From positions 1 through 28,039 of IMG/VR virus record IMGVR_UViG_3300007513_001276: a stretch of 28,039 nucleotides of DNA. The stretch is one strand, 5' to 3'. Numbering within the stretch: the stretch's first letter is position 1; the number at the start of each line of letters is the position of its first letter. Positions 1 through 28,039 of the stretch are shown in pieces. Made by a program: the position numbers and the translations under genes. This stretch comes from a virus. The notes beneath the pieces were generated by a model. It had not been told where the DNA came from. It saw nothing but the letters and a program-made list of their open reading frames with translations, and ran no database searches.

Positions 1-1
1 T

Positions 2-331
2 ATTAATAATAGTGTGAAAGCAGGCAATTTAGATAAACTAGGAACGAATTTTAGTGAGTGGGTAAACTCATCAAAACTAAGTGGACCCAAGAAAGAACGA
101 GTAGTTCAATGGGTTCAACAAAATAGTGATGGATTTGAAGCAATATTCAGTTTCATCAAAGGGGTTATGACTACAAAGAATAAGATTATTAAAACGTTAG
201 ATTCTCAACCAGCAGATATAGAAGCCAGTACAAATGGCGAGAAAGGTGGAGAAGGCTACGTAATAGATAAAGACGTGAAACTTGTAAACAGAGCAGGATT
301 TACAGCGGCGAATATGAGTCGGGAGAGATAA
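2..331 (+). CDS. C-terminal part of a phage hypothetical protein, 5' end outside the window
   Basis: The frame is open to the left edge of the window with no stop, so the GTG at 14 need not be the real start and the gene is probably truncated here. The visible part is helical and ends in GGEGYVI followed by VKLVNR and an F-x-x-AN tail. An EG-hydrophobic-V-I strand followed by a K-x-hydrophobic strand resembles motifs IV and V of nucleotidyltransferases of the DNA/RNA ligase superfamily, but the N-terminal lysine motif that would test this lies outside the window. A 49-codon gene starts 2 nt downstream. Function not assigned. Confidence 0.7.
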   Translation: MNNSVKAGNLDKLGTNFSEWVNSSKLSGPKKERVVQWVQQNSDGFEAIFSFIKGVMTTKNKIIKTLDSQPADIEASTNGEKGGEGYVIDKDVKLVNRAGFTAANMSRER

Positions 332-332
332 T

Positions 333-482
333 ATGGGTAAAAGAGGAATACCATTTGTAACGATTAAAAGAGACCCAAGTACTCGTAAAGCAACTGCAAC
401 TAAGAAGCATATGAGTCATGGCTCATTTAGATGTCAACGACATCCTAACAGTAAGAGATGTCGAAACGGAAGTACAAGATAA
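333..482 (+). CDS. Small basic protein, 49 aa, function unknown
   Basis: An ATG two nt after the previous stop opens a 49-codon frame with the overlapping upstream sequence GGGAGAGATA serving as ribosome binding site. The product is strongly basic (many K and R) and has two cysteines (SFRCQRHPNSKRC), so a metal site or simple nucleic-acid binding is possible, but no family was recognised. Its TAA stop lies inside the late promoter GATAAATAC that serves the next gene, the compact packing expected of phage genes. Tight spacing and codon use like the neighbours support it as real. Confidence 0.6.
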   Translation: MGKRGIPFVTIKRDPSTRKATATKKHMSHGSFRCQRHPNSKRCRNGSTR

Positions 483-486
483 ATAC
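478..486 (+). promoter_or_regulatory. T4-type late promoter GATAAATAC
   Basis: GATAAATAC ends 24 nt before the ATG at 511 and overlaps the stop codon of the upstream gene. It matches the T4 late -10 element (TATAAATA) in its core ATAAATA and recurs at the same distance before many other genes in this window. No -35 element is expected for this class. Confidence 0.75.
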
Positions 487-510
487 TATTATAATTAAGG
501 AGAGAGAATT

Positions 511-720
511 ATGGTTTTTAAGGAGTCAAAAAAACACCTTATTAACAATGATATGACTTATTGGAAGCATTTTATCTTTGCATTTTTGTTTATGATAGAG
601 TGTTTAAAGATGACTTTGGCATTGATGGTACATATGTTTGTACCAGGGTTTTTTACCACATACTCAAGTGATAAGACTCGTGAAAATGCAAAGATGATAG
701 AAGAAATGGAAAGCAAATGA
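511..720 (+). CDS. Small membrane protein, 69 aa
   Basis: The ATG follows a good ribosome binding site (AGGAGAGAGA) and a late promoter. After a basic, polar N-terminus the protein has one long or two short hydrophobic stretches at about residues 19-50 (HFIFAFLFMIECLKMTLALM and VHMFVPGFF), then a charged C-terminal tail rich in K and E. It is probably an inner-membrane protein. The stop overlaps the start of the next gene (ATGATG), implying coupled translation. No family was recognised; a holin-like role is possible for a late small membrane protein but nothing specific shows it. Confidence 0.75.
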   Translation: MVFKESKKHLINNDMTYWKHFIFAFLFMIECLKMTLALMVHMFVPGFFTTYSSDKTRENAKMIEEMESK

Positions 721-1505
721 TGGAACAGTACGAAAGAGAAAAACTAGAACTTGTAAATACTTTATCTGAAAGTAGACTTTTCAGAACAAAGAAAATGGCC
801 AATGATGTCAATGTAGATGATGCGGCTGATTTAGTGTTTTGTCACTTTCTTGTATTGAATATATTTAATAAAGATTATGATTTTGCCCCACTGGCATCAG
901 ATGTAGCAAAACGCACTATGGTTTTTAGAAATTTTGATTATTTCAGAACAAATGGAACTGATATGTATATGGCTCTTAATCGTTTAATGGGCAAAGATAA
1001 TGATATTGGTGATGATGAAAAAGATGCAATATTTCTTTCTAGGATGTCATTGTATAAAGCCGATATTTTAAGATTTTTACTTCATTATTCTAACAATAGA
1101 AGTGATACATCATTTGAACAAAGATATTTGTTACGTTATCAGAAAAATCTTAATGTTCAAGACGGTATGTTAAAATCAGTTCGTAGACTAGTTGGAGATT
1201 GGGACAATCTAAGTCAAAATCAGAGAGCATTAGTAGTAACACGACTAGTTCAATGGTTCCGTAGAAAAGCAAGACTAGCCGAAATATTTCCAGCACTTCT
1301 AAAATTACAAAAACGTGGCAATTATATTCATAAAGATAGTACTAAAGCATCAGACGCCATTAAGAATATATGGGATAAACCAATAACCAAAGCGGCTACA
1401 GCCGCGGCTGGTATGTACGGTGCCTGGAAAGCAGGTAAAGCCCTAGGCAATAAACTAGGTCAAACAACATACGTTACTGGTAGAAAATACAGTAAATTCA
1501 AATAA
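717..1505 (+). CDS. Conserved-looking phage protein, 262 aa, function unknown
   Basis: Two adjacent ATG codons (717 and 720) overlap the stop of the upstream membrane protein, so translation is probably coupled and either may be used. The protein is largely helical. A central segment around residues 150-200 is rich in R, L and W (RRLVGDWDNLSQNQ, then LVQWFRRKARLAEIF), and an Ala/Gly-rich hydrophobic stretch near residues 225-245 (TKAATAAAGMYGAWKAGKALG) could touch a membrane or be a glycine-zipper helix. It shares the late promoter at 478. No family was recognised; a virion or membrane-associated role with the preceding small membrane protein is a guess from position. Confidence 0.8.
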   Translation: MMEQYEREKLELVNTLSESRLFRTKKMANDVNVDDAADLVFCHFLVLNIFNKDYDFAPLASDVAKRTMVFRNFDYFRTNGTDMYMALNRLMGKDNDIGDDEKDAIFLSRMSLYKADILRFLLHYSNNRSDTSFEQRYLLRYQKNLNVQDGMLKSVRRLVGDWDNLSQNQRALVVTRLVQWFRRKARLAEIFPALLKLQKRGNYIHKDSTKASDAIKNIWDKPITKAATAAAGMYGAWKAGKALGNKLGQTTYVTGRKYSKFK

Positions 1506-1524
1506 ACACGTAATATAAAGAAGT

Positions 1525-1556
1525 CTCTTAATTTAGATAAATACTATTAACAAGAG
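1525..1556 (+). repeat. Imperfect inverted repeat around a late promoter
   Basis: CTCTT at 1525-1529 pairs with AAGAG at 1552-1556, and AAT/ATT inside it extends the helix with a three-base bulge. The late promoter GATAAATAC at 1536-1544 lies in the loop. In read-through mRNA this could fold, while mRNA started at the late promoter would lack the left arm. Weaker than the examples at 11115 and 12751. Confidence 0.4.
1536..1544 (+). promoter_or_regulatory. T4-type late promoter GATAAATAC
   Basis: GATAAATAC ends 27 nt before the ATG at 1572, in the short non-coding gap after the 262-aa gene. Same sequence and spacing class as the other late promoters here. Confidence 0.85.
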
Positions 1557-1571
1557 TTCGGAGATACTATT

Positions 1572-1961
1572 ATGGCAAAAATACACGGCGCCGCATCGGC
1601 AAGTGAAACTTTATCAGGTAATATTAATTTCTATACAATGTATGTAAAGACATTGGATATTACGCATACTGGTGACCTTTTAAATCAATCTCAACAAAAT
1701 TTAGACGATATTGTTAATCTTATATCATTGGTTGCACAACCAGTCATTATGAATAATCCTATATCTGTTACATTAGACGGTATAGCACCAACTTTTACAG
1801 GTGCAGGTTTTATCTTTAAATTTGCTGTTGAGCATAGTCAAGTATTTGAACGTGCTGGAGACAATGTTGGTATTCTAAAAGAACTTTTTCACGGAGTAAC
1901 AATAGATAGTGTCTTACTTAGCACATCAAACATAGAATTCTCTATGTCAGACATACTTTAA
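1572..1961 (+). CDS. Phage protein, 129 aa, probable late structural protein
   Basis: The gene is a single unit between its own late promoter (1536) and a strong terminator (1989), suggesting strong, separate late expression. The start is supported by GGAG 9 nt upstream. Residues 1-30 are small and polar (GAASASETLSGNINFYT), the middle (residues 40-65) is hydrophobic-helical, and the C-terminal half alternates like beta strands. There is no signal peptide and no cysteine. No family was recognised. An isolated late monocistron of this size would suit an abundant virion component such as a decoration or tail protein, but that rests only on context. Confidence 0.8.
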   Translation: MAKIHGAASASETLSGNINFYTMYVKTLDITHTGDLLNQSQQNLDDIVNLISLVAQPVIMNNPISVTLDGIAPTFTGAGFIFKFAVEHSQVFERAGDNVGILKELFHGVTIDSVLLSTSNIEFSMSDIL

Positions 1962-1963
1962 AC

Positions 1964-1980
1964 TAATTAATTAATTAATT
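1964..1980 (+). repeat. TTAA tetranucleotide run
   Basis: Four TTAA-type units (TAATTAATTAATTAATT) lie directly after the stop codon and before the terminator. The run is self-complementary. It may be incidental in AT-rich intergenic DNA. Confidence 0.5.
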
Positions 1981-1988
1981 CAACTAAG

Positions 1989-2011
1989 AGAGGACAATTT
2001 GTCCTCTTTTT
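1989..2011 (+). terminator. Rho-independent terminator
   Basis: AGAGGACA (1989-1996), loop ATT, then TGTCCTCT (2000-2007) followed by TTTT, with one or two further A-T and G-U pairs outward. A perfect 8-bp stem with a U-tract, 27 nt after the stop of the 129-aa gene. Confidence 0.9.
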
Positions 2012-2028
2012 GTTTTGGCTGGACATAA

Positions 2029-2079
2029 CTCCCGACATCAAATGATAAATACAATTAGAAATTAATTATATTTGAGGAG
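2029..2079 (+). promoter_or_regulatory. Possible Shine-Dalgarno-sequestering hairpin spanning a late promoter
   Basis: TCAAAT (2038-2043) pairs with ATTTGA (2070-2075), and CTCC (2029-2032) can pair with GGAG (2076-2079), which is the ribosome binding site of the gene at 2088. The late promoter GATAAATAC (2044-2052) is in the loop. RNA starting at the late promoter would lack the left arm and leave the site free; read-through RNA could hide it. The loop is 26 nt and there is a 5-nt bulge, so stability is uncertain. Confidence 0.35.
2044..2052 (+). promoter_or_regulatory. T4-type late promoter GATAAATAC
   Basis: GATAAATAC just downstream of the terminator at 1989-2011, ending 35 nt before the ATG at 2088. 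Confidence 0.85.
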
Positions 2080-2087
2080 ATTCTACT

Positions 2088-2336
2088 ATGGCTGATAAAG
2101 AACCAAAATTAGCACATCTAGAAGCGGAGAGTTTGGAAACTCACGTAGCAGTATGCTATGAGAGATATCATCATTTTAATAAGTCTTTAAAAGAGATTAA
2201 TGAAAAGATTGATAAAAATGAAAAAGATATGGAAAAAGGTTTTAGTGATATAAAGAAGATGTTGTTATGGACGGCATCAACTTTATTTTCTACTATGTTG
2301 ATTGCCATTTTTGCACAGATGTTTAATATTCTATAA
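2088..2336 (+). CDS. Membrane-anchored coiled-coil protein, 82 aa (XhlA-like layout)
   Basis: The start is fixed by GAGGAGA 10 nt upstream and a late promoter. Residues 10-55 are a charged helix with heptad-like spacing (KSLKEINEKIDKNEKDMEKG), and residues 59-80 are one hydrophobic transmembrane segment (LLWTASTLFSTMLIAIFAQM) at the very C-terminus. This N-terminal coil plus C-terminal anchor is the layout of XhlA/BhlA-type haemolysis accessory proteins and of several small phage lysis proteins. The sequence itself was not recognised, so a lysis-related role is only a suggestion. Confidence 0.75.
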   Translation: MADKEPKLAHLEAESLETHVAVCYERYHHFNKSLKEINEKIDKNEKDMEKGFSDIKKMLLWTASTLFSTMLIAIFAQMFNIL

Positions 2337-2346
2337 GAGAAACAAA

Positions 2347-2628
2347 ATGTTATTTAATGAACTTGCCCAAGAAGAAGTATACGAAGCAAAATTAGTATAT
2401 GCTAGAAAAGGAAGAGCAATTATTCGTAAATATAGATGTGGCTCTGGAAGACTTAAGGGTAAGACAGTAACTAAACCAGCGGCATGCTTTAAACCTGTTA
2501 ATATGAAGAAACGTTTCACATTAGCAAGAACAAAAGCAAAAATGGGTGCTAGAATGAAACGTAAATCGAAAATGACTCGTAGAATGAATCCAGCGAGTAA
2601 ACGTTTAAAGACACTAAATAGAAGATAA
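2347..2628 (+). CDS. Very basic small phage protein, 93 aa, possible prohead-core or nucleic-acid-binding protein
   Basis: The frame is open back to 2302, but that start lies inside the upstream gene; the ATG at 2347, just after the upstream stop with AAGAGAAA before it, is the sensible start. Residues 1-20 are acidic or neutral helix (LFNELAQEEVYEAKL). The rest is extremely basic: a strand-like RKYRCGSGRLKGK, a second cysteine in KPAACFKP, and a C-terminal third that is nearly all K, R, M and N. This suggests binding to DNA, RNA or an acidic scaffold. Similar small basic proteins occur in T4-like virion modules; no exact family is claimed. Confidence 0.75.
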   Translation: MLFNELAQEEVYEAKLVYARKGRAIIRKYRCGSGRLKGKTVTKPAACFKPVNMKKRFTLARTKAKMGARMKRKSKMTRRMNPASKRLKTLNRR

Positions 2629-2639
2629 CGGAGAATATA

Positions 2640-3581
2640 ATGACATTAAAGAATGAAATAGAAAAAACAATGTTTAAAGAAGGTATTGAAGATAGAATAC
2701 AAGATATTGCTACATTTATGGATATTCCAGTTGAAAATGTTAAAAAAAGACTGAAAACCTTGACATTTTCTGATTATATCAAAGTGATGAACTCATTAAA
2801 AACCCAAGACAAAGATAATATTGAACGTATCATGGGAATGCCAGCAAGAGACCCTAATTGGAAAAGTCCTATTGATGACATTGATGACGAAGAAGAACAG
2901 CATCGTAGAGATGTGAAACATGGTCTTTACGGCGATGACGAAGAAGAAGACGAGTCTGAAGATGACAAAGAACAGCATCGTAGAGATGTGAAACACGGTC
3001 TTTATGGTGATGACGTTGATGAGGGTGCAGAGATGCATATTTCTCCAGACATAGCAAGAGCAAAAACACTTCAACATACACTTCCACGTATAGACAAAGA
3101 AAAATACGAACCACGTGATGGTCTAGAAGGTCCAATTGCGACAAAATCAGGCAAAGTAGTGTACTACGACCCGATAGAAGGCAGTTACTACGACCCAGAC
3201 ACAGACATTTACATATCACATGAGGATTGGAAAAAATTTAGCGAAGCCTACAGCACAGGCTCACAAGGTCCTGATGCCGAACAACAAGTAGAACCTTCAG
3301 CACAAGATGTTAAAGCACAAAACAACAGATTAAAATCACAAAGAACACAAGCCATGCAAAGACTTGGTAGAGATAATTTAGGCGGTGCAACAGCACAGAT
3401 GGCCGCAAATGCGATTGACAAAGCAGAACAAGGACAAGTACTGACTCCTATACAACGTCAAGCATTAGCACATCAAGCCGCTAACTTAGACAATCTGGCA
3501 ATGAATCCAGATACTAGAATACAGTTTAGAAATTTACTTAATAAACTTAGAAAACAACAAGCAGACCAGGAAGGTATGTAA
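2640..3581 (+). CDS. Acidic phage protein with an internal tandem repeat, 313 aa
   Basis: The start is supported by ACGGAG upstream. Residues 1-70 are helical and charged. Residues 80-130 are dominated by D and E and contain two copies, 25 residues apart, of EQHRRDVKHGLYGDD. A YYDP-type segment follows (KVVYYDPIEGSYYDPDTDIYI, residues 174-194), then a Q/A/N-rich helical C-terminus (residues 220-310) typical of scaffold or linker helices. No catalytic motif is visible. The stop overlaps the next start (TAATG). Probably a virion-assembly or core protein by composition and position; the exact role is unknown. Confidence 0.8.
   Translation: MTLKNEIEKTMFKEGIEDRIQDIATFMDIPVENVKKRLKTLTFSDYIKVMNSLKTQDKDNIERIMGMPARDPNWKSPIDDIDDEEEQHRRDVKHGLYGDDEEEDESEDDKEQHRRDVKHGLYGDDVDEGAEMHISPDIARAKTLQHTLPRIDKEKYEPRDGLEGPIATKSGKVVYYDPIEGSYYDPDTDIYISHEDWKKFSEAYSTGSQGPDAEQQVEPSAQDVKAQNNRLKSQRTQAMQRLGRDNLGGATAQMAANAIDKAEQGQVLTPIQRQALAHQAANLDNLAMNPDTRIQFRNLLNKLRKQQADQEGM
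2895..3015 (+). repeat. Direct repeat of 46 bp, 75 bp apart, in coding sequence
   Basis: The copies at 2895-2940 and 2970-3015 differ at only a few third positions (for example CATGG/CACGG, TACGGC/TATGGT) and encode the same peptide EQHRRDVKHGLYGDD. The differences are synonymous, so the peptide, not the DNA, seems to be kept. Confidence 0.9.
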
Positions 3582-3775
3582 TGAAATTAAAAGAGATATT
3601 AGGTGGATTATTCGTAATGATTACGGAAGAAGAGGAAGATTTATTAAATAAATACTTTTCTGAGGGAGATTATGTAAACGAATCGCAGTTGTCGGGTAGA
3701 GAAACAGTCCTGGCAGAGAAATTGACACATAAAGGTGTGTTAGTTCCTACATTGCGAGGGTATAAAACTGTTTAA
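3581..3775 (+). CDS. Small hypothetical protein, 64 aa
   Basis: The ATG overlaps the stop of the previous gene (TAATG), indicating translational coupling. An internal ATG at residue 13 (MITEEEEDLL) could also serve as a start. The product has an acidic helix (TEEEEDLLNKYF) and then a pattern like a small winged-helix fragment (SGRETVLAEKLTHKGVLVPTLRGY), which recalls the end of helix-turn-helix proteins that read an LxxKG(L/V)V element. No family was recognised with confidence. Confidence 0.65.
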   Translation: MKLKEILGGLFVMITEEEEDLLNKYFSEGDYVNESQLSGRETVLAEKLTHKGVLVPTLRGYKTV

Positions 3776-3795
3776 CAACTAGTAGGAGTTCTAAA

Positions 3796-4422
3796 ATGTC
3801 AGTACCAAGCAAAGCAGATGTCAATTTAATGGCTAATCTAATGAAGGTCATGAATGGCGAAAAAGTTAAATTAGAAGAATCATCATCTCAACCCAATAAT
3901 CCAGAACACATAGATATTACACCTGGCGTAAAACGTTCAGACGTAGACGCTATGGCGAAAATTATAAAAGGTTTTGGAGATGCAACAAGTAATGTTGCTA
4001 AAAAAGTCACAAAAACAATTAATGAATCTACAAAGACAGAAAAAGGCGTTGTAATTGGCGCATTTTCAGTAGAAAAGAACAAAGATGACAGATATGATAT
4101 ACTGGACAATCGTGGTGAGAAATTATTCCATGATATTCAATTATATGAAACTGTATTCTGTATTTGTAAGCATCTTAATGACGGAAAAACAATTAATTCT
4201 TCAGAAATTATGCAAATAATTCAAATTAATGAAACATTTGAAAGTCATTATACATCAGCGATTCAACATAAACATTCATATCAAGTGGCCAAGAAATCAG
4301 ACAATTCTGGTAGAATGGATATTGCCCAAGCAAGATTTTCTCAAGCAAAGCATGAGGCTGGCAGAGCAAAATATAAAATTTCTAATCTTTATGAAGATAT
4401 TGCCCGTTCAGTAGACGAGTAA
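3796..4422 (+). CDS. Hypothetical phage protein, 208 aa
   Basis: The start follows AGGAG at a normal distance. The N-terminus repeats a pattern: a first segment KADVNLMANLMKVM and a second RSDVDAMAKIIKGF some 45 residues later, suggesting an internal short-helix duplication. The middle (residues 85-125) alternates like a beta sheet (GVVIGAFSVEKN, then RYDILDNRGEKLF), and the C-terminal third is helical (RMDIAQARFSQAKHEAGRAKY). No motif of known function is visible. Its place between other acidic helical phage genes suggests a structural or assembly role. Confidence 0.8.
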   Translation: MSVPSKADVNLMANLMKVMNGEKVKLEESSSQPNNPEHIDITPGVKRSDVDAMAKIIKGFGDATSNVAKKVTKTINESTKTEKGVVIGAFSVEKNKDDRYDILDNRGEKLFHDIQLYETVFCICKHLNDGKTINSSEIMQIIQINETFESHYTSAIQHKHSYQVAKKSDNSGRMDIAQARFSQAKHEAGRAKYKISNLYEDIARSVDE

Positions 4423-4433
4423 TATATGAATAT

Positions 4434-4456
4434 ATGTATTAAAAAGATAAATACAT
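4434..4456 (+). repeat. Inverted repeat overlapping a late promoter
   Basis: ATGTATT (4434-4440) and AATACAT (4450-4456) are perfect complements; the right arm includes the last bases of the late promoter at 4446-4454. One of a series of such pairings at late promoters in this window. Confidence 0.45.
4446..4454 (+). promoter_or_regulatory. T4-type late promoter GATAAATAC
   Basis: GATAAATAC in the gap after the 208-aa gene, ending 29 nt before the ATG at 4484. Confidence 0.85.
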
Positions 4457-4483
4457 GTAATAACATTAATATTGGGATTTATT

Positions 4484-5419
4484 ATGAATTTAAATACAAC
4501 AAAATTTTTTAATTCAACTGACGTGAATATATCTTCTCGTATGAATGAATACTTGAAGAAGAATTTTGGATATGAAGTAGACGGTGATATCGCTACCTTA
4601 CGAGAGGCAAAGAAAGCATTGGAACTTGCACAAGTTGAGTTGAAAGATACAGGATATATGAATCAAAAGTATGTGGAAAATATGCTTATGATTGAAACGA
4701 TAAGTTCATTATTAAAGGCACATGGTGAGAAATTAGATTTAGATGACTTTTCAAAAAAGTCACCTGAAAGCATCTCAAAGCAAAAGAAATCAATCCAGCC
4801 AAGTCTTGGCGATAATCCTTTAGAAGAAAAAGCAGATAAAGATAGAGGAAGACGCATACTGAAAGTTATGCAACATGGTGGATATGAAGAATTTGCTGAT
4901 TTATTAGCAGACTCTATGCATTATGCTGAAGTAGTTGGTAAAGATTTTGAAAGAGAATTACAGACAGCAAGAGATTACTTTGATGAAGCAGACCAGACGA
5001 AAGAATCAATCAAAGAAGATGATGATAATGAAGAATTACTTAACAAGGTTGCAGAATGGATTTATCACGAAAGTTCAGAGCCAATAAGTGAAATAGAATA
5101 TTTACTTAAAAAGTCTGGTGCAGTTGGTGAATATATGGACGCTGTTTCAGAAAGCAAAGAAAAAGTAAAAGAAGATGACGAAGAAAAAGGTCCTGAACAT
5201 TATCGATGGAAAAACGACTCTCAATTGGCTGTTGCTCTAGGTCGCATAGAAAGTGCTATGAAAGAACTAGACCATGCAATAGAATATAGAGGACAAAACA
5301 GTGCCAAATTTTTTAATAGTGGTGACAAAGCAGGCGTTGGTGACTTAATGGGAATTAAGAAAAAACTAGAAGACATACATTCTAATTGGGATAAAGAAAC
5401 AGAATACTACGGAATGTAA
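4484..5419 (+). CDS. Acidic helical phage protein, 311 aa
   Basis: An in-frame TTG at 4472 exists, but the ATG at 4484 has a suitable spacing from TTGGGA and the usual distance from the late promoter, so it is preferred. The product is almost all helix, rich in E, D and K, with long coiled-coil-like stretches (LREAKKALELAQVELKDTG near residue 40; KEKVKEDDEEKG near 230) and little hydrophobic core. No catalytic residues or cysteines stand out. Composition and the late promoter fit a scaffold, core or other assembly protein, but no family was recognised. Confidence 0.8.
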   Translation: MNLNTTKFFNSTDVNISSRMNEYLKKNFGYEVDGDIATLREAKKALELAQVELKDTGYMNQKYVENMLMIETISSLLKAHGEKLDLDDFSKKSPESISKQKKSIQPSLGDNPLEEKADKDRGRRILKVMQHGGYEEFADLLADSMHYAEVVGKDFERELQTARDYFDEADQTKESIKEDDDNEELLNKVAEWIYHESSEPISEIEYLLKKSGAVGEYMDAVSESKEKVKEDDEEKGPEHYRWKNDSQLAVALGRIESAMKELDHAIEYRGQNSAKFFNSGDKAGVGDLMGIKKKLEDIHSNWDKETEYYGM

Positions 5420-5442
5420 TATATTATAATCGAGGAAATAAA

Positions 5443-5901
5443 ATGAAAGAAAAAACTAAATTAGAAAAATCTTTGATGGAAGAGTTAAACTCTCTACTTG
5501 AAGTCGATGCCGCAGAAGCAGAAATAACGATGGCCGCAAGAGGCATTGTTGATGAATTGCAAGATGTCATCGAAAAGTTAGGTAAAATTCAAAACGACCA
5601 AATTGGTCCACTAGCAGACGAAATGGCATATTCACATGGTCCAGAACAAGCGGCAACGTTTAAAGGTTCAGTTGATGATGCAATTAATGGTTTACTAGGA
5701 CAAGCACGTTCTGCCAAAGATGCAGTAGCAGATGCAACACTCGTACTATCAGGCGAAAAAATGGCTGATGACATGAGTGATGTTGAACTTGGTGGCGATA
5801 TGGGCGATGATTTTGCAGACGATATTGAAGCAGACGTTGGTGGTGATGAATCAGCATCAGGTGGTGAAGAAAATCCGTTAGGTAGAGAAGAAAGAGAATA
5901 A
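5443..5901 (+). CDS. Acidic phage protein, 152 aa, with D/G-rich tail
   Basis: The start follows CGAGGAAA. Residues 1-100 form helices, with a distinctive stretch MAARGIVDELQDVIEKLGKI followed by QNDQIGPLADEM. Residues 110-150 are an extremely acidic, glycine-rich tail (runs such as GGDMGDDFADDIEADVGGD). A helical head with a flexible acidic tail is seen in phage scaffold or core proteins and DNA mimics. Similar proteins seem to be widespread in marine T4-like phages, where they are called hypothetical. Function unknown. Confidence 0.8.
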   Translation: MKEKTKLEKSLMEELNSLLEVDAAEAEITMAARGIVDELQDVIEKLGKIQNDQIGPLADEMAYSHGPEQAATFKGSVDDAINGLLGQARSAKDAVADATLVLSGEKMADDMSDVELGGDMGDDFADDIEADVGGDESASGGEENPLGREERE

Positions 5902-5902
5902 C

Positions 5903-6226
5903 ATGAATTTCGCCAAACTTCTGCAAGAGAAGGCGAATTATGATGCTCAGTTAATGGGCGATATTAATGCTTATCTTATTTCATTAAAAGCAAATGATAT
6001 TCCATCAGTTCAGATGGATATGATGGTGCGTGAGTTAAATGGAATGGGATATTCAGTTAATGCAGAGTCTATGGTTGATTTATTATCAAATAGTAATTAC
6101 GTATCAAAGGTTACAACAGATACAATAGATTTAGTTCATAGACATAGTAATAAAAATGACGATACTGACAAAAAAGAAGTACACAAGTTAGCAGTCAAAA
6201 CAGCAAAAAAGAAGGTGAAAAAATAA
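5903..6226 (+). CDS. Hypothetical protein, 107 aa, basic C-terminus
   Basis: The ATG lies one base after the previous stop (TAAC-ATG); the purine-rich end of the previous gene supplies the ribosome binding site. Residues 1-75 look like a small helical domain (LISLKANDIPSVQMDMMVRE), and the last 25 residues are a lysine-rich tail (HKLAVKTAKKKVKK). It follows the acidic-tailed protein, so a charge-based partnership is conceivable. It ends in TAATGG, overlapping the start of the next gene. Confidence 0.75.
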   Translation: MNFAKLLQEKANYDAQLMGDINAYLISLKANDIPSVQMDMMVRELNGMGYSVNAESMVDLLSNSNYVSKVTTDTIDLVHRHSNKNDDTDKKEVHKLAVKTAKKKVKK

Positions 6227-6633
6227 TGGCACTAATAGTTAAAGGCGAACAAAAAATCATCTCTAAAGAAGAAATGAAAAAACTTATAGAGAAAAATTTA
6301 AAGAAAGATGACCAGTTTGCAGGACTTTCTGAAGCAAAGAAAGAACTTAGAAAAGAAGTTCTATCCGCAAAAAGACATCGTGAATTTATGGGTCGTGTTT
6401 CAGCAAATACTGAAAAAGATTTAGCAAATACAGTAGCAACAAGCGAAATCGTATCAATTGCAGTAGGTGAAAAGATTCAAACATCTGTAGAAAAAGTAGA
6501 ACTACCAGAAGTTAATTTCGAATCAATGACTAAAAAGCAGATTGATATGTGGGCTGAAGAAAATCTTGGTATTCAATTAGATAGACGCCACACTAAAGCA
6601 AAACTAATAGCCGAAATCAAAGAAAATCTATAA
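6226..6633 (+). CDS. Hypothetical protein, 135 aa, with SAP/HeH-like C-terminus
   Basis: The ATG overlaps the previous stop, and GAAGGTG precedes it. Residues 10-60 are a charged helix; residues 100-134 (MTKKQIDMWAEENLGIQLDR then RHTKAKLIAEI) have the pattern of SAP or HeH/LEM-like helix-extension-helix motifs, L-x-x-h-A-x-x-x-G-h-x-h-x-x-R-x-x-K-x-x-L-h, which usually bind DNA or appear in phage termini and tail-associated proteins. This motif call is by eye. It is the last gene before an early promoter. Confidence 0.75.
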   Translation: MALIVKGEQKIISKEEMKKLIEKNLKKDDQFAGLSEAKKELRKEVLSAKRHREFMGRVSANTEKDLANTVATSEIVSIAVGEKIQTSVEKVELPEVNFESMTKKQIDMWAEENLGIQLDRRHTKAKLIAEIKENL

Positions 6634-6638
6634 TTTAC

Positions 6639-6667
6639 TTGATTTCTATTCCAAAGTGTAGTATAAT
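6639..6667 (+). promoter_or_regulatory. Early sigma70-type promoter
   Basis: TTGATT (6639-6644), a 17-nt spacer, and a perfect TATAAT (6662-6667). The expected start of transcription, about 7 nt downstream, falls on or next to the ATG at 6674, so the mRNA may have no leader. Confidence 0.8.
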
Positions 6668-6673
6668 CATACT

Positions 6674-7363
6674 ATGCTTACACAAAAATTTACCTACAAC
6701 CCCCTAGAACGAGTAACTATCAAAGGAACCAGGCATTATCAAACGCCCGATGGTCAGCCTTTACCCAGTGTTACATCAATAATCGATGCATTAAAAGACA
6801 AGTCTGCTTTATTTGAATGGCGCAACCGTGTTGGAAATGAAGAAGCAGATAGAATTATACGACTTGCTACTGGTATTGGAACACAAGTTCACTTACATCT
6901 CGAAAAATATATCTTAGATGAAGACAGACCTAATGGTTCAAATCTTATTCATCAGATGGCAAGAGAACTATCAGAAATTGTCATTAAAACTGGATTATCA
7001 AAAGTAGATGAAGTGTGGGGTACAGAAGTTCCATTATATTATCCTGGTCTTTATGCAGGCACAACAGACTGTGTTGGTGTCTATGAAGGAAAACCAGCAA
7101 TCATTGATTTCAAAACAACTCGTAAGCCAAAGAGACGTGAATGGATTGATGATTACTTCTTACAAGGTTCGGCATATGCCGAAGCACATAATGAAATTTA
7201 TGGTACTGATATAAAAACAATTGTTATTATGATGATTGGTTGGGATGAAGAATCAGATAATATGGGTAACTACCAAGAATTTGTAGTCGAAAGTGATGAA
7301 TATGAACGTTATGCCAGATTATGGGCAGGCAAGGTTCAAGCCTATTTTGATAAATACATGTAA
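6674..7363 (+). CDS. PD-(D/E)XK (RecB/Cas4-like) phage exonuclease, 229 aa
   Basis: The protein shows the full motif series of RecB-family PD-(D/E)XK nucleases: GTQVH (H73), GTEVPL (E118), GTTDCVG (D132), the DFK of AIIDFKTT (D145 and K147), and the QGSAYAEA motif (Q164, Y168) that follows the catalytic core. It should degrade or trim DNA ends, acting in phage recombination, repair or host DNA breakdown in the cytoplasm. Its length matches the single-domain viral members. It has its own early promoter at 6639, and the start codon nearly coincides with the predicted transcription start, so translation may be leaderless. The 3' end carries a late promoter for the next gene. Confidence 0.9.
   Translation: MLTQKFTYNPLERVTIKGTRHYQTPDGQPLPSVTSIIDALKDKSALFEWRNRVGNEEADRIIRLATGIGTQVHLHLEKYILDEDRPNGSNLIHQMARELSEIVIKTGLSKVDEVWGTEVPLYYPGLYAGTTDCVGVYEGKPAIIDFKTTRKPKRREWIDDYFLQGSAYAEAHNEIYGTDIKTIVIMMIGWDEESDNMGNYQEFVVESDEYERYARLWAGKVQAYFDKYM
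7349..7357 (+). promoter_or_regulatory. T4-type late promoter GATAAATAC inside the exonuclease 3' end
   Basis: GATAAATAC is read as D-K-Y near the last codons of the exonuclease gene and ends 21 nt before the ATG at 7379. Same spacing as the intergenic late promoters, so it is probably used despite lying in coding sequence. Confidence 0.7.
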
Positions 7364-7378
7364 TAATGGGAGTTTAAA

Positions 7379-8776
7379 ATGGCAACAAACGTAAAAATAT
7401 TATTAAGAAGAGGTTTACGCAACGAGTTAGCAGGAGATACATTATCTGCTGGTGAACTAGGTTATACTACTGACACAAATCAATTGTATGTTGGTGTTGA
7501 AGAAGCAATCAATGAATTGCGTTTTGACCCTTTTGCAAATGCACACGCAGTTATTCAATCTTGGTTGGATAGTTCTGATTGTCCAGTATCAGGCTTAACA
7601 GTCGATGAAGACTTAGTTGTTGCTGATATCCCGTCAGGACAAATAGATAGTATTATTACAGCATTAAACACTTATACTCAAGAAATTGTATTCAATAGTG
7701 ATGTCGCAACTTTTACTGTAGGAGAATTATTAACTCAATACAGACAAAAAAGAACAACTCTTATATCACCAAATGTAATTCCAGATATAAACTCAATTAC
7801 TGCTACTTTTGATGTAGAGGGTGAAACTATTACAGCAAGTGCTGTGACACTTTCTGCTCTACTAACAACATTAGAAACTAATGCGGCAATATCAACAGCA
7901 AATGTTGTTGTTACCGTAGAAGGAACAGGTGCGGCAAGTAAACTTCAATTTGAAAAAATTGATGGTGGCGAACTTAATGTAGATTTTGCATCAGGTCATG
8001 CGGCTCTAGGATTTTCTCAAGCAACTAATACAGTAGCGGCAGTTACTGGTTATGATACTTTTGCAAATGGTACAATAACATCATCAGTTCCTGGCTCTGG
8101 TATTACAACAGTTACAGTGACACTATCAGAATCAGGTTATCTGTATGGGTTTAGACAAGAAGGAACTGGTTGGCCATATGCTAATGCTCCAGACACAAGT
8201 CCATTCTTTTATTTTGGCACACCAAGTACTCTTGATTATTCAGCATTGTCTCCAGCAGTTGAGTCAACAATTATTACTGGTGGATTTGACACAAAGATTG
8301 GTTTATTTGGAAGTAAAAGAAAGAATGTTGAAGTTCTTACTGAAGAATCAAGAAATCAACTATTCACCAATCAACATTTAAAGTCGTATTTACCAACAAC
8401 TGGTCTACGTTCAGATTTATATAAAAAAGAATTAGCAAGTACATCAGGAACATTTTTAAAATATGTTGCCGCAGAGGCAACTACATTCTTTATTGACTAT
8501 TCATTAAAACAAGTAGGGTCTTCAATCACATTTGTTCGTACAGGCACACTTAGAATGATTAACGGAGTACCACAATCAATCAATTTAGCAAAACTTACAG
8601 ATACTAACGTAGAAGTCCACCAAGACACAAATACGGATACTATTGTAGATGCTAATGAGATGTCAAATATCGTTTTTGCCGCGGCAATCGATGGAAGTAA
8701 TATTAAAGTAAATTACACTCAAGATGCAGGTTTTACTACTGAAATCAGTTATACTGTAAAACGTTGGACTATGTAA
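7379..8776 (+). CDS. Tail-fibre-like / virion structural protein, 465 aa
   Basis: The start follows GGGAG. Residues 1-45 (LLRRG then LSAGELGYTTDTNQLYVG) match the short N-terminal module found on many phage tail fibres and receptor-binding proteins, related to the major tropism determinant N-terminus, which attaches the fibre to its partner. The remainder is rich in T, S, V and G with alternating beta-type patterns and no catalytic motif. It is expressed from a late promoter. The C-terminus (TEISYTVKRWTM) is a compact beta ending. It is likely a virion surface component; which fibre or collar piece cannot be told. Confidence 0.75.
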   Translation: MATNVKILLRRGLRNELAGDTLSAGELGYTTDTNQLYVGVEEAINELRFDPFANAHAVIQSWLDSSDCPVSGLTVDEDLVVADIPSGQIDSIITALNTYTQEIVFNSDVATFTVGELLTQYRQKRTTLISPNVIPDINSITATFDVEGETITASAVTLSALLTTLETNAAISTANVVVTVEGTGAASKLQFEKIDGGELNVDFASGHAALGFSQATNTVAAVTGYDTFANGTITSSVPGSGITTVTVTLSESGYLYGFRQEGTGWPYANAPDTSPFFYFGTPSTLDYSALSPAVESTIITGGFDTKIGLFGSKRKNVEVLTEESRNQLFTNQHLKSYLPTTGLRSDLYKKELASTSGTFLKYVAAEATTFFIDYSLKQVGSSITFVRTGTLRMINGVPQSINLAKLTDTNVEVHQDTNTDTIVDANEMSNIVFAAAIDGSNIKVNYTQDAGFTTEISYTVKRWTM

Positions 8777-8788
8777 CTGTTCAGTTAC
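8773..8788 (+). repeat. Perfect palindrome over a stop codon
   Basis: GTAACTG-TT-CAGTTAC is a perfect inverted repeat overlapping the TAA stop of the 465-aa gene. No T-run follows, so it is not a canonical terminator; it might protect the mRNA 3' end or bind a protein. Confidence 0.6.
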
Positions 8789-8823
8789 AATTAAATCACA
8801 AATTCAAAATAATTAAGTGTGTA

Positions 8824-8850
8824 GTTTATGCATAAATAAATACATATAAC
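8824..8850 (+). repeat. Inverted repeat with late promoter in its loop
   Basis: GTTTATG (8824-8830) pairs with CATATAAC (8843-8850), seven pairs with one bulged T on the right arm. The 12-nt loop holds CATAAATA. Confidence 0.5.
8831..8843 (+). promoter_or_regulatory. T4-type late promoter CATAAATA / AATAAATAC
   Basis: Two overlapping late -10 matches, CATAAATA (8831-8838) and AATAAATAC (8835-8843), ending 24-29 nt before the ATG at 8868. Either or both may be used. Confidence 0.75.
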
Positions 8851-8867
8851 AATAAAGGTAAATAAAA

Positions 8868-9179
8868 ATGCTAAAAGAAAAAACATATGAAAAAGGTGAT
8901 ATCGTAACTGTATATTTACAAACAGGTCAAGAAATCTTAGGAAAACTTGATTCTGAAGATGATAATTATATTGTTATTACAAAACCATTAACTATTGCAA
9001 TGGGACCAAAGGGTGCTATGTTTCAAACTTTCACGGTAACAGGTGATAGTGAGAGTAATGTTCCCTTTAAACAAGAGAAGGTTATTGCTATGTTAAAGAC
9101 TAGAAAAGATACAGCAGATTCGTATCAAACAGCAACCTCAACTATTATAACTCCAGATAAAGGAGGAATTCTTCAATAA
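8868..9179 (+). CDS. Hypothetical phage protein, 103 aa, possible Sm-like barrel
   Basis: The start follows AAAGGTA, and a late promoter precedes it. Residues 8-42 (GDIVTVYLQTGQEILGKL, then NYIVITKPLTI) follow the Sm1-like pattern of a G-x-x-V-x-V-x-h-x-x-G-x-x-h-x-G-x-L barrel, and IAMLKTRKDTA may supply the final strand. Small LSm-like proteins of this type are common hypotheticals in marine T4-like phages. Whether it binds RNA or is part of the baseplate next to PAAR is not known. The stop overlaps the next ATG (TAATG). Confidence 0.75.
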   Translation: MLKEKTYEKGDIVTVYLQTGQEILGKLDSEDDNYIVITKPLTIAMGPKGAMFQTFTVTGDSESNVPFKQEKVIAMLKTRKDTADSYQTATSTIITPDKGGILQ

Positions 9180-9469
9180 TGCCACAAGCCGCTAGAACAA
9201 CTGACCCAATATCACCACATTCACCATGTCCGCCAGAACAATGCGGACCTGGAAGTAATAATGTGATTATTCAAGGGTTACCAGCATATCGTGTATCTGA
9301 TAAAACAGTACCACATGGCTATATTCTATGCGTACCACATGTTACACCATTAGTAAAAGGTTCTCATAATGTTTTAATAAACAATAAACCAGCAGGAAGA
9401 GTAGGGGATAGTCATTCTTGTGGTGTGGTGGTTGTGTCAGGTTCAGATAAGGTGATTATAAATGGCTAG
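9179..9469 (+). CDS. PAAR-motif tail-spike tip protein, 96 aa
   Basis: The sequence begins PQAARTTDPISPHSPCPPEQ and continues with repeated N-V-x-I-x-G/N-x-P-A-x-R-x-x-D turns (NNVIIQGLPAYRVSDKT; HNVLINNKPAGRVGDSH), ending in SGSDKVIING. This is the PAAR fold, a small zinc-binding cone that sharpens the membrane-piercing spike of contractile tails (T4 gp5.4) and type VI secretion. The metal ligands are probably among H14, H46, C51, H54, H93-type positions; C and H residues are plentiful (PHSPC, VPHGYILCVPH, DSHSCG). AAGGAGGAA is a strong ribosome binding site. It overlaps the following gene by 8 nt. Confidence 0.92.
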   Translation: MPQAARTTDPISPHSPCPPEQCGPGSNNVIIQGLPAYRVSDKTVPHGYILCVPHVTPLVKGSHNVLINNKPAGRVGDSHSCGVVVVSGSDKVIING

Positions 9470-11087
9470 TGAAGCGGAAATCGAAAGACTATATCAGTTA
9501 TTTGTTGCGAATGGTGGTGGTAATCTAACGTTCTCAGGTTCAAATTTAACGCCAAAACAATATTCTGATGCCGTTAATGCATCTCAATTGACGCCACTTG
9601 AAATGGCGCAGTTGGAATCAAAACAACATCAGTTTAACAGACAGTCTGCTTTAAACACAATTGCAGATGAAATAGATGCTAATAACTTCAATAATCCATA
9701 TTCAGCAAGGGGAGTATACGGAACTTCTTTATTGAATGCCTTAGGAGCCCATCAAGGTTCTATAAATGCTGGATTAATAGATGGTGCGTTTAGTGGCTTT
9801 ACAAATGCCAACAGAGCATTAGTTGTTGCAGGAGTTCTATCAGCAACAGGTGTAGATTTAGAGAAGATTATAAAAATTGCGGCATTAACTGGATTAGGAA
9901 CTTCAATGTATACATCATTGACAGACCATACTAATAATCAGACTGCAAACATTCCACAAACGATGGAAGATGCAAGTTCATTATCAGCAATGAATGAACA
10001 GTTTGGTGAGCAAGGAGACCCTTGTTCGTTCTTTAATCAATTAATGGGAATATTAGCAGGTATATATGATGGAACATTAGATTTTATCGAAAAAGCAATT
10101 GGTGATATAACATCTTTTCTTAATAAAACTGGAATTACACAACTATTCTTAAATATTATAAATGCAATAAATGGTGCAGTTGGTGGCGTAGCGGCGGCAG
10201 TAGCCGCAGTTACTGGATTATTAGTTGGTGCTGTTTTAGAAGTTATGAAAGCATTATCACCTTTAGTAGGAAAAGTAATAAACGCAATCAATGATATTAC
10301 AACAGCAATTGCAGGTGAAATAAACTCACTTGCTAACATGGCAGCCGAACTTCTTAAGAAAGCATTAGCACTACTTATCGGAAGTTTTGGTTCAGATGAG
10401 TGTAAGAAGAAAGTATTAGAAAATACTGGCTCACCAGAAATGAAAGACGCAATTGAAAAACTAAATCATCCATTGGGACATGGTAATCCTCATATAGTAG
10501 GTACATCAGTAGATAATAGAGCAAATGCTGAAGATGTATTAAGAGCATTTAACAATGCGAAAGAAAACGCATTAATTGATGATGGTGTTCCTCAATCTCC
10601 ATTTACAGAAACAGCACAATCTTATACTGCACATGATTCTGATTTACATGATTCAGAGAAATATGCTCAAAAGACTAAGATATTATCACAACAATATTAT
10701 GCGTTGAGCGGACATAGTGCTTATACTGATTGGAATTCTAAGCAGTTAACATACACAAGAGAGTCAGGAAACATAATATCTAAAATGCAGAAAGCATTAT
10801 CAACAAGTGATTTCACAAATAAAAAAGCATTACAAACTAGATTACAAGATTTGATAAGAGAGCAACATACTCAAGGACAGAATATCGCAACTCTAAGGAC
10901 AAGATTCAAGCACGAGTTTACATATTCAACATTTGATAATCGTCCAAACTATGCAAAAGAAAGAGATATTGCATCAAGGTATCAATCCATAATAAAACCA
11001 GCAATGACACGCATATATAATGCGGCCGTCACTTCATTAAATAATACAAAAACCGAGTGGAATAGTATTGACAGCCAGTTGTATTAA
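9462..11087 (+). CDS. Large baseplate-associated protein with hydrophobic core, 541 aa
   Basis: The ATG is inside the end of the PAAR gene, so the two are translated together. Residues 1-185 are polar and helical. Residues 190-310 are rich in G, A, I and L, including a near-continuous hydrophobic stretch at about 226-262 (IINAINGAVGGVAAAVAAVT and beyond) that looks able to enter a membrane; repeated I-N-A-I-N units flank it. The C-terminal 200 residues are polar and helical. PAAR followed directly by such a protein resembles spike-plus-cargo arrangements, but this is also a recurrent phage hypothetical family. It is likely a virion protein; membrane action is inferred. Confidence 0.75.
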   Translation: MASEAEIERLYQLFVANGGGNLTFSGSNLTPKQYSDAVNASQLTPLEMAQLESKQHQFNRQSALNTIADEIDANNFNNPYSARGVYGTSLLNALGAHQGSINAGLIDGAFSGFTNANRALVVAGVLSATGVDLEKIIKIAALTGLGTSMYTSLTDHTNNQTANIPQTMEDASSLSAMNEQFGEQGDPCSFFNQLMGILAGIYDGTLDFIEKAIGDITSFLNKTGITQLFLNIINAINGAVGGVAAAVAAVTGLLVGAVLEVMKALSPLVGKVINAINDITTAIAGEINSLANMAAELLKKALALLIGSFGSDECKKKVLENTGSPEMKDAIEKLNHPLGHGNPHIVGTSVDNRANAEDVLRAFNNAKENALIDDGVPQSPFTETAQSYTAHDSDLHDSEKYAQKTKILSQQYYALSGHSAYTDWNSKQLTYTRESGNIISKMQKALSTSDFTNKKALQTRLQDLIREQHTQGQNIATLRTRFKHEFTYSTFDNRPNYAKERDIASRYQSIIKPAMTRIYNAAVTSLNNTKTEWNSIDSQLY

Positions 11088-11096
11088 TGTTATAAT
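11068..11096 (+). promoter_or_regulatory. Consensus early sigma70 promoter (TTGACA-17-TATAAT)
   Basis: Perfect TTGACA (11068-11073), 17-nt spacer and perfect TATAAT (11091-11096) with an extended -10 TG one base before it. The -35 lies in the last codons of the 541-aa gene. It sits 28 nt upstream of the late promoter at 11125, giving the kinase gene early and late start sites. Confidence 0.9.
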
Positions 11097-11114
11097 ATTC
11101 AGTACGATAATTAC

Positions 11115-11141
11115 ACTTTCTTAAGATAAATACTAGAAAGT
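11115..11141 (+). repeat. Perfect 7-bp inverted repeat enclosing a late promoter
   Basis: ACTTTCT (11115-11121) and AGAAAGT (11135-11141) are perfect complements; the 13-nt loop holds the late promoter GATAAATAC. RNA from the early promoter would contain both arms, RNA from the late promoter would not. Confidence 0.65.
11125..11133 (+). promoter_or_regulatory. T4-type late promoter GATAAATAC
   Basis: GATAAATAC ending 28 nt before the ATG at 11162, in the loop of the inverted repeat 11115-11141. Confidence 0.85.
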
Positions 11142-11161
11142 AATATTTTCGGAAATATATT

Positions 11162-11875
11162 ATGTTAGTTAATGAAATAATCAAACAAGTAGAAGAGGGA
11201 GTAGATGACCCTCACATTTTTAAAGCAGTTTTCATGGCTGGTGGTCCTGGAAGCGGTAAGTCTTATATTGCAAAATCAAGATTATTAAAGGGTAGTGGCT
11301 TAAAAATTGTCAATTCAGATGACGTATTCGAGTTTAAAATGGGCAAAGCAGGATTAGACTTTGAAGACCCAGAAGTCATATACAGTCCACAAGGTCAAGA
11401 AATTAGAAATAAAGCAAAAGATACTACAGCAACAATGGAAGCCGGATATCTTAGAGGTAGATTGGGAATAATTATAGATGGTACTGGAAGAGAGATAGGC
11501 AAGATAGCAGGTGCTAAAGAAAAGTTAGTTAATATGGGCTACTCATGTATGATGGTTTTCGTTAATACAAGTTTAGAAGTAGCACAAGCAAGAAATCTAG
11601 ACCGAGAAGGTAGAACTATTAAACCTGAAGAAGTAGAAAAAATGTGGAATGCAGTTCAAAATAACATAATGAAATTCCAACAATTATTTGGTGCAGATAA
11701 ATTTCAGATTGTAGACAATAATGGTGGTCTTGAAGACCCAGATAGAGCAGAGAATTTTAGAGTAGTTGAGAAAAACATTACGGCTTTTATTAATCGTCCA
11801 CCTTCAAATCCTTATGCGAAAAACTGGATAGAAAACGAGAGAAAGAAAAAGAATGCAAATCTTAAACAAGAATAG
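11162..11875 (+). CDS. P-loop kinase, zeta-toxin/adenylate-kinase-like, 237 aa
   Basis: A Walker A motif GGPGSGKS at residues 27-34 follows a beta strand (KAVFMA). KIVNSDDVFE supplies the acidic residues seen after the P-loop in zeta toxins and polynucleotide kinases, LGIIIDGTGRE (around residue 101) is a Walker B-like strand, and the R-N-L-D-R-E-G-R segment near residue 142 fits a lid with arginines. The family phosphorylates small molecules or nucleic-acid ends; the substrate cannot be told. Similar kinases are common in marine T4-like phages. No antitoxin gene is adjacent. It is controlled by tandem early and late promoters and leads into the glycosyltransferase 7 nt downstream. Confidence 0.85.
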   Translation: MLVNEIIKQVEEGVDDPHIFKAVFMAGGPGSGKSYIAKSRLLKGSGLKIVNSDDVFEFKMGKAGLDFEDPEVIYSPQGQEIRNKAKDTTATMEAGYLRGRLGIIIDGTGREIGKIAGAKEKLVNMGYSCMMVFVNTSLEVAQARNLDREGRTIKPEEVEKMWNAVQNNIMKFQQLFGADKFQIVDNNGGLEDPDRAENFRVVEKNITAFINRPPSNPYAKNWIENERKKKNANLKQE

Positions 11876-11882
11876 GTAGAGT

Positions 11883-12737
11883 ATGGAGTCAACGATAATA
11901 AAGAAGTTATCTGAATTTAGAAGAGATGTAGACTTAGATTTTATTAAAAAGACCCATGTACATTATTGCACCCCTTGTTATGCCGGTCAAATAACAGAAC
12001 CATATTTCAGGTCATGGACTAAAGGTCACATGATGTTTACAAAATATCAAATTCCATACACATTAACAACATCGGCAAATGAAAGTTTAGTATCACGTGC
12101 AAGATGCCACATGGTAGCATATTTTATGGCTAATCCAAAGGCAACACATATGATGTTTATTGATGCTGATATTAATTTTGATGCAATTGATATATTACAT
12201 ATGTTGCAACATGATAAAGATGTTATTTGTGGTGCATATCCAAAAAAACAGTTAGACTGGGATTCAATTAAAGATGCGGCAGATAAAGGATTAGATGTAG
12301 GAACACTCAAAGATTGTGCGGCAGATTATGCCTTAAATCCTGACTGGGAATATAATGAAGAAACAGATACACGTAGTTTGAAAATTGAAGATGGATTAGT
12401 CAAACTTAAAGATGCAGGCACTGGATTTATGATTATTAAACGAAGTGTTATCGAAAAGATGATAGAAGCATATCCTGACTTGTATTTTAATAATGATTTG
12501 AATTTTGAAGAAGAATTTGCAAAATGGACATATCTATTTTTTGATACAATGCACGAAGAAGGTACAAAGAGATACCTAAGTGAAGACTATGCATTTTGTC
12601 GTAGATGGCAAAAACTTGGTGGTGATATATGGCTAGACCCGTTAGTGAAACTAGACCATGTAGGACACTATACTTTTAATGGTAATGTGAGTAAAATGTT
12701 TTATTCGGCTTCATCGGAAGACAGTAACATAAACTGA
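11883..12737 (+). CDS. GT-A glycosyltransferase, 284 aa
   Basis: Residues 92-97 are FIDADI, the DxD-type sugar-nucleotide and metal-binding signature of GT-A glycosyltransferases, preceded by the NESLVSRARC helix (66-75) often found in phage members of this class. DAGTGFMIIKRSVIEKM near residue 180 and the late acceptor-side EDYAFCRRWQKLGG are also typical. It probably transfers a sugar to a virion protein, phage DNA or a host surface polysaccharide in the cytoplasm. It follows the P-loop kinase closely and shares its promoters. Many marine T4-like phages carry such a gene; the donor sugar and acceptor are unknown. Confidence 0.85.
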   Translation: MESTIIKKLSEFRRDVDLDFIKKTHVHYCTPCYAGQITEPYFRSWTKGHMMFTKYQIPYTLTTSANESLVSRARCHMVAYFMANPKATHMMFIDADINFDAIDILHMLQHDKDVICGAYPKKQLDWDSIKDAADKGLDVGTLKDCAADYALNPDWEYNEETDTRSLKIEDGLVKLKDAGTGFMIIKRSVIEKMIEAYPDLYFNNDLNFEEEFAKWTYLFFDTMHEEGTKRYLSEDYAFCRRWQKLGGDIWLDPLVKLDHVGHYTFNGNVSKMFYSASSEDSNIN

Positions 12738-12750
12738 GTTAATTCTTAGA

Positions 12751-12776
12751 CTTAAACTCATAAATACAGTTATAAG
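12751..12776 (+). repeat. Inverted repeat with late promoter exactly in the loop
   Basis: CTTAAACT (12751-12758) pairs with AGTTATAAG (12768-12776) over eight base pairs with a single bulged A; the nine-base loop is exactly the late promoter CATAAATAC. Confidence 0.65.
12759..12767 (+). promoter_or_regulatory. T4-type late promoter CATAAATAC before the prkA triad
   Basis: CATAAATAC ending 29 nt before the ATG at 12797. It is the only promoter seen before the three-gene block 12797-17606. Confidence 0.85.
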
Positions 12777-12796
12777 TTAATAATAGAGGACGTAAA

Positions 12797-14731
12797 ATGG
12801 GATTAATTAAAAAGTTTGAAAAATCGTATGCGAGTAAAGAACACGAGGAGATGTCACTTTCTGATTATCTTGCATTGTGTAAGAAAGACAAGTTAGCATA
12901 TGCATCCTCGGCAGAGAGATTGCTGGATGCAATTGGAGAACCTGATGTAGTCGATACTAGCAACGATGCTAGATTGAGTCGTATATTCTTAAATCGTACG
13001 ATTAAAGTCTATCCAGCATTTAGTGACTTTTATGGTATGGAAGAAGCAATTGAGAGATTAGTTGCATATTTTCGTCAGTCTGCTCAAGGACTCGAAGAAA
13101 AGAAACAAGTCTTATATCTACTAGGACCAGTTGGTGGTGGTAAATCATCATTAGCAGAACGTCTAAAAGAATTAATGGAAAAGCACCCAATCTATGTGCT
13201 TAAAGCAGGAAACGACATCTCACCAGTATTTGAATCACCACTAGGACTATTTGAGCCTAAAGAGTTTGGTGATGATGCTAAAAAAGAATTTAAAATCCCA
13301 TCACGTTATCTTACAGGTTTAATGTCACCATGGGCAGTTAAAAGACTAGATGAGTTTGAAGGCGACATTTCGAAGTTTAGTGTTGTTAAAATGTACCCAT
13401 CTAAGTTAAAGCAAATTGCTTGTATGAAGACTGAACCAGGTGATGACAACAACCAAGATATTTCAGCACTAGTTGGTAAGACTGATATTCGTAAATTAGA
13501 ATTCTTCTCACAAAATGACCCAGATTCATACGCATTTTCGGGTGCGTTATGTCGTGGTAATCAAGGTGTTATGGAATTCGTAGAGATGTTTAAAGCACCA
13601 ATCAAAGTATTACATCCATTATTAACAGCAACACAAGAAGGTAATTACATGGGAACTGAAGGTATTTCAGCAATTCCATTTAATGGTATCGTAGTTGCTC
13701 ACTCAAATGAGAGTGAATGGGAAACATTTAGAAATAATAAGAACAATGAAGCATTTTTGGACAGAGTATATATCGTTAAAGTTCCATATTGTGTACGTGC
13801 CACAGAAGAAACATTTATCTATCAGAAGATGTTAGATGCATCAGGACTAGATAGTAGCAAATGTGCGCCACATACACTTGATTTGTTATCACAGTTCTCA
13901 GTGCTTTCAAGATTAAAAGAACATAAAAACTCTAACTTAGCGGCTAAGATGAGAGTCTATAATGGTGAAAACTTACACGACATAGACCCTAAGGCAAAGT
14001 CAATGCAAGAGTATAGAGATGTTGCAGGTGTAGATGAAGGAATGAATGGAATGAGTACTCGTTTTGCATTTAAGATTCTTTCACAAACATTCAACTTTGA
14101 CGCAGAGGAAATTGCGGCTGACCCAGTACATCTTATGTATGTGTTAGAAACTGCAATCAAACGTGAACAGTTTCCAGAAGAAACGGAAGAACAGTTAATA
14201 GGTTTTATTAAAGACCACTTAGCAGTTAAGTATAGTGAACAAGTAGGAAAAGAAATTCAAAAAGCATACTTAGAGAGTTATAATGAATATGGTCAAAATC
14301 TATTTGATAGATACTTAGATTATGCTGACCATTGGATTCAGAATATCGATTATAAAGATTCTGACACTGGTAACTTGTTTGACCGTTCTATTCTTAACGA
14401 AGAACTTGAGAAGATTGAAAAGCCTGCAGGTATTGCCAATCCAAAAGACTTTAGAAATGAAGTTGTAAACTGGGTATTACGTGCAAGAAGCAACTACAAA
14501 GGCAAGAATCCACCTTGGACTTCTTATGAGAAGATGAAAGAAGTGATTGAACACAAGATGTTTGCAGGAACAGAAGAATTGCTTCCAGTTATTTCATTTG
14601 GTAGCAAGAAATCTAAAGAAGACCAATCTAAACATGATGATTTCATAGATAGAATGGTAACAAAAGGTTACACGACACGTCAAGTTAAACGATTAGTAGA
14701 ATGGTATATGCGAGTACAGAAGTCTAACTAG
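12797..14731 (+). CDS. prkA: PrkA/YeaG-family serine protein kinase, 644 aa
   Basis: The full-length protein matches the PrkA (YeaG) layout: an AAA+-like N-terminal module with Walker A GPVGGGKS at residues 110-117, long conserved stretches including LKAGNDISPVFESPLGLFEP and ALCRGNQGVMEFVEMFKAPI, LLTATQEGNYMGTEG, and a C-terminal kinase-like module (DWIQNI-type helix, ARSNYKGKNPPWTSYEKMK). In bacteria PrkA is a serine kinase or AAA+ protein used in stationary phase, nitrogen starvation and sporulation. It is followed by YeaH and SpoVR homologues, the same trio that co-occur in proteobacteria. The block is under a late promoter. GAGG precedes the ATG. No frameshift or missing motif was noticed. 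Confidence 0.95.
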   Translation: MGLIKKFEKSYASKEHEEMSLSDYLALCKKDKLAYASSAERLLDAIGEPDVVDTSNDARLSRIFLNRTIKVYPAFSDFYGMEEAIERLVAYFRQSAQGLEEKKQVLYLLGPVGGGKSSLAERLKELMEKHPIYVLKAGNDISPVFESPLGLFEPKEFGDDAKKEFKIPSRYLTGLMSPWAVKRLDEFEGDISKFSVVKMYPSKLKQIACMKTEPGDDNNQDISALVGKTDIRKLEFFSQNDPDSYAFSGALCRGNQGVMEFVEMFKAPIKVLHPLLTATQEGNYMGTEGISAIPFNGIVVAHSNESEWETFRNNKNNEAFLDRVYIVKVPYCVRATEETFIYQKMLDASGLDSSKCAPHTLDLLSQFSVLSRLKEHKNSNLAAKMRVYNGENLHDIDPKAKSMQEYRDVAGVDEGMNGMSTRFAFKILSQTFNFDAEEIAADPVHLMYVLETAIKREQFPEETEEQLIGFIKDHLAVKYSEQVGKEIQKAYLESYNEYGQNLFDRYLDYADHWIQNIDYKDSDTGNLFDRSILNEELEKIEKPAGIANPKDFRNEVVNWVLRARSNYKGKNPPWTSYEKMKEVIEHKMFAGTEELLPVISFGSKKSKEDQSKHDDFIDRMVTKGYTTRQVKRLVEWYMRVQKSN

Positions 14732-14743
14732 AGGAAGACTTTC

Positions 14744-16087
14744 ATGGCAAATACAATTATCGACAGAAGAAAGAATGGGGACTTAAGACAACCTGGTTCA
14801 AAATCTTCTAACAATCGACAAAAATTTATCAAAAGAACTAAAAAAGAGATACGTAAAAGTATACATGATACTTTGGGTAAACGAAGTATCAAAGGTTCTG
14901 GCGATGCCCAAGATGTAGTCATCAATCGAAAAGGTATTGATGAACCTCAATTCAGTCATAATCCACAAACAGGCTCACGTGATATAGTTCTCCCAGGCAA
15001 CAAAGAATATGTTGAGGGCGATTTATTACAGAAACCAAAAGGTGGCGGTGCTGGCAGTGGTGGTGCTTCTGGTAAAGCAAGTAATGAAGGCATCGGCGAA
15101 GACGAATTTGGATTTGCGTTAAGTAATGACGAATTTGTTAACATCTTGTTTGAAGACTTAGAACTTCCTCATATGATTTCCAAAGAAAACAAAGCGGTTG
15201 AACGTTTTGAGATATCTCGTAGCGGATATACAACTGACGGCACTCCAGCACAAATGAATTTAGAGAAAAGCATGGTCAATTCTCTTGGTCGTAAGATTGC
15301 TTTAAAAACTCCAAAACTAAAAAAGATTAAAGAACTACAAGAAGAACTTGACAATCTTGATAAGTTCTTTTATAAGACAACAAAAGAACAAAAAGAAGCA
15401 ACAGAAGAATGGAAACGATATCAAGAAATCGAAGAAGAAATTCGTAAGTTGCGTATCAGAGCAAATGCTGTTTCATTCGTTGACCCAGTTGATTTACGAT
15501 ATAATAATTTTACTAAGAAACCAGCACCAATATCACAAGCAGTTGTATTCTTTATTATGGATGTGAGTGCAAGTATGACAGAACAACATAAAGACTTAGC
15601 AAAACGATTTTTTATGTTACTTAACTTGTTTGTATCTCGAAAATACAAAAGAGTAGAGTGTGTTTTTATCAGACATCACATTCTAGCAATGGAATCCTCT
15701 GAAGATGAATTTTTTAATAGCAGAGATAACGGTGGTACAATAGTTTCAAGTGCATTTAAACTTTCGAAAGAAATCCTTGCTGACCGTTATTCGCCAAATG
15801 AATGGAACATATATTTTGCTCAAGCAAGTGACGGTGACAACTTTGATAATGACAATGAAGAACTTAAGGATATCATTGTTAATGATATATTACCTATAAC
15901 TCAATATTTTAGTTATATTCAAGTAGGAACAAAGAGACATGGTTATTACAATAGTGGAAACTTATTACAGGAATATGTACCATTACAAGCACAACATAAG
16001 AACATGGTAACTAAACACATAGAAGATACTTCTGACATATATCCAGTGTTTAGAGAAATATTTAAAATTAGAGGTAAAAATGAGTAA
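14744..16087 (+). CDS. yeaH: YeaH/YhbH-family (DUF444) VWA protein, 447 aa
   Basis: The N-terminus is typical of the family (IIDRRKNGDLRQPGSKSSNN), with a conserved SIKGSGD-type loop and a glycine-rich linker at residues 99-110. The C-terminal half is a von Willebrand A domain with a MIDAS-like DVSASM at residues 273-278 and GGTIVSSA and QASDGDNF motifs. It is the usual partner of PrkA and probably bridges or regulates the kinase. It lies 12 nt after prkA with AGAGGAAG as ribosome binding site and overlaps the SpoVR gene by 8 nt, so the three are one operon. Length is normal for the family. Confidence 0.93.
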   Translation: MANTIIDRRKNGDLRQPGSKSSNNRQKFIKRTKKEIRKSIHDTLGKRSIKGSGDAQDVVINRKGIDEPQFSHNPQTGSRDIVLPGNKEYVEGDLLQKPKGGGAGSGGASGKASNEGIGEDEFGFALSNDEFVNILFEDLELPHMISKENKAVERFEISRSGYTTDGTPAQMNLEKSMVNSLGRKIALKTPKLKKIKELQEELDNLDKFFYKTTKEQKEATEEWKRYQEIEEEIRKLRIRANAVSFVDPVDLRYNNFTKKPAPISQAVVFFIMDVSASMTEQHKDLAKRFFMLLNLFVSRKYKRVECVFIRHHILAMESSEDEFFNSRDNGGTIVSSAFKLSKEILADRYSPNEWNIYFAQASDGDNFDNDNEELKDIIVNDILPITQYFSYIQVGTKRHGYYNSGNLLQEYVPLQAQHKNMVTKHIEDTSDIYPVFREIFKIRGKNE

Positions 16088-17606
16088 TTTAATATATACA
16101 GGTTCTAGTTGGAATTTTGATAAACTATATCGTATGATGGATGCGTGTGAAGAAATCGCAATCAACGATATGGGACTTGATTGTTTCCCTAATCAGATTG
16201 AAGTCATTACAGTAGAACAAATGTTAGATGCATACTCAAGTGTTGGCATGCCATTGATGTATAATCATTGGAGTTTCGGTAAAAGTTTCATTTCAAATCA
16301 AAAACAGTATAGTGCAGGACAGATGGGATTAGCATATGAGTTAGTTATTAATTCTAATCCTTGTATCAACTATCTTATGGAAGAAAACTCTATGACAACA
16401 CAATCTCTTGTGATTGCTCATGCGGCCTTTGGACATAATCACTTCTTTAAGAATAATTATCTGTTTAAGCAGTGGACATCACCAGATGCAATTGTTGATT
16501 ATCTATTATTTGCAAAAAGATACATAAGAGAATGTGAAGAAAAGTATGGTGTAACGGCAGTAGAGGAAACACTAGATGCGTGTCATGCCATTCAATATCA
16601 AAGTATTAATAAGTATAAAAGACCTAATAGAATATCAGCAAAAGAAGAAATAGAACAACAACGCACAAGAAGTGAATATCTTCAGTCACAAGTAAACGAC
16701 TTATGGCGCACATTACCAGAATCTAAAAAAGAAGAGAAAAAAGAAGAAAAGAACTGGCCAACAGAGCCAGAAGAAAATTTATTATATTTCTTAGAAAAGC
16801 ATTCGCCAATTTTAACTGCATGGCAACGTGAGATATGTAGAATCGTTAGACGAGTAGCACAATATTTTTATCCTCAATATCAAACAAAAGTGATGAATGA
16901 AGGTTTTGCAAGTTTTACACATCATTATATATTCAATAAATTATACGATGAAGGTAAAGTAGATGATGGTGCAATGATTGAATTCTTTAGATTACATAGT
17001 GCAGTACTAAATCAACCATCTTTTGATTCGCCTAATTATGTTGGATTCAATCCATACACATTGGGCTTTTCTATATTGAAGGATATTCAACGAGTTTGTT
17101 TAGAACCAGATGAAGAAGATAAACGATGGTTTCCTCATCTAGCAGACACAGATTGGCGTATTGCAATCAAAGATATTGCCGCTAATTATCGTGATGAGAG
17201 TGCAATCCTGCAATTTCTAGGACCGAAAGTTATTCGTGACCAAAAAATGTTTAATTTACATGACGAAGTTCATTATGACGATTATAAAGTTACGTCAATA
17301 CATGATGACCGTGGATACAAAAAGATTCGTAAGAATTTAAGTTCTAGTTATGAAACAGCCTCAATGATACCTGATATTCAAGTAACAAATGCTGATATCA
17401 AGGCTACACGTGATTTAACACTATTACATGAAAGTTATAAAGGAAAGAGATTAGACGAAAAAACAGCAAATCAAGTTTTATCACATGTACAGAAGTTGTG
17501 GGGATATAAAGTAAAATTATACACAATGCATGGTGAAACATTATTAGATGTATTTGAATGTAAACAAGTTTCTAATGAAAAAGTAGGTTCAAATCTCATA
17601 GTATAA
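16080..17606 (+). CDS. spoVR: SpoVR/YcgB-family protein, 508 aa
   Basis: The sequence carries SpoVR hallmarks: MPLMYNHWSFGKSF, GLAYELVINSNPCINYLMEENS, VIAHAAFGHNHFFKNNYLF, ILTAWQREICRIVRRVAQYF and NEGFASFTHHYIFNKL, plus NYVGFNPYTLGF later. Several histidines and glutamates in these motifs look like metal ligands. SpoVR acts in Bacillus spore cortex formation, and its proteobacterial relative YcgB works with YeaG/YeaH in starvation responses; the biochemistry is not known. The ATG overlaps the yeaH stop. Length matches bacterial relatives, so it is probably functional. An early promoter for the next block lies 14 nt beyond the stop. Confidence 0.95.
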   Translation: MSNLIYTGSSWNFDKLYRMMDACEEIAINDMGLDCFPNQIEVITVEQMLDAYSSVGMPLMYNHWSFGKSFISNQKQYSAGQMGLAYELVINSNPCINYLMEENSMTTQSLVIAHAAFGHNHFFKNNYLFKQWTSPDAIVDYLLFAKRYIRECEEKYGVTAVEETLDACHAIQYQSINKYKRPNRISAKEEIEQQRTRSEYLQSQVNDLWRTLPESKKEEKKEEKNWPTEPEENLLYFLEKHSPILTAWQREICRIVRRVAQYFYPQYQTKVMNEGFASFTHHYIFNKLYDEGKVDDGAMIEFFRLHSAVLNQPSFDSPNYVGFNPYTLGFSILKDIQRVCLEPDEEDKRWFPHLADTDWRIAIKDIAANYRDESAILQFLGPKVIRDQKMFNLHDEVHYDDYKVTSIHDDRGYKKIRKNLSSSYETASMIPDIQVTNADIKATRDLTLLHESYKGKRLDEKTANQVLSHVQKLWGYKVKLYTMHGETLLDVFECKQVSNEKVGSNLIV

Positions 17607-17620
17607 AAGTAAATTAACTG

Positions 17621-17649
17621 TTGCATATTGACTCCAGATATGATATAAT
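17621..17649 (+). promoter_or_regulatory. Early sigma70 promoter (TTGCAT-17-TATAAT, extended -10)
   Basis: TTGCAT (17621-17626), 17-nt spacer, TATAAT (17644-17649) with TG one base upstream. The nearer TTGACT at 17628 would leave only 10 nt of spacer and is not used in this reading. The leader to the ATG at 17680 is short. Confidence 0.85.
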
Positions 17650-17679
17650 TAAATAAACTATTATTATGGAGAGCAATAA

Positions 17680-17964
17680 ATGAGTTATGCTGAAACATTC
17701 AAACAACGCAATGTGTTCTGTTTGAAATATAAAAAAGAAATGCCTGCACTCTTTGAAGCACCTTTTCCAGGTGAAGCAGGCGAAAAAATCTTAGAAAACA
17801 TATCTGCCCAAGCGTGGAGTGAATGGCTTGAGATGCAGACTATGTTTATCAATGAAAATCAACTAAACATGATGGACCCAAAGGCAAGAGAATTCTTAGC
17901 AGAACGCAGAGAAGAATTTTTGTTTAAAGGTGGCGAAAAACTTGACCCACCTACTCCTGTTTAG
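17680..17964 (+). CDS. yggX: YggX-family Fe(II)-trafficking / oxidative damage protection protein, 94 aa
   Basis: The family signature is plain: VFCLKYKKEMPAL (cysteine 14 is the conserved one), FPGEAGEKILENISAQAW, then EWLEMQTMFINENQLNMMDP and AREFLAERREEFLF. YggX protects iron-sulphur proteins from oxidants and is thought to handle labile iron. Length matches bacterial YggX apart from a few extra N-terminal residues. It is the first gene after an early promoter, with GGAG before the ATG. A host-derived iron-sulphur upkeep gene in a phage is unusual, and a ferredoxin gene lies 4.6 kb downstream. Confidence 0.95.
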   Translation: MSYAETFKQRNVFCLKYKKEMPALFEAPFPGEAGEKILENISAQAWSEWLEMQTMFINENQLNMMDPKAREFLAERREEFLFKGGEKLDPPTPV

Positions 17965-17970
17965 ATATCA

Positions 17971-18372
17971 ATGAAAACATTAGTATACAAATTATACACT
18001 GGCGGTGCTACAGTTAATGGGCATGGCAGTGTTTATGGTGGATGGCTATTTGATATATTAGATAGAGCAGGACTTGTCTGGATAAATGAAAACATAACGA
18101 GTAAGATTGGCGGAGTCGCCGCCGCAACTAGTTCAGCAACAGTAAAATTTCATAGTGCCGTGATGCCCTTTGGATTTGTTGAGGCGTATGCTGAATGTGA
18201 TGATATCTCAGTAGGAAATATCACGGTCAATGTTGAACTGTATTATAGAAAAAATGATAGCACTAATTCAGAATTAGCCGCAAGTGGCAAACTTTCATTT
18301 AGTCTAGTAGACAAAGATACACGAAAATTACAAAGAGTTCCAAGGGAGATGATAGATGCAATCAAAGGGTAA
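17971..18372 (+). CDS. Acyl-CoA thioesterase, hotdog fold, YciA-like, 133 aa
   Basis: The start of the hotdog domain is recognisable: GATVNGHGSVYGGWLFDILD (residues 12-31), matching the N-x-x-G-x-x-x-G-G-x-L/W-x-x-x-x-D motif of YciA/BACH-type thioesterases with the catalytic aspartate in FDILD. ATVKFHSAVMPFGFVEAYAE and VNVELYYRK are the strands that follow. It would hydrolyse acyl-CoAs or similar thioesters in the cytoplasm. It lies 6 nt after yggX and overlaps the epimerase gene by 17 nt. The substrate is unknown; a role in remodelling lipid or surface acyl groups is possible. Confidence 0.85.
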   Translation: MKTLVYKLYTGGATVNGHGSVYGGWLFDILDRAGLVWINENITSKIGGVAAATSSATVKFHSAVMPFGFVEAYAECDDISVGNITVNVELYYRKNDSTNSELAASGKLSFSLVDKDTRKLQRVPREMIDAIKG

Positions 18373-19258
18373 AGTATTAGTAACTGGTGGAACAGGTTTT
18401 ATAGGAACCGAATTAGTAAAGCAGTTACATAAAAAAGGTTACGATATAACTATCTTAGATAGAAAAGATAAGCCGTCAGAATTAGAACACGTCAAGTACA
18501 TAAAAGGAGACTTAGATAATCCAGCGAAATGTGTATTTGCATGTGCAGGACAAGACTATGTTATTCATTTGGCGGCTAAAGCCAGAATTCCAGAGAGTTT
18601 TATTAATCCCGATGAATACTTTGATAGTAATGTAGTAGGTACAAGAAACATATTAACGGCCGCTAGTGCTATTGGTGTTAGAAAATTTGTATTCGCAAGT
18701 TCTAGTTCAGTATATGGTAACAACACTGCACCAAACAAACCAACTCATAAACCAGACCCATTAAATTATTATGCAATGTCGAAATTATTTGGCGAACACT
18801 TATGTAGACAATATAAGATTATATTTAATCTCAACTACAATATATTAAGATTCTTTACAGTATATTCTGAGAATCAACCAACTTCTTTATTGTTTGGAAA
18901 ATTTGCTCAAATGGTCAAAGATGGCAAGCCAGTAACTATTCACGGTGATGGTGAATTCAAAAGAGATTACATTCACGTGTCTGATGTCGCAAAGGCATGT
19001 ATTGCCAGTATGGAAAGTAAAGTTAAGAATGATACATTCAATGTAGGTACTGGAAATAGTATATCAGTCAATGCAGTCGTTGAAATATTAAGAAAATATG
19101 CACCAGACTTAGAAGCAATAAATGTAGAGAAGCCAAGAGGATATGCACCAGAGACATTAGCAGATATTAGTAAAACTAAAAACTTATTGCACTGGTCACC
19201 CGAAATTAAGATAGTTCCTGGACTAAATGCTATGTTTGAAGAAATATTTAAGAAATGA
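18356..19258 (+). CDS. NAD-dependent epimerase/dehydratase (extended SDR), 300 aa
   Basis: Residues 7-17 (VLVTGGTGFIG) hold the GxxGxxG nucleotide-binding motif of extended short-chain dehydrogenases. D-rich GDLDNP, the HLAAKARIPES segment, the SSSSVYG strand with the catalytic Ser/Thr near 117, and YAMSK (Y139, K143) complete the active site. Such enzymes interconvert or dehydrate nucleotide sugars; the pattern is closest to UDP-glucose 4-epimerase-type members, but the substrate is not readable. It overlaps the thioesterase gene upstream and the glycosyltransferase-like gene downstream, suggesting a joint role in sugar decoration. Confidence 0.9.
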   Translation: MQSKGKVLVTGGTGFIGTELVKQLHKKGYDITILDRKDKPSELEHVKYIKGDLDNPAKCVFACAGQDYVIHLAAKARIPESFINPDEYFDSNVVGTRNILTAASAIGVRKFVFASSSSVYGNNTAPNKPTHKPDPLNYYAMSKLFGEHLCRQYKIIFNLNYNILRFFTVYSENQPTSLLFGKFAQMVKDGKPVTIHGDGEFKRDYIHVSDVAKACIASMESKVKNDTFNVGTGNSISVNAVVEILRKYAPDLEAINVEKPRGYAPETLADISKTKNLLHWSPEIKIVPGLNAMFEEIFKK

Positions 19259-20385
19259 TAAAGTTTAGTAGTGAAGATACTGTGCCCCTATCAGTATTTT
19301 GGTCGGTAAATAAAGAGTACATAAATTCTGAATATAATATTTTTGTTTTTGATTGGTGGGAATGGATACGAACTTCTCAGAATCAACAGGCGTTGTATCA
19401 GCCTGATATTTCTGAATTTATTAAATCAATTGATGCAGTAATAGAGGAAATTAAAAAATATGATATTTGTTTTTTTGTGATAAAGGAGGTATTAAATTGT
19501 GGTAGTAACAATAATATAAGACCTGTCTTGCATAACATGATGGCTGAACTTGAGAAACTTAATGTATTTTATATAAGACTATCAAGGGATAAGAATTTTC
19601 CTACAGCAGAGTCAAAAACTTTAAATATGCCATGGTTTATAGAAAAGGACATATACATGTCCAAAGATACAACGATAGATTTTGATTATAGACCGAAAGA
19701 TTTTATATTTAATATGTTATTGGGTGCTGAAAACCCATACAGAACACAACTGTTTGAAATGTTACATTCTGAATCATACTTATACTCAACATATATGGGT
19801 CATAAAGACTTTAGGCTAAAGTCAAACAGTAATTTAGAAGATAGAGATATTTGGAACAACTTAACTAATCAAGATTTATCTAAGAAATTAAATACAATGG
19901 AATCAATTATTAGAGATGACAAAAGTTATTGTATATCACATGTAATACCCAAATCAATATATAATAATTCGCACTTTGATGTTGTATCCGAAAGTAATCC
20001 TTGTGTTACAGAGAGGTTAAATGATTATCACGTAGATTTAACTACAGAAAAAACAGGAAAGCCATTAAGTGCTGGTAGATTTTTTATATGGCATAACAAA
20101 CCTAATCAAGTAGAATATCTAAAACAATTTGGATTCGAGTTACAAGATTACTTATGTGAGTATGATAGTATAATAGATGATGATGAGAGATTGAAATCTA
20201 TAATCGAACTTATCAAAGAAATTGGGAATAACAAGAATTATATAAAAAAGATTTATAAACACACAAAAGACGCAAGAATTCATAATCAAGAAGTGTACAA
20301 CAAACTTTCGAAGGAAATAAACTCTAATATTGATTCTTGGATGTGTAAACAAATAAAAACCTCGATAAATACAGTAGAATATTAA
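19255..20385 (+). CDS. Putative phage glycosyltransferase, 376 aa
   Basis: ATGA overlaps the epimerase stop. No DxD-like site is certain, but the C-terminal half has the pattern of several phage sugar-transferase proteins: DVVSESNPCVTERLND, then TTEKTGKPLSAGRFFIWHNK, YLKQFGFELQDYL and YDSIIDDDERLKSIIELI. A sheet-helix N-terminus (NIFVFDWWEWI and later KYDICFFVIKEVL) would suit a GT-B-like fold. The place after the epimerase supports sugar transfer to a virion or host component. It is more AT-rich and less clearly assigned than its neighbours; moderate confidence in function, high in the gene. A late promoter for the next gene lies in its 3' end. Confidence 0.65.
   Translation: MIKFSSEDTVPLSVFWSVNKEYINSEYNIFVFDWWEWIRTSQNQQALYQPDISEFIKSIDAVIEEIKKYDICFFVIKEVLNCGSNNNIRPVLHNMMAELEKLNVFYIRLSRDKNFPTAESKTLNMPWFIEKDIYMSKDTTIDFDYRPKDFIFNMLLGAENPYRTQLFEMLHSESYLYSTYMGHKDFRLKSNSNLEDRDIWNNLTNQDLSKKLNTMESIIRDDKSYCISHVIPKSIYNNSHFDVVSESNPCVTERLNDYHVDLTTEKTGKPLSAGRFFIWHNKPNQVEYLKQFGFELQDYLCEYDSIIDDDERLKSIIELIKEIGNNKNYIKKIYKHTKDARIHNQEVYNKLSKEINSNIDSWMCKQIKTSINTVEY
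20364..20372 (+). promoter_or_regulatory. T4-type late promoter GATAAATAC inside the upstream gene
   Basis: GATAAATAC in the last codons of the 376-aa gene, ending 25 nt before the ATG of peptide deformylase at 20398. Confidence 0.7.
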
Positions 20386-20397
20386 TAAGGAAGAACC

Positions 20398-20826
20398 ATG
20401 AAATTAGTTGATAAAAGCGATAAGATATTAAAAACTGTGTGTGATGAGCATATTATTTCAGAAGAATCTGAAAAATTAGTATATGATATGATTGTTGCCA
20501 TGCAAGAACATGATGCATTGGGTCTTGCGGCACCACAAGTTGGTGAAAACACTAGATTAATGATAATAGGGCATAAAGATACTGGGTTCGTGGTATGTAT
20601 AAATCCAGAATGGGAAGTAGCAGAAGATAGTGAAGATGAAGAATTCTTAGAAGGATGTGTAAGTTTTCCTGGTTTAGAGTTAACGATAACAAGACCTAAT
20701 AAGATTATAGGAACATTCACAGATTTACAAGGTATGAGGAAGTCATCTAGTTTTGTTGGTGTGTGGGCACAAGCATTCCAACACGAATGCGACCATCTTG
20801 ATGGAATAACATTCGACACTCTATAA
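20398..20826 (+). CDS. def: Peptide deformylase, 142 aa
   Basis: All three deformylase motifs are present: GLAAPQVG (42-49), EGCVSFPG (85-92, Cys 87 a metal ligand) and QHECDH (128-133, HExxH with H129, H133 and catalytic E130). It removes the formyl group from nascent proteins at the ribosome exit. It is short and lacks the C-terminal helix of bacterial enzymes, as do the deformylases of marine cyanophages. AAGGAAG precedes the ATG, and a late promoter ends 25 nt upstream. With IF3, bS21 and possibly an ArfA-like protein it is one of several translation genes here. Confidence 0.95.
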   Translation: MKLVDKSDKILKTVCDEHIISEESEKLVYDMIVAMQEHDALGLAAPQVGENTRLMIIGHKDTGFVVCINPEWEVAEDSEDEEFLEGCVSFPGLELTITRPNKIIGTFTDLQGMRKSSSFVGVWAQAFQHECDHLDGITFDTL

Positions 20827-21737
20827 TGAATTTTTCAGAATATACCCTAATTAGTTTTGGGGACAGTTTTACATTCGGACAAGATACAGTTCCAGGATAT
20901 AAACATCAACCCCATGGCTTACTAGAAATACATAAACAGTGGAAAAAAGACTGTAATGTAAACTCATATACTCAAGTTATTGCCGACAGAATGGGATTCA
21001 AAGATAATTTGAATTTTGGAATACTTGGAGGCTCTAATGAAAGGTCACTCACTTTATTAGAATCATTTTTACGTACTAATCCAGACAAGAAAGTATTTGT
21101 TTTATTCAATTTTACATCTGCGTCTAGGTTTATGAATATCTTTAAAGTAGACAATAAACATCAGTATCAGATAGTTGATTTAATATCTAACGTAGAAGCA
21201 AGTGAATGGATAAGTGAATCAAAATACACAGGTATAAATGCCAGGTCTATTACGCAACATTATACTTACTGGAGAAATAGTGTACAAGATGTGTATAGTC
21301 ATATAAGAGATAGACGAAATTTATATTATCTATTATCTAGTTATAGCACCCCACACGTAACATTTGATATTATTAACAATACAGATGCTCTTATGTTAAG
21401 AGATAATCCATTAGAGTATATTCTTAGTAATGATGGTTTTGGTGTTAAATTTATGTATAAAGATGATGCTGATTATGTCTTAAAAGAGATGGATTTCTTC
21501 AAATCCTACTATAATGAGATACTTACTAACACTCCATTGCTCTGCCACATGGGTATTGATGAATTAGAGGGCAGAAAAAACATCACAGAATACCTAAATA
21601 GTAAAGCAAAGTTCGAGTATGGAGATGAAAACTACTATTCGGCAATACATGAAGAGGGTGGTCATTGGAATATTAAGGGCCACCGTCATGTTGGTGAATT
21701 AATAGGGGATTTTATAAAGAAGAAATATGAGAATTAG
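20826..21737 (+). CDS. SGNH/GDSL-like hydrolase domain protein, 303 aa
   Basis: The ATG overlaps the deformylase stop (TAATG). Residues 9-20 (ISFGDSFTFGQD) match block I of SGNH hydrolases with the nucleophile serine in GDS; FGILGGSNERS (near 60) fits the block II/III glycine and asparagine; GGHWNIKGHRHVGE near the C-terminus gives the catalytic histidine block V. The family cleaves esters or acetyl groups, often on polysaccharides. After the epimerase and glycosyltransferase genes, deacetylation of a glycan is plausible. No signal peptide was seen, so it either acts in the cytoplasm or is part of the virion. Confidence 0.8.
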   Translation: MNFSEYTLISFGDSFTFGQDTVPGYKHQPHGLLEIHKQWKKDCNVNSYTQVIADRMGFKDNLNFGILGGSNERSLTLLESFLRTNPDKKVFVLFNFTSASRFMNIFKVDNKHQYQIVDLISNVEASEWISESKYTGINARSITQHYTYWRNSVQDVYSHIRDRRNLYYLLSSYSTPHVTFDIINNTDALMLRDNPLEYILSNDGFGVKFMYKDDADYVLKEMDFFKSYYNEILTNTPLLCHMGIDELEGRKNITEYLNSKAKFEYGDENYYSAIHEEGGHWNIKGHRHVGELIGDFIKKKYEN

Positions 21738-21748
21738 AGTTTTAGGTA

Positions 21749-21777
21749 TTGACATCCGTGCTGATATGTACTATAAT
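21749..21777 (+). promoter_or_regulatory. Consensus early sigma70 promoter
   Basis: Perfect TTGACA (21749-21754), 17-nt spacer, perfect TATAAT (21772-21777). It leads into a leader of about 100 nt with two hairpins before the ATG at 21883. Confidence 0.93.
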
Positions 21778-21783
21778 AAGTAC

Positions 21784-21809
21784 AATATTGGCAGTAAATG
21801 CCTAATATT
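21784..21809 (+). other. 5' leader hairpin 1
   Basis: AATATTGGCA (21784-21793), loop GTAAA, TGCC (21799-21802), one bulged T, then AATATT (21804-21809): ten base pairs with one bulge. It lies within about 30 nt of the predicted transcription start and could stabilise the 5' end or act as a regulatory structure. Confidence 0.6.
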
Positions 21810-21835
21810 ATGGTGGTAAAGTAAAGCCATTGTCT

Positions 21836-21856
21836 TTATATCCATGATGGATATAA
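21836..21856 (+). other. 5' leader hairpin 2
   Basis: TTATATCC (21836-21843), loop ATGAT, GGATATAA (21849-21856): a perfect 8-bp stem 27 nt before the ATG at 21883, upstream of the AGGAG ribosome binding site. No T-run follows, so termination is unlikely. Confidence 0.6.
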
Positions 21857-21882
21857 GGTCACAGAAATAGGAGAACATATAT

Positions 21883-22104
21883 ATGTTTAAAACTATTACT
21901 GATACGATTGCTTCTGTACAGACAATTGCAGTAAGTTTAATCGGACTAAGCATAGTCTTAGAAGTGGTATTTGGTTCGACCGTACCATTTCTATCTTTAG
22001 GTGTTATCAATAACATCTCGGCTATCATTGCCGACTTAGGGAATCAAGGCATTATTGGCCTAATCACCCTCGGCATTTTATGGGCACTTTTTATTAAAAA
22101 ATAA
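21883..22104 (+). CDS. Small membrane protein, 73 aa, two hydrophobic segments
   Basis: TAGGAG precedes the ATG. Two hydrophobic stretches, at about residues 14-32 (TIAVSLIGLSIVLEVVF) and 52-70 (GIIGLITLGILWALFI), are joined by a polar loop with N and D, and the C-terminus is KK. This hairpin of two membrane segments resembles small holins, but also many other phage membrane proteins. It follows a perfect early promoter, so it is not expected to be a late lysis gene; a role in altering the host membrane early is possible. A second small membrane protein follows. Confidence 0.75.
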   Translation: MFKTITDTIASVQTIAVSLIGLSIVLEVVFGSTVPFLSLGVINNISAIIADLGNQGIIGLITLGILWALFIKK

Positions 22105-22127
22105 TCTTGCCTAATTTACTACATTCA

Positions 22128-22161
22128 TGGCGCACGGATATCGTTAGACTTTCTTGCGCCA
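22128..22161 (+). repeat. Inverted repeat TGGCGCA/TGCGCCA between two membrane-protein genes
   Basis: TGGCGCA (22128-22134) and TGCGCCA (22155-22161) form a 7-bp GC-rich stem with a 20-nt loop, unusually GC-rich for this genome. No T-run follows directly (AAGAATTTTATT comes after). It may be an mRNA processing or stability element between the two cistrons. Confidence 0.55.
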
Positions 22162-22191
22162 AGAATTTTATTAATAACAGGAGATACAATT

Positions 22192-22350
22192 ATGGATTTT
22201 TTTGCAGATAGAATGAAAGAGAAAGCATCTCACGGTGGACTAGGTTTAGTTGCTGTGGGCTTGATTATACTATTTTTGGGTGGCTGGGTTACATATGCCG
22301 CTTATGCCGCTATCGCTTATGGTGGTTACCAAATCTTAACTAAGGGGTAA
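22192..22350 (+). CDS. Small membrane protein, 52 aa
   Basis: CAGGAGAT lies 9 nt before the ATG. Residues 1-15 are a charged amphipathic start (MDFFADRMKEKASHGG) and residues 16-50 are hydrophobic and rich in G, A and Y (LVAVGLIILFLGGW then TYAAYAAIAYGGY), giving one or two membrane passes. It shares the transcript of the 73-aa membrane protein. No family was recognised. The frame, ribosome binding site and clear hydrophobic design make it likely real despite its size. Confidence 0.7.
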   Translation: MDFFADRMKEKASHGGLGLVAVGLIILFLGGWVTYAAYAAIAYGGYQILTKG

Positions 22351-22359
22351 TTCTCAAAT

Positions 22360-22387
22360 TTGACAAATGCGCCAATTATGTTATAAT
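22360..22387 (+). promoter_or_regulatory. Consensus early sigma70 promoter with extended -10
   Basis: Perfect TTGACA (22360-22365), 16-nt spacer, TATAAT (22382-22387) preceded by TGT (extended -10). It starts 10 nt after the stop of the 52-aa gene and drives the basic 50-aa protein and the ferredoxin. Confidence 0.92.
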
Positions 22388-22422
22388 ATACTATATTGGC
22401 GTCATTTGTTAAGGAGAGAATT

Positions 22423-22575
22423 ATGAAAAGAAGTAGAAAAACTAAAAATAAAAGAATTAAAAGAAGCAATCGTTTTGCAAAAGCCGTCAGAACACCGTTA
22501 TTTAAAAGTCGGGTAGAGAAGGATAGGAAAAAAGAAGCCAAGAAAACTGGCAAATTCTGGGATGATGATGAGTAA
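22423..22575 (+). CDS. Small basic protein, 50 aa, ArfA-like segment
   Basis: AAGGAGAG precedes the ATG. Residues 1-16 are almost all K, R, N and S. Residues 17-37 ([18 protein letters not shown] then RKK) resemble the core of the ribosome-rescue factor ArfA (A-x-x-x-x-PLF-x-x-RV-x-K-x-KK), which recruits RF2 to ribosomes stalled on mRNAs without a stop codon. The KGKGSY part of ArfA is not present; instead the tail is [13 protein letters not shown]. The likeness is by eye over about 20 residues and may be chance. It is co-transcribed with the ferredoxin gene, which starts 2 nt after its stop. Confidence 0.7.
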
Positions 22576-22577
22576 GT

Positions 22578-22922
22578 ATGGCATACGTAGTAACACAAGA
22601 TTGTATCAAATGTAAGTACACAGATTGTGTAGAAGTTTGTCCAGTTGACTGTTTTTACGAAGGTGCAGATATGCTGGCTATTAATCCAGATGAATGTATT
22701 GATTGTGGAGTATGCGAACCAGAATGTCCAGCAGATGCCATTATAGCAGATAACAATCCAAAATTTACACAAAGACTTTTAGATATAAATGACAAGATGT
22801 CACGGATATGGCCAGTGATTGTAGAACAAATACCAGCACCAGCAGATGCAGATGATTGGAACCCTAAAAAGGGTTACGATAAGGATAAAACATCATTATT
22901 AGACCAGTTTGATAAAGAGTAA
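22578..22922 (+). CDS. fdxA: FdxA-type 7Fe ferredoxin ([3Fe-4S][4Fe-4S]), 114 aa
   Basis: All nine cysteines of the Azotobacter ferredoxin I class are present: C9, C12, C17, C21, C25, then C40, C43, C46 and C50 in [11 protein letters not shown]. By analogy C9, C17 and C50 hold the [3Fe-4S] cluster, and C21, C40, C43 and C46 the [4Fe-4S]. The long C-terminal segment ([20 protein letters not shown], then DWNPKKG) is also typical, so it is a full-length bacterial ferredoxin, not the plant type of cyanophages. It is a soluble low-potential electron carrier. It is read from the early promoter at 22360. Its redox partner is not in the window. Confidence 0.97.
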
Positions 22923-23112
22923 AAGAGCGAAATATACTGTCTGGAGCCGTAAAAGAGGGGCTGGTAGAGGGATTATGACGAAATTGACTGGAATGTACTA
23001 TGGCCACTCATTTTCACATAAAAATGGGGTAAAATTGACTAAAATCTTAAAAACTTGACAATTTCAGCAAATATGCTATAATGGTTAAGAATAAACAACT
23101 AAAGGAGTTAAA
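22923..23112 (+). other. Intergenic stretch of 190 nt with promoter
   Basis: Purine-rich sequence with several GAGGGG/GAGGG tracts. A 27-codon frame (ATG 22975 to TGA 23058, GAGGG before it) is present but unsupported. No tRNA or clear terminator was seen; the early promoter at 23055 and its leader occupy the right end. It could hold a small RNA. Confidence 0.4.
23055..23082 (+). promoter_or_regulatory. Consensus early sigma70 promoter with extended -10
   Basis: Perfect TTGACA (23055-23060), 16-nt spacer, TATAAT (23077-23082) preceded by TGC. It lies 30 nt before the ATG at 23113. Confidence 0.92.
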
Positions 23113-23637
23113 ATGAAATATATCGTAACTATAATCGCTTTAACGATGAGTATCTTTACCACTAATGTTATGGCGTCAAATGCCACTGCTACTATAAATG
23201 GTACAGTGATATCAAGTACTGCTATTATGCAAGACCAAGTTAAGAATGTCCCACAAGAGTCATGTACTATTGTAGATGTTCCTATCTATGGTGGAGGTCA
23301 AGCCTCAGCCGCTGATGCAATTACTGGTGCTATTATCGGTGGAGTTATTGGTAATCAAGTAGGTAAAGGTAAAGGTAATGATGCCGCTACTATATTTGGT
23401 GCAATCATCGGTGCAAAAGCGGCCGAAGAAAATGCTAAAAAGAAAGGTACTAACATTGTAGGTTACAAACAAGTACAACAATGTTCAGTTACTTATGTAA
23501 GAGTTCATGAATCTGTTGTAGTTGGTTACGAAACTACAGTTGAGTTATATGAAGATATGATACATACTTTCGTAACACATAGGGCTTTTCAAGTTGGTCA
23601 AATTGTACCAGTTACAATGACTTTAACATTGAATTAA
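23113..23637 (+). CDS. Secreted glycine-zipper 2TM-domain protein, 174 aa
   Basis: The N-terminus is a signal peptide (MKYIVTIIALTMSIFTTNVM, cut probably after MASN or nearby), so the protein is exported. Residues 66-100 hold a glycine zipper (GAIIGGVIGNQVGKGKGNDA then GAIIGAKAAEE), as in Rickettsia 17-kDa-antigen-type outer-membrane proteins. Two cysteines (C51 and C124) could form a disulphide, and the C-terminus is beta-rich (QVGQIVPVTMTLTLN). It is probably placed in the periplasm or outer membrane of the infected cell, perhaps for superinfection exclusion or envelope change. It has its own early promoter and a terminator downstream. Similar proteins occur in other marine phages. Confidence 0.85.
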   Translation: MKYIVTIIALTMSIFTTNVMASNATATINGTVISSTAIMQDQVKNVPQESCTIVDVPIYGGGQASAADAITGAIIGGVIGNQVGKGKGNDAATIFGAIIGAKAAEENAKKKGTNIVGYKQVQQCSVTYVRVHESVVVGYETTVELYEDMIHTFVTHRAFQVGQIVPVTMTLTLN

Positions 23638-23680
23638 GTACTTACTTAACATAACTGATAACACAATTTCAGTATAATAT

Positions 23681-23699
23681 CTCATAAATACAGTATGAG
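23681..23699 (+). repeat. Inverted repeat overlapping a late promoter
   Basis: CTCAT (23681-23685) and ATGAG (23695-23699) are perfect complements enclosing most of the late promoter 23683-23691. Confidence 0.45.
23683..23691 (+). promoter_or_regulatory. T4-type late promoter CATAAATAC, just upstream of a terminator
   Basis: CATAAATAC, ending 64 nt before the ATG at 23756, twice the usual distance, because a terminator lies between. A TATAAT at 23673-23678 has no acceptable -35. Confidence 0.6.
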
Positions 23700-23705
23700 A
23701 GAAAT

Positions 23706-23732
23706 AAAAGCCTCTTTTTAGAGGCTTTTTTT
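23706..23732 (+). terminator. Rho-independent terminator
   Basis: AAAAGCCTCT (23706-23715), loop TTTT, AGAGGCTTTT (23720-23729) and a run of T: a 10-bp stem and U-tract. It ends the transcript of the glycine-zipper gene. Confidence 0.92.
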
Positions 23733-23755
23733 ACACATATAGAGGAGGTATTATT

Positions 23756-25246
23756 ATGTTATTTCCAATAATTACATTTATAACCGCCATTGCAATTGCG
23801 GCAATTGCCGCTTGGTTTTCAGTTTATGGTCTTATGGCTATATTTACGGCATCAGCAGTTGCCGTTGCCATTATGGCAGTAGCACTAGAAGTTGGTAAAT
23901 TAGTATCAGCATCGTGGGTGTACCGTAACTGGAATAGGGCACCATTTCTTTTAAAATCTTATCTTACAATCGCAGTAATAATTCTAATGCTCATTACTTC
24001 AATGGGTATCTTTGGTTTTCTATCAAAAGCACATTTAGAACAAGCGGCTGACAGTGACGAAAACACTGCTCGTATTGAACGTATTGTTCAGGATATGGAA
24101 AGATATGAGATTTCAACAGATAGACTTGAAGAAAAAATTACAAAATTAGATGATGAAAGTGAAGTAGACACTTCAAAAATACAAGAACAAATCGATACAG
24201 AGGAAGCAAGAATGGACAATGTTATGGTCCGAATTCAGCCTGCTATCGATGAACAGAATTTAATCATTAGTACTGACTTAGAAAAAGATGATGAAAAGAT
24301 TGCTCCATATCTAAATCAATTAGATAACTTAGATAGAGAACTTCTTAGTCTTGAAGAACAGGCTAAGAAACTTGAACAAGATATTATTAATGTTGGTAAA
24401 GATACAACAAATTATGATTATGCAGTAAAACCATTCAATGACCAGATTGATAAAATCAAATCAGACATAGCAACATTTAAAGAAATGTCTAAATCTGGTG
24501 AACAAGCAGACCTTAAGAAAGCACAACAAGTAGTTGGTATACCTTGGGGATATTGGAGAAATTCAGAAGTTGTTGCTGAATGGAATGCAGACCAAGAAGT
24601 AAAGTTGACACAACTAGGAACAAAGATTGCAGAAGTTCGTAAAGACTTTGAAAGACAATACAAACTAGAACGTACCAGTCTTAGAAGACTAGTTACAAAA
24701 TTGAGAGGCGAAGACACACAGGCTGTTAATGAACGTAAGATGGAATTACTAGTAAAAATTGAAGAAGCAAGAGGAGTTGAATCCTCTGTAATATCTTCCG
24801 CTAGAGATGAAATCAAAAGATTACGTGAAAAAGCAGATAGAGAAGTTGCAGGTTCTTTAATCATTCTTGACCGATTAAGAAATGAATTACTCAACGTATC
24901 ACAAATTGACAATTCAGTAGAGATTGATACATTACAATTACAAATCAATAATAACGAAAATTCTATTGATGGATTGATAGACCAAAAGTTTGAATTAGAA
25001 CGAGAGATTAGACAAATTGAAACAGAGATTGGACCTATCAAGTACATTGCAGAGATGGTATATGGTAACACAGAAAGAGATACAATTGACCAGGCAGTTA
25101 GATGGCTTATCATTGTGTTCATTTTTGTATTTGACCCATTAGCAGTATTACTTTTACTCGCCGCTAATTACAGTTTCATTCATAGGGACTTGGGTGGCAA
25201 ACAGAAAGAAATTTTTGATAAAGTTTCTTTCAAAAAAAAAAAGTAA
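23756..25246 (+). CDS. Membrane-anchored coiled-coil protein, 496 aa (0-frame product)
   Basis: AGAGGAGG is a strong ribosome binding site. Residues 1-45 hold two hydrophobic segments (FITAIAIAAIAAWFS and LMAIFTASAVAVAIMAVALE), residues 65-88 a third (YLTIAVIILMLITSMGIFGF), and about 445-475 a C-terminal one (WLIIVFIFVFDPLAVLLLLA). Between them, residues 95-440 are long coiled coils rich in E, K, L and Q (for example RIERIVQDMERYEISTDRLE). Similar coil-containing membrane proteins recur in T4-like marine phages, without known function. The frame ends in KKKK-stop at an A11 run, where a -1 shift would add 94 residues (see 25243-25527). Confidence 0.85.
   Translation: MLFPIITFITAIAIAAIAAWFSVYGLMAIFTASAVAVAIMAVALEVGKLVSASWVYRNWNRAPFLLKSYLTIAVIILMLITSMGIFGFLSKAHLEQAADSDENTARIERIVQDMERYEISTDRLEEKITKLDDESEVDTSKIQEQIDTEEARMDNVMVRIQPAIDEQNLIISTDLEKDDEKIAPYLNQLDNLDRELLSLEEQAKKLEQDIINVGKDTTNYDYAVKPFNDQIDKIKSDIATFKEMSKSGEQADLKKAQQVVGIPWGYWRNSEVVAEWNADQEVKLTQLGTKIAEVRKDFERQYKLERTSLRRLVTKLRGEDTQAVNERKMELLVKIEEARGVESSVISSARDEIKRLREKADREVAGSLIILDRLRNELLNVSQIDNSVEIDTLQLQINNNENSIDGLIDQKFELEREIRQIETEIGPIKYIAEMVYGNTERDTIDQAVRWLIIVFIFVFDPLAVLLLLAANYSFIHRDLGGKQKEIFDKVSFKKKK
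25237..25243 (+). promoter_or_regulatory. Candidate -1 ribosomal frameshift site A_AAA_AAG
   Basis: In the 0 frame the heptamer reads A AAA AAG and is followed at once by TAA. A AAA AAG is the slippery site of E. coli dnaX. The run of 11 A (25232-25242) precedes it. No strong downstream hairpin or upstream Shine-Dalgarno stimulator was found by eye. Confidence 0.6.
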
Positions 25247-25527
25247 AAAAACCACTTGACTTTTCACCTGAAATAAGCGATAATATTACTAAAGAAGAAG
25301 TAATAGATATCGCTCCGTCTGAGGAAAAAGAAGAACCTGAAGAAGAAGTTGAAGAAATTGACGAAAATATCGGTGTAGTTTTAGATGATGCCGAGATTGA
25401 CGAAGAAATAGAAGAAGAATTGACTCCAGAACAGGTTGAAGAAGTTAAAAAAGAGGTTCAAAGAGAGATAAATACTCAAGCAATCAAGGGAGATGGTTGG
25501 TTAGACGATATTGAAGACAAAAAATAA
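25243..25527 (+). CDS. -1 frame extension of the coiled-coil protein, 94 codons, very acidic
   Basis: Directly after the 496-aa frame the -1 frame is open for 94 codons and contains no ATG; it begins VKKPLDFSPEISDNITKEEV and continues with runs of E and D (EEKEEPEEEVEEIDEN), ending GDGWLDDIEDKK. It has the base and codon usage of a real gene but no start codon or ribosome binding site of its own, so it is best read as the C-terminus of a 590-aa fusion made by frameshifting, with a cytoplasmic acidic tail after the last membrane segment. A single missing A in the run (11 instead of 12) would give the same picture as an assembly error. Confidence 0.7.
   Translation, partial: VKKPLDFSPEISDNITKEEVIDIAPSEEKEEPEEEVEEIDENIGVVLDDAEIDEEIEEELTPEQVEEVKKEVQREINTQAIKGDGWLDDIEDKK
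25256..25284 (+). promoter_or_regulatory. Possible early sigma70 promoter inside the acidic extension
   Basis: TTGACT (25256-25261), 17-nt spacer, GATAAT (25279-25284). A fair match lying in coding sequence if the frameshift product is real. It could drive clpX-infC-rpsU, 254 nt downstream. Confidence 0.5.
25467..25475 (+). promoter_or_regulatory. Possible T4-type late promoter before clpX
   Basis: GATAAATAC inside the acidic extension, ending 62 nt before the TTG start of clpX. The distance is longer than usual, so it could be chance in AT-rich coding sequence. Confidence 0.5.
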
Positions 25528-25537
25528 AGAGGCTTAA

Positions 25538-26791
25538 TTGGCAGAAAATAAAGAATTCAAGTGTTCGTTTTGTGGAAAACCAAAGAACGACATCAAAACA
25601 TTAATTGCTGGACCTAACCAGTACATTTGTAATGAGTGTATTGATTTATGTCATGATATTATTCATGAGGTAAAAAAAGAAGAGAAACAAGATTATACAT
25701 CTATTTCTACCACTCCTGAAGAAATCAAAGAGTACTTGGATAACCATGTTATTGGTCAAAACGAAGCAAAAGAAGTGGTATCAGTTGCCGTTTATAATCA
25801 CTATAAACGTATCAATGCAACAGATACAGGAGTTGAACTAGATAAATCTAATATCTTATGTTTTGGACCTAGTGGCACAGGTAAAACTTTAATAGGCAAA
25901 ACTATTGCTAAATTTCTTGATGTACCATTTGCTCAAATCGATGCAACTACCCTAACTGAAAGTGGTTACGTTGGTGAAGACGTAGAGAATGTAGTACAAC
26001 GTTTGTTAATAGCATCAGATTTTGATATTGAAAAAGCAGAACGTGGTATCGTGTATATTGATGAAATTGATAAGAAAGCCAAGAAAGGTGAAAACTTATC
26101 AATCACAAAAGACGTTTCTGGCGAAGGTGTTCAACAGGCATTACTTAAAATCGTAGAAGGAACAGTAGTTCGTGTTCCACCAGGCGGTGGTCGTAAGCAT
26201 CCAAACCAAGAGATGATTGAAGTAGATACAAGAAAAATCTTATTCATTGTTGGTGGTGCATTTGTAGGTATTGATAAGATTGTAGAAAACAGAGTCAATA
26301 CAAGTCCTGGGATTGGTTTTAGTGCCAAACAAAAGGGAAGTAGTGAGTGTAATACTAGAGAACATATCAGAGCAACAGATTTTCTTAAATATGGATTGAT
26401 TCCAGAATTTATGGGTAGATTTCCAATTATAGTTGGACTTGATGAATTAACAGAAGAAGAATTAGTTAGAATTCTAATTGAACCAAAGAACAGTATAATT
26501 TCACAATTTAAGATGTTATTCGCTTTAGACAATGTAGAATTAGAAGTTGGTGATGAGGCTTTACAAGCAATTGCCAATGTAGCACATGAAGATACAACAG
26601 GTGCAAGAGGACTAAGAAGTGTAATAGAGAAGTCATTGTTAAAGACTCAATTTAAACTTCCAAAACTTGCAAAGGATGGACTTATAAAAGTTATCATTAC
26701 TAAAGATTTTATTTCAGGCACCACAGATAAGCCAATATTGGTTTATAAAGAAAAGGATGCTAAGGAGCCAGAACAAAAAGTAGATGGCTAA
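25538..26791 (+). CDS. clpX: ClpX, AAA+ unfoldase of the ClpXP protease, 417 aa, TTG start
   Basis: A full-length ClpX: zinc-binding domain with C9, C12, C31 and C34; Walker A GPSGTGKT (110-117); pore loop GYVG (143-146); Walker B IVYIDE (171-176); RKH loop (219-221); IGF loop (259-261) that docks on ClpP; arginine finger region FMGRFP (291-296); sensor 2 GARGLR (355-360). It unfolds tagged or adaptor-bound proteins and feeds them to ClpP. No clpP gene is in view, so it presumably uses host ClpP. The TTG start has AGAGG at a good distance and gives the expected N-terminus; no ATG nearby is better. It overlaps the IF3 gene by 8 nt. Confidence 0.97.
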
Positions 26792-27323
26792 GTTTTATAA
26801 GGACAATCGAAAAGATAGGATTGTATATAATCATCAAATAAAATTTGATACGTTGCGAGTGATAGGTTCCGACAGAACTACACTAGGAGTAATGAGTAAG
26901 AAAGAAGCCTTGGCTCTTGCAGACTCAGAAAATTTAGACTTAATATTGATTGTACCGAAGGCAAAGCCACCTGTTGCTAGAATTATTGAGTTGAATAAGT
27001 ATAGATACGAGCAACAAAAGAATGAAAAAGAAATGGCTAAAAAAGCCAGGGCGGCACGAATTGATACAAAAGAAATAAAGTTTAAACCTAATATAGGTGA
27101 ACACGACTTGCTCATAAAAATGAAACATGCACAAGAGTTTTTAGATAATGGAGCAAAAGTAAAAATAACAATTCAGATGCGTGGTCGAGAAAATGCAAAC
27201 AAGTCAGATGTGTTTACATTTTTTAAAGAAGCAATAGAAACACATTTAGTGAATTTTAAATATGATTCAAATTTAGCATTAAATGGAAATAGAATAATAG
27301 GAGTTTTGTTTAAAGATGGGTAG
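26784..27323 (+). CDS. infC: Translation initiation factor IF-3, 179 aa
   Basis: Length and order match bacterial IF3. N-domain: [38 protein letters not shown] (residues 51-68) and the helix linker [21 protein letters not shown]-domain: KEIKFKP (96-102), [20 protein letters not shown] (106-125), MRGREN (132-137). IF3 binds the 30S platform, keeps 50S off and checks the initiator tRNA and start codon. Here the usual PPVC is PPVA and the usual DYGK is ELNK, small departures from the norm. The start is ATG, not the autoregulating AUU of host infC. It overlaps clpX upstream and rpsU downstream. Confidence 0.95.
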
Positions 27324-27579
27324 ATACGTACCAAAAAAGAAAAAAACGGGCAGAGAAAGACCGATAGGTACGCACGTAGACGTCCAACATGACAACTTCG
27401 AAAGAGCATTAAGACTTTGGAAGAGAAAATGTTCAGATGCAGGAACAGTACAAGAAGTCAGAGAAAGACAAGCATTCATCAAGCCAACAGAAAAAAGAAA
27501 AAAGATGAAAGCGGCCGCGAAACAACGTACAAAACGTGAACGAGCAAAGAACAAACTACATAAGAAAAGATTATATTGA
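27316..27579 (+). CDS. rpsU: Ribosomal protein bS21, 87 aa
   Basis: From residue 23 the sequence follows bS21: VQHDNFERALRLWKRKCSDA, GTVQEVRERQAFIKPTEKRK, then a lysine- and arginine-rich helix ending in KKRLY. The family is normally about 70 residues; this one has about 20 extra basic residues at the front ([15 protein letters not shown]). bS21 sits on the 30S platform near the anti-Shine-Dalgarno end of 16S rRNA and helps mRNA selection. Phage bS21 genes are known in marine phages, but here it lies next to IF3, which acts at the same platform. The ATG overlaps the infC stop and the stop overlaps the next start. Confidence 0.95.
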   Translation: MGRYVPKKKKTGRERPIGTHVDVQHDNFERALRLWKRKCSDAGTVQEVRERQAFIKPTEKRKKMKAAAKQRTKRERAKNKLHKKRLY

Positions 27580-27821
27580 TGTCAACTGATATACTTGAAA
27601 CTTTAGACGTAAGAACTCTACAGAAAGAATCCGCTAGAGCATTGCTAACTATGGACGGAACAAGTCATGGAATAGCACGTTTTAATAAATTAGCACATCA
27701 TAATTCCCAGAATTGGTACAAAGCAGTATTACGAGAATACATAGAAAAACACGGCGGACTCCCAAAAGATGTGGGTCCGGCAAAAGACATATTATTGTTT
27801 TCGGAGAAAATTGGTTGTTAA
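27579..27821 (+). CDS. Hypothetical protein, 80 aa, between bS21 and PyrB
   Basis: ATG at 27579 overlaps the rpsU stop (TGATG); a TTG one codon earlier is less likely. The product is helical, with KESARALLTMDGTSHGIARF and a second segment NKLAHHNSQNWYKAVLREYI, then GGLPKDVGPAKDILLF. No known family was recognised. Its 3' end overlaps the presumed pyrB start by 7 nt, so it is translated within the clpX-infC-rpsU-pyrB series. Confidence 0.7.
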   Translation: MSTDILETLDVRTLQKESARALLTMDGTSHGIARFNKLAHHNSQNWYKAVLREYIEKHGGLPKDVGPAKDILLFSEKIGC

Positions 27822-28039
27822 TTAGCATCGATGATATTGATATTCAAGAAATCTTAAACCTAGCATCTTCTATTGAAAAACATGGACCAACTCGAACCTA
27901 TCCAGACAAAATCTTAGCAAATCTATTCTATGAACCTAGCACTAGAACTAGTTCAAGTTTCGCCAGTGCTATGTACAGACTTGGTGGAAATGTCATATCT
28001 ATTAATGATGTAAACTATAGTAGTGTTGCAAAAGGTGAA
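27815..28039 (+). CDS. pyrB: Aspartate carbamoyltransferase, N-terminal part, 3' end outside the window
   Basis: The first 75 codons are visible. ISIDDIDIQEILNLASSIEK is the usual first helix of the catalytic chain, FYEPSTRTSSSFASAMYRLG (residues 38-57) carries the STRT carbamoyl-phosphate-binding motif, and SSVAKGE (69-75) the conserved loop; the ISI-start and SSVAKGE favour aspartate over ornithine transcarbamylase. It would catalyse the first committed step of pyrimidine synthesis. TTG at 27815 is chosen as start because GGAG lies 8 nt upstream and no in-frame ATG exists nearby; the frame overlaps the previous stop. A pyrB gene in a T4-like phage is unusual. Confidence 0.88.
   Translation, partial: MLISIDDIDIQEILNLASSIEKHGPTRTYPDKILANLFYEPSTRTSSSFASAMYRLGGNVISINDVNYSSVAKGE

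Follow-up and report, generated by a model that had tools for sequence, protein, structure and literature searches.

A linked PrkA-YeaH-SpoVR gene cassette in T4-type jumbo phage genomes and its possible role in starved hosts

The stretch of viral DNA analysed here (IMG/VR record IMGVR_UViG_3300007513_001276, positions 1 to 28,039; hereafter the window, 28,039 nucleotides in length) carries three complete, co-directional open reading frames (ORFs) between positions 12797 and 17606 of the + strand, in the order PrkA, YeaH, SpoVR. The first (12797..14731) specifies a 644-residue AAA+ ATPase of the PrkA/YeaG family with 67.7% identity to Escherichia coli YeaG, the second (14744..16087) a 447-residue YeaH/DUF444 protein containing a VWA domain, and the third (16080..17606) a 508-residue member of the SpoVR/YcgB family. 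All matched their Pfam families above the curated cut-offs: PrkA through AAA_PrkA (567 bits, E = 2e-170) and the PrkA C-terminal domain (227 bits, 3e-67), YeaH through DUF444 (487 bits, 9e-146), and SpoVR through PF04293 (532 bits, 1e-159). The NCBIfam equivalog cut-offs were likewise exceeded by PrkA (NF011999; 1181 bits versus 576), YeaH (518 versus 396) and SpoVR (NF008737; 746 versus 679) and the ORFs are intact, so that the preliminary description of three full-length genes, PrkA (YeaG), YeaH and SpoVR (YcgB), at these positions stands. Its statement that the genes overlap applies to YeaH and SpoVR, which share 8 nt, but not to PrkA and YeaH, which are separated by a 12-nt gap.

The genes flanking the triad are those of a phage and include an exonuclease, a protein with a major-tropism-determinant N-terminal domain, prohead and virion proteins, a tape-measure-like protein, ClpX, IF3 and ribosomal protein S21. 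A Zeta-toxin-like P-loop protein is specified two genes upstream of the triad, and a 4Fe-4S ferredoxin gene is located at 22578-22922. Downstream lies a homologue of YggX (Iron_traffic; 17680..17964, + strand), separated from the triad by a sigma-70-like promoter that was read from the sequence (TTGCAT-17 nt-TATAAT with an extended -10; 17621..17649, + strand). In each sister contig that extends far enough, YggX comes after the triad, and it is present in the sister genomes G007 and G008; five other triad phages were tested, and none has it. Being constant in this phage group only, it was rejected as a core fourth member outside that group, and is possibly an accessory to the triad.

A T4-type capsid protein (gp23) was detected in 12 of the 32 triad-bearing records tested, many of which are fragments, as against none of 14 control genomes; the positive records include ones of 155, 322, 342 and 578 kb, and a terminase was present in 14 of the 32. 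G007 (342 kb) has a PrkA with 83% identity and the same gene order around the triad as the window, and its capsid protein and terminase are 70% and 55% identical, respectively, to those of the Pseudomonas phages PA5oct, MIJ3 and Paride. The window itself shares with Paride the exonuclease (47%), the gene following it, ClpX (43%) and S21 (46%). Because of these matches we assign the window to a T4-supergroup jumbo myovirus, a relative of the PA5oct/Paride lineage. Host contamination was ruled out by the phage neighbours, the promoters and the gp23-bearing sister.

An element resembling a T4-type late promoter, CATAAATAC (phage consensus GATAAATAC), is located at 12759..12767 on the + strand and was recognized from the enrichment of the motif, its bias to one strand and its spacing from ORF starts; ATAAATAC sits 37 nt 5′ of the PrkA ATG. 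The window contains 12 ATAAATAC-type sites where 2.9 are expected, every one on the + strand. The sister contigs, 476 kb in all, have 109 copies of ATAAATAC on the + (coding) strand and 12 on the − strand; for 92 of the 109 coding-strand copies, an ORF starts about 20-55 nt downstream (3.5 expected). In G007, GATAAATAC also stands before the terminase gene and genes next to it, and this phage has a gp55-family late sigma factor (phrog_12791, E = 2e-81; phrog_234, E = 6e-22; none of the control genomes matched). T4-type late promoters are characterized by an element like TATAAATA around -10 in late genes together with a phage gp55 sigma factor, and both were found, the latter in the sister. By its distribution GATAAATAC can be regarded as a phage-wide promoter element, and its sites before ORFs and the terminase, along with the gp55-type sigma factor of G007, indicate a T4-type late system in this group of phages.

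The exact consensus was rejected as a conserved feature of prkA, being absent from most sisters. An exact ATAAATA within 150 nt before PrkA was found, besides in L001, a near-identical copy of the window, only in two sister loci (L007 and L008). Most sister loci have CATAACTAC or GATAAGTA upstream of PrkA where the window has CATAAATAC, CATAACTAC being at the same place, and this off-consensus variant perhaps represents a weaker promoter. The T4-type late promoter put forward in the preliminary description is thus supported by the element at the prkA of the window and by the gp55-family sigma factor of the sister, but the triad site is off-consensus in most sisters. Judging from these motifs, the triad is probably under phage late control.

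Two surveys of IMG/VR were carried out, one anchored on PrkA and limited to loci followed by 4.5 kb or more, the other anchored on SpoVR and limited to loci with room upstream. YeaH and SpoVR lie downstream of PrkA at 52 of 53 viral loci, and all three genes occur in the same order at 73 of 73 viral SpoVR loci; the two surveys share many contigs, several contigs are near-duplicates, and the counts do not represent independent events. In the PrkA tree the lone exception, L070, forms a pair with E. coli YeaG, and it was set aside as probably an E. coli-type contaminant. Also set aside was Enterobacter phage LAU1, whose lambda-like record has yeaGH at its end, apparently as host flank or contamination. 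The same gene order is found at 63 of 72 bacterial loci, every exception belonging to the Enterobacteriaceae, and co-occurrence of prkA, yeaH and spoVR across species has been reported (PMC2375023). The linkage of the triad in viruses exceeds chance. On the genomes surveyed, many T4-type jumbo phages carry it as a near-obligatory cassette, a finding that is new here; no description of the triad as a conserved phage cassette was found in the literature searched, most subscription journals and preprints lying outside that search.

Among complete viral copies, 77 of 77 PrkA, 67 of 67 YeaH and 60 of 61 SpoVR genes are full-length. The dN/dS values relative to the window copy range from 0.04 to 0.09 for PrkA, 0.08 to 0.14 for YeaH and 0.06 to 0.10 for SpoVR, which argues that the viral genes are under strong purifying selection. 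The linkage counts and these ratios (about 0.04-0.14 overall) uphold the earlier view that a complete starvation module is retained as a unit in the phage.

The preliminary description had raised the matter of how often phages acquired the triad. In a quick tree of PrkA with 26 bacterial rows, the window protein falls inside a phage-only clade of 31 sequences (SH-aLRT 95), and the labels phage and bacterial change at least three to four times, gains and losses not being separated. The Thermus phages phiYS40, TMA, phiLo, MN1 and Lalka8/27 also hold vWA (DUF444), SpoVR and PrkA together, each member being confirmed by Pfam in Lalka8. Their genes are arranged vWA-SpoVR-PrkA, as opposed to PrkA-YeaH-SpoVR in the window, and their PrkA is only about 25-28% identical to that of the window. 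This distant version in another order is best regarded as a separate acquisition, recognized as such here, and on that basis the trio entered phages more than once. PrkA and SpoVR have each been noted in phages earlier: in Ralstonia jumbo phage RsoM2USA, SpoVR (ORF28) and PrkA (ORF30) flank a single unlisted ORF (PMC8504454); of the "sporulation" genes in viromes of the ETNP oxygen-minimum zone, SpoVR is the commonest (PMC8940887); and annotations of Thermus phages already carry a serine kinase and SpoVR.

PrkA possesses a Walker A motif, GPVGGGKS, at residues 110-117, and residues G110, P111, G113, K116, S117, N304, R323 and R422 are invariant in 40 sequences; the AAA+ residues are unchanged even in the Thermus phage versions. 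Neither of the Hanks-type kinase motifs HRD and DFG was found in the 644 residues, and the PrkA of Bacillus anthracis exhibits negligible kinase and protease activity and lacks a kinase P-loop (PMC13001217). A Hanks-type Ser/Thr kinase was rejected on both grounds. As PrkA is an AAA+ ATPase in which neither motif occurs, calling it a kinase is questionable, and "kinase" and "signalling", both used in the preliminary description, are too strong. Solved bacterial PrkA comprises 30 chains over three entries (9xip-9xir), which suggests that the protein is an oligomer.

The MIDAS of YeaH is intact, with D273, S275, S277, T332 and D363 invariant in 50 sequences. The fold predicted for YeaH agrees with that of VWA domains at a Z of about 15, the VWA domain being modelled with confidence, and NorD of the AAA+/VWA system NorQ/NorD is among its Foldseek matches. 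Sequence and profile searches of YeaH or SpoVR against solved structures gave no match of note.

SpoVR (model pLDDT 83) contains the invariant motifs H114-A115-x-x-G118-H119 and N273-E274-G275-x-A277...H281. With VIA-align the model superimposed on 3o0y with a Z of 13.4 over 200 residues (rmsd 3.8), values near chance level for mostly helical models; most rows of the list were gluzincin metallopeptidases (M1, M32, M49). Foldseek returned nothing significant for the model, and comparing SpoVR with E. coli PepN by profile yielded no useful alignment. H114-A-x-x-G-H119 and N-E274-G-x-A resemble the zinc motifs HExxxH and NEGxA of the M49 and M1 families, and the two may coincide in space. The catalytic Glu of HExxH/HExxxH is missing, A115 being invariant in 43 aligned sequences and replaced by Val in the Thermus phages. 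A mini-intein interrupts the SpoVR of the huge phage LR756504 exactly at NEG^CATF (Pfam intein E = 0.009, below the cut-off); inteins favour active sites. From the model we surmise, as a new proposal, that SpoVR has a metallopeptidase-like fold without the catalytic glutamate, and that it probably binds metal yet is not a peptidase.

Our preferred explanation, to which we give slightly less than an even chance, is that the cassette of these T4-supergroup jumbo phages provides an AAA+/VWA machine which, with SpoVR, sustains a starvation-like host state late in infection. PrkA would form an AAA+ ring on which YeaH docks via its VWA/MIDAS domain, and the two would remodel or gate SpoVR, with its predicted metal-binding, gluzincin-like fold lacking the catalytic glutamate. 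The complex, expressed late from the phage promoter, would impose or prolong the starvation-type metabolic state that in bacteria is made under RpoS/NtrC control, and would do so regardless of the regulators of the host. In this way, a host that grows slowly or is short of nutrients might remain alive and go on yielding phage over a long infection. When E. coli is starved of nitrogen, YeaG and YeaH together serve to brake its metabolism (PMC10954441); YeaG also lends support to the RpoS programme and keeps two toxin-antitoxin modules repressed (PMC4664914). Paride replicates on deep-dormant P. aeruginosa and largely depends on host RpoS and (p)ppGpp (PMC10761892); by virtue of their kinship with the Paride lineage, the triad phages may themselves encode a portion of such a programme. 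The 270-minute latent period of RsoM2USA (PMC8504454) is compatible with the starved-host reading, though it is not evidence for it. Paride and PA5oct are without the triad, and dormant-host infection therefore needs no phage copy; a metabolism slowed by a bacterial-type module could also hurt the phage. A benefit of the triad in starving hosts is plausible.

Other functions have to be weighed against this starvation brake. The triad might serve in counter-defence, a fairly improbable role in our estimation, by damping toxin-antitoxin and other growth-arrest responses to infection so that the cell stays open until progeny are made. Homologues of the anti-CBASS protein Acb1 occur among triad-flanking genes in other jumbo phages, and the upstream Zeta-toxin-like protein would fit, but such Acb1 neighbours amount to just 2 of 79, the triad proteins match no defence or counter-defence model (best E about 0.008), and late expression comes late for blocking abortive infection. 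The triad was also discarded as a defence system, PADLOC giving no match of note. Metal and redox homeostasis, which we hold to be improbable, would have the trio, YggX and the ferredoxin mature or protect an iron-dependent enzyme needed by the phage, much as NorQ/NorD function in cofactor insertion. The pairing of a VWA protein with an AAA+ partner, the NorD match of YeaH, the conserved His/Glu set of SpoVR, the ferredoxin gene and the constancy of YggX (Fe2+ trafficking) among sisters all agree with it, whereas yggX is missing from the five other triad phages and has its own sigma-70-like promoter, and metal binding by SpoVR is only predicted.

The AAA+/VWA pair could instead be a phage chaperone remodelling virion or packaging proteins, its link with starvation being incidental. 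The Lalka8 trio sits between portal/minor head genes and the terminase gene, genes for terminase, head closure and tail sheath stabiliser lie near the triad in other lineages, and the late promoter would suit such a helper. We nonetheless judge this role distinctly improbable: the neighbourhood of the triad is different in every lineage, bacteria use the operon without any phage, and SpoVR and YeaH retain all residues conserved in the bacterial families. That the genes are hitch-hiking host DNA, useless to the phage, is scarcely credible. One-step capture would be easy, the phage order being that of most proteobacteria, but this explanation is contradicted by strong purifying selection, measured at dS values between 0.5 and more than 2, and the near-perfect intactness of the viral copies, the phage-only PrkA clade, the repeated acquisition and the phage promoter before the triad all argue against it.

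PrkA, YeaH and SpoVR are widespread in bacteria. Repeated acquisition and strong selection of exactly these three genes in viruses suggest a self-sufficient unit, and the viral triads offer separable versions for testing, which cultured Thermus phages with the trio already allow. Read as a starvation brake, the triad offers a definite candidate for the means by which large phages deal with starving hosts; starvation is the normal condition of bacteria in nature. The more general proposition is unlikely as it stands: that jumbo phages carry a self-contained AAA+/VWA/pseudo-metallopeptidase machine, a late-controlled starvation brake serving as a general device for bringing infection to completion in starved or dormant hosts and as the phage-encoded counterpart of the stationary-phase programme on which Paride depends.

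Several known systems invite comparison. Bacterial yeaG-yeaH and ycgB, and the prkA-yeaH-spoVR operon of Pseudomonas, Vibrio, Halomonas and further genera, specify the same proteins in the same order as the window; the window triad differs in its phage genome, late-type promoter and phage-only PrkA clade, whereas the bacterial operon is under RpoS/NtrC (PMC10954441). In RsoM2USA, PrkA and SpoVR were listed separately and the triad was not recognised (PMC8504454). Paride, PA5oct and MIJ3 (Wroclawvirus) share with the window an exonuclease beside a tropism-determinant-like gene and ClpX near S21 but, unlike it, have no PrkA, YeaH or SpoVR. NorQ/NorD, CbbQ/CbbO, RavA/ViaA and Mg-chelatase all pair an AAA+ ATPase with a VWA/MIDAS partner, as the triad is proposed to do, but PrkA belongs to an AAA+ family of its own and not to MoxR.

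The PrkA-YeaH-SpoVR triad is split in the 642-kb phage LR756502.1, a rare case, with SpoVR located approximately 243 kb from PrkA-YeaH (275880-277127 and 519971-521401). In Thermus phage phiYS40 a 616-residue ORF without any Pfam match (locus L089:7947-9797) is situated between SpoVR and PrkA. The SpoVR of the 636-kb phage LR756504 (locus L091:16477-18378) is interrupted between NEG and CATF: a mini-intein some 115 residues long sits there, beginning with CLVEGSLISTEDG and ending with HN, followed by Cys. The record of Enterobacter phage LAU1 begins with yeaG-yeaH (MN688132.1 1-3308), very likely host DNA flanking a prophage.

In the window, a Zeta-toxin/polynucleotide-kinase-like P-loop protein is encoded two genes ahead of the triad (11162-11875), and it is kept across the contigs of the sister phages. 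Downstream lies a 4Fe-4S ferredoxin with a DUF3470 tail (22578-22922), and the same window holds both a phage ferredoxin and the YggX-like iron-trafficking gene (17680-17964). A 496-residue ORF (23756-25246) is preceded by its own late-promoter-like ATAAATAC site; its Pfam match is weak, tetraspanin-like and below the cut-off, and no PHROG family was found for it. Adjoining genes for ClpX, translation initiation factor IF3 and ribosomal protein S21 occupy 25538-27579, and the location of ClpX near S21 is common to the window and the Pseudomonas jumbo phage Paride, a member of a kindred lineage.

Follow-up and report, generated by a model that had tools for sequence, protein, structure and literature searches.

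A conserved run of A's at the end of a phage membrane-protein gene beside clpX as a candidate recoding site for a short and a long product

The question raised by this locus is whether an acidic reading frame, which lies one base out of phase behind a membrane-protein gene and has no conventional start codon of its own, is translated as the C-terminus of that protein, and by what means the frame would be crossed. We use "the window" for the whole stretch of DNA analysed (28,039 nucleotides, positions 1 to 28,039 of IMG/VR virus record IMGVR_UViG_3300007513_001276), in which, at this locus, an ORF caller reports the 496-amino-acid frame alone and overlooks the tail. The elements concerned are these:

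23756 to 25246, plus strand: zero-frame ORF of 496 amino acids, exactly this length in all eight members of the slip clade described below.
25232 to 25243, plus strand: slippery run of eleven A's and a G; A11 in seven of eight clade members and A9 in one.
25244 to 25246, plus strand: zero-frame stop codon TAA adjoining the run, in 8/8 clade members.
25243 to 25527, plus strand: acidic −1-frame tail of 94 codons plus stop, open in 8/8 clade members, with codon-sized indels.
25495 to 25509, plus strand: C-terminal tip GWLDD of the tail; GWLD in 7/7 distinct slip-clade tails and 18/18 outgroup contigs.
23706 to 23729, strand unassigned (listed on the minus strand by the scan): terminator-like hairpin 5′ of the membrane gene.

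The zero frame closes with TTC AAA AAA AAA AAG TAA, in which the 11 A's occupy 25232-25242, the G is at 25243, the stop codon follows directly at 25244-25246, and the heptamer A_AAA_AAG stands in phase at 25237-25243. The −1 frame is open over 25222-25527 and supplies 94 codons after the slip (25243-25524) before its stop at 25525-25527. The first-pass annotation had read the end of the 496-residue frame as A AAA AAG TAA, which is exact to the base (25237-25246), and both its count of 94 codons lacking an ATG and the 590-residue length of the joined product hold up; GTG and TTG are missing from the window's tail as well. The tail carries a net charge of −26, and none of 5000 Markov resamplings of it stayed open across 94 codons. 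The run at the slip site is the sole run of at least eight A's or T's in the 28,039-base window; the number of A runs of that length expected from dinucleotide composition is 6.6. As read from the sequence, the 496-residue frame comprises an N-terminal hydrophobic pair, a long coiled coil and a hydrophobic segment at about residues 449-472, followed by about 25 residues of which the last are VSFKKKK. A mechanical call also places an antisense ORF of 234 amino acids (24418-25122, minus strand) inside the membrane gene.

A misassembled homopolymer, a decaying pseudogene tail, or DNA phase variation in which other genomes are in phase would each produce such a split in a single sequence, and this group of explanations draws some weight from the hypermutability of long A runs, from the window being a single assembly, and from the in-frame state of all 18 outgroup contigs described below. 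Scans of viral_contigs provided seven close relatives, all IMG/VR contigs (L001, L029, L030, L031, L032, L033, and L042), at 79-86% amino acid identity; with the window they make up a clade of eight contigs, all of them metagenome assemblies, with no cultured member above 60% identity. Two of them, L030 and L031, come from different metagenomes, match at 99.8% of 11,485 bases and both have A11, so that the eight contigs represent seven distinct sequences. In all eight, a zero frame of 496 codons ends in a TAA adjoining the run, and an acidic −1 tail of 81-106 codons follows; the last zero-frame codon is AAG in five members and AAT in three, such that A_AAA_AAG is in phase in the window and four others and the remaining three have A_AAA_AAT. 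The run has 11 A's in seven contigs and 9 in L032, where the shorter run arose through substitutions and the frame offset is the same as in the others, which argues against a homopolymer miscall. A run in phase, the state expected of some genomes under phase variation, was found in 0/8 clade contigs. Since a homopolymer could regain phase by a one-base slip and all eight contigs are nonetheless out of phase, selection for the split is suggested. Decay is unlikely because a decaying tail would lose its frame, which has been retained. In the tail, the third codon position of the −1 frame is the one that changes most; pooled pN and pS are 0.135 and 0.385 for the tail and 0.074 and 0.416 upstream, and pairwise dS of the upstream ORF within the clade is 0.35-0.82. 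The pattern of changes, codon-sized indels and dS values of up to about 0.8 point to purifying selection on the tail, and together with the retained GWLD tip they make artefact, decay or phase variation highly improbable.

Where the tail came from is indicated by more distant relatives. An outgroup of 18 contigs (L034-L041, L054, L055, L056, L059, L064, L067, L068, L069, L072, and L073; 13 distinct) has, in every case, a homologous tail that continues the frame of the membrane protein, with this order of elements (LD, next SDN, DDN, or DDT, and a terminal GWLD, the last in 18/18). Family members further out are also single in-frame ORFs, among the best 80 of the 217 relatives from one viral_contigs scan, and a search of genome_contigs returned no relative. 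Phylogenies built for the membrane protein (21 rows) and for ClpX (20 rows) both place the slip members in one clade with 100/100 support and require a single change of state, under midpoint rooting only. With the tail in frame in 18/18 outgroup contigs, the tail is an ancestral part of the protein, its own C-terminus, and the split is derived and maintained; the simplest history that the alignments and trees suggest is an in-frame ancestor followed by one switch out of frame in the slip clade. The same comparisons show a coding tail whose homologue is the in-frame tail, and an out-of-frame geometry that all close relatives have kept. The clade thus offers a clean natural comparison of in-frame relatives, one out-of-frame switch and lasting retention. 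Taken together, sequence comparison lends good support to a conserved recoding site from which both a short and a long product would arise. These comparisons also bear on the first-pass annotation: its proposal of two products from one site gains support from conservation across 8/8 clade contigs, and the slippery site and split frame that it had advised looking for in related phages are present in the seven other contigs. It had also counted in-frame fused homologues lacking a slippery site against recoding; such homologues do occur, in 18/18 outgroup contigs, but recoding in the slip clade stands.

Rather than being joined to the membrane protein, the tail could be made separately, from a non-ATG start in the overlap or by re-initiation at the TAA, perhaps aided by a phage-encoded IF3. 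Tail codons 15 and 11 are conserved as ATT and ATA, and a promoter-like sequence lies within the tail:

25256 to 25284, plus strand: sigma70-like promoter TTGACT-N17-GATAAT in the tail frame, in 8/8 slip-clade and 14/18 outgroup contigs.

A transcript from this internal promoter would, however, begin at or beyond codons 11 and 15. Six of the seven distinct tails have no ATG, GTG, or TTG near their start (a single GTG occurs, in L032 only), no ribosome-binding site was found by eye, and in 18/18 outgroup contigs the tail forms one ORF with the membrane protein, so a separate tail protein is the least probable of the explanations considered, with only the slightest chance of being correct. The promoter is better connected with the next gene, clpX. 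At synonymous sites, divergence is 0.27 upstream, drops to 0.04-0.08 in windows covering codons 497-521 and rises again beyond them, and a scan of viral_contigs with the promoter pattern retrieved precisely the seven contigs L001, L029-L033, and L042. We considered the synonymous suppression after the slip site as a frameshift element and rejected it, because the promoter, shared by most in-frame relatives, explains it better. TTGAC[A/T]-N17-GATAAT is missing from outgroup contigs L059, L064, L072, and L073, and its presence in most in-frame relatives favors a promoter for clpX over a frameshift element. In the window its score is 10/12, and the scan gave 22 promoter-like hits where 17.3 are expected, so that conservation is the one thing that speaks for it; on that basis, 25256-25284 is probably a sigma70-like promoter driving clpX. 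Elsewhere in the window, the gene for a glycine-zipper protein at 23113 has upstream of it a sigma70-type promoter that matches the consensus fully (TTGACA-N16-TATAAT, the −10 element being preceded by TG; 23055-23082).

The frame could be crossed by the ribosome or by RNA polymerase. In the first case, −1 programmed ribosomal frameshifting of the dnaX kind would take place on A_AAA_AAG, with the stop codon just after it and polymerase slippage unimportant, much as the first-pass annotation had proposed. The part of that proposal that stands is the heptamer, which is in phase in 5/8 members, and the aligned sequences also have A_AAA_AAA one codon upstream. As this upstream heptamer is still there in the AAT members, ribosomal slippage is kept as a possibility for them, as it is for the AAG members. 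What the proposal lacks is the usual stimulators and the heptamer itself in the 3/8 members ending in AAT. No AGGAG-like motif was seen by eye about 10 nt upstream in the aligned sequences, where a Shine-Dalgarno-like stimulator would be expected and where the region is instead pyrimidine-rich (TTTCTTTC or similar). Downstream, no stem-loop lies 5-9 nt from the run as in dnaX; the nearest conserved hairpin is about 35 nt away, falls on the promoter and is not backed by covariation. A second hairpin directly 5′ of the run forms 11/11 pairs in the window and L001 and 7-10/11 in the other five, and its covariation score was equalled in 29/500 shuffles. As proven stimulators, the hairpin 5′ of the run and the one about 35 nt 3′ (z about −4 in the window) were both rejected, with pairing of 7-11/11 elsewhere and covariation much like that of shuffles; the hairpin upstream of the run is a possible stimulator. 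The retained runs of at least nine A's are also far longer than a heptamer requires and are nearly absent away from the slip site. Pure ribosomal frameshifting is accordingly a possible but unlikely explanation.

The alternative is that RNA polymerase slips on the run. One survey assigns A runs of n>7 to transcriptional slip sequences and A_AAA_AAG to ribosomal ones (PMC3711429). Two features expected of poly-A slippage are found here: at least about nine A's at the frame transition in 8/8 members, and a continuation frame corresponding to a conserved part that is in frame in relatives (18/18 outgroup contigs). Across six clade contigs (341,656 bases), runs of at least nine A's on either strand number seven in all, six of which are the slip site, and no 11-A run away from the slip site occurs in the 10 contigs searched. 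L001 has a second 9-A run (1551-1559), which lies close to where another small ORF for a membrane protein ends (...LFIKKK...). The lack of dnaX-type stimulators and the near absence of such runs elsewhere favor transcriptional slippage over pure ribosomal frameshifting. Against this reading, an A run by itself fits both mechanisms, the 9 A's of L032 are about the lower limit for polymerase slippage (A_AAA_AAG is retained there), and adjacent conserved AAA lysine columns are not unusual, since all seven distinct sequences have AAA at 12 of 29 all-lysine columns. On balance, we give transcriptional slippage at the A run, alone or as the leading process, a probability of roughly 0.6. The RNA polymerase family PF00623 was found in none of 10 related contigs, which are fragments, and in all 14 control genomes, so the host polymerase probably transcribes the gene.

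One in-frame relative suggests that slippage could also act in the opposite sense. The sole run of at least nine A's on either strand of L064 (146,030 bases) is located exactly at the junction homologous to the slip site:

L064 locus 4234-4242 (contig 83359-83367), minus strand: run of nine A's, a candidate mirror-image slip site.

Slippage at this candidate site would remove the tail, with full length as the default product, although the junction is lysine-rich across the family and the run there could be chance. L038 has two 9-A runs, which at about 2.9 kb upstream of its gene are irrelevant to the junction.

We propose that one start gives rise to two proteins. Straight reading would stop at the TAA after the run and give the 496-residue form, a coiled-coil membrane protein whose short end is basic; a part of the messages, or of the ribosomes, would pass into the −1 frame at the run and so yield the 590-residue form, carrying the ancestral acidic tail with its GWLDD tip. 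The tail would be cytoplasmic, judging by the charges. The main engine would be the host RNA polymerase, slipping on A9-A11 with the addition of one A, and ribosomal slippage on A_AAA_AAG or A_AAA_AAA may contribute. Less certainly, the proportion of subunits that carry the tail may matter, and the tip may recruit a partner, perhaps the phage ClpX encoded next door:

25538 to 26791, plus strand: clpX, 417 amino acids, TTG start, AGAGG 5 nt upstream; the next gene in 26/26 long-family contigs.

All 26 long-family contigs share a homologous N-terminal membrane region, an FDPLA segment and clpX as the next gene. A W[LI] tip is present where clpX is the next gene in 26/26 of these contigs and in 4/4 distant members (L023, which is Salicola phage SCTP-2, L079, L110, and L120, with tips such as RWINR and SWLxEFKR), and in 2/52 other distinct C-termini (L025 and L127), a pattern spotted post hoc, in which the tip classes track few lineages. 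The 52 C-termini were counted after collapsing identical tails and include five with fewer than 600 bases downstream; L081 and L116, cut off inside the gene, and loci repeating contigs already used were left out. L074 and L080, with clpX 398 and 583 nt away, lack the tip. Other conserved tips, for example, IDENNIRKM and RDGGTF, are seen in family members without clpX next. As a lead from these sequences, the tip of the tail may dock ClpX; the GWLD tip beside clpX is a more specific lead than the earlier, unsupported suggestion that the acidic tail might bind basic proteins. A fuller version, in which polymerase slippage sets how many copies of an envelope-spanning coiled coil bear a ClpX-recruiting tip and L064-type relatives are the mirror image with some tailless copies, is doubtful at present. 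Searches of the membrane protein against Pfam, PHROGs, and NCBIfam gave nothing above cut-off or convincing: weak matches were to PG_binding_3 in 6/20 and PG_binding_1 in 2/20, and a sub-cut-off match to Tetraspanin in 20/20 was taken as spurious. AlphaFold modelling of L036, one of the in-frame relatives (mean pLDDT 65.6), gave a coiled coil and a disordered tail, and Foldseek returned only generic coiled coils and no family. The pairing of a membrane coiled coil with clpX in large phages is unstudied, and the present finding draws attention to it.

Other genes in the window were also noted. A phage IF3 with both Pfam domains lies just 3′ of clpX (26784-27323). Genes for PrkA, DUF444, and SpoVR stand in a row at 12797-17606, a cluster of bacterial stress and sporulation type; the closest SpoVR relatives in phage records are from uncultured phages of about 640 kb. 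The product of 7379-8776, a possible receptor-binding protein, contains an Mtd_N domain (major tropism determinant N-terminal).

Several known systems resemble this one in part. As in Escherichia coli dnaX, A_AAA_AAG is in phase and a short and a long product would come from one gene, whereas the window gene has no Shine-Dalgarno-like stimulator or stem-loop at the usual distance, has a run of 9-11 A's and lacks the AAG in 3/8 members. In dnaX, frameshifting yields the shorter product; in the window gene, it would yield the longer one. Among large phages, hypothetical coiled-coil membrane proteins of Pelagibacter phage Mosig, Salicola phage SCTP-2 (gp195), and Xanthomonas phage XacN1 share the homologous N-terminal membrane region and an FDPLA-like segment, and gp195 likewise sits before clpX; all three are single in-frame ORFs with other C-terminal tips, shorter coils, and no slip site. 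Frameshifts in phage tail-assembly chaperone (G-T) and coat-protein genes are described as giving, in a fixed proportion, two products that differ at the C-terminus (PMC5009743), unlike which the window gene encodes a membrane coiled coil beside clpX that is apparently not structural. Among bacterial secretion genes, a few are known to fix the ratio of two forms of a membrane protein by poly-A slippage, and no phage case was found in the literature searched. The closest parallel is Citrobacter rodentium tssM1, in which 11 A's are reported to yield transcripts with 10-15 A's and about 20-25% frameshifting, both forms being needed (PMC4256274). Both genes encode a membrane protein (in tssM1, one of the inner membrane) with 11 A's before a stop, and full length is usual in relatives; in tssM1 an extra A gives full length and the short form is the default product (PMC4256274), as is proposed for the present gene. 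They differ in that the present gene belongs to a phage, its TAA adjoins the run rather than following 28 nt later, its slippage is predicted from sequence, and the part that would be lost is an acidic cytoplasmic tail rather than a periplasmic domain. Yersinia pseudotuberculosis tssM3 is described as the mirror image, full length by default, and the in-frame 9-A run of L064 resembles it (PMC4256274). Recoding at this locus is ordinary in kind and new in place.

Follow-up and report, generated by a model that had tools for sequence, protein, structure and literature searches.

The locus and its genes

The DNA analysed here (the window) is the whole of IMG/VR virus record IMGVR_UViG_3300007513_001276, 28,039 bases, positions 1–28,039; the record is probably a fragment. 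Its right-hand part carries the following features, where SD stands for Shine-Dalgarno.

23756–25246, + strand: MEMB, the upstream partner, 496 aa, with an N-terminus that is hydrophobic by eye
25538–26791, + strand: clpX, 417 aa, TTG start, SD energy −5.8 kcal/mol
26784–27323, + strand: infC, a 179-aa initiation factor IF3 with both domains, without an SD of its own (0.2 kcal/mol)
27316–27579, + strand: rpsU, an 87-aa ribosomal protein bS21 with its own SD (−6.8 kcal/mol)
27579–27821, + strand: orf81, 80 aa from the ATG at 27579, no assigned function, predicted to be helical
27815–28039, + strand: fragment of pyrB (aspartate carbamoyltransferase) from a TTG at 27815, cut by the window end

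A sequence-only reading of the window had described three intact genes, clpX, infC and rpsU, joined by 8-nt overlaps. This description stands: the three reading frames are uninterrupted at the coordinates listed, the clpX/infC and infC/rpsU overlaps are 8 nt each, and all three products pass their family cut-offs. At the right end of the window the chain continues, with the orf81 start overlapping the rpsU stop and the pyrB start overlapping the orf81 stop.

The ClpX protein scores 545.7 bits with the NCBIfam clpX equivalog model TIGR00382 (cut-off 370.75) and matches Pfam PF06689 and AAA_2. The C4 zinc finger, Walker A and B motifs, GYVG pore loop, RKH loop and an IGF tripeptide at residue 259 were all located; we assume the customary names and roles for these motifs, and the IGF tripeptide is a putative docking element for ClpP. 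The zinc-finger cysteines are invariant in our ClpX alignment (A4). One comparison row of that alignment, and hence of the ClpX profile built on it, is the ClpX of ‘Acinetobacter phage MD-2021a’, a record that resembles bacterial DNA in its tig-clpP-clpX gene order.

IF3 matches both PF05198 (N-domain) and PF00707 (C-domain) and scores 141.5 bits with TIGR00168 (cut-off 60) over residues 12–148 of 179. The bacterial C-domain motif E-G-R reads x-G-N-R in the phage proteins. Across 43 phage IF3 (L230 left out) and 80 bacterial IF3, the bacterial R has become N in 42 of the phage proteins and is R in 96% of the bacteria; the E is kept in 0/43 phage proteins and is near-invariant in bacteria (96–100%); and the histidine that follows GREM-A is found in 3/43 phage proteins as against 99% of the bacteria. 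Curated IF3 models set no criterion at the E-G-R and H residues. At the sequence level these C-domain changes mark a divergent IF3 sub-family. By alignment the changed residues look like R168 and H137 of Escherichia coli IF3, in a numbering that we presume to be the usual one; R168 we take to be a 30S-contact residue, and a literature search for this arginine gave no confirmation of such a contact.

The bS21 protein matches PF01165 and scores 56.2 bits with TIGR00030 (cut-off 28.95). Relative to E. coli S21 its N-terminus has 16 extra residues, which are basic and include an aromatic. Another gene of the window codes for a protein of the deformylase family, which reaches its Pfam cut-off and lies below the NCBIfam equivalog cut-off.

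Conservation and ancestry of the cluster

An IF3 alignment search of IMG/VR gave 146 IF3-encoding stretches, the best 80 of which were analysed. Together with the window these make 81 rows; 12 were dropped for short flanks, leaving 69 loci, and removing IF3 sequences at least 90% identical gave a non-redundant set of 43. Genes separated by under 150 nt were counted as directly adjoining. All linkage counts from these best 80 of 146 are non-independent, as the loci share ancestry, were found with one lineage's alignment and over-sample that lineage.

Among these best 80 of 146, S21 is encoded directly downstream of IF3 at 67/69 loci (41/43 non-redundant), mostly across an 8- or 4-nt overlap; the exceptions are L216, which has no S21, and L230, which has neither S21 nor ClpX. 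ClpX lies directly upstream of IF3 at 39/69 loci (28/43 non-redundant), leaving 15 of the 43 where it is not beside IF3, and all three genes adjoin at 38/69 (27/43 non-redundant). Downstream, within 6 kb, Hsp20 was found at 34/37 non-redundant loci drawn from the same best 80, ClpS at 31/37 and both at 30/37. Pfam cut-offs were passed by the two Hsp20 and the three ClpS proteins scanned; the ClpS and Hsp20 of one locus (L010) did not reach the NCBIfam equivalog cut-offs. In the window's nearest relative (L002, the same as L158; IF3 94% identical) hsp20 and clpS come after orf81. The window itself ends before the position where these two genes would lie.

Upstream, MEMB is present at 39 of the 40 non-redundant loci that have enough DNA. 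A 140-aa protein, U140, was found at 14 of the 15 loci where ClpX does not adjoin IF3; since it also co-occurs with ClpX at six loci, it is no simple substitute for ClpX. U140 has a predicted alpha/beta fold whose best structure match is a putative nucleoside deoxyribosyltransferase (E 5.9e-3), with no PDB match at E ≤ 0.001. The conserved phage cluster is MEMB - (clpX and/or U140) - infC - rpsU - (orf81) - hsp20 - clpS. Within it IF3 and S21 are strongly supported as a unit, so of the earlier claim of a selected three-gene unit the infC-rpsU pair stands and the boundaries do not, Hsp20 and ClpS following in the relatives.

The 8-nt overlaps, which had been offered as the argument for a selected unit, are weak evidence of it. 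Overlaps are ordinary among same-strand neighbours here, at 12/33 pairs in the window, 43/146 in the relative G004 and 50/180 in the relative G009. With overlaps so frequent, the evidence for a unit is the conservation of the pair and not the overlap.

The order clpX-infC-rpsU-orf81, preceded by window-like upstream genes, occurs in all 13 IMG/VR loci that reach upstream (L002–L014). Comparing the window with five relatives, dN/dS is 0.03–0.16 for clpX, infC, rpsU and orf81, which supports purifying selection on all four. The cassette is therefore a real phage locus, and the synteny check suggested for it finds the block conserved in related phages. A chimeric contig or host fragment at the cassette, which would have shown itself by host-like flanks, is ruled out by the upstream genes that the relatives share and by bacterial IF3 loci that are unlike it: with the same models and up to 4 kb of flank, S21, ClpX and ORF81 were found at 0/80 bacterial IF3 loci. 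Since the S21 model matched at 21/21 bacterial S21 loci used as a positive control, the absence of S21 is not blindness of the model. In the E. coli arrangement described in a review, infC stands with rpmI and rplT, and rpsU with dnaG and rpoD (PMC10931766). Ten proteins scanned in the relative G009 (146 kb) include matches to terminase, DnaB-like helicase, clamp loader, ribonucleotide reductase and DNA helicase, and tRNA genes are also present in that genome.

IF3 is less rare in phages than the sequence-only reading had supposed. A phage collection gave 71 matching records, part of them probably bacterial DNA, with 80% or more of the query covered in 38; matches from Staphylococcus, Enterococcus, Listeria and fecal records were left out of the analysis.

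Between clades A and B orf81 is better conserved than clpX, infC or rpsU, and in the wider family it is present only in part. ORF81 was considered as a dedicated fourth partner and rejected: beyond the near clades it is kilobases distant or in a different gene setting, and a large number of IF3 loci are without it. A Foldseek search with ORF81 gave no match below E 1, and its alignment gave none against five phage records, in a search run without a positive control. No pyrB match was found in the fetched stretches L002–L015, which by sequence comparison places pyrB outside the conserved unit; its overlap with the orf81 stop fits a real insertion, and it sits at the contig end.

To the question whether phage IF3 forms its own clade, the answer is positive. 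A tree was built from 46 phage and 40 bacterial IF3 sequences (every second one of the 80 bacterial IF3 being dropped); a branch with support 100/99 sets 43 of the phage sequences apart from the bacteria. The IF3 of the cultivated phages Phosso (PV764938) and Atu_ph07 (MF403008), and that of L230, fall outside this group on long branches. A quick ClpX tree was made from 32 phage and 24 bacterial sequences; 31 of the phage sequences form one group (SH-aLRT 100), in which the cassette ClpX stands together with that of Phosso and Atu_ph07, and phage G ClpX falls among bacterial ClpX. For bS21 the answer is positive in part: its tree, made from few columns, has phage-only groups outside the sampled alpha- and gammaproteobacteria, but several of them and not one.

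Clades A and B are 33–39% identical in S21 and 52–60% in IF3, which had suggested a recent host-derived swap of S21 between the two clades. The swap is not supported, as the tree joins the window S21 to that of clade B and leaves it outside the gammaproteobacteria sampled; the grouping has support 88/82, below the tree's own threshold, on few columns. Judged by these sequences, both IF3 and S21 stand at a great distance from the bacterial copies sampled.

Initiation signals, Clp partners and proposed roles

The SD energies in the window differ from gene to gene. The starts of clpX and rpsU have good SD matches; those of infC and orf81 (−0.2 kcal/mol) have none and lie inside the end of the preceding gene. 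In the window infC is thus probably translated by coupling to clpX. Across the family, with the start taken as that of the longest open frame, an SD of −4 kcal/mol or better precedes IF3 at 6/29 clpX-linked loci and 5/15 other loci, as compared with 13/29 clpX starts and 18/42 S21 starts; translational coupling of infC appears to be a tendency and no rule.

For phage genes at large, 53–54% have an SD leader at −4 kcal/mol or better, versus 18–24% in shuffled leaders. The sequence-only reading had pointed to the anti-Shine-Dalgarno region as the place where IF3 and bS21 could favour phage mRNAs. That argument is weakened, as SD usage is ordinary and an initiation that drops SD sites was not seen; SD-independent initiation is not supported on the same grounds. 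The leaders of phage genes, being of the usual SD type, give no sign of an altered mode of initiation, and we expect initiation to be tuned and not replaced by another mode. Among the loci L002–L014 clpX begins with TTG in 12 and with GTG in one; in other clades it begins with ATG. Autoregulation of clpX through a TTG start and IF3 was dropped as an idea in view of those ATG starts and of the frequency of TTG and GTG starts generally (window 4/30, G004 26/135, G009 17/158).

Fourteen records were searched for further parts of the Clp and ribosome-rescue systems; many are fragments, which makes absences of ClpP, tmRNA or SmpB weak. ClpP was found in 5/14, exactly the five records over 60 kb, and in the two proteins examined S, H and D are at the expected places by eye. 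A match to alpha_tmRNA lies above cut-off in 6/14, all six of clade B, and in one record of clade A the match stays below it; in three records the tmRNA tag read by ARAGORN ends in ALAA or AIAA. SmpB was found in 0/14, most of these being fragments. The tmRNA type, together with the Rhizobiales hosts of cultivated phages that have related ClpX, suggests alphaproteobacterial hosts for clade B.

On the 30S platform IF3 and bS21 work in close proximity, and both exchange readily. Our preferred reading, to which we give a probability of about 0.5, is that the phage IF3 and bS21 replace the host copies and place 30S initiation under phage control, and that ClpX, ClpS, Hsp20 and ClpP clear proteins. 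Co-produced from overlapping genes, IF3 and bS21 would be present in matched amounts and would act on the host 30S. IF3 would cycle on and off and bS21 would be bound loosely; because both would be exchangeable parts of initiation, host copies could be replaced by phage versions. Such displacement during infection would yield a phage-type 30S population, which would initiate on phage mRNAs under phage control and still by the SD route. ClpX, with ClpS and Hsp20, with a phage ClpP encoded elsewhere, and with tmRNA in one sub-clade, would be a phage-owned arm that may hold, unfold and degrade stalled, aggregated or host proteins as the host supply fails. Entry into host ribosomes and a bias toward phage mRNAs are steps that we infer, and all ClpX and ClpS substrates named here are putative.

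The main rival is a pure supply role, in which the phage brings spare IF3, S21, ClpX, ClpS, Hsp20, deformylase and ClpP with no preference for phage mRNAs; as housekeeping factors in short supply they would sustain translation and proteostasis in general once the host ceases to express its genes. Ordinary SD usage agrees with it, as do the domains and principal motifs of ClpX and IF3, which are intact, the chaperone and Clp genes that share a cluster with infC-rpsU, and the deformylase-family protein of the window. We consider it possible and somewhat doubtful: spare parts would not be expected to be so divergent as IF3 and S21 are from the sampled bacterial copies, to have replaced the C-domain arginine and lost the histidine in nearly all members, or, in the case of S21, to have a basic N-terminal extension.

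A closer coupling of initiation to proteolysis by the operon itself, as a viral operon type of its own, goes further than the preferred reading. In it the phage would exchange IF3 and bS21 of the host 30S, and ClpX and ClpS, working with a phage ClpP and tmRNA, would act against displaced host parts or host nascent chains, so that the phage would specify a cycle of initiation and turnover; we think it unlikely.

Comparison with known systems

The clpX-infC junction has counterparts in cultivated jumbo phages of Rhizobiales. In Atu_ph07 and Phosso clpX is directly upstream of infC, as in the window. In Phosso, unlike the window, the two genes do not overlap and S21 is some 7 kb away; its genome encodes an alpha_tmRNA, like clade B. 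In Sinorhizobium phage AP-J-162, as its genome report describes, clpX directly adjoins IF-3, and the genome also has S21, L7/L12, Hsp20, six Clp-type ORFs and tmRNA (PMC11242549); by gene number (gp532, gp517, gp547) S21 and Hsp20 are apart from IF-3, unlike the cluster described here (PMC11242549). In the jumbo phages 121Q and CBB an annotated ClpS gene immediately follows IF3, and no S21 or ClpX was found within 4 kb of it. The link between IF3 and Clp is therefore not confined to the cassette family, occurring as clpX-infC in Atu_ph07 and Phosso and as infC-clpS in 121Q and CBB. That IF3 repeatedly has some Clp component as its neighbour, in jumbo phages which otherwise differ, points to initiation and proteolysis being linked, a connection of which no description was found among open-licence PMC papers.

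ClpX might instead be a chaperone for virion assembly or replication whose linkage to infC is inherited and not functional. Published discussions of the ClpX of Atu_ph07, which is treated in PMC6102473 and named together with IF3 in PMC7824862, and of AP-J-162 propose roles in DNA replication and virion assembly (PMC6102473, PMC11242549, PMC7824862), and at about a third of the non-redundant loci from the best 80 of 146 ClpX does not adjoin IF3, which fits such a role. It accounts poorly for IF3 adjoining a Clp component in three different arrangements and for ClpS and Hsp20 following the IF3-S21 pair on its other side. We regard this role as a tentative option; it is compatible with every reading of the IF3-S21 pair.

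The study of huge phages by Al-Shayeb (2020) lists IF1, IF3 and S21 and proposes interception of host translation (PMC7162821). Its phage S21 proteins have basic and aromatic N-terminal extensions, likewise the window bS21, and its gene set includes deformylase, as does the window (PMC7162821). These genes are listed genome-wide; no description of an infC-rpsU operon or of a Clp link was found there, and ‘ClpX’ and ‘Clp protease’ do not occur in the main text (PMC7162821). A model search of two huge phages (LR756504 and LR756511) found no S21, ClpX, ClpS or Hsp20 within 8 kb of IF3.

In the Bacteroidetes phages of Chen (2022) bS21 is encoded among capsid genes on the opposite strand, unlike the window (PMC9723584). 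The same paper counts neighbours lying no more than ten genes from bS21 in 900 published phages, with 127 for Hsp20 and 50 and 47 for two Clp protease families; its main text has no occurrence of ‘IF3’, ‘IF-3’ or ‘initiation factor’ (PMC9723584).

The bS21 of pelagiphage HTVC008M, as reported by Mizuno (2019), enters E. coli ribosomes, of which bS21 is an easily exchanged part, and translation there falls to about 5% (PMC6375957). It was placed close to its host's protein, unlike the window bS21, and no mention of a phage IF3 was found (PMC6375957). The reduced translation would fit poisoning as well as specialisation, and with the late-stage expression of S21 reported in other phages (PMC9723584) it might suggest that phage IF3 and bS21 mainly disable host initiation late in infection, phage mRNAs escaping by their abundance. 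We think this improbable: phage genes carry SD-type leaders, so that the phage itself would suffer from a general block, and the bS21 tested came from another phage and acted in a foreign host (PMC6375957). For a question raised in the HTVC008M report, whether viral bS21 needs further viral factors (PMC6375957), the co-encoded IF3 would be an obvious candidate.

As to novelty, the claim that the combination is new has to be narrowed. The idea of hijacking with IF3 and S21 is published (PMC7162821), as is a clpX-IF3 pair (PMC11242549). Among open-licence PMC papers no report of the compact unit, of a phage infC-rpsU operon or of an IF3-S21-Clp link was found, the review included (PMC10931766). 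With the cluster, interception of translation by huge phages passes from a general idea to a defined, conserved and testable gene unit. The parts, one neighbour pair and the idea of the mechanism are known; the compact conserved cluster appears undescribed among the papers searched.

Further genes of the window

Besides the clpX-infC-rpsU cassette, encoding ClpX, IF3 and bS21, the window carries the following genes.

11162-11875, Zeta-toxin/polynucleotide-kinase-like P-loop protein
12797-17606, adjoining prkA, yeaH (DUF444) and spoVR, matching the bacterial PrkA, DUF444 and SpoVR families
20398-20826, peptide-deformylase-family gene, above the Pfam cut-off and under that of NCBIfam
27815-28039, pyrB fragment, overlapping the stop codon of orf81

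The prkA-yeaH-spoVR genes cover their bacterial families almost full length, and SpoVR relatives were found in eight phage records, half of them (4/8) from uncultured phages of more than 590 kb. The deformylase-family gene is a further translation-related gene of this cassette-bearing genome. For the pyrB fragment no match was found among the fetched relatives of the window, which points to either an insertion or a join at the contig end.

Neighbours of the cassette and of its genes in other contigs

Fetched DNA stretches (L-numbers), mostly phage contigs, supplied these features.

L004:13912-16543, TctA-type transporter gene with a TctC-like neighbour, both in a phage contig and 3′ to the cassette
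L004:18186-18899, phosphorylase-superfamily protein, 3′ of the cassette
L195:7544-7960 with 18 further members of alignment A5, U140, a 140-aa conserved protein of unassigned function encoded 5′ of infC
L062-L066, L070, L071, L075 and L076, ORF81 relatives in other phage contigs

The TctC-like neighbour was recognized by eye and has no Pfam match. The phosphorylase-superfamily protein of L004, also judged by eye, is a putative MTA/SAH nucleosidase; by the same means, proteins of this superfamily were seen 3′ of the cassette in L005, L008, L002, L010 and L014. U140 gave no match in Pfam (one protein scanned) or PHROG (three scanned), and its AlphaFold model (pLDDT 87.3) has an alpha/beta fold. 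Neither ClpX nor IF3 was found in the nine fetched stretches around ORF81 relatives; in L075 and L076 the neighbours are, by eye, bL12-like and SufB-like.

One record, CAKLQH020000005 (L032), named ‘Acinetobacter phage MD-2021a’, looks like bacterial DNA within a phage collection, because it contains a bacterial tig-clpP-clpX region together with biosynthesis genes.

ClpP and tmRNA genes of phages

L036-L040, phage ClpP
L041-L046, and also L010:1427-1814, L011:1109-1410 and L012:3822-4129, permuted tmRNA genes of alphaproteobacterial type

In the two ClpP proteins that were read, from the longer IMG/VR relatives G009 and G004, S, H and D are retained as judged by eye, and the N-terminus carries a proline-rich extension. 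Permuted alphaproteobacterial-type tmRNA genes lie 5′ of the cassette in all six records of clade B, a group of cassette-carrying phages near the window's own; in the three read by ARAGORN the tag ends in ALAA or AIAA. Sinorhizobium phage Phosso, which has a clpX-infC pair, likewise carries a permuted tmRNA gene of alphaproteobacterial type.
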